A DNA stretch of 64,000 nt. Origin: Meiothermus sp. GTDB lineage: Bacteria; Deinococcota; Deinococci; Deinococcales; Thermaceae. The stretch is taken from contig NZ_BPIM01000001.1 in NCBI RefSeq assembly GCF_026004115.1, forward strand, positions 1,426,001 to 1,490,000, given 5' to 3'. Below, piece after piece: positions 1 to 64,000 of the stretch. Made by a program: the position numbers and the translations under genes. Every line of letters starts with the position of its first letter. Position 1 is the first letter of the stretch. Below the pieces are notes generated by a model, which worked only from the letters and a program-made list of their open reading frames with translations, did not search any database and was not told the DNA's origin.

Positions 1-1
1 G

Positions 2-337
2 TTTGGGGCTTTTATCGAGTTTCCCACGGGAGAATCGGGGCTGGTACACATCTCGCAGGTGGCCCACGAGTTTGTCAAGAACATCCGCGATCACCTGAAC
101 GAAGGCGATGTGGTCTCGGTGCTGGTGCTGGGCCGCGACGACAAGGGCCGCCTCGACCTCTCCATCAAGGAGCTCACCCCAGCCCCCGTCGAACCCCCCC
201 GGCCCAAGCGCTTACCCCGCCAGGCCCCCGAGTTTGAAAACAAACTCAAAAGCTTTTTGCGCGGCTCAGGTGGTTTTGGTGGCGGTGGAGGCAGCAAAAA
301 GCCGGGCGGTGGAAAGGGTGGGCGCAAGCGCCGCTAA
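2..337 (+). CDS. S1-domain RNA-binding protein, 5' truncated by window edge
   Basis: The reading frame is open from the first bases of the window, so the start lies upstream. The visible N-terminal part (FGAFIEF ... GLVHISQVA ... GDVVSVLVLGRDDKGRLDLSIKEL) is the second half of an S1 OB-fold, which binds single-stranded RNA. It is followed by a basic, glycine-rich tail (FGGGGGSKKPGGGKGGRKRR) that probably adds non-specific RNA affinity. The short size and single S1 domain resemble YabR/GSP13-like proteins rather than ribosomal protein S1, but the missing 5' part prevents a firm choice. It converges on fabI, with a MITE-like repeat between the two. Confidence 0.85.
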   Translation, partial: FGAFIEFPTGESGLVHISQVAHEFVKNIRDHLNEGDVVSVLVLGRDDKGRLDLSIKELTPAPVEPPRPKRLPRQAPEFENKLKSFLRGSGGFGGGGGSKKPGGGKGGRKRR

Positions 338-675
338 GGCATTGGCGCATATATTTTGAAGGATGACCCGACCGGCCAGCCCTTAGGGTTTACGACAGCA
401 CAGGTTGAAATGAGAATCCAAAGCGGAGTTGGCCCCACTTCTTTGGTTTTTTCCGCCCACGTATTGCCAGGCGGCTTCGGATTGTCCTCATTCAAAATGG
501 ACAGCGTCTTGGGCGCCATCCGGCCCGTTGCACATGCAAATGACAAAGGTGGGCGGTGTGCCTTTGCTAGAAGCTTTCAGCCATGAACCTTTGTGAGCCC
601 TGCTTGCTCCAGGGTCAAGGCAGGAACCAATGAGCGAGGAACCAAAACCCTCTAGCGGTAGTGTCCTACGGGTAA
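338..675. other. Intergenic stretch without a recognised gene
   Basis: About 340 bp lie between the S1 gene and the repeat element. Short open frames exist on both strands (about 70 codons each) but none has a convincing ribosome-binding site or a recognised motif. A decayed gene is possible. I could not identify one. Confidence 0.4.
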
Positions 676-908
676 TACCAGATTCGGTTAGTTCGCCACC
701 CTTCGGTGACGAACTAACAGGGCCGAAGTTATCCGCGTAGCGGAGGGCGATACCGCCCCTTGGAAGTTATCCGCGTAGCGGAGGGCGTAAGCCCCTTTGG
801 AAGGGAGACGCTTTTTTCGCCGACCGTTCGGGAGGGGTGTGCTCTAGGATTCAAAAAGACAACCTATGGGATTTTGGTCTTTTGAACTGTCTTTTTGAAT
901 CCGGTATA
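676..908 (+). repeat. MITE-like dispersed element, copy 1
   Basis: The ends read ATACCAGATTCGG and GAATCCGGTAT, an 11-bp terminal inverted repeat with one mismatch. In order it contains a left hairpin with arms GTTAGTTCG/CGAACTAAC, two copies of a roughly 38-bp unit built on TTATCCGCGTAGCGGAGGGC, a fixed segment (GACCGTTCGGGAGGGGTG), and a right hairpin with arms ending AAAGACA/TGTCTTT. It lies between convergent genes (S1 gene and fabI). No coding capacity. Four further copies are in this window. Confidence 0.85.
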
Positions 909-915
909 ACCCATA

Positions 916-1710
916 TCAGGCTCCTTCTTCATCAAAGCTCATGCCCATGATGCTGTAGCCTGCATCCACGTATACCGTCTGGCCGGTGGTTCCGCTGGAC
1001 AGGGGAGAGAGCAGGTACAGGCCCAGGTTCCCCACCTCCTCGTGGGTAATCATGCGCCCCAGGGGGGCGGTGGCGTTGTACTTGGCCACCATCTTGCGAA
1101 AGCCGGGGATGCTCATGGCGGCAACGGTGCGGATGGCCCCTGCGCTGACCGCATTGACCCGGATGTTCTTCTTACCGAGCTCGTAGGCCAGGTAGCGTAC
1201 GCTGGCTTCCAGGGCGGCCTTGGCAATGCCCATCACGTTGTATTTGGGCACCACCTTCTCGGAAGCGTAGTAGGTTAGGGTAACCAGACTGCCCCCTTCG
1301 CGCAGGAGCGGCTCGGCCTCGCGGGCCACCGCCACCAGCGAATAGGCCGAGACTTGCAGGGCAGTGTTCCAGTCAGCGGCGGTGGTATCAATAAACCGCC
1401 CTTCCATGGCCGGGCGGGGGGCAAAGGCAACCGAATGCACTAGATAATCCAGTCCTCCCCAGGCGCTCTGCAGATCGGCAAACATGGCCTTGAGGGCGGT
1501 TTCGTCGGTTACGTCCACCTGATACAGGCGCTGGTTGGGGCGCCCGGCGGTGAGCTTTTCGAGTTTTTCCCGCAGCCTCTCCCCCTGGTAGCTAAAGGCT
1601 ATTTCGGCCCCAGCAGCATGCAGTTTTTCGGCGATGGCCCAGCCCAGGCTGTGCTCGTTGGTTACGCCCATGACCAGGGCTTTCTTGCCGGACAAGTCAA
1701 TACAGACCAT
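916..1710 (-). CDS. fabI: Enoyl-[acyl-carrier-protein] reductase (NADH), FabI
   Basis: Short-chain dehydrogenase that performs the last reduction of the fatty-acid elongation cycle (trans-2-enoyl-ACP to acyl-ACP) in the cytosol. The N-terminal nucleotide-binding segment has the FabI form (ALVMGVTNEHSLGWAIA), and the FabI-type catalytic pair Y157-x6-K164 is present in YNVMGIAK, with Y147 of the YY motif upstream. The C-terminal G-QTVYVDAGYSIMG is typical of FabI. Length (264 aa) is normal. It is monocistronic here, and its 3' end faces a MITE-like repeat. Confidence 0.95.
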   Translation of the reverse strand: MVCIDLSGKKALVMGVTNEHSLGWAIAEKLHAAGAEIAFSYQGERLREKLEKLTAGRPNQRLYQVDVTDETALKAMFADLQSAWGGLDYLVHSVAFAPRPAMEGRFIDTTAADWNTALQVSAYSLVAVAREAEPLLREGGSLVTLTYYASEKVVPKYNVMGIAKAALEASVRYLAYELGKKNIRVNAVSAGAIRTVAAMSIPGFRKMVAKYNATAPLGRMITHEEVGNLGLYLLSPLSSGTTGQTVYVDAGYSIMGMSFDEEGA

Positions 1711-1981
1711 AACCCCCGTATCTTACCCGCACCGCCTCGAGGATTGGCAATCCCTTGGTGGAGTTTCGAACAGATTCCGACCGCTTCCTGGCAAAGCGTT
1801 CCGCAGGTTGCTTTTACGCCTCTGAACCAATCCTCATAAAACCCTATTAGAATAATGTCTACAACAGGTTGTTTAGATTATTACCAATAGTGGGACATTT
1901 CTCACTACCGCAGGTGACAATCCTGAGACTATAAACATTCTTCAAATGCACGAATCTCTTTCGGCAGCAAGGGAGGTAGAT

Positions 1982-2209
1982 ATGCAGACGCTCCAACAGG
2001 GGGTGGCAACCATGGGAGGCATTCAGTGTGAGTGGGTTCCGGGCACCATGAACCAGGTCAAGGTTCGCTTGCCGGGCCATGATGTACAGGTGAGCCTCGA
2101 GCAGCTGCAACAGATTGCCGGGGTAGATGCAGTACACGAACTCTACCTCAAGGGCCTGATCTCCCTCCCTCTGAGCAGCAAGCTGCGCGAAGCCTTCGAT
2201 AAGGCCTAG
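1982..2209 (+). CDS. Small conserved-looking hypothetical protein (75 aa)
   Basis: The start at 1982 is chosen because GGGAGGT precedes it at normal spacing; an upstream in-frame ATG at 1946 has no such site. The product (MQTLQQGVATMGGIQCEWVP... LREAFDKA) has no signal peptide or membrane segment. It looks like a small alpha/beta protein: a hydrophobic beta-rich first half, then an amphipathic helical end. I do not recognise the family. A strong terminator follows at once, so it is probably transcribed alone. A longer antisense frame over the same bases lacks a plausible ribosome-binding site and was rejected. Confidence 0.65.
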   Translation: MQTLQQGVATMGGIQCEWVPGTMNQVKVRLPGHDVQVSLEQLQQIAGVDAVHELYLKGLISLPLSSKLREAFDKA

Positions 2210-2230
2210 CCCCGAGCGAGTTCCCATCAG

Positions 2231-2254
2231 GCGACCCTGCGGGGTCGCTTTGTT
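2231..2254 (+). terminator. Rho-independent terminator
   Basis: GCGACCC-TGC-GGGGTCGC stem-loop followed by TTTGTTGT, 22 bp after the stop codon of the small hypothetical gene. Confidence 0.75.
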
Positions 2255-2316
2255 GTGATTTGGCTAGGGGTTTCTCGCTCATGGTATTTTGTGTCCCCCG
2301 TTCAGTAGAATACGGT

Positions 2317-2850
2317 ATGCCTGCAGCCCAGGAGGGGTTGGCTCGCTTTGGCGACGCAGAGAACTGTCTCAAGCATCTGGAACGCTCGAGGCGCGAACTG
2401 GTGCGCTTTGTGGAAAGCCTTACCGACGAGCAGCTATTTCATCGGCCCGGTGCAGAGGTCTGGAGCGTTGCCGAGGTGTTGGAACACGTTTCGCTGGTGG
2501 AAGAATCGGCGGGCAAAATTATTCGTCGCTTGCGCAAGGTGGCCCTGGGCGAGGCCGAGCCTTTCCCCCCGTCTTCCCCCGGTCAGACCCGCCCCGACGG
2601 CCGCCCCCTGGCCCCGCCCCTGACGGAGCCCAAGGGGGGGCTATCCCGTGCGGCCCTGTTGGAGCGACTACAGGCCGTGCGCGAGCGCGTGCTGGCCGAG
2701 GTAGCCGAAAGCGGGGAACGTTTGTCGCACCCCCCTACCTACGCGCACCCTTTTTTTGGCGATCTGACCGCCTTGGGCTGGCTGCAAACCCTGGTCTATC
2801 ACGAGCGGCATCATTTGCGGCAAATTCAAGAACGATTGGGGGCTTTATGA
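2317..2850 (+). CDS. DinB-like (four-helix bundle) protein
   Basis: Start set at the ATG at 2317 (MPAAQEGLARFGDAENCLKH), where the DinB-type helix bundle begins; an upstream extension to 2260 looks non-conserved. Family features seen are the helix containing W-S-V-A-E-V-L-E-H-V-S (first metal-type histidine) and the C-terminal YHERHHLRQIQ, which supplies the other histidines of the metal-binding triad. DinB/YfiT-like proteins are often thiol transferases or of unknown role, so no substrate can be named. The stop overlaps the start of the next gene (ATGA), indicating translational coupling with the YpfJ-type peptidase. Confidence 0.8.
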   Translation: MPAAQEGLARFGDAENCLKHLERSRRELVRFVESLTDEQLFHRPGAEVWSVAEVLEHVSLVEESAGKIIRRLRKVALGEAEPFPPSSPGQTRPDGRPLAPPLTEPKGGLSRAALLERLQAVRERVLAEVAESGERLSHPPTYAHPFFGDLTALGWLQTLVYHERHHLRQIQERLGAL

Positions 2851-3680
2851 AATGGGAAGATCTGCGCAAGAGCCAGAATGTGGAAGACCGCCGGGGACGC
2901 GGCCCCCGCATGGGGGGCCCTGCCGGCATCGGCATAGGAGCGGTGATACTGGCCTTGCTGGGTGGGTTGTTGTTTGGGGTGAACCCTGCCGATATTCTTT
3001 CCCAACTCCAGGGCGGGCCCGTGACCACCGCCCCGGCTCCCCAAAACACACCTGCCAACGACCGGGAGGGCCAGTTTGTGCGTTCCATCGTGGGCGACCT
3101 GGAAGATACCTGGGGGCAGATGATCCAGGGCTACCGGCCCCCACAACTGGTCTTGTTCGATGGCCAGGTGGAGTCGGCCTGTGGATATGCCAGCGCAGCG
3201 GTGGGGCCTTTTTACTGTCCCCGCGATGCCAAAGTGTATCTCGACACCAGCTTTTTTGATCAGATGGAGCGCCTGGCCCGGGGGCAGACCAGCGACTTTG
3301 CCAAGGCCTACGTGATTGCCCACGAGGTGGGCCACCACATCCAGAACCTGCTGGGCATATCCGACAAGGTGCGCGCTCAGCAAGCCCGCAGTAGCCAGAC
3401 GGTGGCCAACCAGCTCTCGGTGCGCCTGGAGTTGCAGGCCGACTGTCTGGCCGGGGTCTGGGGCCACTACGCCCAGCGGCGCGGTTTGCTCGAGTTTGGC
3501 GATGTGGAGGGGGCCATTGCAGCGGCCAGCGCCATCGGCGACGACAACCTTCAGCGTCGTTCGCAGGGCTATGTGGTGCCGGAGGCCTTCACCCACGGTT
3601 CGTCGGAGCAGCGGGTGGCCTGGTTCAACCGGGGTTTCCAGAGCGGCGACCCCAACCGCTGCGATACCTTCCGCAACTAA
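2847..3680 (+). CDS. YpfJ-family neutral zinc metallopeptidase, membrane-anchored
   Basis: 277 aa starting at the ATGA overlap with the DinB-like gene. N-terminus: a charged cytoplasmic stretch with G-R-G-P-R-M-G-G, then one hydrophobic segment (about residues 26-45, GIGIGAVILALLGGLLFG), so the catalytic part is probably extracytoplasmic. The zinc motif HEVGHH is at 159-164, and the downstream ELQADC supplies the likely third ligand. CGYASAAVGPFYCPRDAKVYLD is the typical family core. Length and architecture match PF04228 (YpfJ/putative zinc peptidase). Substrate unknown. Its stop overlaps the stop of the convergent OpgC-like gene by 3 bp. Confidence 0.9.
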   Translation: MKWEDLRKSQNVEDRRGRGPRMGGPAGIGIGAVILALLGGLLFGVNPADILSQLQGGPVTTAPAPQNTPANDREGQFVRSIVGDLEDTWGQMIQGYRPPQLVLFDGQVESACGYASAAVGPFYCPRDAKVYLDTSFFDQMERLARGQTSDFAKAYVIAHEVGHHIQNLLGISDKVRAQQARSSQTVANQLSVRLELQADCLAGVWGHYAQRRGLLEFGDVEGAIAAASAIGDDNLQRRSQGYVVPEAFTHGSSEQRVAWFNRGFQSGDPNRCDTFRN

Positions 3681-4771
3681 CCGGCGGCTCTTTGCTTGCG
3701 CCACCAGCGATAGAGCTGGATAGAGGCCCAGATGCCCCCCAGGGCCAGCAGTTGTAGCCCGGTGCCCCGCCAGGGGTTTTGCGTGACCTTCCAGTAGTCG
3801 AGCAGGTTGTAGAGCGGAACCATCGCGATGAGGTGCGCGGTAAAGGTCCACAGCGAGGCCGACCCCAGGGGAATTAAGAACCAGCCCACCCCACGGGAAA
3901 GCGGCAGCCAGAACCAGGTGATGAGGATATAAAAGGCCTGCAGATACAGCGCAACCAACAGCAGCCTGGGCCATACCAATGGTTCGGTGTTGGCATCGCC
4001 CAGCACCGAACGATCCAGCCAGGGCAGCCAGCCCTGGGCATGAACCATAATGAGCGCAGCAGCCGTCAGCAAAACCCCTACCCCCAAGCCATCGCGCAGC
4101 CAGGGTCTTTGGGCCCAGAACCGGGCTAGCTCGAGGCGGTGGAAGCCTACTACCAGCCCCACAAAAAACAAAACTTGCCAGGCTGCCGGCATGAAGATCG
4201 AGGCAATGGGGGCCCCGACCACGGTGGGAAACACCTGGCTCAAGATGTACACCGCCCCCGAAACCAGCAGTACCCACCTGCCCTGCCTGCGATACAGCAG
4301 CCAGAAGGCCAGGGGGGTGAACAGCATGTACCAGACATACAGCCCCAGAATCTCCGAGCCGTTGTAGCCATCTTGCAGGGTGAAAACACCGGCCACAAAC
4401 TCCAGCACGTTTTGCTTTTTGTCCCAGGGGTCGTACCAGACCCTGAGCCCCAGCAGGCTGAGGCTCATGAAGCCCAGGGCAATCAGAACCGCCGTGCGGT
4501 AGAGCACCAGCAGCCGCGACAGAACCCGCTCGAGGGATTGCAGGAGGGTCTGGCGGCTGGCCAGGATGCCTAAGGTGAGGCCAGAGATGAAATAAAAACC
4601 CTCGGCGGCACTGATGTAAAAGTTGAGTCGACCCGAAAAAACATACAAAAACGATTCGCCGCCAATATGGTCAATGGCCATCGCGAACAGGCAAAAGCCC
4701 CGCAGCCAATCTATGCGCAAATCGCGGCTTGTAGAGTCGGAATATACCCAAGAACGTAACCAGGAGGCCAT
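3677..4771 (-). CDS. OpgC-like multi-pass membrane acyltransferase-type protein
   Basis: 364 aa with about ten hydrophobic segments. The N-terminal RIDWLRGFCLFAMAIDHIGG matches the R-D-x-LRG-x-x-L...(N/D)H signature of the OpgC/acyltransferase-3-like group, in which OpgC succinylates periplasmic glucans. Deinococcota are not known to make OPG, so the substrate is open (polysaccharide or carotenoid-glycoside acylation would be possible). It lies 54 bp downstream of the SufR-like regulator gene in the same orientation and may be co-transcribed with it. Confidence 0.75.
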   Translation of the reverse strand: MASWLRSWVYSDSTSRDLRIDWLRGFCLFAMAIDHIGGESFLYVFSGRLNFYISAAEGFYFISGLTLGILASRQTLLQSLERVLSRLLVLYRTAVLIALGFMSLSLLGLRVWYDPWDKKQNVLEFVAGVFTLQDGYNGSEILGLYVWYMLFTPLAFWLLYRRQGRWVLLVSGAVYILSQVFPTVVGAPIASIFMPAAWQVLFFVGLVVGFHRLELARFWAQRPWLRDGLGVGVLLTAAALIMVHAQGWLPWLDRSVLGDANTEPLVWPRLLLVALYLQAFYILITWFWLPLSRGVGWFLIPLGSASLWTFTAHLIAMVPLYNLLDYWKVTQNPWRGTGLQLLALGGIWASIQLYRWWRKQRAAG

Positions 4772-4825
4772 ATGCTACCCAGTATAAATTTTCAGGGTGA
4801 AGCGCTGGGTCAAAAAATGCTTGCG

Positions 4826-5431
4826 CTATGGCGAACGTTTGGTGATGAGAAAGTGGCAGGCCCGATGCCCGTTCCGCTGGCAGAAGGGGCGCTCGGCGGG
4901 CAGGCCGGTGGCCTTGGTGATCACCTTGGGCGGCAGGTTGCATACCGGCTCGAAACGTTGTCCGGTTGCGTAGTACAAGCAATTGTAGGCTTTGAGCTCC
5001 CACCCCGCCGGGGTTTCCTCCAGGGTGCCCAGCATGTCGCCGTAGTCCATGTGGGTGAGCAGGGCACGGAGCTTGGCCGGGCCCTCGAGGCCCTGAAGCT
5101 TGCGCCTTAGCTCTGCCGCCATGCTTTCAGCCACCCCGTCCAACAACCGCTCAATGAGGCCCTCGCGCTCGGCCTCGGCCAGCACGGCGTCCAGAAGCTC
5201 GGGGTAGCGTTTGGGGAAGAGGCCCTCCGAAGCCTGGGTCAACCGGTAGACCGTGGCTGGGCGACCCTTGCCTTCGCGGCGCTGTTCTCGCGCCAGCCAG
5301 CCGCTTTTTTCCAGGCTGTGCAGTTGGTGCCGAACGGCGGTCTCGCTCAGGCCTAGGTGCGCCATCAGTTCCTTGATGGTGCTGGGGCCGTGCTGTTTGA
5401 GGTATTCCATCAGGGGACGGGGGGTTTTCAT
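4826..5431 (-). CDS. ArsR/DeoR-type winged-helix regulator with C-terminal cysteine cluster (SufR-like)
   Basis: 201 aa. Residues 5-65 form a winged helix (ELMAHLGLSETAVRHQLHSL recognition region, wing with GKGRPATVYRLT). The C-terminal domain carries C151-x12-C164-x19-C184-x7-C192. Cyanobacterial SufR also has four C-terminal cysteines that hold a Fe-S cluster; the first spacing (x12) is the same, the rest differ. I infer a redox- or metal-sensing repressor. It is divergent from two DUF2892 genes, and the 131-bp spacer contains a perfect 6-2-6 palindrome (5471-5484), a good operator candidate. OpgC-like gene follows downstream. Confidence 0.75.
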   Translation of the reverse strand: MKTPRPLMEYLKQHGPSTIKELMAHLGLSETAVRHQLHSLEKSGWLAREQRREGKGRPATVYRLTQASEGLFPKRYPELLDAVLAEAEREGLIERLLDGVAESMAAELRRKLQGLEGPAKLRALLTHMDYGDMLGTLEETPAGWELKAYNCLYYATGQRFEPVCNLPPKVITKATGLPAERPFCQRNGHRACHFLITKRSP

Positions 5432-5470
5432 GCTGACTCCAGGGGGCTTGGTTTATTTTTCACTATTTTC

Positions 5471-5484
5471 GCTATTGAAATAGC
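5471..5484. promoter_or_regulatory. Candidate operator of the SufR-like regulator
   Basis: GCTATT-GA-AATAGC is a perfect inverted repeat in the AT-rich spacer between the regulator start (5431) and the first DUF2892 gene (5563). A second CTATTTT half-site-like stretch lies just 5'. Position and symmetry suit binding by a dimeric winged-helix protein. Inference only. Confidence 0.4.
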
Positions 5485-5562
5485 ACTAAATGAAGTATAC
5501 CCTTAAATCAGAGATTCGGTGCGATTTATGAACCCGAACTCACCGACTCAGAGGAGGGGAGT

Positions 5563-5775
5563 ATGAAACCCAACGAAGGTACAACCGACCGGATCATTCG
5601 CCTGGTGCTGGCAGCGGTGTTCTTCCTGCTGGCTTTTACGGTGGCCGGTGGGGTGTGGGTCTATGTGGCCGTCGGCCTGGGTGCGATCATGCTGCTGACA
5701 GCAGCCATTGGCTTCTGCCCACTGTACGCACTTTTGGGCATCAACACCTGCCCGGTACCCCAGCGCAAAGCCTAG
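5563..5775 (+). CDS. DUF2892 small membrane protein (first of tandem pair)
   Basis: 70 aa, preceded by GAGGAGGGGAGT. The N-terminal NEGTTDRIIRLVLA is the DUF2892 (YgaP C-terminal-like) signature, followed by two membrane helices (about 13-33 and 36-55). The C-terminal part has GFCPLYALLGINTCPV, with the conserved FCP-type cysteine and a second cysteine. DUF2892 domains occur alone or fused to rhodanese domains and are linked to sulfur or redox handling. No enzymatic role is established. It is divergent from the cysteine-rich regulator and followed by a paralogue at 5922. Confidence 0.85.
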   Translation: MKPNEGTTDRIIRLVLAAVFFLLAFTVAGGVWVYVAVGLGAIMLLTAAIGFCPLYALLGINTCPVPQRKA

Positions 5776-5921
5776 AGCAACGCAAGGGTGGGTCTGCCTT
5801 TGTTCACAGTTTTTTTCGCGACACGATGGGTAGAATATAAGTGGAATCGGGTCAATCAAAACCCAGGGGTGCTAGCGCCTGTAAGCGATTGATTGGCCCA
5901 TTCCCTAACGAGGAGGAAACT

Positions 5922-6125
5922 ATGGTTCCCAATGTGGGTAGCACAGACCGGCTGGTTCGCTACATTCTGGCGGTGGTGTTTTTCCTGATCGCCTTTTTTG
6001 GTAGCAGCGGCATCTGGGCCTGGGTGTTTGGTCTTTTGGGGGTGATTATGGCAGTAACCGCCACCCTCAACTTCTGCCCCATCTGGGCGGCGTTCAAAAT
6101 TAATACTCGAGGTAAAGCGACCTGA
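5922..6125 (+). CDS. DUF2892 small membrane protein (second of tandem pair)
   Basis: 67 aa, start chosen at the ATG behind AGGAGGAAAC. It is a paralogue of the gene at 5563: VGSTDRLVRYILAVVFFLIA, two membrane helices, then NFCPIWAAFKINT, keeping the FCP motif but lacking the second cysteine. The 146-bp spacer between the pair makes an internal promoter possible. A terminator follows within 20 bp, closing the unit. Confidence 0.85.
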   Translation: MVPNVGSTDRLVRYILAVVFFLIAFFGSSGIWAWVFGLLGVIMAVTATLNFCPIWAAFKINTRGKAT

Positions 6126-6141
6126 GCGCGCTCCTCCCTCG

Positions 6142-6170
6142 CCCCGGCTTTCAGGCCGGGGTTTTGTTTT
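6142..6170 (+). terminator. Rho-independent terminator after the DUF2892 pair
   Basis: CCCCGGC-TTTCAG-GCCGGGG followed by TTTTGTTTT. Confidence 0.85.
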
Positions 6171-6179
6171 GGGTCAGCG

Positions 6180-6577
6180 CATGGGGCGGAAGGGTGTTGA
6201 TGGCACCTCGAGCCCCCCACAGCAACCAGAAGGTCAGAGAAAAACAAAGGCCACCAGCAAAAATAGCGTCCCTGGCCCCTGAGCCTGGTATACCGCACCC
6301 CCCACCGGCCCGGCAATCAGGTGGGCCAGGCCAAAGGCCAGCCCGTTGCGCAGGCTTTGCAGGGTGCTGACCCGATGGGCTTTGGCACGGGCGTCCACAA
6401 TCCGTACCGAACCCACGAAAAACAGGCCGAACCCATCCCGACCAGCATCCCACAGGGCAGCATCAGCACCGGGCTGTTGGCCAGGGCCATGCTGACATAG
6501 GCTGGTGATCTGGTAACCAGGAACTCGGTGTACACCGCAGTCCCTCTCCATGAGCTGCACATGGCAATTTTGCCCAA
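6180..6577 (-). pseudogene. Decayed MFS transporter (C-terminal half)
   Basis: The minus strand encodes, in pieces spread over three frames, the last helices of an MFS permease: AVYTEFLVTRSPAYVSMALANS in one frame, then STLQSLRNGLAFGLAHLIAG with a following P-V-G-G-A-V-Y-Q in another, then LTFWLLWGARGA in a third. At least two frameshifts and a missing N-terminal half make it non-functional. The segment resembles MFS_1_like (LacY/NupG-type) C-termini. It explains why the DUF2892 terminator is followed by 600 bp without an intact gene. Confidence 0.6.
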
Positions 6578-6749
6578 TTAACCCGCTTCAAAACGCGCCA
6601 CAAAACAAGTTGCCCGTGCACTGGGCATGCCAAGGTAATGTCAAAAGAAACGCACCTTTGCGGTAAGCTGGGCCTAACCGTTTTTTTGACTGGGCTTGTT
6701 CGCTACACTGCCCTGACGGTAGGTTAATACAGTTCGGCAGGAGGTTTGC

Positions 6750-9700
6750 ATGAAGCCATCTTTGCGTCCGGGTGTTTTAGCTATCGTTTTGATTGTGCTG
6801 GCGGCCTGTACGCAGGCCCAGCCCACCCAACCCCAGCCCCAACTGACCGCTCAGGCCGTCTCGAATGGCGTGGTGATTAGCCAGGTGTATGGCGGGGGTG
6901 GCAACAGCGGGGCCCCTTTCACCCACGACTTTGTCGAGCTGTTCAACCGCGGGAGCACGCCGGTTTCCCTGGATGGCTGGTCTGTCCAGTACGCCAGTGC
7001 GACGGGTACCGGCAGCTTTGGCGCCAGCAGCACCCAGCTCACCGAGTTGCCCAGCGTGACGCTGCAACCCGGGCAGTACTACCTTGTGCAGCAGGCAGGG
7101 GGTACGGCGGGTGCGGCTCTGCCTGCACCGGACTTAATTGATCCCACGCCCATTGCCATGGCAGCGGCAGCGGGCAAGGTAGCGCTTGTCTCGAGCACCG
7201 CCCCCCTGGGTTGTAATGGCGGCTCCACCCCCTGTTCTGCCGCCCAACTGGCCCAAATTGTAGATCTGGTTGGGTATGGCAATGCCAATTTCTTCGAGGG
7301 TTCGGCGGTGGCCCCCACCCTCTCCAACACCACCGCTGCGCTGCGCAAGGGCAACGGCTGCACCGAAACCGACCAGAACGCTGCCGACTTTGAAGCAGCC
7401 GCGCCCAGCCCGCGCAACACAGCTTCCGCCCGCAATTTTTGCGGGGAGTCGGCCCCCAGCGTGGTGGCCTCGGTTCCGGCCCCAGGCGGTACCATCAACC
7501 CCAACGATAACCTGGCCCTCACCTTCAGCGAGCCCGTGAACGTGAGTGGCAACTGGTTTGAAATTGCCTGCTCGGCCAGTGGAACGCGCACGGTGGCCGA
7601 CGCAGTGGTCTCGGCCAACGCCACCTCCACGCAGTTCGTCATTAACCCCAACGTCGATTTCGCCTCGGGCGAGAGTTGTACCCTCACGGTTTTTGCCGCG
7701 CAGGTGTCGGATGTGGATACCCTCGACCCCCCCGACACCATGAGCGCCAACTTTGCCCTTGCCTATAACCCGGTCTCGGTCTGCGACCTGCCCCATACCC
7801 CCATCTACCAGATTCAGGGCAGCGGCCTGGCGGCGGCCATTACCGGCAGTGTGGTCACCAAGGGCGTGGTGGTGGGCGACTATGAAGGCCCTACCCCGGC
7901 CCTGCGTGGTTTTTATATCCAAGACCCCACCGGCGATGGCGATAACACCACCTCCGACGGCATTTTCGTGTTCAACGCCAACAACGACAACGTTTCGCTG
8001 GGCGATGTGGTGCGGGTGACCGGAACGGCGAACGAGTTCCAGGATCAGACCCAGGTGAGTGCGACCTCCATTACCAAGTGCGGCAGCGGAACCGTCACAC
8101 CTGTAGACGTGACCCTGCCTTTTGCCTCGGCCACCGATGCCGAGCGCTACGAGGGCATGCTGGTGCGCCTACCCCAGACCCTCTACGTGACCGAGCACTT
8201 CCAGCTCGGGCGCTTTGGGCAGGTGGTGCTCTCGTCGGGCGGCAGGCTGATGCAGCCCACCCACGTGACCACGCCCGGCGCTGCGGCCAATGCCCTGCAA
8301 GCTCAGAACAACCTCAACCGCATCATCCTGGATGACGCCCTGCAAAACCAGAACCCCGACCCCATTTTGTTTGGCCGCAATGGGCAGCCCTTGAGCGCCA
8401 GCAACACCCTGCGCGGGGGCGACACCGCCACGGGCATTGTGGGCGTGATGACCTATACCTGGGCTGGTAACGCCGCCAGCGGCAACGCCTACCGGGTGCG
8501 GCCTATTGGGGCCTTGAACGGTTACGCGAACTTTGTGGCGGCCAACCCGCGCCCCACCACCTCGCCCGCTGTGGGGGGAACCCTGCGGGTGGTGGGGATG
8601 AACCTGCTCAACTTCTTCAATACCTTTGACGGGCTGCCGGACACAGTAGACAACTGTACGAACGGGGTGGGGGGTGCGCCCACCGACTGCCGGGGCGCCG
8701 ATACCCTGCCCGAGTTCAACCGCCAGTGGCCCAAGACGGTCGCGGCCGTCCTGGCCATGAACCCGGATGTGCTGGGCTTCAACGAGATGGAAAACGACGG
8801 CTACGGTCCCGACAGTGCTATTGCCTTCCTGGTGGACAAACTCAACGAAGCCACCGCGCCAGAAACCTTTGCCTTCATCGACGCCGATGCGGCCACCGGC
8901 CAGGTGAACGCCCTGGGCAGCGATGCCATCAAGGTGGGCCTGATCTACAAGCCGGCCCGCGTGACCCCGGTGGGCCAGACGGCAGTGCTCAACACCGCAG
9001 CCTTCGTGAACGGCGGCGACAGCGCCCCACGCAACCGAGCCTCCTTGGCCCAGGCCTTCCAGCAAAACGACAACGGGGCCATTTTCATCGTGAACGTGAA
9101 CCACCTCAAAAGCAAGGGCTCGGCCTGCGACCTGCCCGACCAGGGCGACGGGCAGGGCAACTGCAATGCGGTACGCACCAATGCTGCGCACCAGCTTGCG
9201 GCCTGGCTGGCCACCCACCCCACCGGCATTGCCGACCCGGACGTGCTCCTGATTGGCGACTACAACGCCTACGCCCAGGAAGACCCCATTACCGCCCTCA
9301 AAAATGCGGGCTTTGTGAATCTGCTCGAGACCCGCCTGGGCCCTGGGGCCTACTCGTATGTGTTCGATGGGCAGTGGGGCTACCTCGACCATGCCCTGGC
9401 CTCGGCCTCCCTGAATGCGCAGGTTGCTGGGGTGGCCGAGTACCACATCAACGCCGATGAGCCCAGCGTGCTCGACTACAACACCGACTTCAAGACCGTA
9501 AACTTGCAAGCGGTGCTCTATGCCCCCGATCAGTTCAGGGTGTCCGACCATGACCCGGTGGTGGTGGGGCTGAACTTGGCTGCTCCGGGGGCCTGGTTCT
9601 TTGGCCCCATTGCGCCGTTCCCGGCCTTCAGCAACGTCAACTCGGGCCAGACCATCCCGCTCATCTTCAGCCTGGGCGGCAACAAGGGGCTCGACATCTT

Positions 9701-9926
9701 TGCGCCAGGGTTCCCCAAGTGGCAGGTGATTCCGTGTGGCTCTACCGCTGCGGTGAACGGCACCCACCCCACCAGCAGCAAAGGGGGCCTCCGCTACAAC
9801 CCCCTGCAAGATCGCTACACCTACCCCTGGAAAACCGAGAAAGCCTGGGCCGGTAGCTGCCGCCAACTGGTGGTGCGCTACACCAACGGCATTACCTACC
9901 GGGCCAACTTCAACTTTGTGAAGTAG
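6750..9926 (+). CDS. Secreted lipoprotein nuclease: LTD + Ig-like + ExeM/NucH-type endonuclease + PxKF domain
   Basis: 1058 aa behind AGGAGG. Signal peptide with lipobox VLAAC (Cys about residue 20). Domains seen: lamin-tail domain about 40-180 (VISQVYGGGGNSGAPFTHDF, VELFNRG); SbsA-type Ig-like domain about 238-345; an OB-like domain about 350-465 (FYIQDPTGDGD, GDVVRVTG) as in ExeM; endonuclease/exonuclease/phosphatase domain about 610-945 with E679 (GFNEME), D837/N839 (GDYNAY) and D933-H934-D935 (SDHDP). The C-terminal 100 residues are a PxKF-type domain (IPLIFSLGGNKGLDIF ... YTYPWKTEKAWAGSCRQL), a common surface add-on. Likely degrades extracellular DNA at the cell surface, for phosphate or nucleotide scavenging or biofilm turnover. 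All catalytic residues look intact. A terminator follows. Confidence 0.9.
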   Translation: MKPSLRPGVLAIVLIVLAACTQAQPTQPQPQLTAQAVSNGVVISQVYGGGGNSGAPFTHDFVELFNRGSTPVSLDGWSVQYASATGTGSFGASSTQLTELPSVTLQPGQYYLVQQAGGTAGAALPAPDLIDPTPIAMAAAAGKVALVSSTAPLGCNGGSTPCSAAQLAQIVDLVGYGNANFFEGSAVAPTLSNTTAALRKGNGCTETDQNAADFEAAAPSPRNTASARNFCGESAPSVVASVPAPGGTINPNDNLALTFSEPVNVSGNWFEIACSASGTRTVADAVVSANATSTQFVINPNVDFASGESCTLTVFAAQVSDVDTLDPPDTMSANFALAYNPVSVCDLPHTPIYQIQGSGLAAAITGSVVTKGVVVGDYEGPTPALRGFYIQDPTGDGDNTTSDGIFVFNANNDNVSLGDVVRVTGTANEFQDQTQVSATSITKCGSGTVTPVDVTLPFASATDAERYEGMLVRLPQTLYVTEHFQLGRFGQVVLSSGGRLMQPTHVTTPGAAANALQAQNNLNRIILDDALQNQNPDPILFGRNGQPLSASNTLRGGDTATGIVGVMTYTWAGNAASGNAYRVRPIGALNGYANFVAANPRPTTSPAVGGTLRVVGMNLLNFFNTFDGLPDTVDNCTNGVGGAPTDCRGADTLPEFNRQWPKTVAAVLAMNPDVLGFNEMENDGYGPDSAIAFLVDKLNEATAPETFAFIDADAATGQVNALGSDAIKVGLIYKPARVTPVGQTAVLNTAAFVNGGDSAPRNRASLAQAFQQNDNGAIFIVNVNHLKSKGSACDLPDQGDGQGNCNAVRTNAAHQLAAWLATHPTGIADPDVLLIGDYNAYAQEDPITALKNAGFVNLLETRLGPGAYSYVFDGQWGYLDHALASASLNAQVAGVAEYHINADEPSVLDYNTDFKTVNLQAVLYAPDQFRVSDHDPVVVGLNLAAPGAWFFGPIAPFPAFSNVNSGQTIPLIFSLGGNKGLDIFAPGFPKWQVIPCGSTAAVNGTHPTSSKGGLRYNPLQDRYTYPWKTEKAWAGSCRQLVVRYTNGITYRANFNFVK

Positions 9927-9943
9927 CTGCCCATCAAGAGAGC

Positions 9944-9975
9944 CGAGTGGGGTCAACTGGCCCCACTCGAGTTTT
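9944..9975 (+). terminator. Rho-independent terminator after the nuclease gene
   Basis: Perfect 9-bp stem CGAGTGGGG/CCCCACTCG with an 8-nt loop, followed by AGTTTTG. Confidence 0.75.
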
Positions 9976-9987
9976 GCGGTAAACCTT

Positions 9988-10260
9988 ATGTCAGATTCGG
10001 TTGATTCGTTACCGTACGGTAACGAATCAACCCGACCGAAGTTATCCGCGTAGCGGAGGGCGATACCGCCCCTTGGAAGTTATCCGCGTAGCGGAGGGCG
10101 ATACCGCCCCTTGGAAGTTATCCGCGTAGCGGAGGGCGTAAGCCCCTTTGGAAGGGAGACGCTTTCTTCGCCGACCGTTCGGGAGGGGTGTGCTCTAGGA
10201 TTCAAAAAGATAGCCCCTGGGGGTCTTTGGTTTGGATGATTATCTTTTTGAATCCGGTAT
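9988..10260 (+). repeat. MITE-like dispersed element, copy 2 (three internal units)
   Basis: Longest copy. The left hairpin arms are GTTGATTCG/CGAATCAAC, both changed relative to copy 1 so that pairing is kept. Three internal units: two end in the GGGCG-ATAC-CGCCC hairpin and one in GGGC-GTAA-GCCC. The right hairpin arms end AAAGATA/TATCTTT, again a paired change against AAAGACA/TGTCTTT. The right end is GAATCCGGTAT; the left end is slightly degenerate. It lies between the convergent nuclease and etfA genes. Confidence 0.9.
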
Positions 10261-10319
10261 AATCTGTCCAGGACAAAGCTATCTTGAAGTTGGATGGCTC
10301 AAAATATGTGGCGAGCGCT

Positions 10320-11258
<939 letters not shown>

Positions 11259-11319
11259 GGGGAACCTCCGATTGGCGGACAACCAAGATGCCTTTTGGCC
11301 TTTCACCCTGGCTTATCGG

Positions 11320-12066
11320 CTAAATTGCCTTGGCTTCTTCGTGTAAGAGCCGCACCAGCTCGTGCGCGGCGGCCACGGGGTCTTTGCCGTCCAGCACCTT
11401 GTTCAGGCGGGTACGTTCCTGGATGGTCTGCTCCACAATAGCCACCTTGCTGCTGGTACTGACGGGCACCTTTTTGAGCTCTTTGCGCTTGGCCTTCATG
11501 ATGCCGGGTAGGGTGGGGTAGCGGGGTTCGTTGAGGCCCTGCTGACTGGTGAAGACGGCGGGTAAGGCCACCCGCACCACCTCGGCGCCCTCGTCGAGGT
11601 CGTGCTTGGCTTTGGCGTGAGACTCGCCCTCGAGTTCGATCTGGGTGGTCCAGCTCACCACCGGCCAGGAGAGCGCCTCGGCGATGGCCGGCCCCAGGGC
11701 CTGAGCGTCCCAATCGGCCTGCTGCCCGCCGGTGAAGACCAACGTGGGGGCTTCGGCCTTTATAACCTCGGCCAGGGCCTCGGCCTGGGTGATGGGGTCG
11801 GTGTAGCCCTCGGCGACCAGATGAACGGCCCGGTCAATGCCCATGGCAAGGGCAGTGCGGATGGCCTCCTCGAAGCGCTCTGGGCCCATGGCCACCACCA
11901 CGCTCTCGCCGCCGTGCTTCTCCTGAAGCCTGATGACTTCCTCCACCGCCCACTCGTCCATCTGGTCGAGGATCATGGTGGCCCCGGAGAGGTCTACCTG
12001 GCCCCCCTCGATCTTGAGGCGGGACTCACCGTCGGGTACTTGCCGGATGACTGCTATGAATTTCAT
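11320..12066 (-). CDS. etfB: Electron transfer flavoprotein beta subunit
   Basis: 248 aa beginning MKFIAVIRQVPD behind TGGAGGC. Family marks: DEWAVEEVIRLQE, VVAMGPERFEEAIRTALAMG (AMP-binding region), FTGGQQADWDAQALGPAIAE and the C-terminal recognition-loop region LPGIMKAKRKELKKV, which docks onto dehydrogenases. Partner of EtfA immediately downstream. The four-helix-bundle gene separates it from the acyl-CoA dehydrogenase gene, with which it would otherwise form a simple three-gene beta-oxidation unit. Confidence 0.95.
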   Translation of the reverse strand: MKFIAVIRQVPDGESRLKIEGGQVDLSGATMILDQMDEWAVEEVIRLQEKHGGESVVVAMGPERFEEAIRTALAMGIDRAVHLVAEGYTDPITQAEALAEVIKAEAPTLVFTGGQQADWDAQALGPAIAEALSWPVVSWTTQIELEGESHAKAKHDLDEGAEVVRVALPAVFTSQQGLNEPRYPTLPGIMKAKRKELKKVPVSTSSKVAIVEQTIQERTRLNKVLDGKDPVAAAHELVRLLHEEAKAI

Positions 12067-12090
12067 CTTATGCCTCCAAAGGTAGTAAAG

Positions 12091-12118
12091 GGTCTATAGT
12101 TTGTGGTCAATGATCTAT
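12091..12118. repeat. Left inverted repeat flanking the four-helix-bundle gene
   Basis: The reverse complement of this 28-bp segment starts ATAGATCATTGACCACAAAC and matches 12552-12579 at 20 of 28 positions, most differences being transitions. It includes the stop codon of the four-helix-bundle gene (12107-12109). Confidence 0.55.
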
Positions 12119-12535
12119 CGTCAGGGCCCAATTAAAGTTGGTGTCTAGGTTTTTGAGCAGGGCGTTGAGCTTACCATTTAAGGTGCTGGTTTGATTGTAA
12201 AGGTGTTGAACTGCGGCCTGTTGCAAAAAGCCGAACTCAGCAGCAAGGTGCAGCGAACAGACCGTATCGAGTAGGGAACCTCGAGCCTGATACAGGAAGC
12301 GACAGAAGTCTTTGTCGGTACTGCGCCCTTTTTTCTCAACAATGTTGCGCGCAATCGAATTGGCAGCTCGTCTTAGCTGGCTGGTGAGACCAAATCGTTC
12401 CTTTTCAGAGAAGGCTCCACTAAGCTGGTAAACCTGCACCGACAAGGCCACACTCAGATGGTAAACCTCGAGCTGCTCAAATCCAAAAAAACCGCTGCTG
12501 CTTAGTGGTCGAGCTTTGCGTTGTTTATTTTCCAT
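12107..12535 (-). CDS. Four-helix-bundle protein (S23 / 23S rRNA intervening-sequence type)
   Basis: 142 aa. The family core is clear: GFEQLEVYHLSVALSVQVY, FGLTSQLRRAANSIARNI and KDFCRFLYQARGSLLDTVCS, ending in a helix with LNGKLNALLKNL. The usual I-A-E-G-x-G-R turn is here I-V-E-K-K-G-R. These proteins form pentameric bundles, are found in rRNA intervening sequences, as lone genes and (as Avd) beside diversity-generating retroelements; function is unknown. No reverse transcriptase or rRNA is near. The gene is bounded by imperfect 28-bp inverted repeats, sits inside an etf/acyl-CoA dehydrogenase unit, and may be a mobile insertion. Confidence 0.85.
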   Translation of the reverse strand: MENKQRKARPLSSSGFFGFEQLEVYHLSVALSVQVYQLSGAFSEKERFGLTSQLRRAANSIARNIVEKKGRSTDKDFCRFLYQARGSLLDTVCSLHLAAEFGFLQQAAVQHLYNQTSTLNGKLNALLKNLDTNFNWALTIDH

Positions 12536-12551
12536 AGAAATGTTTTTGGCT

Positions 12552-12579
12552 ATAGACCATCGGCTACAGACTATTGACT
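12552..12579. repeat. Right inverted repeat flanking the four-helix-bundle gene
   Basis: Reads ATAGACCATCGGCTACAGAC and continues CTATTGACT. It overlaps the last codons of the acyl-CoA dehydrogenase gene (stop at 12571-12573). A third, solo relative lies at 15272-15302 (CGGCTATGGACTATAGACC). Confidence 0.55.
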
Positions 12580-13716
12580 CAAAATGTGCCGCGCAATGAT
12601 GAGCCGCTGGATTTCGTTGGTGCCCTCGTAAATCTGGTTCAGCTTGACATCGCGTAAAAGCTTTTCTACCGGGTACTCGTGCATGTAGCCAAAGCCGCCG
12701 TGGATCTGTATGGCCTGGTTGGCCGCCTCGAAGGCCATTTCCGAGGCATAGGCCTTGGCAATGGCAGCGGCGTGGGCCTGGGGCAGCCCCTGGTCGGTCA
12801 GCCAGGCCGCGTAGTAGGTGTAGGCACGGGCGGTCTCGAGGCCCATCAACATCTCGGCCAGCTTGAACTGGATGGCCTGGAACTCGGCGATGGGCTTGCC
12901 AAAAGCTTCGCGCTCCTTGGCGTACTTGGTGGCCTCTTCCAAAGCCCGCCGGGCCACCCCCACACTGCCCGCCGCCACCGGGATGCGGGTTTTGTCCAGG
13001 GTGTGCATGGCGATCTTGAAGCCATCGCCCTCCTGGCCCAGCAGGTTCTCGGCGGGCACCCGGCAGTCTTCAAAGACCAGCTCATAGGTGCCGCTGGCCC
13101 GCTGGCCCATCTTGCCGTGCAGTTTGTGGGCGGTAAAGCCGGGGGTGCCTTTCTCCACCACGATGGCAATCACCCCCTTGTGGCGCAGCTCGGGGGCGAT
13201 GGTGGCAAAAACCACCACCGTTTCGGCCTCGCCGCCGTTGGAAATCCAGGTTTTGCTGCCGGAGAGCACGTAGTGGTCGCCCTCGCGCACGGCCCGGGTG
13301 CGTAGAGCGGCGGCATCGGAGCCGTTGCCCGGCTCGGAGAGGGCAAAGGCTGCCAAGGCCGGCTTCCCGGTGAGTTTTTTGAAGAAGCGCTGCTTTTGCT
13401 CGTGGGTGCCGGCCAGCAGGATGGGGGTGATGCCCAGGTCGGAGGCCATGGGGATGGTGTAGATGCCCATGCAGCCCCAGGCCAGCTCCTCCCCGATGAT
13501 GACCTCCTCGAGCATCCCCAGCCCCAGGCCCCCGTATTCCTCGGGGATGATGGCATTCAGCAGGCCCACCTCATGGAGCTTCTCCACCACCCCCCAGGGC
13601 ACCTCCTCTTTGGCGTCGTACTCGGCGGCGATGGGAGCAATTTGCTCTTTGGCAAAGCGGCGGGCCAGCTTTTGCAGTTCCTTTTGTTCGTCGGTCAGGT
13701 TGAAGTCAATCGGCAT
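12571..13716 (-). CDS. Acyl-CoA dehydrogenase
   Basis: 381 aa from the ATG at 13716 (MPIDFNLTDEQKELQKLARR), the normal family N-terminus. Flavin and substrate motifs: AFALSEPGNGSDAAALRT, WISNGGEA, FGKPIAEFQAIQFKLAEM, GGFGYMHEYPVEKLLRD. The catalytic base is E364 in QIYEGTNEIQR, the short/medium-chain type position. It oxidises acyl-CoA to trans-2-enoyl-CoA, giving electrons to the EtfAB encoded downstream. Chain length cannot be read from sequence. Oddity: a strong Shine-Dalgarno (AAGGAGGTG) lies about 85 nt upstream of the ATG, separated from it by a heptad repeat array, so the real start could be further upstream or translation could be weak. Confidence 0.93.
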   Translation of the reverse strand: MPIDFNLTDEQKELQKLARRFAKEQIAPIAAEYDAKEEVPWGVVEKLHEVGLLNAIIPEEYGGLGLGMLEEVIIGEELAWGCMGIYTIPMASDLGITPILLAGTHEQKQRFFKKLTGKPALAAFALSEPGNGSDAAALRTRAVREGDHYVLSGSKTWISNGGEAETVVVFATIAPELRHKGVIAIVVEKGTPGFTAHKLHGKMGQRASGTYELVFEDCRVPAENLLGQEGDGFKIAMHTLDKTRIPVAAGSVGVARRALEEATKYAKEREAFGKPIAEFQAIQFKLAEMLMGLETARAYTYYAAWLTDQGLPQAHAAAIAKAYASEMAFEAANQAIQIHGGFGYMHEYPVEKLLRDVKLNQIYEGTNEIQRLIIARHILSQ

Positions 13717-13791
13717 GGCGGAAGGCGGAAGGCTAAGGGCCCCAGGCCAAAAAGCGACTCGCTTCGGGCTTGCGGCTTTTAGCTTTCGGCG
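13717..13791. repeat. Heptanucleotide array in front of the acyl-CoA dehydrogenase start
   Basis: On the plus strand GGCGGAA-GGCGGAA-GGCTAAG at 13717-13737, and inverted-type heptads CGGGCTT-GCGGCTT-TTAGCTT-TCGGCGT at 13765-13792, with a short non-repeated middle. The two halves can pair. Same architecture as the array at 61687-61756. Confidence 0.7.
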
Positions 13792-13804
13792 TTGGTTCAC
13801 CTCC

Positions 13805-13833
13805 TTACAAAAACTTCTTGTACTTAGTATAAC
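13805..13833 (+). promoter_or_regulatory. Candidate promoter for the flavin oxidoreductase gene
   Basis: TTACAA, 17-bp spacer, TATAAC. Transcription would start about 13840, giving a leader of about 98 nt. Confidence 0.4.
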
Positions 13834-13937
13834 TTTTTCCTACCTGGCTAGTCTATCGTAACACGGGCTTGGTGGAGAAAAAACGTTATGTATGCAGTTC
13901 CACAAATTGGCTGGCTCCAGGCCGTAGAATCCGCGCT

Positions 13938-14984
13938 ATGAGCTTGCTCTTTAGCTCCCTGAAGCTGCGTTCGGTTACCCTAAAAAACCGCATCACCATG
14001 TCGCCCATGTGCCAGTACTCGGCCCGGGAAGGGCACGTCACCGAGTGGCATCTGCTGCACTACCCCACCCGAGCGGTGGGCGGGGTGGGGCTTGTTATGG
14101 TGGAGGCCACGGCGGTGGAGGCCCGGGGGGTGATCAGCCCGGATGACCTGGGCATCTGGTCGGACGCACACGTGCCGGGGCTAAAAAAGCTTACCGGGCG
14201 CATCAGGGAGGCGGGAGCGGTACCGGGTATCCAGATTGCCCATGCCGGGCGCAAGGCCGGTACGGCCAGCCCCTGGCAGGGCGGCCAACCCCTGCACCGT
14301 TGGACACCGGTAGCCCCCAGCCCCCTGGCCTTCCATGAAGGCTGGCCGGTGCCGCAGGCACTGGACGAAGTGGGCCTGGAGGAGGTACGCCAGGCCTTCC
14401 AGCAGGGGGCCCGGCGGGCCCTGGCAGCAGGTTTTGAGGTGCTGGAACTTCACATGGCTCACGGCTATCTGCTGCACTCTTTTCTGTCACCCCTCACCAA
14501 CCGCCGCAGCGACCGCTACGGGGGCAGCCGCGAAAACCGCTTGCGCTTCCCCCTGGAAGTGGTGCAGACGGTGCGGCAGGCCTGGCCGGAGGAGTTGCCG
14601 CTTTTGGTGCGGGTCTCGGCCAGCGACTGGGTAGAGGGGGGCTGGGACATCACCGACACGGTGGCGTTTGCAAAGGAACTGCAAAAACGCGGTGTGGATT
14701 TGCTGGACTGTTCTTCGGGAGGGGCCATTCCGGGCGTAAAAATTCCGGTGGGGCCTGGCTACCAGGTGCCCTTTGCGGCCCAGGTTCGGTTGTCCACAGG
14801 CTTATCCACAGGCGCGGTGGGCCTCCTGACCGAGCCCTTACAAGCCGAGGCCGTTCTTCAGGCCAACCAGGCCGACCTGATTCTCCTGGGCCGGGCCTTG
14901 CTCCGAGAGCCCTACTGGCCCTATCGCGCCGCGCAAGCCCTGGGCGCTAAGGTCTGGCCGGTGCAGTACGAGCGGGCTTTCTGA
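13938..14984 (+). CDS. NADH:flavin oxidoreductase, thermophilic-like old yellow enzyme (YqjM type)
   Basis: 348 aa from the ATG at 13938 ([20 protein letters not shown]). FMN TIM barrel with the YqjM-class signature SPMCQYSA (active-site Cys and Tyr), [10 protein letters not shown], the substrate-binding [16 protein letters not shown] (HxxH), [18 protein letters not shown] and [15 protein letters not shown] near the C-terminus. It reduces activated C=C bonds of enones using NAD(P)H. It is divergent from the acyl-CoA dehydrogenase gene. The segment [10 protein letters not shown] is encoded by two DnaA-box-like sequences (14790-14810). Confidence 0.92.
14790..14810 (+). other. Two DnaA-box-like sequences inside the oxidoreductase gene
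   Basis: TTGTCCACA (14790-14798) and TTATCCACA (14802-14810), 12 bp apart start to start, inside codons for RLSTGLSTG. The second is an exact consensus box. Confidence 0.5.
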
Positions 14985-15315
14985 GCGCGGCCTTCCACGA
15001 ATACCCCCCACAGCATCCTTTGGATGCTATGGGGTGTGGGGTAATTTACGCTGCACCGCGTGTAGCGCAAATGTCGGGAAACGCGATGAGGGTGTTTGCT
15101 GGAACGAACTTGGTAGTCGGTTGCAAAAATGCCAGTGCTCTCTCGCGGGTCGTAGGTCTCGAGTTGCAGGCCAAAGGCCAGCTCGAGCCTGTACTGGATT
15201 TATTTCGTACACGAGCTCAAAAACCTCGCAATAACTCCACCACAACAGATTCGTTTTGCTTCCTTGCTTATCGCTATCGGCTATGGACTATAGACCATCG
15301 GCGGTAAATTGAGCT
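14985..15315. other. Gene-free spacer with hairpin and solo CTATAGACC repeat
   Basis: Holds a hairpin around 15005-15031 (CCCC-CAGCATCC-TTT-GGATGCT-GGGG, no clear T tract) and, at 15272-15302, a solo member of the repeat family that flanks the four-helix-bundle gene (CGGCTATGGACTATAGACC). No supported gene. Confidence 0.5.
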
Positions 15316-15720
15316 ATGGAAAACCCATGGAAAGCCTTTGTGCCCCAGGCCCCCACCCGGCAGGGCAAGCCTGAATGGTTTACCGGAACGGTTTATTTGA
15401 GCGAGCTGGTGGTCACTCCAGCGCCCATGCACCTGCATGTGTTACGGGTGATGTTTGCGCCAGGGGCTCGCACCGCCTGGCACACCCACCCCAAAGGGCA
15501 GGTATTGCACGTCGAGGCCGGAATTGGCTGGTTCCAGCGCTGGGGTGAGCCGGTGCGGGAGATGAAAGCCGGTGACACCATCTACTTTGCCCCGGACGAG
15601 AAGCACTGGCACGGGGCCAGCGCGGCCCATGCCATGACCCATCTGGCGATTCAGGCAGCGGTGGATGGGGTTAGCACGGACTGGCTGGAACACGTCTCCG
15701 AGGAGCAGTACCGGCTTTGA
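15316..15720 (+). CDS. Cupin-domain protein
   Basis: 134 aa, single-domain double-stranded beta-helix. Metal-binding cupin motif 1 is ARTAWHTHPKGQVLHVEAG (H-x-H and Q), and motif 2 is AGDTIYFAPDEKHWHGA. It resembles small bacterial cupins annotated as carboxymuconolactone-decarboxylase-associated or hydroxynitrile-lyase-like, but the reaction cannot be assigned. Only 2 bp separate its stop from an ATG that starts a nucleoside-hydrolase remnant, so the two were probably once an operon. Confidence 0.85.
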   Translation: MENPWKAFVPQAPTRQGKPEWFTGTVYLSELVVTPAPMHLHVLRVMFAPGARTAWHTHPKGQVLHVEAGIGWFQRWGEPVREMKAGDTIYFAPDEKHWHGASAAHAMTHLAIQAAVDGVSTDWLEHVSEEQYRL

Positions 15721-15722
15721 TT

Positions 15723-15773
15723 ATGGCCAGACGTGTCTGGTATCTGGATTGATTCCGACCCCGGCTTCGACGA
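15723..15773 (+). pseudogene. 5' remnant of an inosine-uridine nucleoside hydrolase gene
   Basis: The bases encode M-A-R-R-V-W and then, after a frame change, WIDSDPGFDD, the N-terminal calcium/ribose-binding D-x-D-P-G-x-D-D motif of nucleoside hydrolases. The frame change coincides with a 7-bp tandem duplication (TCTGGTA-TCTGG). Everything after the DD codons is unrelated. This fragment marks the left edge of the accessory block ending near 24031. Confidence 0.6.
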
Positions 15774-15925
15774 CCAGGAAGGCTCGAGCAAGAGTTCGGC
15801 CACTGTTCATAGGGGCACTTTCGTCGGAAAAATATCGCGCGTCCTGCGCAGCGTTGAACTGAGAACTCGCCCCGAGTTCCCGGCATAACGCCGATATAAC
15901 GCCTGCCCGTATAGGCTGGTTCCGC

Positions 15926-18613
15926 ATGGGCAAGGCCACCGGTAACCCGGCCGAGGCACGCTTGGAGCTTGTGTTACTGGGTGTGCCGGGCCTCTGTCTG
16001 GGAGGGCAGCCGATAGCGCTGTCGGTCAGGAAATTCATGGGGGTGATCGCGTATCTAGCCCTCGAGGGGCCGACCTCGCGCGGCAAGCTGGTGAGCTTGT
16101 TGTGGAGCGACCTGGACGAGGAGGGAGCGCGCCGCAACCTGCGGCTGGGGCTCCACCGGGTAAAGAGCAAAAACCCCGAACTGGCCAGGTATCTTGAGGC
16201 CTCCGGCGAAGTCCTGAGTCTGAGTGGAGCCTGGCAGAGCGACGTGCAGCGCCTTGAGGCAGCCCTCGAGGCCGGGCAACACGAGGCCGCACTCGAGGCC
16301 TACCGGGGGCACCTGCTCGAGGGCTTCGAGATCGAGGACGCCGAGGGCTTCCACGACTGGCTGGGGGCCAAGCGCGAGCACCTCAACCGCCAGTGGCAGA
16401 AGGCCATGCTCTACCAGGCCGAGGTGCTGGAGACCCGTGGCGAGTGGCGCAAGGCCCTGGACATCCATCTGCGGCTACTGGCCGACGACAACCTGCAAGA
16501 GCGCCATCACCGCGAGGTGATGCGGCTCTTTTACCTGCTCGGCGACCGCGAGGCGGCCCTCGAGCAGTTCGAGCAACTGCAAGCCACGCTGCGAAAAGAG
16601 TTGGGCGTGGAGCCCCGCTCCGAGACCCTCAGCCTGCTGAGCACCATCCGCCAGGGTGGCAGTGCCGACGCCAAGCGGGCGCTCTTGCTAACCAGCGCCG
16701 AGGCCGTGCCTGAGGTGCCCGCCCATCTTTACGGGCGCGAGAGGTTGCTTGACGAGGGTTTGAGAAAACTCGAGCGCAGAGAGCGGGTCTTGCTTCAGGG
16801 CTTCGGCGGGATGGGCAAGACCGCGCTGGCGGCGACGCTGGCTCGAGACTTCCTGCGCCAAACCGGAAAGCCCGTCCTGTGGCTGCACGCGGGCACCCAG
16901 GGCCCCGAGGCGATCTTCGAGGCCCTGGCCTACCCCTACGACGCCCAGCAGGGCCTGCTCAAGGCCGAGCACAAGGCCAGCTTCGTCCATAGCCTGCTCA
17001 AGGAGCAGCAGCCCGGCCTGCTGGTGCTGGACGACGTGTGGAACGGCTATAGCCTGCAAAAGCTGCTCGAGGCCCTGCCCGCCGGGCTGCCCCTGTTGGT
17101 CACCGCCCGCGAGCGCTACCCGCAGCTCGCCCGGCTCTACGTAGACCGCCTCGAGCGCCCCGATGCCCTGCACCTCCTCAGCGCCTATGCCGAAGAGATC
17201 TGGGCCGACTCGAGCGAACCCGAAGCTTTGTGCGAACTGCTGGGCAACCACCCTTTCGCCCTGCGGCTAGCGGGCCTGGCCCTGCGCCAGAGCGGCGAGG
17301 CCCCCAGTGCCCTCAAGGAGCGCATCAAGGACGCCCCCCACGACCTCAAGACCCCCGGCGAGTTCCGGGACGAAGGCCGCGAGAGCGTGGCGGCGCTGCT
17401 GGGCTTGAGCCTCGAGGCCCTCTCCGACCCCGAGTACGAGGCCTTCCTGAGCTTCGGGATTCTGCCCACCCCGCGCACCACGGCGGGCTTTCTGGCCCGG
17501 TGCATGCGCCGCGAGCCGGAGGCCACCGAGGAAGCCCTCTACGCCCTGAGTCAGCGCGGGCTGGCCGAGCGGGTCAGCCGACCGGGCAGCGACGCTGTGA
17601 GCTACCGCCTGCACGACCTGGCCCACAGCTACGCCAAGGCCAACCGACTGCAACGCCCCAGCAGCCTTGCGCGGGCCGCGCTCGAGTACCTCGAGGCCCA
17701 CAAAACCCACTACGATTTGCTCGAGGCCGACATCTCCAACCTGCTGGCGGCGGCCCAGGCCGCCAAGGGCGAGAGGCTGGTGCGCTACCTGTACCTGCTC
17801 ACGGTGGACGGGGCGTATTTTACGGCTCGAGGGCACTCAATCCACTCGGTGGAGCTGCTCAGAACAGCCGCAGCTACCGCCGAGACCGTTGCCCCCGAAC
17901 TCGCCCACCACCTGCTGGGCAAACTAGGCGACTACCACCAGAAGTTCCTGGGCGATCTGGACGGCGCGGCAGACCACTACAGGGGGGCGATGGAGGTGGC
18001 TCGGGAGGTCGGCAACACCGCACGGCAGGCGGCTTTCCTGGCCGCCATCGGACAGATCAAAGGCCGTCAGAACAGGCCGGAGGCCGAAGATTATTTCGCT
18101 CGAGCCTACGAGATCGCCCGTAGCAGCGGGGATGACCTGACGCTGTGCGCGGTGCTGGAAAAGCACGGCTACGTGGCGGGGATTCGGGGCGATCACCGGA
18201 AAGCGAATGCACTGCTAAAAGAGTCATTGGCGGCCCTCGAGCGGCTGGAAAATAGTTCGACCCTGAGCCCGAAAGAAGTTCAACACAGGCGGTTTTTCAC
18301 CCTCCTCAACCTGGCCGAATCCGAGGACTTGACCGGCGCTTTCGAGGCGGGCCTATCGGCTTGCCAGCAAGCGCTCGAGCTGGCCCAAAGCTGCGCGAAC
18401 GACCTGTGGGTAGCCTACGCCCATTCGCAAGCCGCAGACATGTACCACCGGGCTGGGCAACGTACTCAGGTTCTCGACCACATGAAGAAAGCACTGGAAC
18501 TGTTTGAACGCAATCACGCCCAAAACGATGTGGTGCGGATAATGAACTTCCTGGCGAGTGAGGGGTACAGCCTGGAGGCTCGAGAAACGCTCGAGAAACA
18601 CCGCCTTAACTAG
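15926..18613 (+). CDS. STAND regulator: winged helix + BTAD + NB-ARC ATPase + TPR (SARP/AfsR-like)
   Basis: 895 aa. Order: DNA-binding winged helix about 12-95 (LVLLGVPGLCLGGQPIALSV, GARRNLRLGLHRVKS), BTAD all-helical domain about 100-235 (EAALEAYRGHLLEGFEIEDA, HHREVMRLFYLLGDREAALE, RKELGVEPRSETL), NTPase about 265-560 with Walker A GFGGMGKTAL (K298) and Walker B LLVLDDVW (D369), winged-helix/lid region, then TPR-like helices from about 600 to the end. This is a signal-integrating transcription activator of the AfsR type. It precedes two surface proteases and is a plausible cis regulator of them. The start has no strong Shine-Dalgarno. It contains about 20 CTCGAG hexamers in 2.7 kb. Confidence 0.88.
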   Translation: MGKATGNPAEARLELVLLGVPGLCLGGQPIALSVRKFMGVIAYLALEGPTSRGKLVSLLWSDLDEEGARRNLRLGLHRVKSKNPELARYLEASGEVLSLSGAWQSDVQRLEAALEAGQHEAALEAYRGHLLEGFEIEDAEGFHDWLGAKREHLNRQWQKAMLYQAEVLETRGEWRKALDIHLRLLADDNLQERHHREVMRLFYLLGDREAALEQFEQLQATLRKELGVEPRSETLSLLSTIRQGGSADAKRALLLTSAEAVPEVPAHLYGRERLLDEGLRKLERRERVLLQGFGGMGKTALAATLARDFLRQTGKPVLWLHAGTQGPEAIFEALAYPYDAQQGLLKAEHKASFVHSLLKEQQPGLLVLDDVWNGYSLQKLLEALPAGLPLLVTARERYPQLARLYVDRLERPDALHLLSAYAEEIWADSSEPEALCELLGNHPFALRLAGLALRQSGEAPSALKERIKDAPHDLKTPGEFRDEGRESVAALLGLSLEALSDPEYEAFLSFGILPTPRTTAGFLARCMRREPEATEEALYALSQRGLAERVSRPGSDAVSYRLHDLAHSYAKANRLQRPSSLARAALEYLEAHKTHYDLLEADISNLLAAAQAAKGERLVRYLYLLTVDGAYFTARGHSIHSVELLRTAAATAETVAPELAHHLLGKLGDYHQKFLGDLDGAADHYRGAMEVAREVGNTARQAAFLAAIGQIKGRQNRPEAEDYFARAYEIARSSGDDLTLCAVLEKHGYVAGIRGDHRKANALLKESLAALERLENSSTLSPKEVQHRRFFTLLNLAESEDLTGAFEAGLSACQQALELAQSCANDLWVAYAHSQAADMYHRAGQRTQVLDHMKKALELFERNHAQNDVVRIMNFLASEGYSLEARETLEKHRLN

Positions 18614-18645
18614 ATTGCTCTTAACAGCTTGAACGGGAGGATGCC

Positions 18646-19983
18646 ATGCGGGAACAAGTTCTGAGTCTGGTATTCACGGCCTTACTGGTGGCAGGGTGCG
18701 GGCAGGTTAGGCCCTCCGACGCGGCGGACGCGGACGGCAAGGTGCGGGCGCAGGCCATCGTCCTTAGCAACCTGCGTGGACTGACCATGCCCCAGCTCTA
18801 CGTGCCCGACCCTAACGATCGGGTCAACTGCGCTGTCAACGAGTTCAGTATGCCAGGGCAAGGCTACTGGGTCTCGGACGCGGTAGGCGGCCTGAGCTAC
18901 GCGCCCGTGACCAGCTCCGTCAGCGCCGGAAAGGTCGGGGCCGGGCTGCAAAGCGGCTTCTTTACCGGGGCCACGCTTAAGCGCAGCATGGTAATTCTGA
19001 TCGCGGACGACTTCAAAAACGGCGTCTTTAATGTGGGCAACGCGCTGTTCACCCAGACCACCCTCGACCAGCCGACCATCCAGAACCTCCAGCAGACCGG
19101 CGCACTCTCGCACGGGGCCTTGGTGGCGCGACATGCCAGGGACGTGCTCCTGGGCACCGGGCGCTACAGCTTTGTCTCCTACAACTCCGGCGAGTGGGTG
19201 TACAAAGAGGCCAGCACCAACAGCCGATTCACCGTCAAAGCCATAGACACCGGCCTGAGCAGCAGCGCAGTGATTGCCGACAAGATCAAGACCTACCTCC
19301 AGTTCCTGGCCCTCAAAAACCAGACCGCCGTGGTCAACCTGAGCTTCGCCCTCATGCCCTGCGGCGTAAAAAGCGACTTCGAGCAGTGGGACGCGCAGAA
19401 CTCGGGCGTGCAGACCTTCGAGGGGTACATGCAGGCCCTGGCCACGCTCAACACGGTGGACTACGACGCGCTGGTGGCAGCAATAGTGGAGAGCACCAAC
19501 CTGCCCAACGACCCCCTGCTGGGTCTCATCAACAACACCGCCTACGGAGCCGCCCGGCACGTCTACGTGGCGGCCTCGGGCAACTTCAGCCTGAAGTATT
19601 CGATGTACCCAGCCAACTGGAAGAACGTAGTCAATGTGACCGGCTCGACGGCCTCGAGCGGCCCCGACGGCAGGGTGCGCAACGACAAGTTGTTCAACCA
19701 GGGCGAGATCATGCACACGGCGGCCTCGCTGGTGCTCAACCCGCCGCCCTTGCTGCTGAACGGCAAAAAAGTCTACTACCTGGGTACCTCGTTCTCGGCG
19801 CCCACGGTGAGCGTGTTCAGCGCTCTGGACTTGGCGGGCTGGCTCAAGTGCGGCGGCGGGACGGGCGTCTCCAAGCTGGCGGTCAACTCGCTAGGATTGG
19901 TGGATCGGCACCTCGAGGACTGGGTCGTGAGCGGACAGGTGCAGCAGAAGGGCGCGGTGAGCGAACTCTGCACGGGGCCGTAG
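18646..19983 (+). CDS. Lipoprotein subtilisin-like (S8) protease
   Basis: 445 aa, start behind GGGAGGATGCC, 32 bp after the regulator gene. Lipobox LLVAGC (Cys18) predicts a lipid-anchored surface protein. Divergent S8 motifs are in the right order: Asp in LIADDF (D121/D122), His in LSHGALVARHA (H156), oxyanion Asn in AASGNFS (N313) and Ser in YLGTSFSAP (S382). There is no clear separate pro-domain; the roughly 90 residues after the lipobox may play that role. The sequence is diverged from classical subtilases, so activity is likely but not certain. With the papain-like gene downstream it gives the block two cell-surface proteases. Confidence 0.8.
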   Translation: MREQVLSLVFTALLVAGCGQVRPSDAADADGKVRAQAIVLSNLRGLTMPQLYVPDPNDRVNCAVNEFSMPGQGYWVSDAVGGLSYAPVTSSVSAGKVGAGLQSGFFTGATLKRSMVILIADDFKNGVFNVGNALFTQTTLDQPTIQNLQQTGALSHGALVARHARDVLLGTGRYSFVSYNSGEWVYKEASTNSRFTVKAIDTGLSSSAVIADKIKTYLQFLALKNQTAVVNLSFALMPCGVKSDFEQWDAQNSGVQTFEGYMQALATLNTVDYDALVAAIVESTNLPNDPLLGLINNTAYGAARHVYVAASGNFSLKYSMYPANWKNVVNVTGSTASSGPDGRVRNDKLFNQGEIMHTAASLVLNPPPLLLNGKKVYYLGTSFSAPTVSVFSALDLAGWLKCGGGTGVSKLAVNSLGLVDRHLEDWVVSGQVQQKGAVSELCTGP

Positions 19984-20283
19984 ACCCCCGACATTGGCGA
20001 GTCCTGAGTTGATCTTGTAAATAACGAGCCTTGTATCGTGCCCATCTTCGCGAAGGGGGCGCTGCGTTGTGGTCACCTGTTCACGAAATTGCTGAAGACC
20101 TCGGCGCATGTTGGGGGGGCTTTTCCGCACCAAACCCCTTGCCCAAAATCGGACTAGGGCGTGCGGGGTGAGCGGCGGTTTTGTGAGTTCGTGTGCCGTA
20201 CAGCGTAACCGCCCGATTCGGGGCCATCTAGAAACGCTCGAGAAACACCTTTTTTTCTACCCTCATCCCCGGAGGTGAGGGGA
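19984..20283. other. Spacer between the two protease genes, with a 20-bp direct repeat
   Basis: No supported gene. AGAAACGCTCGAGAAACACC at 20230-20249 repeats exactly the segment 18583-18602 in the 3' end of the regulator gene. A pyrimidine stretch TTTTTTTCTACCCTCATCCC precedes the GGAGG of the next gene and resembles the leader of the gene at 22965. Confidence 0.45.
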
Positions 20284-22833
20284 ATGAATTGGAAGAAGTC
20301 AATGGGTATGACAGTGCTGCTGGCGCTGCTGGCGTCGTGCGGCGGCGGGAACCCCGGTGGGGGCGGCGACTCGGACATTTTCAAGCCCGAGAACGCATTC
20401 GGGAAGGCGCCACCCGAAGGGGCGGAAAACATCTCGCCGGAGGAGTTCGGCAACCTTAGCAAAGACCCCAACTTCCGCTGGGAGTCGGCCTCAGCACAGG
20501 CAATGCGCAAGCAAAAGACCGACGCCCAGTTCCAGGCCGACAAGGTGCTGCTCGAGGGCCTGGCCGACCCTCGACTGGCCCGCTTTCTCAAGAACCCGCT
20601 CCCCGGACTAAAGGAAAACTTTGGTGGGCAGTACCTGATCAGCGTGCCTACCCGCAGTGGCAAGATGCTCAAGGTGCTCACCCAGGGCAAGCGCGAGACC
20701 TACCGTGAGCTGGTCAGCGGGCGGCAGCGCTACCTCGACAAGAGCAACCAGTTGGGCGTCTACAAGAGCCTCTACGAGAGCCTTTCCGAAAGCCTGCGGA
20801 GCGGGCTGCCCGCCCCCCAAGACCTGCAGAACCAAAGCTATGAACAGATCATGACAGCGCTCAAACAGGCCGAGAACAAGCTGGCCAGCAACATCGAGCA
20901 GATTGAACTCCAGGCCGAGCAACGGGGCTTCTCACGCCCGGGCGTGAGCGCCCAGGCCGACCCCTACATGCCTCCCACCTACCCGGCCAACGCCAACGCC
21001 GAGGTCGAGTCAGGCGAAGGCTCCGACCGCACCGGCAACGGTTGCGGGCCGGTCTCCGGCGGGGTCTACGAGCGGCTGCACTGGGCACAGAAATACTTCA
21101 CCACCAGTATCAAGAACCAGGGTAACCGGGGCTCCTGCGTCTCGTTCGCCCTTGCGTCGGCCCTCGAGACCCAGGTCGCCATCCGCAATGCCAGGTGGGT
21201 TAACCTGTCTGAGCAGTACCTCTACAACCGCATCAAGTCGGTCTGGGATCCCGACAACTACGGCGACGGCACCAACACCGCCGACGCCGCCGAGGAGTTC
21301 CACGACTCCGGCTACCTGCTCCCCTTCGAAAGCCAATGGAACTACAACCCCTCCTACAGCCGTGTGGATCACGAGGACGACGAGTACTACACCAAGAGCT
21401 GCACCGACTACGACGAGCGCTGCTCCAACACCACCCACCAGGGCAAGTTCGTATGCACCACCGTGGACAACGTGTCCTACTGCGGCTCCATCCCGCCCAA
21501 CCCTGGCCAGGATGGCTACCGCATCTCCGAGTCGCACCTTTTGTGGTCAAACGGCATCTTTAGCGGTGATATCCCGGTGAACACCGTGCGCGCCCTGCTC
21601 ACGCTGGGACACCCCATGGTGGTGGCCCTCGAGGTGTTCGAGAACGGTTTCTCCCCCAACGCCGAGGGCTTCCTCACCAGCTACGCCGACGACGATCTGC
21701 GCGGTGGTCATGCGGTGCACCTGGTGGGTTACCTCTCCAACGCCAAGATCCAGGCTAAGTTCCCCAACGCCCCGATCGGCGAGGGCGGTGGCTACTTCGT
21801 AATCAAGAACTCCTGGAGCGACTGCTGGGGCGACGGGGGCTACGTCTATATTCCGGTCAACTGGGCCAACCAGTTCTTCAAGAACATCACCTACTACACC
21901 GCGGGCAGCCTCTCGAGCATCTTCACCAACAAGCCCCCCGCCGTGCAGATCGCCGCGCCCTCGAACGGGAGCAGCTTTCCCTTCGCCCAGGACACCACCT
22001 ACAAGGCCACCGCCACCGACCCCAACGGCGGCAACCTAATCATCCGCTGGTCGTCTAGTCTGGACGGCGACCTGGGCAGCGGCGCACAGATCACCAAGCA
22101 CTTCACCAGCCCCGGTACCCGCGTCATCACCGCCGTGGCCGAGGATTCACTGGGCTTCAGGAGCGAGCCCGCCAGCATCACCGTGACCGGAATCAACCAG
22201 GCCCCCACCGCCAAAATCCTCACCCCCCTGCCTAGCGCCACCATCTACGCGGGCAGCACCGTGGTCAACTTCCAGGGGGAAGGCCTCGACGGCGACGGTG
22301 CATTCCCGGTTGAGCTGAGCTGCGACCGACTGAGCTGGAAGAGCAGCAACGCGGCGGACAATCTGGGCAGCGGCTGCGACTTTAACCACACCTTCACCAC
22401 TACCGGAAGCCGCACCATCACCCTCACTGCCACCGACCTCTACGGCGCGAAGGGCACCGCAACGGTCTCGGTCAATGTGACGCCCAAGCCGCCGGCTGGG
22501 CCGCCGATTATCAACATCACCAACCCCATTGACGACAAGTACTATGGCAGCGCTAACACCAACATCCGCCTCTCCTACAGCAAGGACGACCCCGGCGAAA
22601 AGCCTGGCGATATGTACACGGTGGTGTGGCGGATTAAAGTCGGCAGCCAGACCAAGACCATCACCCCCAAGACCTGCACCATCCGGGGCCTGCCTTATCC
22701 ATGTTTCAACCCATCGGAGATGGGCTATAACGACAATGGCGTCAAGCAAGCCGAGGTCTCGGTTTCGGTGACCGACGCCGAAGGTCTGACCGGCACCGAC
22801 AAGGTGAATATCTCGTTCGGATTTGTGCCCTGA
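20284..22833 (+). CDS. Lipoprotein papain-like (C1A) protease with Ig/PKD repeats
   Basis: 849 aa. Start at 20284 behind GGAGGTGAGGGG; a GTG 9 bp upstream overlaps that site and is less likely. Lipobox LLASC (Cys near residue 19), low-complexity GGGNPGGGGDSD linker, helical pro-like region to about 250, then the C1A domain: SIKNQGNRGSCVSFALASAL with catalytic C285, GGHAVHLVGY with H476, and VIKNSWSDCWGDGGYVYI with N509. An insertion with several cysteines (about 360-405) lies inside the catalytic domain. From about 545 three Ig/PKD-like repeats follow (NKPPAVQIAAPSNGSSF, NQAPTAKILTPLPSA, PAGPPIINITNPIDD). Likely a surface protease whose C-terminal repeats hold it in the cell envelope or bind substrate. 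Confidence 0.88.
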   Translation: MNWKKSMGMTVLLALLASCGGGNPGGGGDSDIFKPENAFGKAPPEGAENISPEEFGNLSKDPNFRWESASAQAMRKQKTDAQFQADKVLLEGLADPRLARFLKNPLPGLKENFGGQYLISVPTRSGKMLKVLTQGKRETYRELVSGRQRYLDKSNQLGVYKSLYESLSESLRSGLPAPQDLQNQSYEQIMTALKQAENKLASNIEQIELQAEQRGFSRPGVSAQADPYMPPTYPANANAEVESGEGSDRTGNGCGPVSGGVYERLHWAQKYFTTSIKNQGNRGSCVSFALASALETQVAIRNARWVNLSEQYLYNRIKSVWDPDNYGDGTNTADAAEEFHDSGYLLPFESQWNYNPSYSRVDHEDDEYYTKSCTDYDERCSNTTHQGKFVCTTVDNVSYCGSIPPNPGQDGYRISESHLLWSNGIFSGDIPVNTVRALLTLGHPMVVALEVFENGFSPNAEGFLTSYADDDLRGGHAVHLVGYLSNAKIQAKFPNAPIGEGGGYFVIKNSWSDCWGDGGYVYIPVNWANQFFKNITYYTAGSLSSIFTNKPPAVQIAAPSNGSSFPFAQDTTYKATATDPNGGNLIIRWSSSLDGDLGSGAQITKHFTSPGTRVITAVAEDSLGFRSEPASITVTGINQAPTAKILTPLPSATIYAGSTVVNFQGEGLDGDGAFPVELSCDRLSWKSSNAADNLGSGCDFNHTFTTTGSRTITLTATDLYGAKGTATVSVNVTPKPPAGPPIINITNPIDDKYYGSANTNIRLSYSKDDPGEKPGDMYTVVWRIKVGSQTKTITPKTCTIRGLPYPCFNPSEMGYNDNGVKQAEVSVSVTDAEGLTGTDKVNISFGFVP

Positions 22834-22889
22834 TGCCTACTCGCTGAGCGCCGCTGGTACGGAGAAAGCATCTTGAGGCAATTTTTCAT

Positions 22890-22952
22890 GGGGAAGGGTA
22901 GGGATGAAGGCTAGCAACGCTTCTGCAACGCCCGATTTTCTACCCTTTCCCC
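22890..22952 (+). promoter_or_regulatory. Long inverted repeat in the leader of the small gene
   Basis: GGGGAAGGGTAG (22890-22901) and CTACCCTTTCCCC (22940-22952) are complementary apart from one extra T. The right arm touches the AGGAGG of the gene at 22965, so pairing could limit ribosome access or act as a processing signal. Confidence 0.4.
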
Positions 22953-22964
22953 AGGAGGCCGTGC

Positions 22965-23177
22965 ATGAGTGAACCCATTCCCAAGGAAGTCTGTTTCGAG
23001 TTGCGCATTCGGCCCGAGTCGGCGGCGTATTCCTGGCACGCCACCCTCAAGCTGCTGGCCCTCCAGCCGGGCCTCCCCCAGGGGGAACTCGAGCGCTACG
23101 AGTTTGACAGCCCGCTCGAGCTGGCCCGGCACCTGGCGAGCCTGGAAAACCCAAAGCCCAAAGGAAAATTGCGCTAA
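22965..23177 (+). CDS. Small hypothetical protein (70 aa) between the protease and PKD lipoprotein genes
   Basis: Starts behind CAGGAGGCCGTGC. Product MSEPIPKEVCFELRIRPESA... ends in a basic KPKGKLR. No signal peptide or membrane segment, so it is cytoplasmic, unlike its secreted neighbours. The alternation of charged and hydrophobic residues suggests a small alpha/beta fold. I do not recognise the family. The leader can form a long hairpin. Position suggests co-expression with the proteases, perhaps as a regulator or immunity-type partner, but this is only context. Confidence 0.6.
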   Translation: MSEPIPKEVCFELRIRPESAAYSWHATLKLLALQPGLPQGELERYEFDSPLELARHLASLENPKPKGKLR

Positions 23178-23209
23178 AGCGGTAGTGCGTCTTGGCAGGA
23201 GGAACCCTT

Positions 23210-24085
23210 ATGATTCGAACGCTGCGCTGGACAGCTTTGGCTTTACTGTTCTGCATTCTGGCGGCGTGTGGCGGAGGGGGTAACCCCGGTACGAACAAAC
23301 CCCCGGTAGCTTCCTTCACCGCAAACCCGACCGTACAGGCCGGAATCCCCTTGGCTTTCGACGGCTCGGCCTCCTCCGACCCCGACGGCGAGCCGCTCTC
23401 CTTTAGCTGGGAGTTCGGCGACGGGGTGCGGGGCGGGGCGGCCAAAATCGCGCACATCTTCACCGAGGCCGGAACCTTCAAGGTCAGGCTCACCGTGGGC
23501 GATGGCAGAGGCGGAACGAACAGCACCGAGAAAACCGTCACCGTCACCCCCGGCCCGGCCCCCTCCAAAACCGTCAGTGCCCTGGCCTTGGTGACCGACC
23601 CCTCGGGCAACGCCCTTTCCGGCGTTTCGGTAAGCGCGGCGGGCGGTGGCAACGCTACCACCGATGCCAGCGGCAGGGCCAGCGTGCCGGGCGTGGGGAT
23701 GGGGGTTCCGGTCACGCTAAAGTTTTCCAAGACCGGTTTCGCCGACCAGTTCAAGGTGCTCGAGCTGCCCGCCGCCGCCGAGTCGGGCTATCTCGAGGCC
23801 CGCTTGATGCCTCGAGAATCCGCCCAAACCCTGGCGGATGCGGCCAAAGGTGGGAGCCTGACCGGGAAACAAGGCGCGAAGATCACCCTTCCGGCCAATG
23901 CCCTGGTGGACTCCGGTGGGAAACTGGTCAGCGGGGCTGTGCAGGTCAGCCTTTCGCCGGTGGACGTGGGGGCCAGCCCCGAGGCCTTCCCCGGCCGGTT
24001 CGCGGGGGTGGGGCCGACTGGCGAACAGGGCATTATTCCAGCTCTTCGCGCCACGGAGGGTTGGCCCCGGCGCGGGTACAGGTGA
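23210..24085 (+). CDS. PKD-domain lipoprotein, C-terminally truncated
   Basis: Starts behind GCAGGAGGAACCCTT with MIRTLRWTALALLFCILAAC; lipobox LAAC. One PKD domain at about 30-115 (PPVASFTANPTVQAGIPLAF, SWEFGDG, TFKVRLTV), then a carboxypeptidase-regulatory-like beta domain about 120-190, then GAKITLPANALVDSGGKLVS with GAVQVSLSPVDV, the start of a domain that in related surface proteins continues for a few hundred residues. Here it breaks off: the last about 18 codons (from about 24031) lie on the antisense of the 3' end of pfkB. I infer that a deletion or the block's edge cut the gene. The product may be unstable or inactive. Confidence 0.7.
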   Translation: MIRTLRWTALALLFCILAACGGGGNPGTNKPPVASFTANPTVQAGIPLAFDGSASSDPDGEPLSFSWEFGDGVRGGAAKIAHIFTEAGTFKVRLTVGDGRGGTNSTEKTVTVTPGPAPSKTVSALALVTDPSGNALSGVSVSAAGGGNATTDASGRASVPGVGMGVPVTLKFSKTGFADQFKVLELPAAAESGYLEARLMPRESAQTLADAAKGGSLTGKQGAKITLPANALVDSGGKLVSGAVQVSLSPVDVGASPEAFPGRFAGVGPTGEQGIIPALRATEGWPRRGYR

Positions 24086-24953
24086 TAGCTGCCACACCGG
24101 CGGCAAAGTTCATCAAGGCTGTAATTTGTTCGCCGTTCAGCGATTCCAGTGCGGCCCTGGCCCAGACCCCACTCTGCCACAGCCAGCTCAGGGTGCCGGA
24201 CATGAAGGCATCCCCGGCGCCCACCGTGTCCACCACCTGAACCTGGGGAGCCTGGACTCGAACAATTTCCTGGTCGCGAACGGCAAAAGCCCCCTGGCCC
24301 CCACGGGTCACGATGACCCATACCGGGCCCTGTTTCTGCCACGCCTGGGCAACGCTTTCCAGCCGCTCGCCCGGATAGAGCCACTCGAGGTCGGCCTGGC
24401 TGACCTTGACCAGATCGACCTGCTCGAGCCAGCCCGAAAGCCGCTTGAGGTAGTCCTCGCGGTTTGGAATTAGAAAAGGCCGTACGTTGGGGTCAAGGGT
24501 GATCAGCCGCCGCCGGGCCTCGCGTTGCATCAGGCGCTCGAGGCTCGAGGCCCCGGGCTCCAGTACCAGCGAGTAGGAGCCAAAGTGCAGGGCCGCCTGG
24601 GGGGGGAGGGTGGTGGGCAGGTCTTCGGGGTAGAGCAAGCGGTCGGCGGTGTTTTCGCAGTAGAACGCAAAAAACTCGCCCGACTCGGAAGGGGTTACCA
24701 GGGCCAGGGTGGTAAGCTCCTGGCCCTCCTTGACATATTCCAGGCTTACCTTGCTCTCGGCCAGGTGGCGCCGGAGCAACTGCCCAAAGGCATCGCGCGA
24801 TATTCGCCCCAGAAAGGCTGTGGGCGTGCCCAGGCGGCCTGCTCCCATGGCTACGTTGTACGGGGAACCACCGGGATGCGGGACGTAAGCAGTAGCGCCG
24901 TTGTGGGCAGTGGGGGTCATGTCTATCAGAGCTTCTCCGGCGACAATCAGCAT
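24033..24953 (-). CDS. PfkB-family sugar kinase (fructokinase-like)
   Basis: 306 aa, complete. N-terminal substrate signature MLIVAGEALIDMTP and GGSPYNVAMGAGRLG, ribokinase fold, and the C-terminal PfkB signature VDTVGAGDAF with the catalytic Asp, followed by AITCTRAGANPP, the usual C-terminus of bacterial fructokinases. It phosphorylates a sugar such as fructose with ATP. It is divergent from lacD, with about 125 bp between the starts; together they could feed a hexose bisphosphate route, but no phosphohexose kinase is visible here. Its intact 3' end places the break seen in the PKD lipoprotein on the other side. Confidence 0.88.
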   Translation of the reverse strand: MLIVAGEALIDMTPTAHNGATAYVPHPGGSPYNVAMGAGRLGTPTAFLGRISRDAFGQLLRRHLAESKVSLEYVKEGQELTTLALVTPSESGEFFAFYCENTADRLLYPEDLPTTLPPQAALHFGSYSLVLEPGASSLERLMQREARRRLITLDPNVRPFLIPNREDYLKRLSGWLEQVDLVKVSQADLEWLYPGERLESVAQAWQKQGPVWVIVTRGGQGAFAVRDQEIVRVQAPQVQVVDTVGAGDAFMSGTLSWLWQSGVWARAALESLNGEQITALMNFAAGVAAITCTRAGANPPWREELE

Positions 24954-25079
24954 GTTTCCTCCTGGGATGACAGGGCACGACTATGGGAGCAGTTTATCCT
25001 TGACTTTTGCGTCCTGTAAGCCCATCCGCCAGGCGGGTTTGTAGCGGCCTTTAGGGTAGACTTGAGGATGGAGATAACT

Positions 25080-26084
25080 ATGGGACTGAGCAAAGGAAAG
25101 TTTGATCGGATTCAGGCTTGTGCCGACGACCATGGCGTAATTGCGGCTGCCGCAATGGATCAGCGCGGCTCCTTGCGCAAGGCCATTGCCAAGGCCAGAG
25201 GGGCGGAGGTGAGCGATGCCGAACTCACCGAGTTCAAAACCGCCGTGGTCAAAATCCTTACCCCCTATGCTTCGGCGATTTTGATTGATACTGAGTATGG
25301 CCTGCCCGCTCTAAAGCATAAAGCCCCCCGCACTGGCGTTCTGCTGGCCTATGAAAAGTCGGGCTACGACACCAGCACTTCAGGCCGCCTGCCCGACCTG
25401 CTGCCCGACCTGAGCGTGCGGCGCATTCAGGAAGCGGGCGGCGATGCGGTCAAGATTCTGCTCTACTACAACCCCGAAGACGACCCCAAAATCAACACCA
25501 TTAAGCACGCCTTCATCGAGCGGGTAGGGGCCGAGTGCGCGGCCCTGGAGATGCCGTTTTTCCTCGAGCCCATCGCCTACAACGACCAGCTGGGCGAGGG
25601 CCTCGAGCTGGCCAAAGCCAAGCCCCGCTATGTGGCCATGTACATGGAGGAGTTCTCCAAAGACCGCTATGGCGTGGACGTGCTCAAGGTCGAGTTGCCC
25701 TTCAACATCGCCTACACCAGCGGCACCCTGGGCTTCAAGGGCGAGGAAGCCTACACCCGGGCCCAGGCCCTGCAGTTCCTCAAGGACACCGCCAGCGCTG
25801 CCGGCAAGCCTTTTATCTACCTCTCGGCAGGGGTGAGCGATGCAGTCTTCCGCGAGTCGCTCGAGATGGCCGCCGAAGCGGGGGTGCCCTTCAGCGGGGT
25901 GTTGTGTGGGCGGGCTACCTGGCAGGATGGGATTCCGGTTTATGCCAAGCAAGGGCTGGCGGCCCTGGAAGACTGGCTTGCCGACCAGGGCGTGAAGAAT
26001 ATCCAGATGCTCAACGAAGTGCTGGCCAAAGGCGCCAAGCCCTGGTGGACGCACTACGGCAGCCTGGAAGCGGCCAGAGGCTAG
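25080..26084 (+). CDS. lacD: Tagatose-1,6-bisphosphate aldolase (class I, LacD type)
   Basis: 334 aa. The start at 25080 is preceded by GATGGAG at normal spacing. Class I aldolase TIM barrel: AAAMDQRGSLRKAI near the N-terminus, ILIDTEYGLP, the Schiff-base lysine K203 in VDVLKVELPF, and FSGVLCGRATWQDG. It cleaves tagatose-1,6-bisphosphate (and other ketose bisphosphates) to dihydroxyacetone phosphate and glyceraldehyde-3-phosphate. LacD homologues in this lineage may serve other ketose phosphates. It is followed by a strong bidirectional terminator. Confidence 0.9.
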   Translation: MGLSKGKFDRIQACADDHGVIAAAAMDQRGSLRKAIAKARGAEVSDAELTEFKTAVVKILTPYASAILIDTEYGLPALKHKAPRTGVLLAYEKSGYDTSTSGRLPDLLPDLSVRRIQEAGGDAVKILLYYNPEDDPKINTIKHAFIERVGAECAALEMPFFLEPIAYNDQLGEGLELAKAKPRYVAMYMEEFSKDRYGVDVLKVELPFNIAYTSGTLGFKGEEAYTRAQALQFLKDTASAAGKPFIYLSAGVSDAVFRESLEMAAEAGVPFSGVLCGRATWQDGIPVYAKQGLAALEDWLADQGVKNIQMLNEVLAKGAKPWWTHYGSLEAARG

Positions 26085-26095
26085 CGCTCCAAACC

Positions 26096-26126
26096 AAAAA
26101 TGGCTCCCAATTGGGAGCCATTTTTT
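26096..26126 (+). terminator. Rho-independent terminator after lacD
   Basis: GGCTCCCAATTGGGAGCC is a perfect palindrome flanked by AAAAAT and ATTTTTT. Confidence 0.9.
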
Positions 26127-26359
26127 ATACCGGATTCAAAAAGATAATCATCCAAACCAAAGATCCCCAGAGGCTATCTTTTTGAATCCTAGAGCACACC
26201 CCTCCCGAACGGTCGGCGAAGAAAGCGTCTGCCTTCCAGGGGGCTTACGCCCTCCGCTACGCGGATAACTTCCAAGGGGCTTACGCCCTCCGCTACGCGG
26301 ATAATTTTGGTCGGGTTGACTCTTTTCCGTTCGGTAACGAATCAGCCGAACCTAATTTA
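26127..26359 (-). repeat. MITE-like dispersed element, copy 3 (reversed)
   Basis: Begins ATACCGGATTCAAAAAGATA directly after the lacD terminator. The right hairpin carries the AAAGATA/TATCTTT version; two internal units, both of the GGGC-GTAA-GCCC type; the distal hairpin arms are partly mismatched and the end is degenerate. Confidence 0.85.
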
Positions 26360-26405
26360 TGAAATGTCAATCGCATCGGATAACCGAGAAGACTTCCATC
26401 TTCGA

Positions 26406-26435
26406 TTGACAGCATTTGGGTGGCTGTGCTACCCT
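26406..26435 (+). promoter_or_regulatory. Promoter of tRNA-Arg(ACG)
   Basis: TTGACA, 18-bp spacer, TACCCT. Start expected near 26443, 31 nt before the tRNA. The same layout stands before the other tRNA-Arg at 42508. Confidence 0.75.
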
Positions 26436-26473
26436 ACAGGACGCATTTGGTGGTGTACACCAATGCCCTTTTA

Positions 26474-26550
26474 GGGCGCGTAGCTCAGTTGGATAGAGCG
26501 ACTGACTACGGATCAGTAGGTCGTGGGTTCGAATCCTGCCGCGCCCGCCA
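26474..26550 (+). tRNA. tRNA-Arg (anticodon ACG)
   Basis: 77 nt with encoded CCA. Acceptor GGGCGCG/CGCGCCC, D arm GCTC...GAGC, anticodon stem ACTGA/TCAGT with loop CTACGGA (ACG, wobble A34 presumably edited to inosine), T arm GTGGG-TTCGAAT-CCTGC. It reads CGU/CGC/CGA. Confidence 0.97.
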
Positions 26551-26647
26551 GTTTATCCGGGGAATACGCCCCGGATTACTTTTTTCCTCAAGGTTGTTTT
26601 TTCAAGCTTGTGTGGTAGTGAGGTCAGGCCCTCCTGGGATAGCCGCT

Positions 26648-27334
26648 TCAAGCAAGGCCTCGAGGTGTCCCCAAGGTCTGCTCGGGCTGTTCGGTGAAAG
26701 CCTTGAGCATCTCAGTTGAAACTTTGGCTAAGCTCTGGTTGAGCAACCGTACATCCCCCAGCATGCGCAGCCCTGGGCCATCAAAGGCGTCCAGGCCTGC
26801 GTGAGCGGCCCGCTCCCAAGACTTTAGAACCTGGGGTAACTGTTCGGGAATAAAATGACTATGAACGCTGAGGGTAAACAGGCTCACCAGGATGTTGGGG
26901 TCGCCTTCGTACCAAGAGGAAACCCACCTAGCCTCAGATTTGGAGTAGTCCAGCACCCAGAGTTTGCCTGCGGGGTCAAGGGCGAGGTTTTGCAGCATTT
27001 TTTCGGAATCCAGCAAATCCTCATCGAGCAAAGCACCTTTCACAGACATGGCCAGTAGAAGCTCAGGATGCTTGAGGTCTACCAACCTATCCAGTTCCAA
27101 GACGGGGGTGATGATACCGACGGGCTCGAACCGCTCGTCTACCAGCACCCAGACTCGAGGGCTGCCAAGCCCCACCCCGCGCGCCAGAATGGAGCGCAAT
27201 ACCTCGCCCTGAATCTGAGGCTGCGGTAGCCGCTTCGCACGGTACATCCGGCCCTGGTCGTCATGGGCCAGGTGGGTTTTATCCTTTTCCCAAATCAGGT
27301 CTTGCTCGGCAATCACCAGGGTTGCTTCACGCAT
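26648..27334 (-). CDS. Hypothetical protein, possible HipA/kinase-like fold
   Basis: 228 aa. Start at 27334 (MREATLVIAEQDLIWEKDKT) behind CGGGAGGAAACAC; the frame extends upstream without support. The middle part (VWVLVDERFEPVGIITPVLE, and later E-K-M-L-Q-NLALDPAGKLWVLDYSKSE) resembles the N-L-L-x-D-x-x-G-x-x-x-x-I-D-x catalytic end of HipA-like and phosphatidylinositol-kinase-like proteins, with D-Y in place of D-F. No clear glycine-rich loop is visible. I do not recognise a defined family. No signal peptide or membrane helix. It lies alone between tRNA-Arg and a divergent MFS gene. Confidence 0.6.
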   Translation of the reverse strand: MREATLVIAEQDLIWEKDKTHLAHDDQGRMYRAKRLPQPQIQGEVLRSILARGVGLGSPRVWVLVDERFEPVGIITPVLELDRLVDLKHPELLLAMSVKGALLDEDLLDSEKMLQNLALDPAGKLWVLDYSKSEARWVSSWYEGDPNILVSLFTLSVHSHFIPEQLPQVLKSWERAAHAGLDAFDGPGLRMLGDVRLLNQSLAKVSTEMLKAFTEQPEQTLGTPRGLA

Positions 27335-27431
27335 GTGTTTCCTCCCGCACACTCCCATTGTTGGGTTGCCCGGGGTTCCGACCGGCTGAACGCAGATAAA
27401 CTGCATTTGTGCTACCCGTATACTGGGTCAA

Positions 27432-28649
27432 ATGCGCGCCCACACCAACCCCTGGTACTTAGTGCTCTCCTCCTATTGGTTTGCGAGTAGCTTCAAATGG
27501 TTTCTGATTCTGTTGGTGCTGCTGCCGGCCCGGGTGGCCGAGCTGGTGCCCGAACCCGAGCGGGCCACCCGGCTGGGGTTCTTGTTTGCCCTGGGTGCGG
27601 TAATGGCCATTATTGGGCCGCCCATCTGGGGTTACATCTCCGACCGGGTAGGGCGTCGGATGCCCTTTCTGGCCCTAGGGGCCATCCTGACGGCAGGTTC
27701 GCTGGTCTGGATGGCCTATGCGGGCAGCTACTGGCAACTGGTGGTGGCCTATTTGCTGCTCCAGCTCGCCGACGATATGGCCACCGGCCCCTACTCGGCG
27801 CTCATTCCCGACCTTACGGCCCGCCGGGAACGCGGGGTGGCTTCGGGGTGGCTTGGAACCCTCCAGGTAGGGGGCCAGGTGGTGGCGGGGGCGGTGGGCT
27901 TTTTGCTGGCCAACCTACAGTGGCAGTTCCTCCTGATCGCCCTGGTCAACTTGCTGGCCGCCGGGATGATCCTGAGCCTGATTCGGGAGGTGCCGGGGTT
28001 GCAGCCACAAAGGCGAGGGCTTTGGGAGAGCATGGTGGCCCCCTGGCGCAACGCCGATTTCCGCTGGGTCTGGTTCACCCGCTTCCTGGTCATGCTGGCG
28101 CAATACACGGTACAGACCTACCTTCAGTACTACCTGGCCGATGTGGTGCAAACCTTCCAGGCTTTCGGCCAGACCCTGGCCACTGAAGCCTTCCAGGCGG
28201 TAGCGTTGCTGGGTCTGCTCATTTCCATTGGGGCCGCTATTTCGGCGGTGCCTGCGGGGCGCATATCCGACCAACAAGGCCGTAAGCCCATCATCTACGT
28301 GGCGGGGGTGGGGCTGGCGGCCTTGATGCTGCCCATCCTGTTGCTGCCGCGCTACGATGTGCTGATAGTGCTGGCAGTGGTGTTTGGGTTTCTGTACGGG
28401 GCCTATCTGGCGGTGGACTGGGCGCTGGTCTCGGACGTGTTGCCCAATCCAAAGGCCCATGCCACCGATATGGGTATCTGGCAAACCTCGATTGTGCTGC
28501 CACAGGTGCTGGCGGGCGGTTTTGGGGCCATGCTCGATACTTTCAATCGCCAGAGCGCGGGCTCGGGCTATACGGTGCTGTTCTTGATTGCCGCCGTGTG
28601 TTTTGTGCTGGGTACCCTTCTGGTGCGCCAGATTCGCTCGGTGCGCTAG
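27432..28649 (+). CDS. Major facilitator superfamily transporter
   Basis: 405 aa, 12 predicted membrane helices. The conserved loop 2-3 motif is GYISDRVGRRMPFLALGA and its second-half counterpart is GRISDQQGRKPIIYVAGVG. The middle loop is short and basic (REVPGLQPQRRGLWESMVAP). TGPYSALIPDLTARRERGVA, followed by SGWLG, resembles the sugar/proton (SLC45/GPH-like) and SV2-like branch. Substrate unknown. A tRNA-Ser promoter begins only 6 bp after its stop codon. Confidence 0.88.
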   Translation: MRAHTNPWYLVLSSYWFASSFKWFLILLVLLPARVAELVPEPERATRLGFLFALGAVMAIIGPPIWGYISDRVGRRMPFLALGAILTAGSLVWMAYAGSYWQLVVAYLLLQLADDMATGPYSALIPDLTARRERGVASGWLGTLQVGGQVVAGAVGFLLANLQWQFLLIALVNLLAAGMILSLIREVPGLQPQRRGLWESMVAPWRNADFRWVWFTRFLVMLAQYTVQTYLQYYLADVVQTFQAFGQTLATEAFQAVALLGLLISIGAAISAVPAGRISDQQGRKPIIYVAGVGLAALMLPILLLPRYDVLIVLAVVFGFLYGAYLAVDWALVSDVLPNPKAHATDMGIWQTSIVLPQVLAGGFGAMLDTFNRQSAGSGYTVLFLIAAVCFVLGTLLVRQIRSVR

Positions 28650-28654
28650 CTTGC

Positions 28655-28685
28655 TTGACAAGCCCAGCGCTCGATCCCATATTGG
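28655..28685 (+). promoter_or_regulatory. Candidate promoter for the tRNA-Ser genes
   Basis: TTGACA, 19-bp spacer, TATTGG. Start expected near 28692, about 42 nt before tRNA-Ser(TGA). The two tRNA-Ser genes are 91 bp apart and end in one terminator, so they are probably co-transcribed. Confidence 0.5.
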
Positions 28686-28733
28686 TAGAGCGCTTTGGCC
28701 TAGAGGAAGGCGTACATCCAGCTTGTGGCGTGT

Positions 28734-28823
28734 GGAGGGATGGCTGAGTGGTTGAAAGCGGCGGTCTTGAAAACCGTTGTAGGCGCGAGCCTACCGGGGG
28801 TTCGAATCCCTCTCCCTCCGCCA
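28734..28823 (+). tRNA. tRNA-Ser (anticodon TGA)
   Basis: 90 nt with CCA. Acceptor GGAGGGA/TCCCTCC, anticodon stem CGGT...ACCG with loop containing TGA, class II variable arm TGTAGGCGCGAGCCTACC, T loop TTCGAAT. It reads UCA/UCG/UCU. Confidence 0.97.
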
Positions 28824-28914
28824 ATACCGGTCTTGGTGTTTCAAATGCCCGGTTTTGTGCTAAAGTATCGTTTGCGGTTTTTGGGGACGTGCCCCCAAAC
28901 CCAACAACCCAACT

Positions 28915-29009
28915 GGAGGGGTGGCCGAGTGGCTGAAGGCGGCGGTTTGCTAAACCGTTATAGGGAACGAAAGTCCCTATCGGGGGTTCGAATCCCCCCT
29001 CCTCCGCCA
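28915..29009 (+). tRNA. tRNA-Ser (anticodon GCT)
   Basis: 95 nt with CCA. Acceptor GGAGGGG/CCCCTCC, anticodon loop with GCT inside CGGTTTGCTAAACCG, long variable arm TATAGGGAACGAAAGTCCCT, T loop TTCGAAT. It reads AGC/AGU. Confidence 0.97.
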
Positions 29010-29015
29010 GAGTAA

Positions 29016-29045
29016 AGGCCAGGGAATAGCTTCTCTGGCCTTTTT
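29016..29045 (+). terminator. Rho-independent terminator of the tRNA-Ser pair
   Basis: AGGCCAGGGAA-TAGC-TTCTCTGGCCT followed by TTTTG. Confidence 0.85.
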
Positions 29046-29164
29046 GCTATATCGAAAATCCTGGTGGGTGTTTTTTTCAGAGCGGCCTCCCACGAATAGT
29101 CGTATAGAAGATTTTGCTGTGGCGGGTGGGTACCACGATCAGGACAGCCCATTCCCTGCGGCTT

Positions 29165-29329
29165 ATACCGGATTCAAAAAGACAGTTTACAAAACCAAAA
29201 ACACCAGAGGCTGTCTTTTTGAATCCTAGAGCACTCCCTTCCAAGGGGCGGTATCGCCCTCCGCTACGCGGATAACTTCGGTCGGGTTAGTTCGTCACCA
29301 AAGGGTGACGAACTAACCGAATCTGGTAT
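29165..29329 (-). repeat. MITE-like dispersed element, copy 4 (short form, reversed)
   Basis: 165 bp, both ends intact: ATACCGGATTC at the start and GAATCTGGTAT at the end, an 11-bp terminal inverted repeat with one mismatch. Only one internal unit, and the GACCGTTCGGGAGGGGTG segment is missing. Hairpins GTTAGTTCG/CGAACTAAC and AAAGACA/TGTCTTT are perfect. Confidence 0.9.
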
Positions 29330-29367
29330 TACCAGAACCCTCCAAAAGTATGCAAACCGCTGCAGAG

Positions 29368-29410
29368 TTATCCACAGGTTATCCACAGATTTATCCACAG
29401 CTTATTCACA
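29368..29410 (+). other. Array of four DnaA boxes
   Basis: TTATCCACA at 29368, 29379 and 29391, and TTATTCACA at 29402, all in the same orientation and 11-12 bp apart, i.e. one helical turn each. AT-richer sequence follows to 29480. No dnaA, dnaN or gidA is near, so this need not be the chromosomal origin; a DnaA-titration or regulatory site is equally possible. Confidence 0.8.
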
Positions 29411-29526
29411 GAGTTTAAACGCATAAACGCAAATTGTTGCAGAGCTATAACGTTTCATCCCCTTTTGTGTAAGGTGTAAAACCCGGTATCACCGGTTCAA
29501 TAGGGCAACCGCAAGTTGCCTTAAGC

Positions 29527-29672
29527 ACCATCTCCCTCGAGGGGAGAGGGCGGAGGTGAGGGCGTCCGAGCCTCGCTGCTTGACTTGCGTAGGGCAAAAA
29601 TCCAAGATAAAAAGGCATTCGCTTTGCTCACTACCCCCCACCCTAACCCTCCCCCACAAGCGGAGAGGGGAG
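29527..29672. repeat. Palindromic intergenic element with C/G-tract arms
   Basis: Left arm around CTCCCTCGAGGGGAGAGGGC and right arm around CACCCTAACCCTCCCCCACA with GGAGAGGGGAG stand inverted to each other about 100 bp apart. Similar C-rich palindromic elements are common between genes of many bacteria. A partial relative is at 54943-54972. Short frames over it are not genes. Confidence 0.5.
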
Positions 29673-29763
29673 TGTGCCTTGTGGTTTTCTGGCCTTGCGG
29701 TTGCCCTGACCGGCTCAACCAGGAAAGGCCCAGGGCTTTTCGCATGCGGTAAACTATTGGGCG

Positions 29764-30942
29764 GTGACACCGCTTTCGTTGTTGTTTCTCACCCTGTTCA
29801 ATAGCATTTTGGGCCTTTCGGTGTTGTTCCCCATCCTGGGGCCGCTTGCTCGCGAGCTGGGCTTGAGCGAGGTGCAGGTTGGATTGTTTTCCACCGGCTA
29901 CGCCCTGATGCAGTTCGTCCTGGCCGCCTACTGGGGGCGTCGCAGCGAGGTGCTGGGGCGCAAGCCCATCCTGTTGATGGGCATTGTGGGTTTTGCAGTC
30001 AGCTTTTTTTTATTTGCTTTTTTTGCCTGGCTGGGCTACCAGAAAGTGCTTCTGGGGTGGGGTCTTTTTGCGGCTATGCTATTTTCCCGGCTTTTGGGGG
30101 GTGCTTTTTCTTCAGCTACCTTGCCCACTGCGCAGGCCTACCTGGCCGATATTACCCCCCGTGAAGGGCGTACCCAGAGCTTCGCCATTCTGGGGGCCGC
30201 TTTTGGTTTGGGGGTGATTTTTGGCCCCGCCATTGGGGCGGGGCTGGCTCATTTTGGCTTGCTGGCGCCGGTGGTTTTTTCGGCCAGCCTGGCCCTGCTG
30301 AATGCGTTGTTTGTGTGGGTGGTCTTGCCGGAGTCGCGCAAGGCTGAGGCCCGCCCCCAAAGCCCGCCCCAGCTCTCCTGGGCCGACCCCCGTATCCTGC
30401 CTTTGCTATTAATAGGCTTGAGCATCAACCTGGCCTCCATCGCCATGGAGCAGACAGTAGCTTTTTTGTATCAGGATCGTCTTTTGCTGAGCCCTGCCCA
30501 GACTGCCCAGGCTGTAGGTATAGCCCTGGTGGTTTTTGGGGTGGTGGGGGTGCTGGTGCAGGGGGTCTGGGTGCGGGCTGTCAAGTGGCCGCCGCGAAAG
30601 CTGCTGATGCTGGGGATGCCCCTGTTGTTGCTGGGCTACCTGGGCCTGATGTTTGCCTCTAGCTTTGCTTGGCTCACCGCTTCGCTGATGCTGCTGGGTT
30701 TGGGTTCCATGACCAGCCCTGGCCTCACGGCGGCTCAGTCGCTGGCGGTCTCCGACGATGAACAAGGTGCAGTAGCAGGCCTGTCCAGTGCGGCGCAGGC
30801 CCTGGGCCGGATGCTGGGGCCGGTGGTGGGTACCTCGTTGTACGGGCTTTCCCCGGCCTATCCCTATGTGTTTTCGGCCCTTCTGATCGGGTTGGCGCTG
30901 GTGTTTTTCCTTAGCAGGCCGCAGCTGGCAAGCGCTCGGTAG
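29764..30942 (+). CDS. Major facilitator superfamily transporter (drug/TetA-like branch)
   Basis: 392 aa, 12 helices, GTG start. Motif A is YWGRRSEVLGRKPILLMGI, and the helix 5 region has GAAFGLGVIFGPAIGAGLAH, the antiporter-type motif C (G-x-x-x-G-P-x-x-G-x). This suggests a proton antiporter for drugs or metabolites. The stop is 6 bp from the stop of the convergent DUF72 gene. The upstream 430 bp hold the DnaA-box array and a palindromic element rather than an obvious promoter. Confidence 0.88.
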   Translation: MTPLSLLFLTLFNSILGLSVLFPILGPLARELGLSEVQVGLFSTGYALMQFVLAAYWGRRSEVLGRKPILLMGIVGFAVSFFLFAFFAWLGYQKVLLGWGLFAAMLFSRLLGGAFSSATLPTAQAYLADITPREGRTQSFAILGAAFGLGVIFGPAIGAGLAHFGLLAPVVFSASLALLNALFVWVVLPESRKAEARPQSPPQLSWADPRILPLLLIGLSINLASIAMEQTVAFLYQDRLLLSPAQTAQAVGIALVVFGVVGVLVQGVWVRAVKWPPRKLLMLGMPLLLLGYLGLMFASSFAWLTASLMLLGLGSMTSPGLTAAQSLAVSDDEQGAVAGLSSAAQALGRMLGPVVGTSLYGLSPAYPYVFSALLIGLALVFFLSRPQLASAR

Positions 30943-30947
30943 TGGCT

Positions 30948-31769
30948 TTATCCGGGTTGCAGCCCGGCTTCTTCCAGGAGCTTCTTGAGCATTTCCAGGT
31001 TCGCCAGGGCGTGGCCTTTGGTGGTGTTGTTGAAAATGAACCAGACCTGCGTCAGGGTGTGGTGCTCGAGCGCCGCCAGCAGCGCTTGCACCCAGTAGTG
31101 CAGTTCCTCTTCGCTGTAGCGATAGTCATGTCGCTCGGACTGATCCTTGCCCTCGTGCCACTTTTCCTTGTTGCGTCCCGAAAGCCGGATGTACGCAGTC
31201 TCGCCGGTGAGGTGTAGCTCGTTCTTGGGCAGACCGGGCAGGGGAGGATAATCGGTGCTAACCCAAATCAACCCCGCCCTGTGGAAAGCCTCGCGGACCT
31301 CCTCGTTATCCCAGGAAGTGTGACGAAACTCCACTGCCAGGCCGCCAGGGGCCAGGACGTGGTCGGCAAAACGCTGGGCCAGTGCGGCAAAATACCTGCG
31401 GTTTTCGGGGGTGCGGTGAAAGCTTTGGGGAAACTGGGCCAGAAAGGGCCCCAGCACCCCTGCCTCGCGCAATGGAGCCACCGACTCAAAAAGCCGCCGG
31501 TAGTCGTCTTCGCTAGCGTTGCGCTCATGGGTCATGCGCTGGTGAATTTTGATCGCCCAGTGCACCCGCCCCTGGCTGCGCTCGAGCATGCCAGCAAAGG
31601 CTTTGAGGCCCGGAATGTTGTAAAAAGAGGAGTTCAGCTCCACGGCGTTGAAGGTTCGCGCATAGATGGAGAGCCACTCGTCTTTTTTGGCCTCGGGGGG
31701 GTACAAGAGGCCCACCCAGTCCTCGTTGGTATAGCCGCCGGTGCCCAGATAGATTTCCACGCTTTCCAT
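30948..31769 (-). CDS. DUF72 (YecE-family) protein
   Basis: 273 aa from the ATG at 31769 (MESVEIYLGTGGYTNEDWVG). Typical DUF72 barrel: FNAVELNSSFYNIP, WAIKIHQRMTHERNA, GPFLAQFPQSFHRTPENRRY, LAVEFRHTSWDNEEV, TGETAYIRLSGRN and VWFIFNNTTKGHA near the C-terminus. The family has a TIM-barrel fold with unknown function, often near DNA-repair or Fe-S genes. It lies about 70 bp downstream of glmS in the same orientation, with a terminator between. Confidence 0.9.
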   Translation of the reverse strand: MESVEIYLGTGGYTNEDWVGLLYPPEAKKDEWLSIYARTFNAVELNSSFYNIPGLKAFAGMLERSQGRVHWAIKIHQRMTHERNASEDDYRRLFESVAPLREAGVLGPFLAQFPQSFHRTPENRRYFAALAQRFADHVLAPGGLAVEFRHTSWDNEEVREAFHRAGLIWVSTDYPPLPGLPKNELHLTGETAYIRLSGRNKEKWHEGKDQSERHDYRYSEEELHYWVQALLAALEHHTLTQVWFIFNNTTKGHALANLEMLKKLLEEAGLQPG

Positions 31770-31794
31770 TGTGGCACAAGCCCAATTGTCCGAA

Positions 31795-31824
31795 CAAAAA
31801 CGCGCCACCCGAAGGCAGCGCGTT
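31795..31824 (-). terminator. Rho-independent terminator of glmS
   Basis: On the minus strand AACGCGCTGCC-TTCG-GGTGGCGCGTT followed by TTTGTTC, 17 bp after the glmS stop. Confidence 0.85.
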
Positions 31825-31840
31825 GGCAGTAGGGGAAGAG

Positions 31841-33655
31841 CTACTCGACCGTCACGCTCTTGGCCAGGTTCCGCGGCTGATCCACGTCGCGGCCCAGGAA
31901 TACGGCGGTCTCGTAGGCCAGGAGTTGCAGCGGTACCACGCTTACTACCGGGGCCAGCAGGGGGTGGGTTCTGGGCACGTAAATCACGTCCTGGGCAAAC
32001 TTCTGTACCTCGGTATCACCCTCGCTGGCCACTGCGATCACCCGCCCACCCCGGGCCCGCACCTCCTGGATGTTGGAGACAGTTTTTTCGTAGAAGGGGC
32101 TCTGGGTGGCGAGCACCACCACCGGCAGGCGCTCGTCAATCAGGGCGATGGGGCCGTGTTTCATCTCGCCGGCGGGGTAGGCCTCGGCGTGGATGTAGCT
32201 GATTTCTTTGAGCTTGAGGGCCCCTTCGTAGGCGGTGGGGGCCTGGATGTGCCGCCCCAGGAACAGATAGTCCTGGGCCTGGTGGTACTTCTCGGCAATA
32301 TGGGCAATGTGGGGGCGTTGCTCCAGGGTTTCTTCTACCAGCCGGGGCAGCTTGCGCATCTCGCGCAGGAGTTCCCGCGCCGCCGTTTCGTCTAGGGTGC
32401 CCCTGGCCCGGCCCATCCACACCGCCAGCATGGCCATGGCGGCCAGCATGGCGATGTAGGCTTTGGTGGAAGCCACCCCAATTTCCGGCCCTGCGTGAAT
32501 GTAGAGGGTGTCGTCTACCTCGCGGGTTATGCTGCTGCCCTTGGCGTTGATGACCCCCAGGGTGCCGGCTCCCTTGCGCCCCGCCTCGCGAATGGCCTCG
32601 AGGGTATCGATGGTCTCGCCCGACTGGCTGATGCAGATGGCCAGGGTTTTGTCGTCCACCACTGGGTCGCGGTAGCGGTACTCGGAGGCCACGTCAATCT
32701 CTACCGGTACCCGGGCCAAAGCCTCCAGCAGATACTTCCCCACCCAGGCCGCGTAATAGGCTGTGCCGCAGGCCACGATGTGCACCTTGTCGTAGCGGGT
32801 GGGCTCGAGGCTGAGGCCCAGCTCCACCCCGGCTTCCTCTTCGTAGAGGCGGCCCCCCAGCGTGTTTTCCAGCACCCGGGGCTGCTCGTAGATTTCTTTG
32901 AGCATGTAGTGGGGGTGTCCGCCTTTCTCGGCGGCCTCGAGGCTCCACTCCACCGTCACCACTTCCCGCTCTACTGGGTTGCCGGCCAGGTCGGTGACCT
33001 GTACCCCCTCGCGGCGCACCACCGCCATATCGCCGTCGTGTAGAAAAATCACCCGGCGGGTATAGGGCAGGAGGGCCGGGACGTCCGAGGCCACGAAGTT
33101 CTCCCCCTCGCCCAGCCCAATTACCAGCGGGCTCACGGTGCGGGCTACCACAATCTCTTCGTGGTTCTGGTGGGCTACCACCAGGGCATAGGCCCCGTAG
33201 GCCTCGGAGAGGGCCAGTCGCACCGCTTCGGTCAGGCTCCCCTGGTATTTTTCTTCAATCAAGTGGGCCAGCACTTCCGAGTCGGTCTCGGAGCTGAAGG
33301 TGTGGCCCCGCGCAATCAGGCCCTCTTTGAGGGGCAGGTAGTTTTCGATGATGCCGTTGTGAATCACGGCAATCTCGCCCTTCTCGGTCATATGAGGGTG
33401 GGCGTTGGGGTCGGTGGGGGCCCCATGGGTGGCCCAGCGGGTGTGTCCCACCCCAAACTGCCCGCTCAGGCGGTGCTCCTTCAGGCTATCGGCCAGCACC
33501 TTGAGCTTGCCCGCTTTCTTGACCACCTCCAGATGCCCATTGACCTTGACCGCAATTCCCGCCGAGTCGTAGCCCCGGTACTCCAGGCGCTTCAGCCCGT
33601 CTAGAATCACCTCCGACGCATCTCTAAAACCCACATATCCCACGATCCCGCACAT
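31841..33655 (-). CDS. glmS: Glutamine--fructose-6-phosphate aminotransferase (isomerizing)
   Basis: 604 aa, normal length. Ntn-type glutaminase domain 1-220 begins MCGIVGYVGF (Cys1 nucleophile after Met removal), with HTRWATHGAPTDPNAHPH and HNGIIENY. Two SIS domains follow with the phosphosugar sites CGTAYYAA, ISQSGETIDTLEA and GRHIQAPTAYEGALKLKE, ending in the catalytic tail NLAKSVTVE. It makes glucosamine-6-phosphate for peptidoglycan and glycan synthesis. The upstream 500 bp show no glmS ribozyme-like core that I recognise; the leader on the minus strand looks short. Confidence 0.97.
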   Translation of the reverse strand: MCGIVGYVGFRDASEVILDGLKRLEYRGYDSAGIAVKVNGHLEVVKKAGKLKVLADSLKEHRLSGQFGVGHTRWATHGAPTDPNAHPHMTEKGEIAVIHNGIIENYLPLKEGLIARGHTFSSETDSEVLAHLIEEKYQGSLTEAVRLALSEAYGAYALVVAHQNHEEIVVARTVSPLVIGLGEGENFVASDVPALLPYTRRVIFLHDGDMAVVRREGVQVTDLAGNPVEREVVTVEWSLEAAEKGGHPHYMLKEIYEQPRVLENTLGGRLYEEEAGVELGLSLEPTRYDKVHIVACGTAYYAAWVGKYLLEALARVPVEIDVASEYRYRDPVVDDKTLAICISQSGETIDTLEAIREAGRKGAGTLGVINAKGSSITREVDDTLYIHAGPEIGVASTKAYIAMLAAMAMLAVWMGRARGTLDETAARELLREMRKLPRLVEETLEQRPHIAHIAEKYHQAQDYLFLGRHIQAPTAYEGALKLKEISYIHAEAYPAGEMKHGPIALIDERLPVVVLATQSPFYEKTVSNIQEVRARGGRVIAVASEGDTEVQKFAQDVIYVPRTHPLLAPVVSVVPLQLLAYETAVFLGRDVDQPRNLAKSVTVE

Positions 33656-34183
33656 GTTTCAACCTCACAATCTTGGTCGTTTGCCTCGAGTCAACCCTGT
33701 ATCAACCATAGAACAACCAAAGGGCCAACCCACCCGTTTTTGCACCAAACCGACGTTACCTTGCCCACCCATTCGGTAGGCCTCCAGCCAGCTCTACAGC
33801 TAGCTGATGACTTGCGCTCTACAAATGTCTTCTGATTCCCTTGAACCCTGCTCTTTGGTTGTCCAGCGCTCGCGCTTCTGGCTTTCCCGTGGAGCTGTTC
33901 TGACCCGTACTTCTGGGGCCAGCGGAGAGGGCGGGGTTCACGCCCTGGCGGCATCCGCGGAACCTTCGATCTTTCGCAGCTCGCTGCTTATCTCTACCAG
34001 AGACCGCCACCTCGTAAGGTAAAAGATGGCTTTCCGGGTGGGAGCAGAATTGGTTTTTGCTAACCGACCCTATTGGAACCACCTTTACCCCCTGCGCTCC
34101 TCACTTTGTAGTCAGGTCTCCTTTCTGGGCTTAATAAAGCCCTACTTATTGTACGGTTTTTTCGTCTGTGTGCCCGTTCATAC
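33656..34183. other. Gene-free region between glmS and slpA promoter
   Basis: About 530 bp. Antisense frames of 70-90 codons exist but have no recognised domain. A G/C-rich inverted motif (GAGGGCGGGGTTCACGCCCT near 33930) can fold. It probably holds the divergent glmS promoter and upstream control of slpA, but I see no defined element. Confidence 0.4.
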
Positions 34184-34213
34184 TTGACAGCCCGACAAAT
34201 ACACGGGTATGAT
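34184..34213 (+). promoter_or_regulatory. Promoter of slpA
   Basis: TTGACA, 18-bp spacer, TATGAT: the best sigma-A-type match for an abundant envelope protein. Start expected near 34220, giving a leader of about 195 nt. Confidence 0.85.
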
Positions 34214-34218
34214 GCCCC

Positions 34219-34410
34219 CCGGATGCGCAAGGTGAGAGCTTTTTGAGCCCCGTGAATGGGGTCGTCTCTTACCAGGCGTCCGTTGCGGATGTAAGGGTTT
34301 TTTTGGGAGAGGAAACACGGCAACTCGCCCCGTAAAAGAAATCCCGCACCTCCGCAACATCAGGTTCTTGTGGTGTGTCCATCTGGACACAACACGAGAG
34401 TTTGAGGAGG
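34219..34410 (+). promoter_or_regulatory. Structured 5' untranslated leader of slpA
   Basis: Nested pairings: GGTGAGAG (near 34231) with CTCTTACC (near 34265-34272), enclosing CCCC-GTGAAT-GGGG; GGATG with its partner CGTCC extends the stem. A second hairpin, TGTGTCC-ATCT-GGACACA (34374-34391), ends 12 nt before the Shine-Dalgarno GAGGAGG (34404-34410). Thermus slpA also has a long leader involved in autoregulation and mRNA stability, so a similar role is likely. Confidence 0.6.
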
Positions 34411-34414
34411 CAGA

Positions 34415-37123
34415 ATGAAGAAGAAGCTAGTAGTTTACTTGGCTGGGTTGCTGACCGTGCTCGGTCTAGGCTTCGGTCAGGCACAGTTCTCCGACGTACC
34501 CGCCGGACACTGGGCCAAAGAAGCCGTCGAGCGCATCGCGGCCTGCGGTCTTATCACGGGCTTCCCCGACGGGACGTTCCGTGGTAACACCAACCTGACC
34601 CGCTACCAGGCTGCCCTGATCTTCCAGCGCTTGCTCAACGAGATTCAGCAGGGCGGCGAGTGCGTGAAGGGTCAAGGCGGCGGCATGAGCGAAGAGGACA
34701 TGACCGCCATCCGCAACGCGGTGCAGGAACTGGCCGCCGAGCTGGCTGCTTTGGGTGTGCGCGTCTCGGCCCTGGAAGATAACGCCGCTTCCAAAGACGA
34801 CATCGCCCGCCTCGAGGCCGCCATCGAAGAGCTCAAGGGCATGAAGGCCGAGCCCGCTCCGTCCGGCATGGACGAAGCCGCCCTGGCCGACCTGGCCGAC
34901 CGCGTCGAAGCCGCCAGCGTGGCCGCCGACACCGCTTTGGCCCAGGCCCAGATCCTGGCCGAGCGCCTGGACGGCGTGGAAGGCGATGTGGCCGCCCTCA
35001 AGACCCAGGTCGAGGCCGATGCCGACAGCATCCGCGCCCTCAACGAGCTGGCCGTGCTGCTGAACCAGGACGTGCTCAGCCTGCAAGACCGCGTCACCGC
35101 CCTCGAGAAGCAACTGGGCGACGTGGACTTTGAGAGCTTCGCCAACCGCGAAGACCTGAGCGCCATCCAGGAGTTCGCCACCGCCCTGCGCAGCGACCTG
35201 GTGCGCCTCTCCGACCGGGTGAGCGCCCTGGATACCCGTGTGAGTGGGCTGGACAGCCGTCTGGCCGCAGTGGAAGCCACCCGGCCGACCCTGACCGGTT
35301 CCTTGCTGGGCCGCTATGGCTACCGCTTTACCACCGGCGCCGATTTCGACATCGACCGCCTTTTCCCGGCAGCGGGTTTCGCGAACGATAGCGACGGTAC
35401 CGACTTAGCCGGTGCATCGGATACCCTGGGCCAGGCCGACCTGACCTTTGGTCTGAAGCGCACCCCCGGCACCGGCAGCGGCTTCAATCTTGCTGAAGCC
35501 AGCGTGGCCCTACGCTTCTCCGCTGGCAATGGCAGCCTTCAGGTGCCCGCCAACACGATCTCGCTCAGGGGGGTTAGCGTTTCCGGCAATGTGGACGGCC
35601 AGCCGGTCAGCCTGCGCTATAGCATCAGCAACACCTTCCGCTTCACGCCCTACTTCCTCAACAATAACGCGACGGCCGCGGGCAGCGGCTTTGTGGTGAG
35701 CGCCAACCTGACCAAGGCCCTGCTCTCACCCAACTTCACCATTGTGCTGGGCAGCACCGCTGCGAACGCGCTCGCAGCGGACCGCGATTACTTCGGTATC
35801 CGCGGCGCCATTAACTTGCTGGGCCTCAACCTGGGCGTGAACTACGCCGAGAACGACCTGCGGGGCACTGGGGCCGATGACCGCAAAGCCGTAGTCGGTG
35901 TGGATTGGAGCGGCAAGCTGCTGGGCTTCCTGGACCTCGAAGGCGAGTTCATTAACTCCAACGACATTAACACCAACACCGCTGGCTCCCTCTTCTACGT
36001 CCAGGCGGGCACCTCGCTGGGCCCCATCAGCCTGCGCGGGAACTACCGCTCCATCAACCCCGGCTTCGCTACCGGAAACTGGACCGATGCGGCGGCCGGC
36101 ACTTCCATGGGTCTTTCCCAAGACGACACCGACCGCCTTTTCAACCCCGCCAACGCCGGTGCGGGCTTTGGTCTGATTGCCTCGGCTTCGCTGGGCATCA
36201 TTGGGGTGAACGGCTACCTCGACAGCCGCGTACCGCAGCTTACCCTAACCCCAGACACCACCGCTTTTGGGGTGGGTGTCACCCTTGGGCCCATCGCCGG
36301 CTTTAACGTAACGGGTTATCTCAACAACGCCAGCACCGCGGGCGCTGCGCAGTACTCGGTGGGCAACACCTACTCCAACCGGGGCCCGGCGACGCGCGCG
36401 GCCTTCGGCACCAACCTGGGGGTTCGTGTGGCGCACGATGGGGCCGCTTCCGGGGCTTTGATCAGCGGCCTGAACCTGGCTTTTGAGTTCCGTAGTTCGG
36501 ATGGAGCCAACGCAGGCTTCGGCAGCAACGGCGCCCGTACCGACCTGGTGGGTGAGGCCAGCTACCCCATCAACCTGGGCTTCCTTACCTTCACGCCCAA
36601 CCTCCGCTACCACAGCTACACTGCCGCTACCACACCGGGCACCGAGGTGAGCTACTCGACCCTCAAGTTCGGCATCCAGGCCAGCACCCAGCCGCTCTTC
36701 TTCGGCATCAGCCTCAACGGTGCCTATGCCTTGCGCAACACCGACTTCGCCAGCGGCACCGATGCCAGCGAGACCCTCATCCGGGTGGGCCTAGGCTTTG
36801 CCAACTTCTTGTTGCCGGGGGCCACTCTCAACGTAGACGCGGCCCAGGTGACCGGTAGCGGGGTGGGCGGCTATACCACCCGCGGGTTCAACAACCCCTT
36901 TACCACCACCAACGACGGACTCTTCAACGGCCCGAACGGCGGCTTTGGCCCTGTTGCACAATTTACAGGCGACGGCGGCGTTCGCGGCATCCAGGTGCGC
37001 TACACCTACGCGGGTTGGGGCATCTGGTACGGTGTGTTCGACCTAGACAGCAACGGTACCGACTTCAGCACCATCGAGAGCGTGGGCCGTGGCTTCCGCG
37101 TCTTCTACACCCTGAGCTTCTAA
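34415..37123 (+). CDS. slpA: S-layer / outer-envelope protein SlpA (SLH + coiled coil + beta-barrel)
   Basis: 902 aa. Signal peptide MKKKLVVYLAGLLTVLGLGF cleaved after GQA. One SLH domain at about 24-75 (FSDVPAGHWAKEAVERIAAC, GLITGFPDGTFRGN, LTRYQAALIFQRLL) binds pyruvylated secondary cell-wall polymer. Coiled coil about 85-290, rich in A/L/E/D heptads (DLADRVEAASVAADTALAQA). From about 292 a beta-barrel region of alternating residues ends in an aromatic C-terminus (VFYTLSF), as in OmpM/Slp porins. This is the main envelope protein of the Thermus group, linking outer membrane to peptidoglycan. Strong promoter, structured leader and terminator mark it as a highly expressed single gene. Confidence 0.93.
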   Translation: MKKKLVVYLAGLLTVLGLGFGQAQFSDVPAGHWAKEAVERIAACGLITGFPDGTFRGNTNLTRYQAALIFQRLLNEIQQGGECVKGQGGGMSEEDMTAIRNAVQELAAELAALGVRVSALEDNAASKDDIARLEAAIEELKGMKAEPAPSGMDEAALADLADRVEAASVAADTALAQAQILAERLDGVEGDVAALKTQVEADADSIRALNELAVLLNQDVLSLQDRVTALEKQLGDVDFESFANREDLSAIQEFATALRSDLVRLSDRVSALDTRVSGLDSRLAAVEATRPTLTGSLLGRYGYRFTTGADFDIDRLFPAAGFANDSDGTDLAGASDTLGQADLTFGLKRTPGTGSGFNLAEASVALRFSAGNGSLQVPANTISLRGVSVSGNVDGQPVSLRYSISNTFRFTPYFLNNNATAAGSGFVVSANLTKALLSPNFTIVLGSTAANALAADRDYFGIRGAINLLGLNLGVNYAENDLRGTGADDRKAVVGVDWSGKLLGFLDLEGEFINSNDINTNTAGSLFYVQAGTSLGPISLRGNYRSINPGFATGNWTDAAAGTSMGLSQDDTDRLFNPANAGAGFGLIASASLGIIGVNGYLDSRVPQLTLTPDTTAFGVGVTLGPIAGFNVTGYLNNASTAGAAQYSVGNTYSNRGPATRAAFGTNLGVRVAHDGAASGALISGLNLAFEFRSSDGANAGFGSNGARTDLVGEASYPINLGFLTFTPNLRYHSYTAATTPGTEVSYSTLKFGIQASTQPLFFGISLNGAYALRNTDFASGTDASETLIRVGLGFANFLLPGATLNVDAAQVTGSGVGGYTTRGFNNPFTTTNDGLFNGPNGGFGPVAQFTGDGGVRGIQVRYTYAGWGIWYGVFDLDSNGTDFSTIESVGRGFRVFYTLSF

Positions 37124-37141
37124 GCCCCTAGAAGCCCGTAT

Positions 37142-37166
37142 CCCCGCCCTTTGGGGCGGGGTTTTT
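37142..37166 (+). terminator. Rho-independent terminator of slpA
   Basis: CCCCGCC-CTTTGG-GGCGGGG followed by TTTTTG. Confidence 0.92.
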
Positions 37167-37247
37167 GTGTACATTGTGTTCTGATTTAGACAGAAAACTA
37201 CCCCAAGAAGTAAATTAACAATCTATGCCAGAACGCCGGGGGTTTAG

Positions 37248-39257
37248 ATGAGTCATGTGTTTCGCTACCAGGGCCCGGAGCCAAAAGGCGACCAGCCCCA
37301 GGCCATTGCCGGTCTCGCGGAAGCCCTGCGCGATGGGGAGCGCTTCGTGACCCTGCTGGGGGCCACCGGCACCGGCAAGACCGTGACCATGGCCAAGGTA
37401 ATCGAGCGGCTGGAACGCCCGGCCTTGGTGATGGCCCCCAACAAGGTGCTGGCCGCCCAACTGGCCGCCGAGTTCCGCGAGCTGTTCCCCGAGAACGCGG
37501 TGGAGTTCTTCATCAGCTACTACGACTACTACCAGCCCGAAGCCTACGTGCCGGGGCGCGATTTGTTCATCGAGAAGGATGCTGCCATCAACCCCGAGAT
37601 TGAGCGCCTGCGCCACTCCACCACCCGCAGCCTGCTTACGCGGCGCGATGTGATTGTGGTGGCCTCGGTCTCGGCCATCTACGGCCTGGGCAGCCCCGAA
37701 GACTACAAGAACATGAGCCTGATTGTGGAGGTGGGGCAGGACTACCCCCGCGAAGCCCTGATTGAGCGGCTGGTGGACTTGCAGTACGAACGGGGCGATT
37801 TGCAACTGGAAGCGGGGCGTTTTAGGGCCAAAGGCGAGGTGCTCGAGGTCTGGCCGGCCTACGAGCAGGAGCCCATCCGCATCGAGCTATTCGGCAACAC
37901 CATCGACCGCGTGACGGTGGTGCACCCGGTGACGGGCGACCGGCTCAAAGATTTGCCGGGGTTTGTGCTTTTGGGGGCCAGCCACTACGCCACCCCGGAG
38001 TGGCGCTTGAAGCAGGCCATCCCGGAGATTAAGAGGGAGCTGGAGGAGCGGCTCAAGGTGTTCGAGGCCGAGGGCAAACTGCTGGAGGCCCAGCGGCTCA
38101 AGGAGCGCACCTTGTACGACCTGGAGATGCTCGAGGTCATGGGCACCTGCCCCGGTATCGAGAACTACAGCCGCTTTTTGTCCGGAAAAGCTCCCGGCGA
38201 AGCGCCCTACACCCTGCTGGACTACTTTCCCGAGGATTATCTGGTCTTCCTGGACGAGTCGCACGTGACCGCGCCGCAGCTTCGGGGGATGTACAACGGC
38301 GACTACATGCGCAAGAAAACCCTGGTGGACTACGGCTTCCGCCTGCCCAGCGCCCTCGACAACCGCCCCCTCAAGTTTGGCGAGTTTTTAGAGCGGGTGG
38401 GGCAGCTCGTTTTTGTATCGGCCACCCCCGGCCCCTACGAGCTGGAGGTCTCGGGCCGGGTGGTCGAGCAGATCATCCGCCCTACCGGCCTTTTGGATCC
38501 CTTGGTTACGGTCAAACCTGCTGCTGGTCAAATCGAAGACCTGATGGGGGCCATCCGCACCCGCGCGGCGCGGGGGGAGCGCACCCTGGTCACCGTGCTC
38601 ACCGTGCGCATGGCCGAGGAACTCACGGCCTACCTGGTGGAGCACGGGGTGAAGGCTCGCTACCTGCACCACGAACTCGACGCCTTCGAGCGGCAGGCCC
38701 TCTTGCGCGACCTGCGGCTGGGTTACTTCGATGCCCTGGTGGGCATCAACCTGCTGCGCGAGGGGCTCGATTTGCCCGAGGTCTCGCTGGTGGCCATTCT
38801 GGATGCCGACAAGCAGGGCTTTTTGCGCTCCGAGCGCTCGCTCATCCAGACCATTGGCCGGGCCGCCCGCAACGTGGGGGGCGAGGTGTTTCTCTACGCT
38901 GATACGGTTTCGGACTCGATGCGGGCTGCCATAGACGAGACCAACCGCCGCCGGGCCATCCAGGAAGCCTACAACGCCGCACACGGCATCACCCCGGCCA
39001 CCATCCAGAAATCGGTGCGCAAGGTGGTCAAACCTGAAGACTACGAGGCCGAGGCCGCCGAGATGGTGCTGGACGACCCCGCTTTGCTCCAGAGCCTGCT
39101 GGAGCAGCTCGAGACCGAGATGTGGGCGGCCTCCGAGGCCCTCGACTTTGAGAAGGCCGCGTCCTTGCGCGACCAGATGCGGAGCCTCGAGGCCCGCCTC
39201 AAGGGCCTGCCCGAGCCCACCACTGCCGGGAAGGGCAGGCGGCGGCGACGGCGCTAG
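37248..39257 (+). CDS. uvrB: Excinuclease ABC subunit B
   Basis: 669 aa. Walker [13 protein letters not shown] (G38-T45), beta-hairpin region [15 protein letters not shown] that inserts between DNA strands, helicase motifs [27 protein letters not shown] and [20 protein letters not shown] with QTIGRAARN, and a C-terminal UVR motif (about 620-655, [17 protein letters not shown]) for UvrC/UvrA contact. Damage-verifying helicase of nucleotide excision repair. Its last 11 codons (basic G-K-G-R-R-R-R-R-R) are part of a 34-bp direct repeat whose second copy lies 809 bp downstream beyond the HEPN-MNT cassette. Confidence 0.97.
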
Positions 39258-39258
39258 C
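39225..39258 (+). repeat. 34-bp direct repeat, copy A (uvrB 3' end)
   Basis: Begins GCCGGGAAGGGCAGGCGGCG and ends GACGGCGCTAGC, including the uvrB stop codon. It matches 40034-40067 at 33 of 34 positions. Confidence 0.9.
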
Positions 39259-39278
39259 AGGTCTTGTACACTAAATGC

Positions 39279-39662
39279 ATGACGGTTCGAGAGCGCATCC
39301 TCCAGCACCTCGAGGCCCTAAGCCCGGCTCAGCTTGAAGAGCTTCTGGACGACCTCGAGGCCCGTACCCGCCCTCCTTTGACGAAGGAGGTGGTGCTGGC
39401 CCTGCGCGAGCCTATTTGGGCCCTGGCTCAGCGTTGTGGGGTGGAGCGACTGTGGCTGTTTGGCTCGGTGGTGCGGGGAACTGCCCAGGCCGGAAGCGAT
39501 GTGGATTTCCTGGCCAGGTTTACTCGCGCCAAGCTAGAAGACCGGCTGGATTTCAAGGAAGGCCTCGAGGCCCTCCTGGGTTGGCCTGTGGAGGTGGTAG
39601 AAGTGGCCCACCTTCACCCCGAGGTACAAGAAAGTATCTGGGCCGAGGCAGTAGAGCTGTGA
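39279..39662 (+). CDS. mntA: MNT-domain nucleotidyltransferase antitoxin
   Basis: 127 aa from the ATG at 39279. The minimal nucleotidyltransferase signature G-S-x10-D-x-D is exact: G62-S63 ... D74-V-D76 in FGSVVRGTAQAGSDVDFL. An N-terminal helical extension (about 1-50) precedes it. In characterised HEPN-MNT pairs the MNT protein adds AMP to the HEPN toxin and silences it. The stop overlaps the GTG start of the HEPN gene by 4 bp (GTGA), the usual coupling of such modules. The cassette lies between two copies of the uvrB 3' end. Confidence 0.9.
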   Translation: MTVRERILQHLEALSPAQLEELLDDLEARTRPPLTKEVVLALREPIWALAQRCGVERLWLFGSVVRGTAQAGSDVDFLARFTRAKLEDRLDFKEGLEALLGWPVEVVEVAHLHPEVQESIWAEAVEL

Positions 39663-40021
39663 AGAACCCTCGGCTTTACCTGCGGCAGATCCTTGAAGCC
39701 GCCAACTTTATCCTAGAAACCGCGCACAGCCTACAGGACTTACAAAACTCCAAACTGATCCGCGATGCAGTGATTCGCAATTTCGAGGTCATGGGCGAGG
39801 CAGCCAAGCGCTTATCGCCCGCTTTTCGGATGCAGCACCCCCAGGTTCCCTGGCGCAGCCTGGCCGGGTTTCGGGATGTGCTCATTCACGACTACGACGA
39901 GGTAGCGGTAGAGGTGGTGTGGGACGTTATCGAGAACAGCTTGCCCGAAGTGCAATTTGAAGTGGCGAACCTGCTTGACGAAGGCGCCGGCGGCCTCGAG
40001 GGGGATCGAGATTCTAGCTAG
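39659..40021 (+). CDS. hepT: HEPN-domain RNase toxin (DUF86)
   Basis: 120 aa, GTG start overlapping the MNT stop. All-helical HEPN/DUF86 protein with the nuclease motif R-x4-H-x-Y intact: R72-DVLI-H77-D-Y79 in FRDVLIHDYD. Preceding conserved helix SKLIRDAVIRNFEVMGEAAK. HEPN toxins cleave RNA (some act on tRNA) unless adenylylated on the motif tyrosine by MntA. The C-terminal EGAGGLEGDRDSS is unlike the core and may have been acquired at the junction. Gene order here is antitoxin then toxin. Confidence 0.9.
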   Translation: MKNPRLYLRQILEAANFILETAHSLQDLQNSKLIRDAVIRNFEVMGEAAKRLSPAFRMQHPQVPWRSLAGFRDVLIHDYDEVAVEVVWDVIENSLPEVQFEVANLLDEGAGGLEGDRDSS

Positions 40022-40033
40022 AACTTTACAGCC

Positions 40034-40067
40034 GCCGGGAAGGGTAGGCGGCGGCGACGGCGCTAGC
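40034..40067 (+). repeat. 34-bp direct repeat, copy B (ndk side)
   Basis: Same 34 bp as 39225-39258 with one C/T difference. Its final CTAG supplies the ndk stop codon on the minus strand, so the original uvrB and ndk genes probably ended in one shared CTAG before the cassette arrived. Confidence 0.9.
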
Positions 40068-40479
40068 CGATAATCTCTTCGGGCTTGAAGAAAATCCCGA
40101 TCTCACGCGCCGCGCTTTCGGGGCCATCGGAGCCGTGGATGATGTTCTCGTCCACGGTAGTGGCAAAATCGGCGCGAATGGTGCCGGGGGCAGCCTCCCA
40201 GGGGCGGGTCGCGCCCATCAGGCGGCGCATCTCGGCAATGGCCCCCGGGCCCTCCACCACCATGGCCACCACCGGCCCACTGGTAATAAAGTTAACCAGC
40301 CCCTCAAAGAAGGGTTTGCCTTTGTGCTCGCCGTAGTGGGTCTCGGCGGTCTCGCGGGCAATGACCATTTTCTTCATGGCCACAATCTTGAAGCCTTTGC
40401 GCTCGATGCGGTTGATGATTTCGCCCGTTAGGCCCCGGCGCACGCCGTCGGGCTTGACCATGATGTAGGTGCGTTCCAT
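40063..40479 (-). CDS. ndk: Nucleoside diphosphate kinase
   Basis: 138 aa, full length. [21 protein letters not shown]-terminus, phosphohistidine H115 in NIIHGSDGP, and the Kpn-loop region [17 protein letters not shown]. It balances NTP pools by ping-pong phosphate transfer. The stop codon lies in the 34-bp repeat shared with uvrB. Upstream is the terminator of the PpiD-like gene, so it has its own promoter. Confidence 0.97.
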
Positions 40480-40555
40480 ACCGCAGTAGAGTTTACACGC
40501 TCGGCGCCAATTGCAGAAGGTCTGTGTCGCCGCCAGCCAATTTTGGGGTACAAAG

Positions 40556-40581
40556 AAAAACCCTCCCCAAAGCGGGGAGGG
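40556..40581 (-). terminator. Rho-independent terminator of the PpiD-like gene
   Basis: On the minus strand CCCTCCCC-GCTTT-GGGGAGGG followed by TTTTTC. Confidence 0.9.
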
Positions 40582-40598
40582 TCATGCCCCCTGCAGAG

Positions 40599-42464
40599 TT
40601 AGCGATTGGCCGGGGGGTTGGCCGGGGTGGAGGGGTTGCTCGGAGCGCTGGTGCCCGGCTGGTTGCCATTGGTTTTGGGCTCTTCCTTTTTGGGCTCTTC
40701 CTTGGGCGTTAGAGCCGCCAACACTTTTTGCAGATTGTTTTCTACCTTGGCGGCCTTGCGCACCTCTTCTACCCATTTCTGGGCGGCTTCGGCCCGGCGG
40801 GTGGCCAGTACTTGTTGGCGGGCCTGCTCCTTCACCTCCTCGAAGGGACGCAAAACTTCAGCCTTGCGGTCGTTGACGATCAGTACCTGGAAACTGCCAT
40901 CCTCGAGCTTCACCACCTCGCTCACCTCGCCCAGCGGGCCTTTGGGGAAGCTACCTCGGGTCAGGAAGACCAGCCGGTTGGGCACGGGGGGCATGGTACC
41001 CGGGTTGACCACGCCAAAGTCCTGCACCGTGCCCCCGTTGGCCTTGGCCAAGTCTTCCAGTTTGCCGCCCTTGAGGGCCGCGGCCCGGAAGGCCTCGGCC
41101 TTGGCCTTGTCTTCCTTCTTGAAGCTCACCGCCTGTACCCTGGCCGAGGCCGGGATGGTGAAGTTGGCCAGGTTGGCGTCGTAGAACTTGCGAACGTCGG
41201 TGTCCGAGACGGCAATATTGCGGGTTTGCCAGAGCTGGGCCTGGTTGGCAATGTCGGTCTTGGAGCCGAAGAAGGGCTGGCCCAGGCCCTTGGCGGCCTG
41301 GTAGACGACCTCGCGGCTGATGAGCTGCTCGAGGGTCTGGGGCATGAAGAACTGCACGGCCAGCTCCCCCAGGCCCTGTTGTAGCAGCTGGGGCACCTGC
41401 TGGTTGGCAAAGACCGACTGGGTCACTTCGGCCAGCCTGATTTCGGTCTCGCCCACCTTTGCCACCACCGGGTTTTCAAACTTGAAGGTAGCCCCTTCGG
41501 CAAACTTTACGTTGGCCTTTTTTCGCAGCTCCTCGATGTAGGCTTCCAGCGCACCCTGGCCTTTGATGCGCTTGGCATCTTCCTTGACCCGATCCTTCAC
41601 TTCTTCAAACTTCACCTCGCCGGCGGGCAGGTACTTCTCCACCTTGACAATGTAGAAGCGGCCTCCGGCCTCGATGGGCTTGCTGATCTGGCCATCGCGC
41701 AGCTTGAACACGGCATCGGCCACGGCATTGGGGAAGACCACCCGGGTCACGGGGCCGGGTTCGCTCTTGCCGGCCTCGGCGCCCAGGGCCCCGCCTTGTT
41801 CGGCGTTGAGCTTGGAGTTGGCCTTGGCAATGGCGGCAAAGTCGGCGCCGGAAGCGCTGACCTGGGCATAGATTTTGTCGGCCGTGGCCTTGTCGTCGAG
41901 CACAATCTGGCGGGCCTGTACGCGCGCTTCGTTTTTGTACTGATCGCGGTTGAGCTCAAAGTAGAGGCGCATCTCTTCTTCAGTGGGCTCGGCTTTTTTC
42001 TGGATGTCCTCGATGCGTTTGTTGATGCGAATCTGATCGCGCAATTCGTTGCGCAGTTGCGAGTCGGTATAGCCTACCTGGGTCAGGAAGCGGTCGTAGT
42101 CTTCCTTCTTTTGCAGGCCGAAGCGTTCTTTGATGGTGTCGAGTTCCTTCTTGAGCTCCCCGCTGGAAACCCCAATACGGGCCGTATCTTGCAGAAGCGC
42201 ATTGGTGATGACAAAGCGCTCGCCAAAGTTAACATCGGCCAGATTCTTCAGAAGCCCCTGGGGATTGGTGCTCAAGATGGGGTCATTCTGCTGGGCCCGG
42301 GCCAGGTCTAGCTCGTAGACCGGGCGGCCATTCACGGTGAACTCGGTCTTGCCCTGGGTACTGCGCTGGCCCTGGGGCGTAAATAAGAGGACCGAGCCCA
42401 CCACAAAAGCCAGGGCCAGAACCCCGAAGATAATCGCAACAACCCGTCTGTTGATTCCAAACAC
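40599..42464 (-). CDS. Membrane-anchored peptidyl-prolyl isomerase / chaperone (PpiD/SurA-like)
   Basis: 621 aa, GTG start behind GAGGAGGCAG. One N-terminal membrane helix (about 8-30, VVAIIFGVLALAFVVGSVLL), SurA_N-type helical region about 40-185, parvulin-like domain about 185-290 (ARQIVLDDKATADKIYAQVS, ADFAAIAKANSKLN, GGRFYIVKVEKYLPA), then a second helical/parvulin-like half about 330-570 (VQAVSFKKEDKAKAEAF, LAKANGGTVQDFG). The tail is a P/K/E/N-rich low-complexity stretch. It folds secreted or outer-envelope proteins, with SlpA an obvious client. The region between its start and tRNA-Arg is only 43 bp, and the tRNA promoter starts next to its own GTG. Confidence 0.88.
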   Translation of the reverse strand: MFGINRRVVAIIFGVLALAFVVGSVLLFTPQGQRSTQGKTEFTVNGRPVYELDLARAQQNDPILSTNPQGLLKNLADVNFGERFVITNALLQDTARIGVSSGELKKELDTIKERFGLQKKEDYDRFLTQVGYTDSQLRNELRDQIRINKRIEDIQKKAEPTEEEMRLYFELNRDQYKNEARVQARQIVLDDKATADKIYAQVSASGADFAAIAKANSKLNAEQGGALGAEAGKSEPGPVTRVVFPNAVADAVFKLRDGQISKPIEAGGRFYIVKVEKYLPAGEVKFEEVKDRVKEDAKRIKGQGALEAYIEELRKKANVKFAEGATFKFENPVVAKVGETEIRLAEVTQSVFANQQVPQLLQQGLGELAVQFFMPQTLEQLISREVVYQAAKGLGQPFFGSKTDIANQAQLWQTRNIAVSDTDVRKFYDANLANFTIPASARVQAVSFKKEDKAKAEAFRAAALKGGKLEDLAKANGGTVQDFGVVNPGTMPPVPNRLVFLTRGSFPKGPLGEVSEVVKLEDGSFQVLIVNDRKAEVLRPFEEVKEQARQQVLATRRAEAAQKWVEEVRKAAKVENNLQKVLAALTPKEEPKKEEPKTNGNQPGTSAPSNPSTPANPPANR

Positions 42465-42494
42465 TTGACTGCCTCCTCTGTGCGGTGCTACCCT
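42465..42494 (+). promoter_or_regulatory. Promoter of tRNA-Arg(CCG)
   Basis: TTGACT, 18-bp spacer, TACCCT, starting at the base next to the divergent PpiD-like start codon. Transcription start expected near 42501, 7 nt before the tRNA. Confidence 0.75.
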
Positions 42495-42507
42495 TCTTTG
42501 TGCTGTT

Positions 42508-42583
42508 GCACCCGTAGCTCAGTGGATAGAGCGTTCGCCTCCGGAGCGAAAGGCCACAGGTTCGAGTCCTGTCGGGTGCGCCA
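42508..42583 (+). tRNA. tRNA-Arg (anticodon CCG)
   Basis: 76 nt with CCA. Acceptor GCACCCG/CGGGTGC, D arm GCTC...GAGC, anticodon stem TTCGC/GCGAA with loop CTCCGGA (CCG), T arm ACAGG-TTCGAGT-CCTGT. It reads CGG. Confidence 0.97.
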
Positions 42584-42598
42584 TCTTCATCTTCCCTG

Positions 42599-42623
42599 GG
42601 TCGGGCTGAGCCCGGCCTTTTTT
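42599..42623 (+). terminator. Rho-independent terminator of tRNA-Arg(CCG)
   Basis: GGTCGGG-CTGAG-CCCGGCC followed by TTTTTT. Confidence 0.85.
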
Positions 42624-42797
42624 CCGGTAGCATCGCCCCACTGAACTCTTTGTACCCCGACTTGGTAAGACCAGGGTTAAGTGTCAGCGAACCTACACCA
42701 AGGGCCGATTGTAGCATATCCGGAGATTGGGCTTTACGATTTGTCGGGGATATGCCTGGGTTCTGATCGCGCTTCCCGCGAATATCGCAGACTGCTT

Positions 42798-43496
42798 ATG
42801 CCTGCCCCCTTTCCAAAGCCCAAAGACCTGCGCGAAGCCGCCGCGATGCAGAAGTCGTTGGCGGAGGCCGTGATCTTACGAGGGAATCCAGCGTTTGTTC
42901 GCTATGTTGTCTCCCTGGATGCTTCCCACCCGACCCGCTTTTCCAGGCAAAAAGGCCCCTCGATAGCGGCGGCGGTGTTGTGGGATATGGAGAAGGGCGA
43001 GGTGCTCGAGGTCGCCACGACGCAAATGGACGAGGCCCCACTATTTCCCTACGTACCCGGTTTTTTGTCCTTCCGTGAAGCCCCGCTCTATCTGGCTGCA
43101 CTGGCCCAGCTATCCCGCCCGCCCGAGGTGCTGCTGGTCGATGGGCAGGGGATTGCCCACCCCAGGCGGCTGGGTATTGCGGCCCACCTGGGGGTGCACC
43201 TGGATCTACCGGCCATCGGGGTCGCCAAGACCTTGCTGTTTGGCAAACCGGAGGCCGAACTACCCCAGGAAGCCGGTTCGACGGTACGGTTAATGAATGA
43301 CAATGAGCAGATCGGCTGGGTCTATCGCAGCCGCACAGGGGTAAGACCACTCTTTATCTCGCCTGGACACCGGGTGGGCATGAAAGAAAGCCTGGCCTTT
43401 GTGCGTCTGTTTGCAGGCAAATATCGCCTACCCGAACCCCTGCGTCTGGCGCACCAGGAAGCCGGAGCGCGGCGGCGGCTGGCGGCACATGAATGA
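42798..43496 (+). CDS. nfi: Endonuclease V
   Basis: 232 aa from the ATG at 42798 (MPAPFPKPKDLREAAAMQKS); the frame is open further upstream but without family similarity. Metal/catalytic motifs are in order: VVSLDASHP (Asp), FPYVPGFLSFRE (Tyr and Glu), LLVDGQGIAHPRRLGIA (Asp and His), IGVAKTLL (Lys), and H-R-V-G-M-K near the C-terminus. It nicks DNA at the second phosphodiester 3' of deoxyinosine, useful at high temperature where adenine deamination is frequent. Apparently a single-gene unit. Confidence 0.93.
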   Translation: MPAPFPKPKDLREAAAMQKSLAEAVILRGNPAFVRYVVSLDASHPTRFSRQKGPSIAAAVLWDMEKGEVLEVATTQMDEAPLFPYVPGFLSFREAPLYLAALAQLSRPPEVLLVDGQGIAHPRRLGIAAHLGVHLDLPAIGVAKTLLFGKPEAELPQEAGSTVRLMNDNEQIGWVYRSRTGVRPLFISPGHRVGMKESLAFVRLFAGKYRLPEPLRLAHQEAGARRRLAAHE

Positions 43497-43520
43497 AAGC
43501 TGGTACGGCGCGCTGTGGGC

Positions 43521-43541
43521 AATGTGAATTGGACTCACATT
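43521..43541. promoter_or_regulatory. Perfect inverted repeat upstream of the Tat-exported MBL gene
   Basis: AATGTGA-N7-TCACATT. The half-site TGTGA is that of CRP/FNR-type regulators, but the spacer is one base longer than the classical N6. It overlaps the probable core promoter (TTGGAC at 43529, TAAACT at 43555). Confidence 0.45.
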
Positions 43542-43617
43542 AAGTCTGGCGACCTAAACTAGGGTTTTTAATGTACTTTATTTCGTCAACCAAAGCGAAA
43601 AACCCGAGGAGGTCAAT

Positions 43618-44532
43618 ATGCAAAAGGTTTCACGCCGTCAAGCGCTCAAGCTGCTGGGTACTACCGGTGCAGTGGCTGCCGCCGGTACACTACCCGCCAT
43701 GGCCCAACAGACCCCAGCCATGCCCAATGGGTCAGGCTTCTATCGTTTCAAGCTGGGGGACTACACCCTCACGGTGCTGAGCGATGGCCAGACCCCTCCC
43801 GGCAACGCCTTCCCCAACTGGGGTGCTACCCCCGGCAAGCAGGCCGAGTTCGAGGCCGCGCTGCGGGAAAACTTCCTCGAGCCCACCCAGTTCATCAACA
43901 ACTTCAACCCCATGGTTATCGATACTGGTCGGGCCAGGATTTTAGTAGACACCGGGCGGGGCCAGGCTGGGCAGCTCCTGGCCCACATGGCCAACGCCGG
44001 CCTGCGGCCTGCCGATATCAACACCGTCTTCATTACCCATGGTCACGGCGACCATATCGGCGGTCTGGTGCGCGATGGCCAGCCGGTTTTCGCCAACGCA
44101 CAGCACATCATGGGCGAGACCGAACTCCAGTTTTGGCTCTCCCAGGCCAACCCTCCGGCCAATCTGGTAGCCCTGCGCGACCGCTTTACCCGCGTGCGCC
44201 CTGGGGCCGAAATTGCACCGGGCGTGACCGCTGTGGATACCCCCGGCCATACCGTGGGCCACCTGGCTGTACAGATCACCTCGGGGGGGCGGACGCTGTG
44301 GCACCTGGGCGACGCTGGCGGGCACTACATTCTTTCCTTGCGCTTCCCCGACCACTACCTGGGTTTCGACGCCAACCCCCAGCAGGCCGTGGCCACCCGG
44401 GCGCGGCTGTGGCAGGCTGCTGCCGCCGACCGCATTGCGGTGGTGGGCTATCACTTTGCTTGGCCGGGGGTGGGCTACGTGCGTCGGGCGGGCAATGCCT
44501 ACGAGTTTGTGCCGGCGTTCTTCACTTTCTGA
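43618..44532 (+). CDS. Tat-exported metallo-beta-lactamase-fold hydrolase
   Basis: 304 aa. Tat signal KVSRRQALKLLGTTGAVAAA with cleavage near AMAQ. MBL motif FITHGHGDHIGG (H-x-H-x-D-H) plus later H (DTPGHTVGHL) and the metal Asp in HLGDAGGH. SRR-type export means the enzyme leaves the cell folded with its metal. It resembles AHL-lactonase/quorum-quenching-like and uncharacterised MBL proteins; substrate unknown. A perfect inverted repeat in the promoter suggests regulation, and a terminator follows. Confidence 0.9.
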   Translation: MQKVSRRQALKLLGTTGAVAAAGTLPAMAQQTPAMPNGSGFYRFKLGDYTLTVLSDGQTPPGNAFPNWGATPGKQAEFEAALRENFLEPTQFINNFNPMVIDTGRARILVDTGRGQAGQLLAHMANAGLRPADINTVFITHGHGDHIGGLVRDGQPVFANAQHIMGETELQFWLSQANPPANLVALRDRFTRVRPGAEIAPGVTAVDTPGHTVGHLAVQITSGGRTLWHLGDAGGHYILSLRFPDHYLGFDANPQQAVATRARLWQAAAADRIAVVGYHFAWPGVGYVRRAGNAYEFVPAFFTF

Positions 44533-44578
44533 TCCGGATGGCGAATGGCTTATAGCGGGTAGCATGAACCTTGAAGCA

Positions 44579-44606
44579 CCCTCCTCGAGCCTTCGGGGAG
44601 GGTTTT
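44579..44606 (+). terminator. Rho-independent terminator
   Basis: CCCTCCTCGA-GCCT-TCGGGGAGGG (one G-T pair) followed by TTTTAT. Confidence 0.85.
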
Positions 44607-44659
44607 ATACTTTTGTTACCACGCAAGACGTATCATCAGTCAAAGCAAAGGAGAAGCCT

Positions 44660-46279
44660 ATGCAGTCCACCATGATGGATTTTCCGCTAACGCTCGTGCA
44701 CCTCCTCGAGCGGGCCGGCCAGCTCTTTCCCAAAGAAGAAATCGTGACCCGCCTGCCCGATAAATCGCTCCACCGCTACACCTTTGGCGATTTTTACCGG
44801 CGCTCCCGCCAACTGGCTTCGGCCTTGCAGAAGGCGGGCCTGCAGAAGGGCGACCGCGTGGCCACCCTTTCCTGGAACACCTACGCGCACCTCGAGGCCT
44901 ACTTCGGCATCCCGGTGGCCGGGGGGGTCTTGCACCCCCTCAACCTGCGGCTCCACCCCTCCGATATTGCCTACATCATCAACCACGCCCAGGACAAAAT
45001 CCTGATTGTGGACGACGTGCTCCTCAAGCTCTACGAGGCGGTCAGGGAGCACGTAAAGCTCGAGCGGGTGCTGGTGGTGCCCCTTTCGGGCCAGCCGGTG
45101 CCGGAGGGCCTGGAAAGCTACGAGGACTTCCTGGCCTCAGGTGACCCGGATTTTGCCTACCCCAGCCTCGACGAGCGCGATGCCGCCGGAATGTGCTACA
45201 CCTCCGGCACCACCGGGAAGCCCAAGGGGGTGGTGTACTCGCACCGCTCGATTGTGCTGCACAGTCTGGGTTCGGCCCTGCCGGATGCGCTGAACCTGGC
45301 CAGTACCGATGTGCTGCTGCCGGTGGTGCCCATGTTTCATGTGCTGGCCTGGGGGCTGCCCTTTACCGGGGTAATGACGGGTAGCAAGCTGGTGATGCCG
45401 GGGCCGCACCTGGACGCTGAGAGTTTACTGGACCTGTACGAATCGGAACACGTGACCAAGACTGCCGGCGTACCAACCATCTGGCTGGGGGTCTTGCAGG
45501 CGCTGCAAAAGGAGCCGGGGCGCTGGAAGCTGGAACCCATGGAGATGGTGGTGGGTGGCTCGGCAGCCCCCGAAGCCATGATTCGGGCTTTTGACCGGTT
45601 TGGTTTGAGGGTGCTGCACGCCTGGGGCATGACCGAGATGAGCCCCCTGGGCACCACCAGCCGCTTGAAGCGTCATCTGCGGGGTGATGCCGAAGTGGAG
45701 TACCGCTACCGGGCCAAGCAGGGCGTGCCAACCCCCCTGGTGGAGATTCGGGCGGTGGGTGAGCAGGGCGAGGTGCCCTGGGATGGGCAGTCGCTGGGAG
45801 AACTGCAGGTGCGCGGGCCCTGGGTGGCCAAAAGCTACTACAACCTCGAGGAAGAGTCGGACAAGTGGACCCCGGATGGCTGGTTCCGCACGGGCGATGT
45901 GGTGGCCATCGACCCCGAAGGCTATATCCGGATTGCCGACCGCACCAAGGATCTGATCAAGTCTGGGGGCGAGTGGATCAGCTCGATTGACCTCGAGAAC
46001 GCCCTGATGGCCCACCCGGCGGTGAAGGAGGCCGCGGTCGTGGCCATCCCCGACCCCAAGTGGGATGAGCGCCCCCTGGCTGCCGTTGTACTGAAGGACG
46101 GGCAGCGTGTGACCCCCGAGGAGCTTCGGGCTTTCCTCGAGCCCAAGTTTGCCAAGTGGTGGCTGCCCGATGCCTATGTGTTTGTGGACGAAATCCCCCG
46201 CACCAGCACCGGCAAGTTTCTGAAGTCCAGGCTGCGCGAGCAGTTCAGCGACTACAAGACCCGAACGACCTCCGCCTGA
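44660..46279 (+). CDS. Long/medium-chain acyl-CoA synthetase
   Basis: 539 aa from the ATG at 44660, behind AAAGGAGAAGCCT. AMP-binding P-loop MCYTSGTTGKPKGVVYSHRS, A5-type motif HAWGMTEMSPLGT, A7 DGWFRTGDVVAIDPEGYIRI, hinge D-R-T-K-D-L-I-K-S-G-G-E-W-I-S-S and the C-terminal lysine motif PRTSTGKFLKSRLRE. Size and motifs match the homodimeric Thermus long-chain fatty-acyl-CoA synthetase of known structure. It activates fatty acids to acyl-CoA, feeding the acyl-CoA dehydrogenase/ETF system encoded at 10-14 kb. A terminator precedes it. Confidence 0.93.
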   Translation: MQSTMMDFPLTLVHLLERAGQLFPKEEIVTRLPDKSLHRYTFGDFYRRSRQLASALQKAGLQKGDRVATLSWNTYAHLEAYFGIPVAGGVLHPLNLRLHPSDIAYIINHAQDKILIVDDVLLKLYEAVREHVKLERVLVVPLSGQPVPEGLESYEDFLASGDPDFAYPSLDERDAAGMCYTSGTTGKPKGVVYSHRSIVLHSLGSALPDALNLASTDVLLPVVPMFHVLAWGLPFTGVMTGSKLVMPGPHLDAESLLDLYESEHVTKTAGVPTIWLGVLQALQKEPGRWKLEPMEMVVGGSAAPEAMIRAFDRFGLRVLHAWGMTEMSPLGTTSRLKRHLRGDAEVEYRYRAKQGVPTPLVEIRAVGEQGEVPWDGQSLGELQVRGPWVAKSYYNLEEESDKWTPDGWFRTGDVVAIDPEGYIRIADRTKDLIKSGGEWISSIDLENALMAHPAVKEAAVVAIPDPKWDERPLAAVVLKDGQRVTPEELRAFLEPKFAKWWLPDAYVFVDEIPRTSTGKFLKSRLREQFSDYKTRTTSA

Positions 46280-46325
46280 GCCGCTCTTCTTAGCACAGAG
46301 CCATGACAGGGCGTATATTCTAGCC

Positions 46326-47684
46326 ATGTCCAGCGCCATAGACCGCTTCTTGCAAGAAAACCTCGAGGCCTACCTGCAGCAAACCATCCGGCTCTGCGCC
46401 CAGCCCAGCGTCTCGGCCACCGGCGAGGGGGTGCTCGAGTGCGCCCATTTGGTAGAACAAGCCCTGCAACAACACGGCTTCCAGACCTGGAAGATCGAGG
46501 GCTACGGCAACCCGGTGATTGTGGGCCGGGCCAGGGGCCGATCCGAACGTACCCTGCTGTTTTACAACCACTACGACGTGCAACCCCCCGAGCCGCTGGA
46601 GCTGTGGGACTCGCCCCCCTTTGAGCCGCAAATCCGCGAGGGCAAGCTCTTTGCCCGTGGCGCCAAGGACGACAAGGGCGAGTTCATGGCCCGCCTGGCG
46701 GCGGTGGATGCGGTGCGGGCCGCCCATGGGGGCGAGCTGCCCTGCGGGGTGCTGTTTGTGGTGGAGGGCAACGAAGAGGTCGGCAGCCCCGGCATCGCCC
46801 GGTTTGTGCAAGACCACCTGGACTTACTCCGCTGCGACGGGGCCATCTGGGAGGAAGGCGGCATCGACTTCGAGGAGCGGCCTGGCACATCGCTCGGACG
46901 ACGCGGCATTCTGGCAGTCGAGCTGGAAGTCCAGACCCTCTCCCGCGATGCCCACTCCGGCAGCGCCCACATCCTGCCCAGCGCAGCCTGGCGGATGGTG
47001 CGGGTGCTGGCCTCACTCAAGGACGAAAACGAACGCATCCTGATTCCTGGCTTCTACAACGACGTGAAGCCCATCTCGGAACTCGATCTGGAGTTGCTGC
47101 GCCGCCTGCCCGACAACGAACCCTACCTGCGCGAGACCTTCGAGGTGCGCGGGTTTGTGGGGGGGCTTACCGGCTTCGAGCTTAAAAAAGCCGTTTTCAA
47201 CCCCACCTGCAACATTCAGGGCATCATTACCGGCTACCAGGGCCCGGGTAACAAGACCGTCATTCCGGCCAAAGCCTCGGCCAAGCTGGACTTCCGCCTG
47301 GTGCCCGACCAGGATCCCACCGACATCCTGAAAAAGCTACGCACCCACCTCGACGCCGAGGGCTTTACCGACGTGCGCATCACCTATACCGACTACATGT
47401 TCCCCGCCAGGTCGGAGGCCGACCACCCCCTGGTGCGGCTGGCCGCAAAGGCCGCCGAGGAGGTCTACCAGAAGCCCTACCAGCTTATCCCCCTCACCGG
47501 CGGCAGCTCGCCCGTTTATGCCTTTGCCAGGCCCCTGGGCATCCCGGTGATCGATGCGGGGGTAGGCTTTGGCATTACCAACCGCACCCACGCCCCCAAC
47601 GAGAACATTCGTATCCAGGACTTCCACAACGCTGCGCGGCACATCGCCCGGATTCTGGATGGCTTTGCTGGTATTTGGGGGTAG
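46326..47684 (+). CDS. M20-family metallopeptidase (dipeptidase)
   Basis: 452 aa, typical length. Zinc motifs: LLFYNHYDVQPPEPLELWDS (His-x-Asp), FARGAKDDKGEF (bridging Asp), VVEGNEEVGSPG (catalytic Glu and zinc Glu), and the dimerisation-domain DAHSGSAH with the C-terminal LTGGSSPVYAF and H in TNRTHAPNENI. It hydrolyses dipeptides or short peptides in the cytosol. It starts 46 bp after the acyl-CoA synthetase stop and may be read from the same transcript, though the functions are unrelated. Confidence 0.92.
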   Translation: MSSAIDRFLQENLEAYLQQTIRLCAQPSVSATGEGVLECAHLVEQALQQHGFQTWKIEGYGNPVIVGRARGRSERTLLFYNHYDVQPPEPLELWDSPPFEPQIREGKLFARGAKDDKGEFMARLAAVDAVRAAHGGELPCGVLFVVEGNEEVGSPGIARFVQDHLDLLRCDGAIWEEGGIDFEERPGTSLGRRGILAVELEVQTLSRDAHSGSAHILPSAAWRMVRVLASLKDENERILIPGFYNDVKPISELDLELLRRLPDNEPYLRETFEVRGFVGGLTGFELKKAVFNPTCNIQGIITGYQGPGNKTVIPAKASAKLDFRLVPDQDPTDILKKLRTHLDAEGFTDVRITYTDYMFPARSEADHPLVRLAAKAAEEVYQKPYQLIPLTGGSSPVYAFARPLGIPVIDAGVGFGITNRTHAPNENIRIQDFHNAARHIARILDGFAGIWG

Positions 47685-47786
47685 CCTGAAGCGGTAGACT
47701 GAAAGCCCCACGCCGGCAGGGCAGGATGGCATCTGGGGCCGCGAAAGCTCAGGTGCAGCTTTACGGGACTTGCGTAGAATAAGTTT

Positions 47787-48683
47787 GTGATCCACATTCT
47801 CGACCTTCACGACCGGGCCCCCAGGGTGATTGCCTCGTTTGTGCTGGAAACAAAGGCGGGGCCGGTGCTTTTTGAAACCGGGCCCGAGTCGCGCTTCTCG
47901 GTGCTCCTGGATGGCCTCAATGCGCTGGGCTATGCGGCTTCGGACATTCGGCAAGTGTTCGTGACCCACATCCACCTCGACCACGCCGGGGCGGCCTGGC
48001 GTATGGCCGAGCGGGGGGCCACCATCTACGTTCACCCCAAAGGAGCGCCCCACCTGATAGACCCCAGCAAGCTCTGGGCCTCGGCCACGCGCATCTACGG
48101 CGAGCAGATGGAAGCCCTGTGGGGCCAGATGGGCTATGTGCCGGAGGAGCAGGTCGAGATTATCGAGGATGGCGAGGTCTTTCGGGTGGGCGAGTTCGAG
48201 ATCAAGGCCCTCGAGACCCCCGGCCATGCCTACCACCACCACGCTTTTTTGATTGGCGACGCGTTGATTGGGGGTGATGTAACGGGGGTGAAGATCGGGC
48301 GCGGCCCGGTGCTGCCGCCCTGCCCCCCGCCGGAGATTCACATCGAAGCCTGGCTGGCCTCCCTCGGCAAAATTCGCGCCTTGAAGCCCCGCAAGCTCTA
48401 CCTGACCCATTTTGGCCAGACCGAGGACGTGGAGCCCCACCTGAGCGCTCTGGAAGACAAACTGCTGGAGTGGGCCGACTGGATCAAGCAAAAGCTCAAG
48501 GCCGGCCAAACCCGCGAGCAGATGGTGCTCGAGTTTGAAGCCTACGTGGCCACTACCCTGCGGGCTGCGGGCCTCTCCGATGAGGAGGTGCAGGAGTACG
48601 AGTTTGCCGACCCCTCCTGGATGAGCGTGGACGGGCTGGTGCGCTACTGGAACAAGCACCATCCGGAAGAGGTGATGTCGTAG
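47787..48683 (+). CDS. Metallo-beta-lactamase-fold hydrolase (cytoplasmic)
   Basis: 298 aa, GTG start. MBL motif FVTHIHLDHAGAA (H-x-H-x-D-H), further ligands in TPGHAYHHHAFLIGDALIGG and LYLTHFGQTEDV. No signal peptide, unlike the MBL protein at 43618. The C-terminal extension (about 225-298) is helical, with DKLLEWADWIKQKLKAGQTR. It resembles glyoxalase-II-like hydrolases; substrate unknown. The RibD-like gene begins 10 bp after its stop, so the two form an operon. Confidence 0.9.
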   Translation: MIHILDLHDRAPRVIASFVLETKAGPVLFETGPESRFSVLLDGLNALGYAASDIRQVFVTHIHLDHAGAAWRMAERGATIYVHPKGAPHLIDPSKLWASATRIYGEQMEALWGQMGYVPEEQVEIIEDGEVFRVGEFEIKALETPGHAYHHHAFLIGDALIGGDVTGVKIGRGPVLPPCPPPEIHIEAWLASLGKIRALKPRKLYLTHFGQTEDVEPHLSALEDKLLEWADWIKQKLKAGQTREQMVLEFEAYVATTLRAAGLSDEEVQEYEFADPSWMSVDGLVRYWNKHHPEEVMS

Positions 48684-48693
48684 AGTTGATGCA

Positions 48694-49302
48694 ATGCGAA
48701 GGATTGTCGGAGCTGTGTATGTCTCGCTGGACGGCGTAATGCAAGCCCCCGGCGGGCCGGAGGAGGACACCAGCGGGGGCTTTTCGTTGGGGGGCTGGAT
48801 CTGGACCTATTCCGATGATACCACCCGTGAGGTGGTGCGGAGTTACTTGCTGGGGCCGTCCTACGAGCTACTGCTGGGGCGCAGAACCTACGACATTTTT
48901 GCGGCCTACTGGCCCCAGGTGCCCCCGGACAACCCCATTGCGGCGCGCTTCAACCCCACAGCCAAGTATGTGCTCACCAGCCGCGACCTGAGCCCCCCGT
49001 GGCACAACAGCCACCGGCTGAGCGGCCTGGAAGCGGTGCGGGCGCTCAAGGCCACCCCGGGCCCCGACCTGCTGGTGCAGGGGAGTTCGACGCTCTACCC
49101 CCAACTGCTGGGGGCGGGCTTGCTGGATCGGTTGATTGTTCAGATATTCCCGGTAACGCTGGGCCAGGGTAAGCGGCTCTTTGGCCAGGGAACACCGCCC
49201 GCGAGCCTGAAGCTGGTGAACAGCGTGGCCTCGAGCACCGGCGTGCTGATGGCTACCTATGAGCCCATGGGCCAGATGCCGCCCGTATCGTCTTTTTCTT
49301 GA
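48694..49302 (+). CDS. Dihydrofolate reductase-like protein (RibD C-terminal family)
   Basis: 202 aa. RIVGAVYVSLDGVMQAPGGP is the standard N-terminus of the YwjB/YyaP group; LLGRRTYDIFAAYWP, KYVLTSRDL, DLLVQGSSTLYPQLLGAGL and DRLIVQIFPVTLGQGKRLF complete the Rossmann-like NADPH-binding fold. These proteins are probably reductases, but the substrate is not known; true folate reduction is unlikely. Operon partner of the MBL gene 10 bp upstream. Confidence 0.88.
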   Translation: MRRIVGAVYVSLDGVMQAPGGPEEDTSGGFSLGGWIWTYSDDTTREVVRSYLLGPSYELLLGRRTYDIFAAYWPQVPPDNPIAARFNPTAKYVLTSRDLSPPWHNSHRLSGLEAVRALKATPGPDLLVQGSSTLYPQLLGAGLLDRLIVQIFPVTLGQGKRLFGQGTPPASLKLVNSVASSTGVLMATYEPMGQMPPVSSFS

Positions 49303-49348
49303 GAGGTGTACATCGACGTGGCCTTTGCAGACGGACTAGAGTATGGGT

Positions 49349-49465
49349 ATGGTCAAGCAAAAATACGTCTGCTGGCAGGAAGATAACCTGTGGCTGGGCT
49401 ACTTGTTTCCAGGTTATGGGAAAGTAGCGGACTACACCACAACAGTGATATTTTTCAAGGTATGA
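49349..49465 (+). pseudogene. Truncated HicB-like antitoxin remnant
   Basis: A 38-codon frame beginning MVKQKYVCWQEDNLWLGYL. K-Q-K-Y-V-x-W-Q-x-x-x-x-W-L-G-Y-L is the N-terminal strand pair of HicB-family antitoxins, normally followed by P-D-Y-x-T-Q-G and a helical domain. Here the match stops after about 25 residues. No HicA gene is adjacent. The frame ends inside the start of the HAD gene. Confidence 0.45.
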
Positions 49466-50115
49466 ACACCATCGCTGCAGACCTGGAAGGTACCCTCACC
49501 ACCGGCGAAACCTGGCGGGGTATGGCGGCCTGGATGCAGGCCCACGGGCGGGCCGGGCAGTACCAGCGGTTTTTCTATCGGAATCTGCCAGGTGCAGTTG
49601 CTGCAAAAATGGGCTGGATAGACAAGCGGGCCTTCCAGGATCGCTTTATGGAAGGGGCTGCCAGGCTTTTGGCCGGACTCCGCTCGGAAGAACTGGTAGC
49701 GGTAAGCGAGTGGGTGGTCACCAACGAACTCTGGCCCAGGCGGCGGCTCCAGGTGCTCGACGAACTTCAGAAGATTCAGCAGCAGGAGCGCCGCCTGGTG
49801 TTGTGCTCGGCCACCTTCCAGCCCATCCTGGAGGCCTTTGCCCGGCGAATGGGCGAAGGGGTGGTGGCCCTGGGGACACCCCTCGAGATCGAAGGCGGCG
49901 TCTTTACCGGGCGGCTGCGGGGGCCGGTGCGCTCAGGGGTGCACAAAGCCGAGCACCTGCGTAAGCTGCTGCGTGGCGAGGCCCTCTTTGCGGCCTACGG
50001 CGATAGCCTGCCCGACCTGCCCATGCTCGAGCTGGCCGAAGAGCCGGTAGCGGTGTATCCCGAACCCAGGCTGCGCGAACTGGCCAAAAAGCGCAACTGG
50101 AGGGTCATCGAATGA
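49462..50115 (+). CDS. HAD-superfamily phosphatase (SerB-like, subclass IB)
   Basis: 217 aa from the ATG at 49462. Motif I AADLEGTLTTGETW: the nucleophile Asp is present but the usual second Asp (D-x-D) is Glu. Motif II LVLCSATF, motif III lysine in VHKAEHLRKLL, motif IV AYGDSLPDLPML. A helical cap lies between. It resembles phosphoserine phosphatase-like HAD-IB enzymes; the D-to-E change is found in some family members but could alter chemistry. Stop overlaps purN by ATGA, so the genes are coupled. Confidence 0.85.
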   Translation: MNTIAADLEGTLTTGETWRGMAAWMQAHGRAGQYQRFFYRNLPGAVAAKMGWIDKRAFQDRFMEGAARLLAGLRSEELVAVSEWVVTNELWPRRRLQVLDELQKIQQQERRLVLCSATFQPILEAFARRMGEGVVALGTPLEIEGGVFTGRLRGPVRSGVHKAEHLRKLLRGEALFAAYGDSLPDLPMLELAEEPVAVYPEPRLRELAKKRNWRVIE

Positions 50116-50732
50116 GCCATTTCCCATTGCCACGCCCGGCCCGGATCGCAGTGATGGCCTCGGGGCGGGGCAGCAACCTGGAGGCCTTACTAAAGGCTTT
50201 CCCCCACGACAACCCGTTGGGCCACATCGTGCTGGTCATCTCCGACCGGCGCGAGGCTTTGGCCCTGCAAAAAGCTGTCGAAGCCCAGGTCGAGGCCGAA
50301 TACGTACCCTGGCCCAAGAGCCGCGACCAGGGGGTGGCCTACAAAACCGGGCGCGAGCAGTTCGAGCGGGTTGCAGGCCAGCTCCTGCACGAACACCGCA
50401 TAGACCTGATTCTCTTGGCGGGTTTTATGCGCCTGCTTTCGCCAGCGTTTGTGCAGGCCTGGCAGGGGCGCATCCTCAATATCCACCCCTCGCTATTGCC
50501 GCGGTTTCCGGGGCTAAACGCCCAGCGCCAGGCTTTGGAGGCCGGGGTGTCTGAGTCGGGCTGTACGGTGCATTTTGTGGATGCCGGCATGGACACCGGC
50601 CCCATCATTTTGCAGCGCCGGGTACCGGTACTGCCGGGCGATACCGAAGAAACCCTGGCCGCCCGCATCCTCGAGCAAGAACACCTGGCCTACCCCGAGG
50701 CGGTGCGAAGGGTGTTGCAGGGAAGGGTATAA
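50112..50732 (+). CDS. purN: Phosphoribosylglycinamide formyltransferase
   Basis: 206 aa. The GAR-binding N-terminus IAVMASGRGSNLEALL, active-site NIHPSLLPRFPGLN (Asn and His) and CTVHFVDAGMDTGPIILQ (Asp) are intact. It transfers the formyl group from 10-formyl-THF to GAR, step 3 of de novo purine synthesis, acting after PurD, which is encoded next. The purD start is 70 bp further, behind a heptanucleotide array. Confidence 0.95.
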   Translation: MSHFPLPRPARIAVMASGRGSNLEALLKAFPHDNPLGHIVLVISDRREALALQKAVEAQVEAEYVPWPKSRDQGVAYKTGREQFERVAGQLLHEHRIDLILLAGFMRLLSPAFVQAWQGRILNIHPSLLPRFPGLNAQRQALEAGVSESGCTVHFVDAGMDTGPIILQRRVPVLPGDTEETLAARILEQEHLAYPEAVRRVLQGRV

Positions 50733-50757
50733 GGCGCAGAGCGGCTATACCTTTGCC

Positions 50758-50788
50758 CAGACCCCTACCCCCTGCTCCCCAACCCCTG
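50758..50788 (+). repeat. Heptanucleotide array before purD
   Basis: CAGACCC-CTACCCC-CTGCTCC-CCAACCC-CTG, four and a half imperfect 7-bp units, ending 14 bp before the purD start. Confidence 0.65.
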
Positions 50789-50802
50789 TTATTCTTGGCT
50801 GC

Positions 50803-52056
50803 GTGAAGGTCTTGGTGGTGGGTTCGGGTGGGCGAGAACATGCAATGTGCTGGAAGGTGGCGCAGTCGCCGCTGGTCAGCGAACTTTATGCTGCGCCGGG
50901 CAACCCCGGCATGGCCGAGTTGGCCGAGTGCGTTCCCTGGGATGGCGATGTGGGCCAACTGGCCGAGTGGGCCGACCGGGAAGGCATCGAACTGACCCTG
51001 GTGGGGCCCGAGGCGCCTTTGGTGGAGGGGATTGCCGATGCGTTTTTGGCCAGGGGACTCAAAATTTTCGGGCCTACCCAACAAGCTGCCATGATTGAGG
51101 GCTCCAAGGCTTTTGCCAAGGGGCTGATGGAGCGCCTGGGCATTCCTACCGCCAGGCACAAGACCTTCAGCGATGTGCTGGATGCGCTTTCCTACCTCGA
51201 GACAGTGGGGGCCCCCATCGTGGTCAAGGATTCCGGCCTGGCCGCCGGCAAAGGGGTCACGGTAGCCACCAGCCTCCAGCAAGCCAAACAGGCTGTGGCC
51301 AACATTCTTTCGGGAGCCGAGCAGGCCGAGGTTGTCATCGAGGAGTTTTTGAGCGGCCCGGAAGTAACCGTGCTGGCCGTGACCGATGGCATAACCATCC
51401 GGCCCCTGCTGCCCTCGCAGGATCACAAGCGCCTGCAAGACGGCGACACCGGCCCCATGACCGGCGGCATGGGCGCCATCTGCCCTTATCCCCTGGCTTC
51501 GGGCCTGATGACCGAGATTCTAGAGCGGGTACTCAAGCCCCTGGTAGATGGCCTCAGGGCCGAGGGAATTGTCTACAAAGGGGTTATTTACGCCGGTCTG
51601 ATGTTGACCGACGAAGGGCCCAAGGTGCTGGAGTTCAACGCCCGCTTTGGCGACCCCGAGTGTCAGGCCATGCTGCCCCTCTTGGAAACCGACCTGCTCG
51701 AGCTGGCCCTGGCGGTGGTAGAGGACCGCCTGCACGAGGTAAAGCTCGAGTGGCACCCCTGGGCTTCGGCCTGCGTGGTGATGGCCGCGCCGGGCTACCC
51801 CGACGACCCCCACAAGGGCTTGCCCTTATCCCTACCCCTGCAGCCCCCCGAGCAGGTGCTCTACTTCCAGGCCGGAACCCGCCGGGGCCCCCAGGGCCTG
51901 CTGACCAACGGGGGCCGGGTGCTCAGCGTGGTGGGGTTGGGTGAGGATTTGAAGAAAGCGCTCGAGCGGGCCTATACCGGGGTGGCTGCAGTCAAGTTTG
52001 AGCACGCCCTATACCGGCGGGATATCGGGCGCAAGGTCGTAACCAACGTGGGGTAG
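50803..52056 (+). CDS. purD: Phosphoribosylamine--glycine ligase
   Basis: 417 aa from the GTG at 50803 (MKVLVVGSGGREHAMCWKVA). ATP-grasp enzyme: LTLVGPEAPLVEGIADAF, ATP loop VVKDSGLAAGKGVTVA, SQDHKRLQDGDTGPMTGGMG, and VLEFNARFGDPECQAMLPLL with metal Glu/Asn. It makes GAR from phosphoribosylamine, glycine and ATP (step 2 of purine synthesis). Operon partner of purN. There is no Shine-Dalgarno at usual spacing; the heptad array occupies that region, so translation may rely on read-through from purN. Confidence 0.95.
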   Translation: MKVLVVGSGGREHAMCWKVAQSPLVSELYAAPGNPGMAELAECVPWDGDVGQLAEWADREGIELTLVGPEAPLVEGIADAFLARGLKIFGPTQQAAMIEGSKAFAKGLMERLGIPTARHKTFSDVLDALSYLETVGAPIVVKDSGLAAGKGVTVATSLQQAKQAVANILSGAEQAEVVIEEFLSGPEVTVLAVTDGITIRPLLPSQDHKRLQDGDTGPMTGGMGAICPYPLASGLMTEILERVLKPLVDGLRAEGIVYKGVIYAGLMLTDEGPKVLEFNARFGDPECQAMLPLLETDLLELALAVVEDRLHEVKLEWHPWASACVVMAAPGYPDDPHKGLPLSLPLQPPEQVLYFQAGTRRGPQGLLTNGGRVLSVVGLGEDLKKALERAYTGVAAVKFEHALYRRDIGRKVVTNVG

Positions 52057-52092
52057 CAGCCGATACTTTGATTTGGGGCCGAGCCGAAAGGC

Positions 52093-52227
52093 TCAATCCG
52101 AGCAGTCGCCAAGGGGGTACTTGTGCCCACAATATGGGCAGGGCCTCTGCAACTTGCAGGCTATAAAGCCCTGGGGCAACTCCATGCCACAGGCCAGGCA
52201 GAGCCGCTTGCTTTTATCTAATACCAG
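52093..52227 (-). pseudogene. Zinc-ribbon mini-gene whose start was lost to the MITE-like element
   Basis: The minus strand encodes D-K-S-K-R-L-C-L-A-C-G-M-E-L-P-Q-G then about 10 residues, C-P-Y-C-G-H-K-Y-P-L-G-D-C-S-D and a stop at 52093-52095. Two C-x2-C knuckles make a clear zinc ribbon. Going upstream, the frame enters the MITE-like element (52221) and meets a stop codon in it before any ATG, GTG or TTG. The gene thus lost its start. Confidence 0.6.
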
Positions 52228-52417
52228 ATTCGGTTAGTTCGGCTCCGGATGGCGGCGAACTAACAGGGCCGAAGTTATCCGCGTAGCGGAGGGCGATACC
52301 GCCCCTTGGAAGTTATCCGCGTAGCGGAGGGCGATACCGCCCCTTGGAAGGGAGACGCATTTTTTGCCGACCGTTCGGGAGGGGTGTGCTCTAGGATTCA
52401 AAAAGATAGCCTCTGGA
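52221..52417 (+). repeat. MITE-like dispersed element, copy 5 (right end truncated)
   Basis: Intact left end ATACCAGATTCGG, hairpin GTTAGTTCG/CGAACTAAC, two internal units and the GACCGTTCGGGAGGGGTG segment. The right hairpin has only its first arm (AAAGATA) before the sequence changes near 52417. It lies between convergent purD and suhB and abuts the zinc-ribbon remnant. Confidence 0.85.
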
Positions 52418-52454
52418 TCCGCGGCTGGATTGGGTGGAGGGGGCGAGGCTTCGC

Positions 52455-53231
52455 TCATGTTCCCAGGATGGTCTGAAGCAAACGATCGTGAATCAGGCCG
52501 TTTGAGGCCACCAGATAGCGGTTGCCCAGCCGATAGGCCTCGCCTTGTAAGTCTGTAACCTTACCCCCAGCCTCGGTGATGATCAGCCAGCCGGCGGCCA
52601 CGTCCCAGGGGTTGAGCTTCACCTCCCAAAAACCATCCAGCCGGCCCGCGGCCACATACGCCAGGTCGAGGGCGGCGGCGCCGGGCCTGCGCACCATGAG
52701 CCCCTTGGCCAGCGCACGCTGGAAGTAGGTTACGTTTTCGGCATCTTTGCTCACATCGTAGGGAAAACCGGTAGCCAGGAGGCTGCCCAGCAGGGTATCC
52801 CTTGTAGAGACGTGGATGGGGCGACCATTTAGAAAGGCGCCCTGGCCCTTGATAGCGGTAAAAAGCTCATTGCGGGCAGTGTCGAGGATCACCCCCAGCA
52901 CCACCTCGCCGTGGGCTTCCAGGCCAATGCTCACCGCATAAAAAGGAAATCCGTGGGCGTAGTTGACGGTGCCGTCCAGGGGGTCCACAATCCAGCGAAA
53001 GGCCCCTTCCTTGTCCTGGCCTTGCTCCTCGCCCAGCACCACGTGTTCGGGGTGGCGCGAGGCGATGAGTTCGCGTATGGCCGCTTCGGACTCGTGGTCG
53101 GCCTGGGTCACCACGTCGGTTGGGGTGGATTTGGTGCTTTGGGTAAAGCCTTTTTCCTGGTAGTACAGGTGGATGCCTCTGGCCAGATAAGCTGCGTCGA
53201 GGGCGGTTTGCAGGTACGCACGCAAGTCCAT
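52455..53231 (-). CDS. suhB: Inositol monophosphatase family protein (SuhB-like)
   Basis: 258 aa. Li-sensitive phosphatase metal sites: TQADHESEAAI, LGEEQG (Glu), WIVDPLDGTVNYAHGFPFYA (D-x-x-D-G-T) and LNPWDVAAGWLIITEAGG (W-D). It hydrolyses inositol-1-phosphate or related sugar phosphates; in some bacteria SuhB also joins rRNA antitermination complexes. It is the last gene of the rpmH-yidC-jag-prmC side on the minus strand, 39 bp after prmC. Confidence 0.92.
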   Translation of the reverse strand: MDLRAYLQTALDAAYLARGIHLYYQEKGFTQSTKSTPTDVVTQADHESEAAIRELIASRHPEHVVLGEEQGQDKEGAFRWIVDPLDGTVNYAHGFPFYAVSIGLEAHGEVVLGVILDTARNELFTAIKGQGAFLNGRPIHVSTRDTLLGSLLATGFPYDVSKDAENVTYFQRALAKGLMVRRPGAAALDLAYVAAGRLDGFWEVKLNPWDVAAGWLIITEAGGKVTDLQGEAYRLGNRYLVASNGLIHDRLLQTILGT

Positions 53232-53270
53232 AGGGCAGATTCTATCGCGGTTTTTGCAGATTCTGCCGCC

Positions 53271-54170
53271 TTATTCGTTATCCGGGATCAATAAGTCGGC
53301 GTCCTCATCTTCCGATTCGACAGGGGAGTGGGAGGGCTTCTGGCAGGCCAGGTAGCGGGGTTGTTGAGCCAGGTCACGCAGTACCCTGGCTCCGCGCCAG
53401 CCCTGCGCGCTGGCTTCCCCCAGCAGCGTATAGGCGTTCTCGGGGGCCAACTCGAGCCATAGCCAGCCACCGGGTTTGAGGGCCTTCCAGGCATGGGGCA
53501 AGAGCTCGCGGGCCACGTTGAGCCCCTCGGGTCCAGCATAGAGGGCGCTGGGGTCTTCGTAGGCCAGTTCGGGTGGGGCCTCTGGGCGGTAGCTGTCGGG
53601 CAGGTAGGGCGGGTTGGAGACAATCAGATCCAGCTCGCTCAGGTCGGCGGTAAAGGGGGCCTCCAGGAAGGTGACCTCGAGGCCCAGGTTCAGGGCATTC
53701 CGCCGGGCCAGCTCGAGGGCCTTGGGATTGATGTCCGTGGCCCATACCGTGGCTTTGGGGCGTATGGTCTTGATGGCCAGGGCAATGGCCCCGCTGCCCG
53801 TGCCCACGTCCAGCACCCGGGTTTCTGCCTCCACCGACAGGTCGGCCAGGGCGTGTTCCACCAGCCCTTCGGTCTCGGGCCGGGGAATCAAGACCCCCCG
53901 CTCCACCCGTAGCCTTAGCCCATAAAACTCGGTCTCGCCCAGCAGCAGTTGGAGCGGGTAGCCGCTTAAGCGTAGATTCAGCATGGCCCAGGCGGCCTCT
54001 TCTACATCCGGCGGAACAGCCTGCATCAGCCGAGCCGCTAGCTGTTCGTCGTCCAGGCCAGCGGCATGGCCTACAATCCAGCGGGACTCGGCGGCGGGCT
54101 TTTGGGCGGTCTCGAGCTGCCGCTGGAATGCCCGTAAAAGTTCCAGATAGCTCCTACTCGTCGGATCCAC
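53271..54170 (-). CDS. prmC: Release factor glutamine methyltransferase PrmC (HemK)
   Basis: 299 aa if it starts at the GTG at 54170 inside the jag 3' end; the frame extends to 54221 without a better start, so the start is uncertain. N-terminal helical RF-binding part, linker ERGVLIPRPETEGLVEHAL, SAM site VLDVGTGSGAIALAI, and the catalytic NPPYLP motif in LIVSNPPYLPDSYRPE. It methylates the Gln of the GGQ motif in RF1/RF2. A C-terminal acidic tail ESEDEDADLLIPDNE is unusual. It overlaps jag by 17 bp and is followed closely by suhB. Confidence 0.9.
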   Translation of the reverse strand: MDPTSRSYLELLRAFQRQLETAQKPAAESRWIVGHAAGLDDEQLAARLMQAVPPDVEEAAWAMLNLRLSGYPLQLLLGETEFYGLRLRVERGVLIPRPETEGLVEHALADLSVEAETRVLDVGTGSGAIALAIKTIRPKATVWATDINPKALELARRNALNLGLEVTFLEAPFTADLSELDLIVSNPPYLPDSYRPEAPPELAYEDPSALYAGPEGLNVARELLPHAWKALKPGGWLWLELAPENAYTLLGEASAQGWRGARVLRDLAQQPRYLACQKPSHSPVESEDEDADLLIPDNE

Positions 54171-54774
54171 CCTCTTCTGCTGCCGCGGGCTGGCTCCCAT
54201 CCCGGGGCAGCACCACCACATGGCGCTCTTCCCCTTCCCCCACCGAGGTGGTGGTCACTTTGGGGTGTTGTTTGAGCATCACGTGAATCAGGCGCCGTTC
54301 GCTGGGGCGCATGGGCGGCAGCTCGATGGGCTGCCCGCTCACCTCTACCTGCAACACTGCATCGGAGGCCATGCGGCGGATGCGCTCCTCATTGCGGCGG
54401 CGGTAGCCGGCAGCATCCAGCACCACCCGATAGGCCGAGCCAAAGTGCTTGGCCATGGCCACATTGGCGATGAACTCGAGGCTTTGCAGGGTTTTGCCCT
54501 CCCGCCCGATTACCCGCCCGGAGTCGCCGCCCAGAATTTCCACCCGGAAAAGCTCCCCTTCCTGCACAATGTCCACCGAGTAAGCCGGGTCAAGCCGCAG
54601 CAATAGCCCCACCATAAAGTGCTCTAAAACACTTTTGGGGTCTTGCGCCGGGGTGGCCGGGGTCACGATGGGGGCTGCCTCTTCCTCCTTCAACACGACC
54701 TCCGGGGCGGTTTCATTCTCCCCGATCCCCAGGTCGGATAACAGATCATCAAGTCCTCGCTTTTTGTCATCCAT
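54154..54774 (-). CDS. jag: Jag / KhpB-type RNA-binding protein (KH-R3H)
   Basis: 206 aa from the ATG at 54774 (a TTG two codons upstream is the alternative). Acidic N-terminal linker to about 45, KH domain about 47-120 with the G-x-x-G loop in GGDSGRVIGREGKTLQSLEF, then R3H domain (RRRNEERIRRMASDAVLQVE, MRPSERRLIHVMLKQHP with R-x3-H). Jag partners YidC genes across bacteria and binds RNA in envelope and division control. Here it is separated from yidC by about 415 bp instead of the usual direct junction. Confidence 0.92.
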   Translation of the reverse strand: MDDKKRGLDDLLSDLGIGENETAPEVVLKEEEAAPIVTPATPAQDPKSVLEHFMVGLLLRLDPAYSVDIVQEGELFRVEILGGDSGRVIGREGKTLQSLEFIANVAMAKHFGSAYRVVLDAAGYRRRNEERIRRMASDAVLQVEVSGQPIELPPMRPSERRLIHVMLKQHPKVTTTSVGEGEERHVVVLPRDGSQPAAAEEGGSDE

Positions 54775-55127
54775 ATGCAATCGTCCGATTATAGCTTACC
54801 AGGCACGAACAAAAAGCACCCTTTAGTGGGGTGTGCGGGGTCGGTGCGTAAACTGCTGCAAACCTTGGCTAAGCGCGCTTTAGAGAGCTGGTATTGCAAA
54901 AAATGCGCGTAGGCAGGCGACCTGGTCGGGTATTAGACCCCCCATCTAGCCTCCCCCGTGGAGGGAGGAAGAAGAGGTTTTACTTCATGTATCGGCCCTC
55001 GTGGGTGCGAGCAGATTAAGTTTGCTATGACTTGTTAGCAGAGAAAATTGCTGAGGAACGTACTGTAAATTCCCAGAAGTTCCATCAGGATTTCCACGAT
55101 GCCCACCTTCTTCTATAGGAATGTGTC
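54775..55127. other. Unusual gap between yidC and jag
   Basis: No supported gene. It holds a weak minus-strand terminator-like hairpin before TTTTTG (54809-54833, CACCC...GGGTG) and a C/G-tract palindromic fragment at 54943-54972 (CCCCCCATCTAGCCTCCCCC) related to the element at 29527-29672. Probably inserted repeat material. Confidence 0.4.
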
Positions 55128-55163
55128 AAACCGACTGCGCAATGTCAATTGCGCAGTCGGTTT
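55128..55163 (-). terminator. Stem-loop after yidC
   Basis: Perfect 16-bp stem (AAACCGACTGCGCAAT on one side, its complement on the other) with a GTCA/TGAC loop, 28 bp after the yidC stop. The U tract is short (TTT), so termination may be partial. Confidence 0.6.
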
Positions 55164-55190
55164 ATCGGCTGGGGTTTAAGAACCAAACTG

Positions 55191-56567
55191 CTAGCTGGCT
55201 GCGGAGGGTTTTCCAATCCCAAGCTGCTTGTTTATTAAGTACTGCTGACCTACACCCAGTATCGTGAACAAGGTGTAATACAGGTTTACCCCCGCAGGAA
55301 AGCTAAATAGAATAAAGGCAAAGACTAGATTAATTATTATCCCTTGCCGAATGGCATCTTTGTTTCCTGCTGCGGTCATCAGCGTGGATAAGAAAATGAC
55401 CAGTATGTAAATGACGGGAAGAATGTAGAACGGATCGGGTAATGCCAGGTCTGGAACCCAAAGAAATCCTTGACCAAACTCATAGCCCGACATGATTTTG
55501 AACATCAAGAACAGGATGGGCATCTGCAAGAGCAGGGGAAAGCAGCCTCCCAGGGGGTTAATTTTGTGCTCCTGGTAGAGCTTCATCATCTCCTCTTGCT
55601 GCTTCTCCTTGTTGTCCTTGTATTTTTCCTGGATTTTCTTCATCAGGGGCTGGATTTTCTGCATTTCGGCCATGCTCTTGTATTGTTGATGCATCAAGGG
55701 CCAAAACAGTATCCGAATCAGGATTGTGATCAGCACGATTGCCAACAGCCAGCTGCCCCCTGCCAGTCGGTGGGCCTCTTCAAACAGCCACAGCAGCCCC
55801 AGCGAAATTTGACCCCAGATATTGGGCTGGAAAACCCCGGGTAGCTCGTAGAAGTTTTCTACACTGAGCCGCACCAGCTCGTTGGCGCCGCCATATACCT
55901 TGAGGCCGAAGCCACCCGCCGGAACCGAAATCTCGGCAATACCGGCCCCGTTGAGCTGGGTCAGGGTGATGGGGGTGGGGGTCTGGGGGCGCACGAACAT
56001 GGCAAAACCTGTGCTTTTCTGGGTTTGCCAGCCTACGTACACTGCGGGCCCCTGCCCTGCGTTGAGGGGCTCCTGATTGCCCTGGCCCAGCCACTTGGTG
56101 ATGGGGCTATCGGTGCCGCCAATACCGGTCCAGACCAGCTTGCGGGGGCTGGGGCTTTGCACCTCCACATCAATAGTCAGGAAGCGGGGGTGGATGGTGT
56201 AGGTAAGGGTGGTTTCTCCATTGCTGAAGCGGGCGATAAAGTCGGCGTCGGGGTTGCCCTGTTCGCGGCGGATAAACTCACGCTGGCTGGGGGAGAAGCC
56301 CTCGAGGGTTCCGGGCAAGGCCTGGCCGACCCGAACCAGGTTGGGGGCGCGGTCGTAGTTGCCCTTGAAGTCGGTAGCGCGCACGGTCTTGATGTACCAG
56401 CCTGCAATTTGCCCTTGCTCGTTAAAGGCAATGTCGGCCAGGTTGGTGACGGCCACCTTTTCGGGCTTGCCATCTTTGTTGACGTCCACATCGCGCCACT
56501 CGGGCGTGAGGGCAAAGGCGGGGGCCAGGGCAAACAAAGCCAAACTTGTCCAGAACCAGCGTTTCAT
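55191..56567 (-). CDS. yidC: Membrane protein insertase YidC
   Basis: 458 aa. Signal/anchor helix 1-20 (MKRWFWTSLALFALAPAFAL), large periplasmic beta-domain about 25-240 as in Gram-negative-type YidC, then five-helix insertase core: GSWLLAIVLITILIRILFWP with the groove arginine, YKSMAEMQKIQPLMKKIQEK (cytoplasmic coiled coil), INPLGGCFPLLLQMPILFLM and the last helices to the C-terminus. It inserts membrane proteins alone or with SecYEG. The adjacent yidD and rnpA genes form the usual cluster. Confidence 0.95.
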   Translation of the reverse strand: MKRWFWTSLALFALAPAFALTPEWRDVDVNKDGKPEKVAVTNLADIAFNEQGQIAGWYIKTVRATDFKGNYDRAPNLVRVGQALPGTLEGFSPSQREFIRREQGNPDADFIARFSNGETTLTYTIHPRFLTIDVEVQSPSPRKLVWTGIGGTDSPITKWLGQGNQEPLNAGQGPAVYVGWQTQKSTGFAMFVRPQTPTPITLTQLNGAGIAEISVPAGGFGLKVYGGANELVRLSVENFYELPGVFQPNIWGQISLGLLWLFEEAHRLAGGSWLLAIVLITILIRILFWPLMHQQYKSMAEMQKIQPLMKKIQEKYKDNKEKQQEEMMKLYQEHKINPLGGCFPLLLQMPILFLMFKIMSGYEFGQGFLWVPDLALPDPFYILPVIYILVIFLSTLMTAAGNKDAIRQGIIINLVFAFILFSFPAGVNLYYTLFTILGVGQQYLINKQLGIGKPSAAS

Positions 56568-56580
56568 CCAGTAGCTCCTT

Positions 56581-56838
56581 TTATTTCAGCGAGTCCAGGG
56601 GGTTCCAGCGGACTCTGGGGCGTTCTTGGGGTACGTAATCCAGCCCGCCGGGGTGCAGGGGGTGGCACTTCAGAATGCGCTTGGTGCTCAGGTACAAACC
56701 CCAAAAAGGCCCGTGGCGCTCCAGGGCCTCCAGCGCATAGTGGCTACAGGTAGGGTAAAAGCGACAGGTGGGCGGCTTCAAAGGCGAAATAAAGCGCCGA
56801 TAAAAACGCACGCTCCCCATCAGAATTTGATTCAACAT
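56581..56838 (-). CDS. yidD: Membrane protein insertion efficiency factor YidD
   Basis: 85 aa from the ATG at 56838 ([20 protein letters not shown]), which matches family length. The upstream in-frame ATG at 56889 overlaps the rnpA stop (ATGA) and would give 102 aa with a non-conserved N-terminus; both remain possible. Core [19 protein letters not shown] with its two cysteines and [17 protein letters not shown] are diagnostic. It assists YidC-dependent insertion at the inner membrane. Confidence 0.9.
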
Positions 56839-56885
56839 TTCAGACCAACACTCCAGGTTCCCACAATAGGGCAAACCAACCTGTG

Positions 56886-57218
56886 TCATTGTACCAGCCC
56901 GCTCTTTTTTAGGGCATGGGTTAAATCTTTGAGTAAGTCCCAGTAGGAGGCAGTTACTGCCTCGGCTTGGGCCACGATCACCATCTCGCAGGGCGGCAGA
57001 TGCATTTTTCTTAGAATTTCCCGCAGGCGACGGCGAATCTTGTTGCGTACAGTGGCTTTTTTGGAAACTTTGTTGGACACCACAATGCCTACCCGCACCG
57101 GATTGAAGGCTGTAGGGCGTAGCGGAAACCAGCGCACGGTCAGGTACTTTCCACGCCCTACACGCCCTCCCCGAAGGCGCTGGAAGGCTTTTTCTCCCTT
57201 GAGTGAAGAGAACGGCAT
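56886..57218 (-). CDS. rnpA: Ribonuclease P protein component
   Basis: 110 aa. RNR-type core [20 protein letters not shown] binds RNase P RNA, with the central-cleft FxxxxRG-like start [14 protein letters not shown] and the terminal V-I-V-A-Q-A-E-A. In Thermus the rnpA frame starts upstream and contains rpmH; here rnpA has its own short N-terminus 137 bp downstream of rpmH, behind a terminator and a heptad-type repeat. Its expression must therefore rely on read-through or a promoter between 57219 and 57311. Confidence 0.92.
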
Positions 57219-57230
57219 GGGAACAGGTGA

Positions 57231-57296
57231 GGGGCCAGGGATAAGGCCAGGGATAAGGGAAGAATGATAGGTTTTCTGCCCCCTGACCCCTTCCCC
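57231..57296. repeat. Heptad-type array upstream of rnpA
   Basis: GGGGCCA-GGGATAA, then a second GGCCAGGGATAA and GGGAAGA at 57231-57263; inverted-type heptads CTGCCCC-CTGACCC-CTTCCCC at 57276-57296. The two parts can pair. Confidence 0.6.
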
Positions 57297-57311
57297 CGGT
57301 ACTTTAGAGGT

Positions 57312-57336
57312 AAAAAAACTCCCCAGAAGCGGGGAG
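57312..57336 (-). terminator. Terminator between rpmH and rnpA
   Basis: On the minus strand CTCCCC-GCTTCT-GGGGAG followed by TTTTTTT. It separates rpmH from rnpA. Confidence 0.88.
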
Positions 57337-57355
57337 CTATGCGAACACCCTGGGC

Positions 57356-57514
57356 CTAACGGCTCAGTTGAGGTTCGCTGCTAACGCTTAGCTTTACACG
57401 GCCTTTGGCACGGCGGCGAGCCAGCACCTTGCGGCCTCCGGCGGTCTTCATGCGGGCCCGGAAACCATGGGTTTTGGCCCGCTTGCGCTTGTTGGGTTGC
57501 CAAGTGCGTTTCAT
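57356..57514 (-). CDS. rpmH: 50S ribosomal protein L34
   Basis: 52 aa from the ATG at 57514 behind [31 protein letters not shown] is the invariant L34 start; the protein is slightly longer than the E. coli form, with tail [10 protein letters not shown]. It is the first gene of the rnpA-yidD-yidC cluster. The +1 frame over rpmH (57381-57668) is also open and corresponds to the N-terminal frame of Thermus RnpA, but ends in a stop at 57381. Confidence 0.97.
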
Positions 57515-57830
57515 CGCTTCCTCCAAAGCTGGCCAGGGTTGCGACCCCTGATTTGCCAGACAAAAGTTCTGCCGGGTCGAGCCAGGCAACCCTAAAAGTG
57601 TAGCACAACTGCGCGGAGGCGGGAAGCGGGGTACGGTTGGCGTACAAAAAAAGCGGTGGGAAGGGCAAGCCAGGAGGAAGATGCTAGGCGATGGAAAATC
57701 TGCGGAGGTAGGGCCTTAGAAACGCTGTCCCTCGAGCCGATCCAGAGGTAGCCAGTCTCCATGACAAAAAAACGAACTTTTCCGCAATGCCTGTAATATA
57801 ACGTTTTTTTGCAAATGACGCCACAAAACG

Positions 57831-57859
57831 TTGACATGCAGGGAGTGCCTGGTTATACT
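57831..57859 (+). promoter_or_regulatory. Promoter of the liv/ligase operon
   Basis: TTGACA, 17-bp spacer, TATACT, a near-consensus housekeeping promoter. Start expected near 57866, leader about 95 nt. Confidence 0.9.
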
Positions 57860-57869
57860 CAGCCCCAAC

Positions 57870-57883
57870 CAAACGCTCGTTTG
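57870..57883. promoter_or_regulatory. TetR-type (PaaR-like) operator
   Basis: CAAACG-CT-CGTTTG, a perfect 6-2-6 palindrome placed at about +5 to +18. From memory it fits the CNAACGNNCGTTNG consensus reported for the phenylacetyl-CoA-responsive repressor PaaR of Thermus thermophilus. Position just behind the start site suits simple repression. Confidence 0.65.
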
Positions 57884-57960
57884 TTCGTATCTAGGACTGA
57901 CGCAAGCAACGACATTGCTTTTCAGATAAGCTTGAGACAGACCATAGCTAAGGAGGGCCG

Positions 57961-58728
57961 GTGCAGCTTAGGGTAGAGAATGTGACGCTCAACTTTGGTG
58001 GCGTGAATGCGCTCAGTGGGGTTTCCCTCGAGGTCGCCCAGGGCGAGCTGGTAGCGGTAATTGGCCCCAACGGGGCGGGCAAGACCAGCCTTCTGAACTG
58101 CATATCGGGCTTCTATCACCCCAGTACGGGCCGCATCACCTTTGAGGGGCACGACCTGACCCACGCTTCCCCCCACCAGGTCACCCAGTACGGCATTGCC
58201 CGGGCCTTCCAGAACATCGAACTTTTCACCGGCATGTCGGTGCTGGAAAACCTCTTGATGGCCCGCCACACCTTTGGGCATTACAACCTGCTGGACAACA
58301 TCCTGATTTATGGCCGGGCCATGCGGGTGGGGGTGGAGAACCGCCGCTTCTGCGAGGAGATTATCGACTTCATGGAACTCGAGCCCTACCGCAAAGCCCT
58401 GGTTGGCGATCTGCCCTACGGGGTACGCAAACGGGTCGAGGTCGCCCGGGCGCTGGCCCTCTCGCCCAAGCTGCTGCTCCTCGATGAGCCCATGGCCGGC
58501 ATGACCCTGGAAGAAAAAGAAGACATGGTGCGCTTCATCCTGGACATCCGGGCCGAGCGGGGCACTACCATTATTCTTATCGAGCACGACCTGGGGGTAG
58601 TGATGGATATCTCCGACCGGGTCTATGTGCTCGATTTCGGCCAGGTGATTGCCTCTGGCCTCCCCGAAGAGGTTAGCCAGAACCCCAGGGTGCAGGAAGC
58701 CTATGTGGGGGTGGATCATGCGGCTTAG
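57961..58728 (+). CDS. livG: Branched-chain amino acid-type ABC transporter, ATP-binding protein LivG
   Basis: 255 aa, GTG start behind AGGAGGGCCG. Walker A VIGPNGAGKTSLLNCISGFY, Q-loop region ARAFQNIELFTGMSVLENLL, signature LPYGVRKRVEVARAL (G-V-R-K-R in place of LSGGQ, as in some LivG), Walker B LLLLDEPMAGM, H-loop IEHDLGVVMDISDRV. First gene of an operon with an AMP ligase, LivH, LivM and a binding protein. LivF is not seen and would lie beyond the window. Confidence 0.92.
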   Translation: MQLRVENVTLNFGGVNALSGVSLEVAQGELVAVIGPNGAGKTSLLNCISGFYHPSTGRITFEGHDLTHASPHQVTQYGIARAFQNIELFTGMSVLENLLMARHTFGHYNLLDNILIYGRAMRVGVENRRFCEEIIDFMELEPYRKALVGDLPYGVRKRVEVARALALSPKLLLLDEPMAGMTLEEKEDMVRFILDIRAERGTTIILIEHDLGVVMDISDRVYVLDFGQVIASGLPEEVSQNPRVQEAYVGVDHAA

Positions 58729-58730
58729 GC

Positions 58731-58804
58731 GGTCTCAGGTCTTCGGTCCAGGAAGCAAAAGTACCTCCGACCTGCAACCTGCAACCTGTGACCTGTGGCC
58801 TGTT
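58731..58804 (+). repeat. Heptanucleotide array between livG and the ligase gene
   Basis: GGTCTCA-GGTCTTC-GGTCCAG (58731-58751), then six units ACCTCCG, ACCTGCA, ACCTGCA, ACCTGTG, ACCTGTG, GCCTGTT (58763-58804). The first part is the inverted type of the second. It ends 14 bp before the ligase start. Confidence 0.8.
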
Positions 58805-58818
58805 TGGGGAGGTTGCCC

Positions 58819-60759
58819 ATGATGCCCTCCGGCTACGAACTCAAAAAATATACCCTTCCGCAAGTCCTGCGGATGCGCGCTGAACAGACACCAGGGCGGG
58901 TCGCTATCCGCAAGAAGGATTTTGGCATCTGGAACGAGATTACCTATGCCGACTACTACCGGCACGTAACCAATTTCGCTGCAGGGTTGCTCTCGCTGGG
59001 CTTTCAGCCTGGTGAACGGCTGGCGGTGATTGCCGACAACATTCCGGAGTGGCTCTACGCCGAACTGGCGGCACAGTCCTTGGGGGGTATCTCGGTAGGG
59101 GTCTATCAATCCTCGCTGCCACCCGAGATTGCTTACGTGCTGTCCTACACCGGAGCGGCCTTTGTGGTAGCCGAAGACCAGGAGCAGGTGGATAAGCTGC
59201 TGGAAATCCGTAGTGAAATTCCCAGTGTGCGTAAGGTGATCTACCAGGACCCCAGAGGCATGCGGGTCTACGCCGACGATCCCTGGATTATGGGCTTTGA
59301 GGCGGTGGAGAAACTGGGCGAGGCGTATCTCAAACAGCACCCCAGAGCTGTTGAGGAACGCATTGCTTTGGGTAAGCCCGAGGATGTGTGTCATCTTTCC
59401 CTTACTTCCGGCACTACCGGCAGACCCAAGGCGGCCATGCTGATGCACCGCAACCTGCTGCACATGGGGGTGGCCTTGCAGGAGGTAGACCCCCTCGAGC
59501 TCACCGACGACTACCTTTCCTTCCTGCCCTTTGCCTGGATTGGCGAGCAGATGATGTCGGTGGGGATGGCGCTAGCGGGCGGGTTTGCCGTCAACATGCC
59601 CGAGTCGGTGGAAACCGCCATGAGCGACCTGAAGGAAATCGGGCCCCACGTAATGTTCAGTCCTCCCCGGGTTTGGGAGGGCACCCAGAGCCAAATTTGG
59701 GTGCGTATCTCCGAGACCTATGCCTTCAACCGCTGGGTTTACCAGCAGATGCTCAAAATCGGTTACCGTGCTGCCGACTACCGCATGCATGGCAAGCCCA
59801 TGCCGCTGGGTCTGCGGCTTGCCTACTGGTTCGCCGACCAGATCATGTTCAAGCCGCTGCGCGACCAGCTTGGCTTTTTGCGGCTGCGTCGGGCCTATAC
59901 CGGGGGGGCGGCGCTGGGGCCGGATGTCTTCCGCTTCTATCACGCCATTGGGGTCAACCTCAAGCAAATCTACGGCCAGACCGAGATAATCGGAATTGCC
60001 TTTGTGCACCGCGACGGCGATGTGCGGGCCGATACGGTGGGGGTGCCGATTCCCGGTGGCGAGGTCAAAATTAGCGAACGGGGCGAAATCCTCTGTCGCT
60101 CGGATGCAGTGGTAGCGGGCTACTGGCAGAACCCCGAGGCCACCGCCGAGACCTTCGCGGATGGTTGGCTACATACGGGCGACGCCGGCTACCTGACACC
60201 CGAGGGGCACCTGGTGGTCATTGACCGTGTCTCGGATGTGATGCACACCAGCACCCAGCAGATGTTCAGTCCCCAGTTCATCGAGAACAAACTCAAGTTC
60301 AGCCCCTATATCAAAGAAGCCGTGGTGTTTGGCGATCAGAAACCCTACCTGACGGCCTTCATCAATGTAGACCCGCAAACCGTGGGCAAGTGGGCTGAGG
60401 ACAACCGGATCGCCTACACCACCTATATTGACCTCTCGCAAAAACCGCAGGTGGCCGAACTTATCCGTAGGGAGGTCAGGGCCGTCAATGATGGGCTGCC
60501 CGAGCACCTGCGGATCAAGCGCTTCGTACTCTTGTACAAGCTGCTCGATGCCGATGATGACGAGCTGACCCGCACCGGTAAGGTACGTCGCAAGTTCATT
60601 GTGCAGCGCTACCAACCTCTTGTGGATGCGCTGTATAGCCAAACCAGCAAGGTGCAGGTAGATACCGAGTTCAAATACCAGGATGGTACGGTGCAAAAGG
60701 TATCTACCGAGGTGAGTGTGTTGGAAGCCGACAGCAGCAAAGAACTGGTAGGCGCGTAG
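58819..60759 (+). CDS. AMP-forming acyl-CoA ligase within the liv operon
   Basis: 646 aa; start at the ATG at 58819 (MMPSGYELKKYTLPQVLRMR) behind GGGGAGGTTGCCC. FAA1-type long-chain ligase: P-loop LSLTSGTTGRPKAAMLMHRN, LSFLPFAWIGEQMMSVGMAL, A5 IYGQTEIIGIAF, A7 DGWLHTGDAGYLTPEGHL, and a C-terminal insertion with KVRRKF. The proteins of this branch are often next to LivGHM genes and act on aromatic or branched acids, or long-chain acids. Coupled with the PaaR-like operator, an aromatic acid such as phenylacetate is a possible substrate. Chemistry is certain, the acid is not. Confidence 0.9.
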   Translation: MMPSGYELKKYTLPQVLRMRAEQTPGRVAIRKKDFGIWNEITYADYYRHVTNFAAGLLSLGFQPGERLAVIADNIPEWLYAELAAQSLGGISVGVYQSSLPPEIAYVLSYTGAAFVVAEDQEQVDKLLEIRSEIPSVRKVIYQDPRGMRVYADDPWIMGFEAVEKLGEAYLKQHPRAVEERIALGKPEDVCHLSLTSGTTGRPKAAMLMHRNLLHMGVALQEVDPLELTDDYLSFLPFAWIGEQMMSVGMALAGGFAVNMPESVETAMSDLKEIGPHVMFSPPRVWEGTQSQIWVRISETYAFNRWVYQQMLKIGYRAADYRMHGKPMPLGLRLAYWFADQIMFKPLRDQLGFLRLRRAYTGGAALGPDVFRFYHAIGVNLKQIYGQTEIIGIAFVHRDGDVRADTVGVPIPGGEVKISERGEILCRSDAVVAGYWQNPEATAETFADGWLHTGDAGYLTPEGHLVVIDRVSDVMHTSTQQMFSPQFIENKLKFSPYIKEAVVFGDQKPYLTAFINVDPQTVGKWAEDNRIAYTTYIDLSQKPQVAELIRREVRAVNDGLPEHLRIKRFVLLYKLLDADDDELTRTGKVRRKFIVQRYQPLVDALYSQTSKVQVDTEFKYQDGTVQKVSTEVSVLEADSSKELVGA

Positions 60760-60767
60760 GAGGGGCC

Positions 60768-61676
60768 GTGATTGACTTTGTGCAGAACCTCATCTCCGGG
60801 ATTGCGGTGGGCTGTATCTATGCCCTGGCGGCCCTGGGGTTTGTGCTGGTTTATAAATCCAGCCGGGTGATCAATTTTTCCAACGGGCAGTTCATCGCCA
60901 TCGGGGCTTTTCTGGCCTATGCGCTGGCGGTATGGGCCAAGCTGCCGGTTTTGCTGGCGGCCCTGCTGGCCATGTTGCTCACAGCCGGGCTGGGCTTTCT
61001 GGTAGAACGGGTTTTCTTGCGCAGAATGGTGGGACAGCCGATCATCTCGGTAATCATGGTGACCATTGGGCTGGCCAGCGTGCTGGACGGGCTGATGTAC
61101 CTGACCCCGTTCGGCTCGGGCAACTTTACCTTTCCGCAGTTTTTGCCGCAGGGCGGCCTTAACCTGGGGGGCATCAGCATTTCGTACCCGCAGCTTTTGG
61201 CCATCGGCTTTACTGCCCTCTTTTTAGTGCTATTTGGCTGGTTTTTCCAGCGCTCGGTGCTGGGGGTTTCGATGCGGGCGGTGGCCGATGACCAGATGGC
61301 CTCCATGAGCGTGGGGGTCTCGGTACAGCGGGTGTTTGCCCTGGCCTGGGCAGTAGCGGGCCTGACCGCGGCTGCTGCAGGCATTGTGGTGGGGGCGGTC
61401 TCGGGCCTGAACCAGGACGGTCTAATAGCCATCGGGCTGGCGGTCTTCCCGGCGGTGATTCTGGGGGGGCTGGACTCTGTGCCGGGGGCGGTGGTGGGGG
61501 GGATTATCATCGGCATCCTGCAATCTTTGTCCACGGCCTACCTGGACGGGCTCTTCAGTCAGATTGGGCTGGTGGGAGGGGGTTCGCAGTATGTGATGCC
61601 TTTTGTTGTGCTCCTGGTCATGCTGTGGTTCAAGCCGCATGGGTTGTTTGGTACGGAGGAGATCGAGCGGGTATGA
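60768..61676 (+). CDS. livH: Branched-chain amino acid-type ABC permease LivH
   Basis: 302 aa, GTG start behind AGGAGGGGCC, 8 bp after the ligase stop. Eight-helix BPD_transp_2 permease: LISGIAVGCIYALAALGFVL, VINFSNGQFIAIGAFLAYAL, FQRSVLGVSMRAVADDQMAS (coupling helix) and GLAVFPAVILGGLDSVPGAV. It forms the membrane channel with LivM and is driven by LivG. The tight spacing shows that the ligase and transporter are one operon. Confidence 0.92.
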   Translation: MIDFVQNLISGIAVGCIYALAALGFVLVYKSSRVINFSNGQFIAIGAFLAYALAVWAKLPVLLAALLAMLLTAGLGFLVERVFLRRMVGQPIISVIMVTIGLASVLDGLMYLTPFGSGNFTFPQFLPQGGLNLGGISISYPQLLAIGFTALFLVLFGWFFQRSVLGVSMRAVADDQMASMSVGVSVQRVFALAWAVAGLTAAAAGIVVGAVSGLNQDGLIAIGLAVFPAVILGGLDSVPGAVVGGIIIGILQSLSTAYLDGLFSQIGLVGGGSQYVMPFVVLLVMLWFKPHGLFGTEEIERV

Positions 61677-61686
61677 GAAAGCCAGT

Positions 61687-61756
61687 AGCCAAAGGTCAAA
61701 AGCTAAAGGCCAAAAACCTTAGCGGCCTCGAGCCCTTAGCCTTCAGCTTTCAGCCT
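61687..61756 (+). repeat. Heptanucleotide array between livH and livM
   Basis: AGCCAAA-GGTCAAA-AGCTAAA-GGCCAAA (61687-61714), then a short middle and TTAGCCT-TCAGCTT-TCAGCCT (61736-61756), the reverse type. It ends 13 bp before the livM start. Confidence 0.8.
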
Positions 61757-61769
61757 AGCGGAGTCACCT

Positions 61770-62846
61770 ATGCGTAACCCTTGGGCCCAGACCGGCAACT
61801 ACCGCACCTCCTATGTGCAAGACACCACTATCTTTGCCAACTACCGCGAGATTGTCTCGGTGGTATTGCTGCTTTTGGCCCTGTGTATCCTGCCGATGTT
61901 GTTAGAGCGCTCGCAGGTGCTGGTGCTCAACTTCATCCTGATTTATGCCATTGCGGTGCTGGGGCTCAATATCACCACCGGCTACGCTGGCCTGATCAGC
62001 GTGGGGCAGGCGGCTTTTATGGGGGTGGGGGCCTACACCGTGGCCCTGAGCGCGCCCAACCTGCCCTTCTGGCTCACCATTCCCCTGGGGGGTATCACCG
62101 CGGCCATCATCGGATTCATCGTGGGGATTCCCAGCCTCCGGGTCAAGCACCTTTACCTGGCCCTGGCTACCCTTGCGTTTCAGGAGATTTTCGTCTGGGT
62201 GGTGGGGCGCAGTCCGGCGCTGGCCCAGGGGGCTGCGATTCCGGTGGAGATGCGTAACTTCCTGGGCCTCGAGATTGGCTTTCGCAACCACAACTACTTC
62301 TGGTACTACGTCATTCTGTTTGTGCTGGTGCTGATGGTAATCGCCTGGCGTAACCTGCTGCGGGGCAAATATGGTCGCGCCCTCATTGCGGTGCGTGACA
62401 ACGACCGTGCCGCCGATGCGATGGGCATGGACCCGGGTCGTACCAAACTCTTTGCATTTGCCTTGGGTGCTTTTTATGGTGGTATCGCCGGGGGGTTGTT
62501 GGCCTACATGCAGCGGGCCGTGGTGGTGGAAGAGTTTACCCTGACCCGTTCGGTGGCGCTTCTGGCCATGGCCATTGTGGGCGGTCTGGGAACCGTAGTG
62601 GGAAGCCTGCTGGGCCCGGCTTTTATCGAGTTTTTGCGGCTCTATATGGAGCGGCTGTCGGAATGGATGAAAGCCAATCCCTTCGTTCAGAGTATTACCC
62701 CAGCCGGTGTGGACGTGGCCTCAGCCTTGTTGCCCCTTTCCTTTGGCCTGGTAATTGTGCTGTTCCTGGTCTTTGAGCCAAGGGGGCTATACAACTGGTG
62801 GCGGCTCTTGCGAAGTTATTTCCGAACGTGGCCGTTCAAGTATTGA
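61770..62846 (+). CDS. livM: Branched-chain amino acid-type ABC permease LivM
   Basis: 358 aa. An N-terminal hydrophilic extension (about 1-28, QTGNYRTSYVQDTTIFANYR) precedes the permease: LNFILIYAIAVLGLNITTGY, GLISVGQAAFMGVGAYTVAL, RALIAVRDNDRAADAMGMDP (coupling helix) and VALLAMAIVGGLGTVVGSLL. Partner of LivH. Separated from livH by 93 bp that is mostly heptad array. The start ATG lies behind GCGGAGTCACCT. Confidence 0.92.
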   Translation: MRNPWAQTGNYRTSYVQDTTIFANYREIVSVVLLLLALCILPMLLERSQVLVLNFILIYAIAVLGLNITTGYAGLISVGQAAFMGVGAYTVALSAPNLPFWLTIPLGGITAAIIGFIVGIPSLRVKHLYLALATLAFQEIFVWVVGRSPALAQGAAIPVEMRNFLGLEIGFRNHNYFWYYVILFVLVLMVIAWRNLLRGKYGRALIAVRDNDRAADAMGMDPGRTKLFAFALGAFYGGIAGGLLAYMQRAVVVEEFTLTRSVALLAMAIVGGLGTVVGSLLGPAFIEFLRLYMERLSEWMKANPFVQSITPAGVDVASALLPLSFGLVIVLFLVFEPRGLYNWWRLLRSYFRTWPFKY

Positions 62847-62938
62847 GGCCGATGGCCGGTAGCTAAGAAAACCTGGGCAACATCGCGTGATGCGCGTTGC
62901 AATCAAACAGTGAAGTGTTGAGAGGAACAGGAGGAGTC

Positions 62939-64000
62939 ATGAAGCGAGCGATTATTTTAGGGATGATGGCCATGCTGGGACTGGTTATGGCCCAAGGACG
63001 CACGGTGAACCTGCTGTGGTCGGGGGCCGTGACCGGGCCTACCTCGGACGTGGGGGGGCCGTATGGGGCCGGCATCGAGGATTACTGCAAATATGCCAAC
63101 GATCAGAAGCTGATTCCGGGTGTCACCCTCAACTGCACCGTGCGCGACGACCAGTACCAGAACCCCAACACCCAGCGCATCTTCGAGGAAGCGCTGGATC
63201 GGGCCAAGCCGGCCATGTACCTGGGCTACTCCACCGGCGCCATGCTACAACTGAAGCCCCTGATTAACGAGGTCAAGATGCCTACCCTACCGGCCTCGGC
63301 GCACATCGGGCTAATTGACCCGCCCAACAATCAGTACATGTTCCTGCCGGTGAGCAGCTACTCCGAGCAGGTGGTAGCGCTGATGGAATACATCAACCGC
63401 ACCGACAAGAACGCCAAGATTGCCCTGGTGGTGAACCCCAGCCCCTTCGGGCGGGCGGTGGTGGATCATGCCCGTCGGGCTGCCCAGCGGCTCGGCCAGA
63501 GCATTGTGGATGTGCGGGAAGTGGGTGGAGGCAACCTGGACAATACCGCACTACTGCGGGCGTTGGATGCAGCAGGTGCGCAGTACATCATCCACCAGAA
63601 CGTGGCCGGGCCGGTAGCCAACATTCTAAAGGATGCCAAACGCCTGGGCCTGGACAAAAAGATTAAGCAGATGGGGGCGGTGTACACCGGTGGTGCCGAC
63701 CTAATTCGCCTGGCGGGCGATGCTGCTGAAGGCTTTTTGTGGGCGAGCAGCTACTATACCCTGGACGAGAACGCCCCCGGCATCAATTTGCAAAAACAAC
63801 TGGCTGCCAAGTACAACCGTAGCGCCGACATCCTCAACTCTACCAACTACACCGCCGGTATGCTGGCGGCGGCCATCGCGGTGGAGGCCATGAAGCGGGC
63901 CGCGCAGCGCTTCAGTGGACGTATTGACAACGAGACGGTTTATCAGGCCCTGATTGGAATGAACGGGCCCAACGCCTTCAAGCCCGGATTCGCGGTTTCT
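62939..64000 (+). CDS. ABC transporter substrate-binding protein (Liv type), 3' end beyond window
   Basis: The frame starts at the ATG at 62939 behind GAGGAGTC and is still open at 64000 (354 codons visible). Signal peptide MKRAIILGMMAMLGLVMAQG. Periplasmic-binding fold type I: LWSGAVTGPTSDVGGPYGAG, VTLNCTVRDDQYQNPNTQRI, KIALVVNPSPFGRAVVDHA, GQSIVDVREVGGGNLDNTAL and NSTNYTAGMLAAAIAVEAM. It captures the substrate outside the membrane for LivHMG. The ligand-binding pocket cannot be assigned; relatives bind aromatic or short acids as well as branched-chain amino acids. Confidence 0.93.
   Translation, partial: MKRAIILGMMAMLGLVMAQGRTVNLLWSGAVTGPTSDVGGPYGAGIEDYCKYANDQKLIPGVTLNCTVRDDQYQNPNTQRIFEEALDRAKPAMYLGYSTGAMLQLKPLINEVKMPTLPASAHIGLIDPPNNQYMFLPVSSYSEQVVALMEYINRTDKNAKIALVVNPSPFGRAVVDHARRAAQRLGQSIVDVREVGGGNLDNTALLRALDAAGAQYIIHQNVAGPVANILKDAKRLGLDKKIKQMGAVYTGGADLIRLAGDAAEGFLWASSYYTLDENAPGINLQKQLAAKYNRSADILNSTNYTAGMLAAAIAVEAMKRAAQRFSGRIDNETVYQALIGMNGPNAFKPGFAVS

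Follow-up and report, generated by a model that had tools for sequence, protein, structure and literature searches.

A predicted surface-protease regulon of Meiothermus with a chimeric SARP-STAND regulator and an apparently paired subtilase

Based on predicted operators, split sequence comparisons and gene neighbourhoods in relatives, we consider it fairly probable that a block of five genes in the 64-kb window (the whole stretch of Meiothermus sp. DNA analysed here) is an autoregulated surface-protease SARP regulon, in which the sensor half of the regulator is functionally paired with a subtilase on the input side. By sequence comparison, the locus is a composite, or recombinant, in which two modules that are each conserved on their own have been joined and the regulator is chimeric. 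One of them (module B) would have supplied the SARP half with its operators and the C1A, small-protein and PKD genes, and the other (module A) the STAND-TPR half together with the subtilase.

Gene content and edges of the block

The gene content, order and one-strand arrangement of the five genes are as given in the preliminary description, and the genes fall into four transcription units, all on the plus strand. The first consists of the regulator gene (15926..18613), encoding a SARP-STAND-TPR protein of 895 aa with Pfam matches to BTAD (61 bits), NB-ARC (30.5) and TPR_12 (54). Its N-terminus aligns throughout with other SARP proteins, an OmpR-type winged helix not being separately reported by Pfam, and the NOD/NB-ARC and TPR features of large SARPs of the AfsR type are present. 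The second unit encodes an S8 subtilase lipoprotein of the VDDF subfamily with the lipobox VAGC (18646..19983), the third a C1A papain-like lipoprotein with Ig/PKD repeats (20284..22833; Peptidase_C1 62 bits plus PKD), and the fourth a small cytosolic protein of 70 aa (22965..23177) followed by a PKD/carboxypeptidase-regulatory-like lipoprotein (23210..24085).

Both proteases are predicted to have intact active sites. The Pfam S8 score of the subtilase (21.4 bits) lies slightly below the cut-off of 21.8; the Asp-His-Ser triad and oxyanion Asn (D121, H156, N313 and S382) are invariant in 23 relatives, and the AlphaFold model (pLDDT 83) has a subtilisin-like fold whose best PDB matches are subtilases. 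The C1A protein carries the catalytic Cys-His-Asn (C285/H476/N509, numbered from the ATG at 20284), and its structure matches in the PDB are cathepsin L and falcipain.

The block was said to be bounded by broken genes, and at its right edge this is borne out: the alignment of the PKD protein, 291 aa long, with its homologues of 884 and 1232 aa ends near residue 283, after which the reading frame runs into the pfkB gene. The gene is thus a C-terminally truncated remnant, and because of this damage the locus may be partly decaying. At the left edge, the putative broken gene (15739-15885) resembles by eye the start of a nucleoside hydrolase and has no Pfam match.

Predicted operators

A predicted AfsR/SARP-type operator, AACGC-N6-AACGC-N9-TANNNT, was found by pattern matching on the plus strand at each of the four units: AACGCCGATATAACGCCTGCCCGTATAGGCT at the regulator gene (15887..15917), and further sites at the S8 gene (18586..18616), the C1A gene (20233..20263) and the small-protein/PKD unit (22916..22946). 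Of the three spacers first proposed as binding sites of the regulator, 19984-20283 and 22834-22964 indeed contain predicted operators; the S8 operator is not confined to the 32-bp gap 18614-18645 but sits at the very end of the regulator's coding sequence, and the operator in the regulator's own promoter comes in addition to the proposed spacers. There, the -10 element ends 8 nt before the ATG, so that the regulator mRNA is probably leaderless, a mode of expression that PMC12340547 gives as common in Deinococcota. The 20-mer AGAAACGCTCGAGAAACACC at 20230..20249 (plus strand) of the C1A site has an exact second copy at 18583-18602 in the S8 promoter, which suggests that the promoter was duplicated upon insertion of the subtilase.

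In published descriptions of SARP operators, the direct repeats are spaced by 11 bp and the 3' one is separated from the -10 element by 8 bp (PMC10936776), or the repeats are given as heptamers with 4-nt spacers (PMC5930380); the large-SARP arrangement of 11-bp direct repeats just 5' of the -10 element is present at the block. With at most one mismatch allowed, the window holds four sites, all on the plus strand, all within the block and one per unit, where 0.25 were expected, and no shuffle reached four. On these counts and those from relatives given below, we reject a chance cluster. Pairs of AACGC occur 20 times at a spacing of 11 bp and at most four times at any other, and the N9 distance to TANNNT is likewise sharply preferred. 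Genome-wide, 17 sites were found against one for the reversed pattern.

Among relatives, observed and shuffled counts were 11 vs 0.25 for module B, a comparison partly dependent because the consensus had been noticed in some of the counted sequences, and 10 vs 0.15 for module A, while SARP-less Chloroflexota pairs gave 0 operators against 0.35 shuffled. The window-wide and genome-wide tests are less exposed to such dependence, as is a sequence-agnostic test for an 11-bp heptamer repeat plus -10 element. This last test was positive for about 12 of 49 genes in SARP clusters (the raw count, 13 of 51, includes genes of overlapping stretches twice) and for none of 158 controls, with heptamers differing between clusters. 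A sigma-70 consensus scan of the block was uninformative. The AACGC operator is not exclusive to the regulator of the window: it also stands before other regulators, secreted-protein genes and another small-protein gene.

On these in silico grounds, co-regulation of the block's units is strongly supported. That surface genes merely accumulated beside a regulator and share no control is therefore very improbable. Such an origin would fit the composite make-up of the locus, its broken right edge and truncated PKD gene, and the fact that the exact five-gene combination has no second instance in 111 genomes of the order, but it would have to accommodate four operators of the same type, each 5' of a different unit, in a window that has no further site, as well as eight other genomes in which C1A, or the gene orthologous to it, is preceded by the same operator.

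Origin of the regulator

The two halves of the regulator have different relatives. The SARP half is 47-55% identical to module-B regulators (59% for that of genome G025) and 32-39% to those of module A. For the STAND-TPR half, identity to module A is 35-46% across some 630 residues, and module B contains nothing that matches it comparably. The switch point, at about residues 231-245 (about 16616-16660), coincides with a domain boundary. In the tree, A and B are separated with support 98/96, and the SARP half of the window falls among the B group, without a resolved smallest starred set. From the split comparison and the tree placement, the regulator is best read as a natural chimera of a module-B SARP/BTAD half and a module-A NB-ARC/TPR half, and the subtilase as having arrived together with the sensor half.

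The neighbourhoods of the relatives follow the same division. Module-B regulators elsewhere precede C1A and small-protein genes with the same type of operator; close relatives of both genes were found within the genus and the family, and in the best-preserved of these loci C1A lies 3' of a longer SARP-STAND regulator that resembles that of the window only in the first ~250 residues. The search of the 111 genomes of the order found the subtilase in no other genome of the family; it is present in Trueperaceae-type genomes, directly 3' of regulators to which the window regulator can be matched from end to end. One conserved five-gene cassette is thus ruled out, the subtilase being absent from the other searched family genomes in which the C1A and small genes are present. 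In one relative (G041), the C1A orthologue bears an S8 domain instead of the papain domain, while its tail shows 50% identity; the same operator precedes it and a small-protein gene follows. Protease type, scaffold, operator and sensor thus behave as interchangeable parts.

Pairing of the sensor with the subtilase

A scan of genome contigs seeded with the regulator alone recovered, besides the Trueperaceae, many relatives in Chloroflexota. In Chloroflexota, 16 loci have a STAND half close to that of the window (at least 285 bits against the window regulator, a threshold set post hoc), and in 15 of them an S8-like gene lies directly downstream, one of the 15 being weak and truncated by a contig end. 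The figure for the assessable loci with a more distant STAND half is none of eight. In 22 STAND-S8 pairs, the genes being called in relatives with a simple purpose-written caller, the gap is mostly below 100 bp and all four catalytic positions are kept throughout. The STAND and S8 distances of these pairs are strongly correlated (Mantel r=0.92, a value that none of 5000 permutations reached) and those of the eight Deinococcota pairs alone more weakly (r=0.76, reached by 76 of 5000), in permutation tests that, like the shuffle tests above, ignore shared ancestry, several pairs coming from closely related genomes. From these comparisons, we take the STAND-subtilase pair to be old. Two exceptions were noted, a close Chloroflexota STAND gene without S8 (L161) and a VDDF-type S8 gene without a STAND neighbour (L237). 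The STAND-S8 pairing was not described in the literature found on DUF4062 or on SARP or BTAD in connection with Meiothermus or with subtilases.

The output domain attached to the sensor is exchanged while the S8 gene is kept: it is SARP here, whereas the Chloroflexota have DUF4062 or a protein kinase, and a cyclase is found in some Deinococcota whose TPR half is more distant. Because the output changes and the subtilase stays, we infer that the subtilase belongs on the sensing side.

The same comparisons touch on an immune or antagonistic role, in which the STAND half would detect invaders or competitors in the manner of an NLR and the proteases would be effectors released outward. Plant NLRs are the closest PDB matches of the NB-ARC domain, and the Chloroflexota relatives carry at the N-terminus DUF4062, reported as a TIR-like NADase of antiphage defence (PMC13174449), a domain that they share with the Swarozyc/DUF4062 NADases of that report. 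The window regulator, however, is without DUF4062 by Pfam, the partner reported for Swarozyc is a phage portal and not a protease, and subtilisin was not found in that text (PMC13174449). Further, the window regulator has transcription activation as its output, both proteases are lipoproteins destined for export, and no defence genes were recognised around the block. PADLOC gave only weak generic TPR/ATPase matches to the block proteins and no system-level match, on which we reject a known anti-phage defence system, and we regard an immune role in general as improbable.

Recurrence of the theme and the small protein family

The genome encodes 14 BTAD proteins and 15 S8 genes, six of the latter within 5 kb of a BTAD gene where 0.63 were expected (p=2e-5), and two further S8 genes adjoin SARP-like regulators that the BTAD model missed. 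The recurrence of the gene neighbourhood that had been looked for thus holds for the theme of regulator plus surface protease, in the genome and in the phylum, and not for the exact five-gene set. With an operator at each unit, this recurrence supports the original proposal of a surface-protease set under one SARP-STAND regulator.

A substrate-specific scavenging locus, in which the proteases feed the cell and the signal read by the regulator is starvation or some metabolite that has nothing to do with the subtilase, could also account for such a theme, the many paralogous SARP-STAND/lipoprotein clusters then being the protein-degrading counterparts of polysaccharide utilisation loci. Most of the 14 BTAD genes are accompanied by divergent surface lipoproteins and by operator heptamers particular to each, and the exchange of catalytic type on the same Ig/PKD scaffold in G041 agrees with this account. 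We nevertheless judge it unlikely, although the foremost of the alternatives, since it leaves unexplained why the same subtilase is kept with DUF4062, kinase or cyclase output.

The small protein belongs to an uncharacterised family with no named match in Pfam, NCBIfam or PADLOC; its predicted beta-beta-beta-alpha fold, of moderate confidence, returned no structural match. Of the ten genes of this family in the genome, seven have a BTAD gene no more than 5 kb away, against 0.42 expected (p=2e-8), and in 16 Chloroflexota genomes searched the sole copy adjoins a SARP-STAND gene, so that the family appears to follow SARP and not the STAND-S8 pair. It is not strictly confined to SARP clusters, as an orthologous group adjoins ABC-transporter genes in Meiothermus-like genomes; one such locus (L264) also bears the operator. 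The small protein is probably an accessory, a modulator or adaptor, of SARP-type regulators.

Discussion

From the computed gene content, active sites, operators, chimera and conserved pairing, we infer DNA binding, activation, peptide sensing and a role of the small protein in the following scheme. The regulon would equip the cell surface with two proteases, both of them with an intact active site. By analogy with AfsR, whose NOD and TPR inhibit the SARP domain until ATP binding relieves the inhibition (PMC10936776), the regulator is expected to remain inactive as long as no signal reaches its STAND-TPR half; once active and ATP-bound, it would bind the 22-bp direct-repeat operators over the -35 regions of the four units and switch on its own gene together with the S8, C1A and small-protein/PKD units. 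The STAND-TPR half may report something that the subtilase makes or meets, most simply a released peptide, so that successful surface proteolysis would amplify expression of the gene set, with the small cytosolic protein assisting the SARP-type regulator. For the proposed sensing step, neither a ligand nor a gene for a peptide importer or a propeptide was found, and among the genes called in the block no exported small peptide was recognised. We propose peptide sensing since it fits both the pairing across different outputs and the logic of MalT.

MalT of E. coli is, like the window regulator, a STAND transcription activator with a TPR-type sensor, and is induced by a product in the manner proposed here; unlike the window regulator, it has its DNA-binding domain, of LuxR type, at the C-terminus and senses maltotriose. 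MalT is also mentioned in PMC10936776. AfsR of Streptomyces coelicolor shares with the window regulator the order SARP-NOD-TPR, and its operators resemble those of the block in consisting of two direct repeats 11 bp apart just 5' of the -10 element (PMC10936776). It differs in acting on antibiotic metabolism via afsS, in being phosphorylated by kinases and in having no known paired protease, and the inducer of its sensor domain is still unknown (PMC10936776); the predicted targets of the window regulator are surface proteases, and its sensor half derives from a subtilase-paired lineage. RRNPPA receptors, in which a cytosolic TPR receptor meets a signal matured by extracellular proteases (PMC11343458), offer an analogy only: they are without an NB-ARC switch or SARP domain, and the block is without a recognised propeptide gene.

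We tentatively suggest, as a possibility that falls somewhat short of an even chance, that the pairing represents an undescribed class of bacterial receptors distributed across Chloroflexota and Deinococcota. In such receptors, the STAND-TPR sensor, similar to NLRs, would be tied in function to a secreted subtilase belonging to a subfamily of its own, and the output (activator, DUF4062, protein kinase or cyclase) would be exchangeable. Provided that the pairing is functional, a class of receptors coupled to proteases and open to different outputs would span two phyla. The cell would then read extracellular proteolysis and couple it to whichever response is attached, which here would be more surface protease, aided by a new family of small SARP partners.

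The chimera is of use in this regard: its DNA-binding half keeps operators and targets and its sensor half comes with the subtilase, which separates the two questions and makes the sensor input directly testable. The operator rule makes the regulons of many Deinococcota SARP-STAND genes predictable and ties an uncharacterised small-protein family to these genes. Cumulatively, our findings point to an uncharacterised kind of protease-linked signalling.

Edges of the block

At the right edge of the block, the truncated PKD gene passes into the 3' end of pfkB at window positions 24033-24085, and this junction is a rearrangement breakpoint. At the left edge, an open stretch beginning GIWIDSDPGFDD... 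(window 15739-15885), for which Pfam returned no match, resembles the start of a nucleoside hydrolase and runs up to the predicted operator of the regulator, where it stops. A 1058-aa lipoprotein is encoded near the block, outside it (window 6750-9926).

Related genes and operator sites elsewhere

Genes of the small cytosolic family also occur without an adjoining SARP regulator (loci L245:8936-9136, L264:8503-8724, L265:8377-8574 and L268:8585-8797), where their neighbours, ABC transporters and a protein of 279 aa, form a conserved setting. In loci L238-L241 (genomes G093, G091, G081 and G094), VDDF-type subtilases lie directly downstream of genes for large, AAA_16-containing TPR proteins; the TPR protein that was scanned, that of L239, carries a guanylate-cyclase-type catalytic domain as well.

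Near-identical segments on two contigs of genome G000 (C1:1686820-1686850, L271; C2:10833-10863, L273) each contain the predicted operator, and downstream of it a secreted protein (192-202 aa) is encoded. A predicted AACGC operator is likewise present at a divergent SARP-like STAND/TPR regulator, which adjoins the second C1A lipoprotein of the source genome (L105:10751-13861 and L105:6937-9567). In genome G041 (contig C27, L122:4617-7418), the orthologue of the C1A lipoprotein bears an S8 catalytic domain, with the Ig/PKD tail unchanged in kind; the locus is the same one, and its protease domain has been exchanged naturally.
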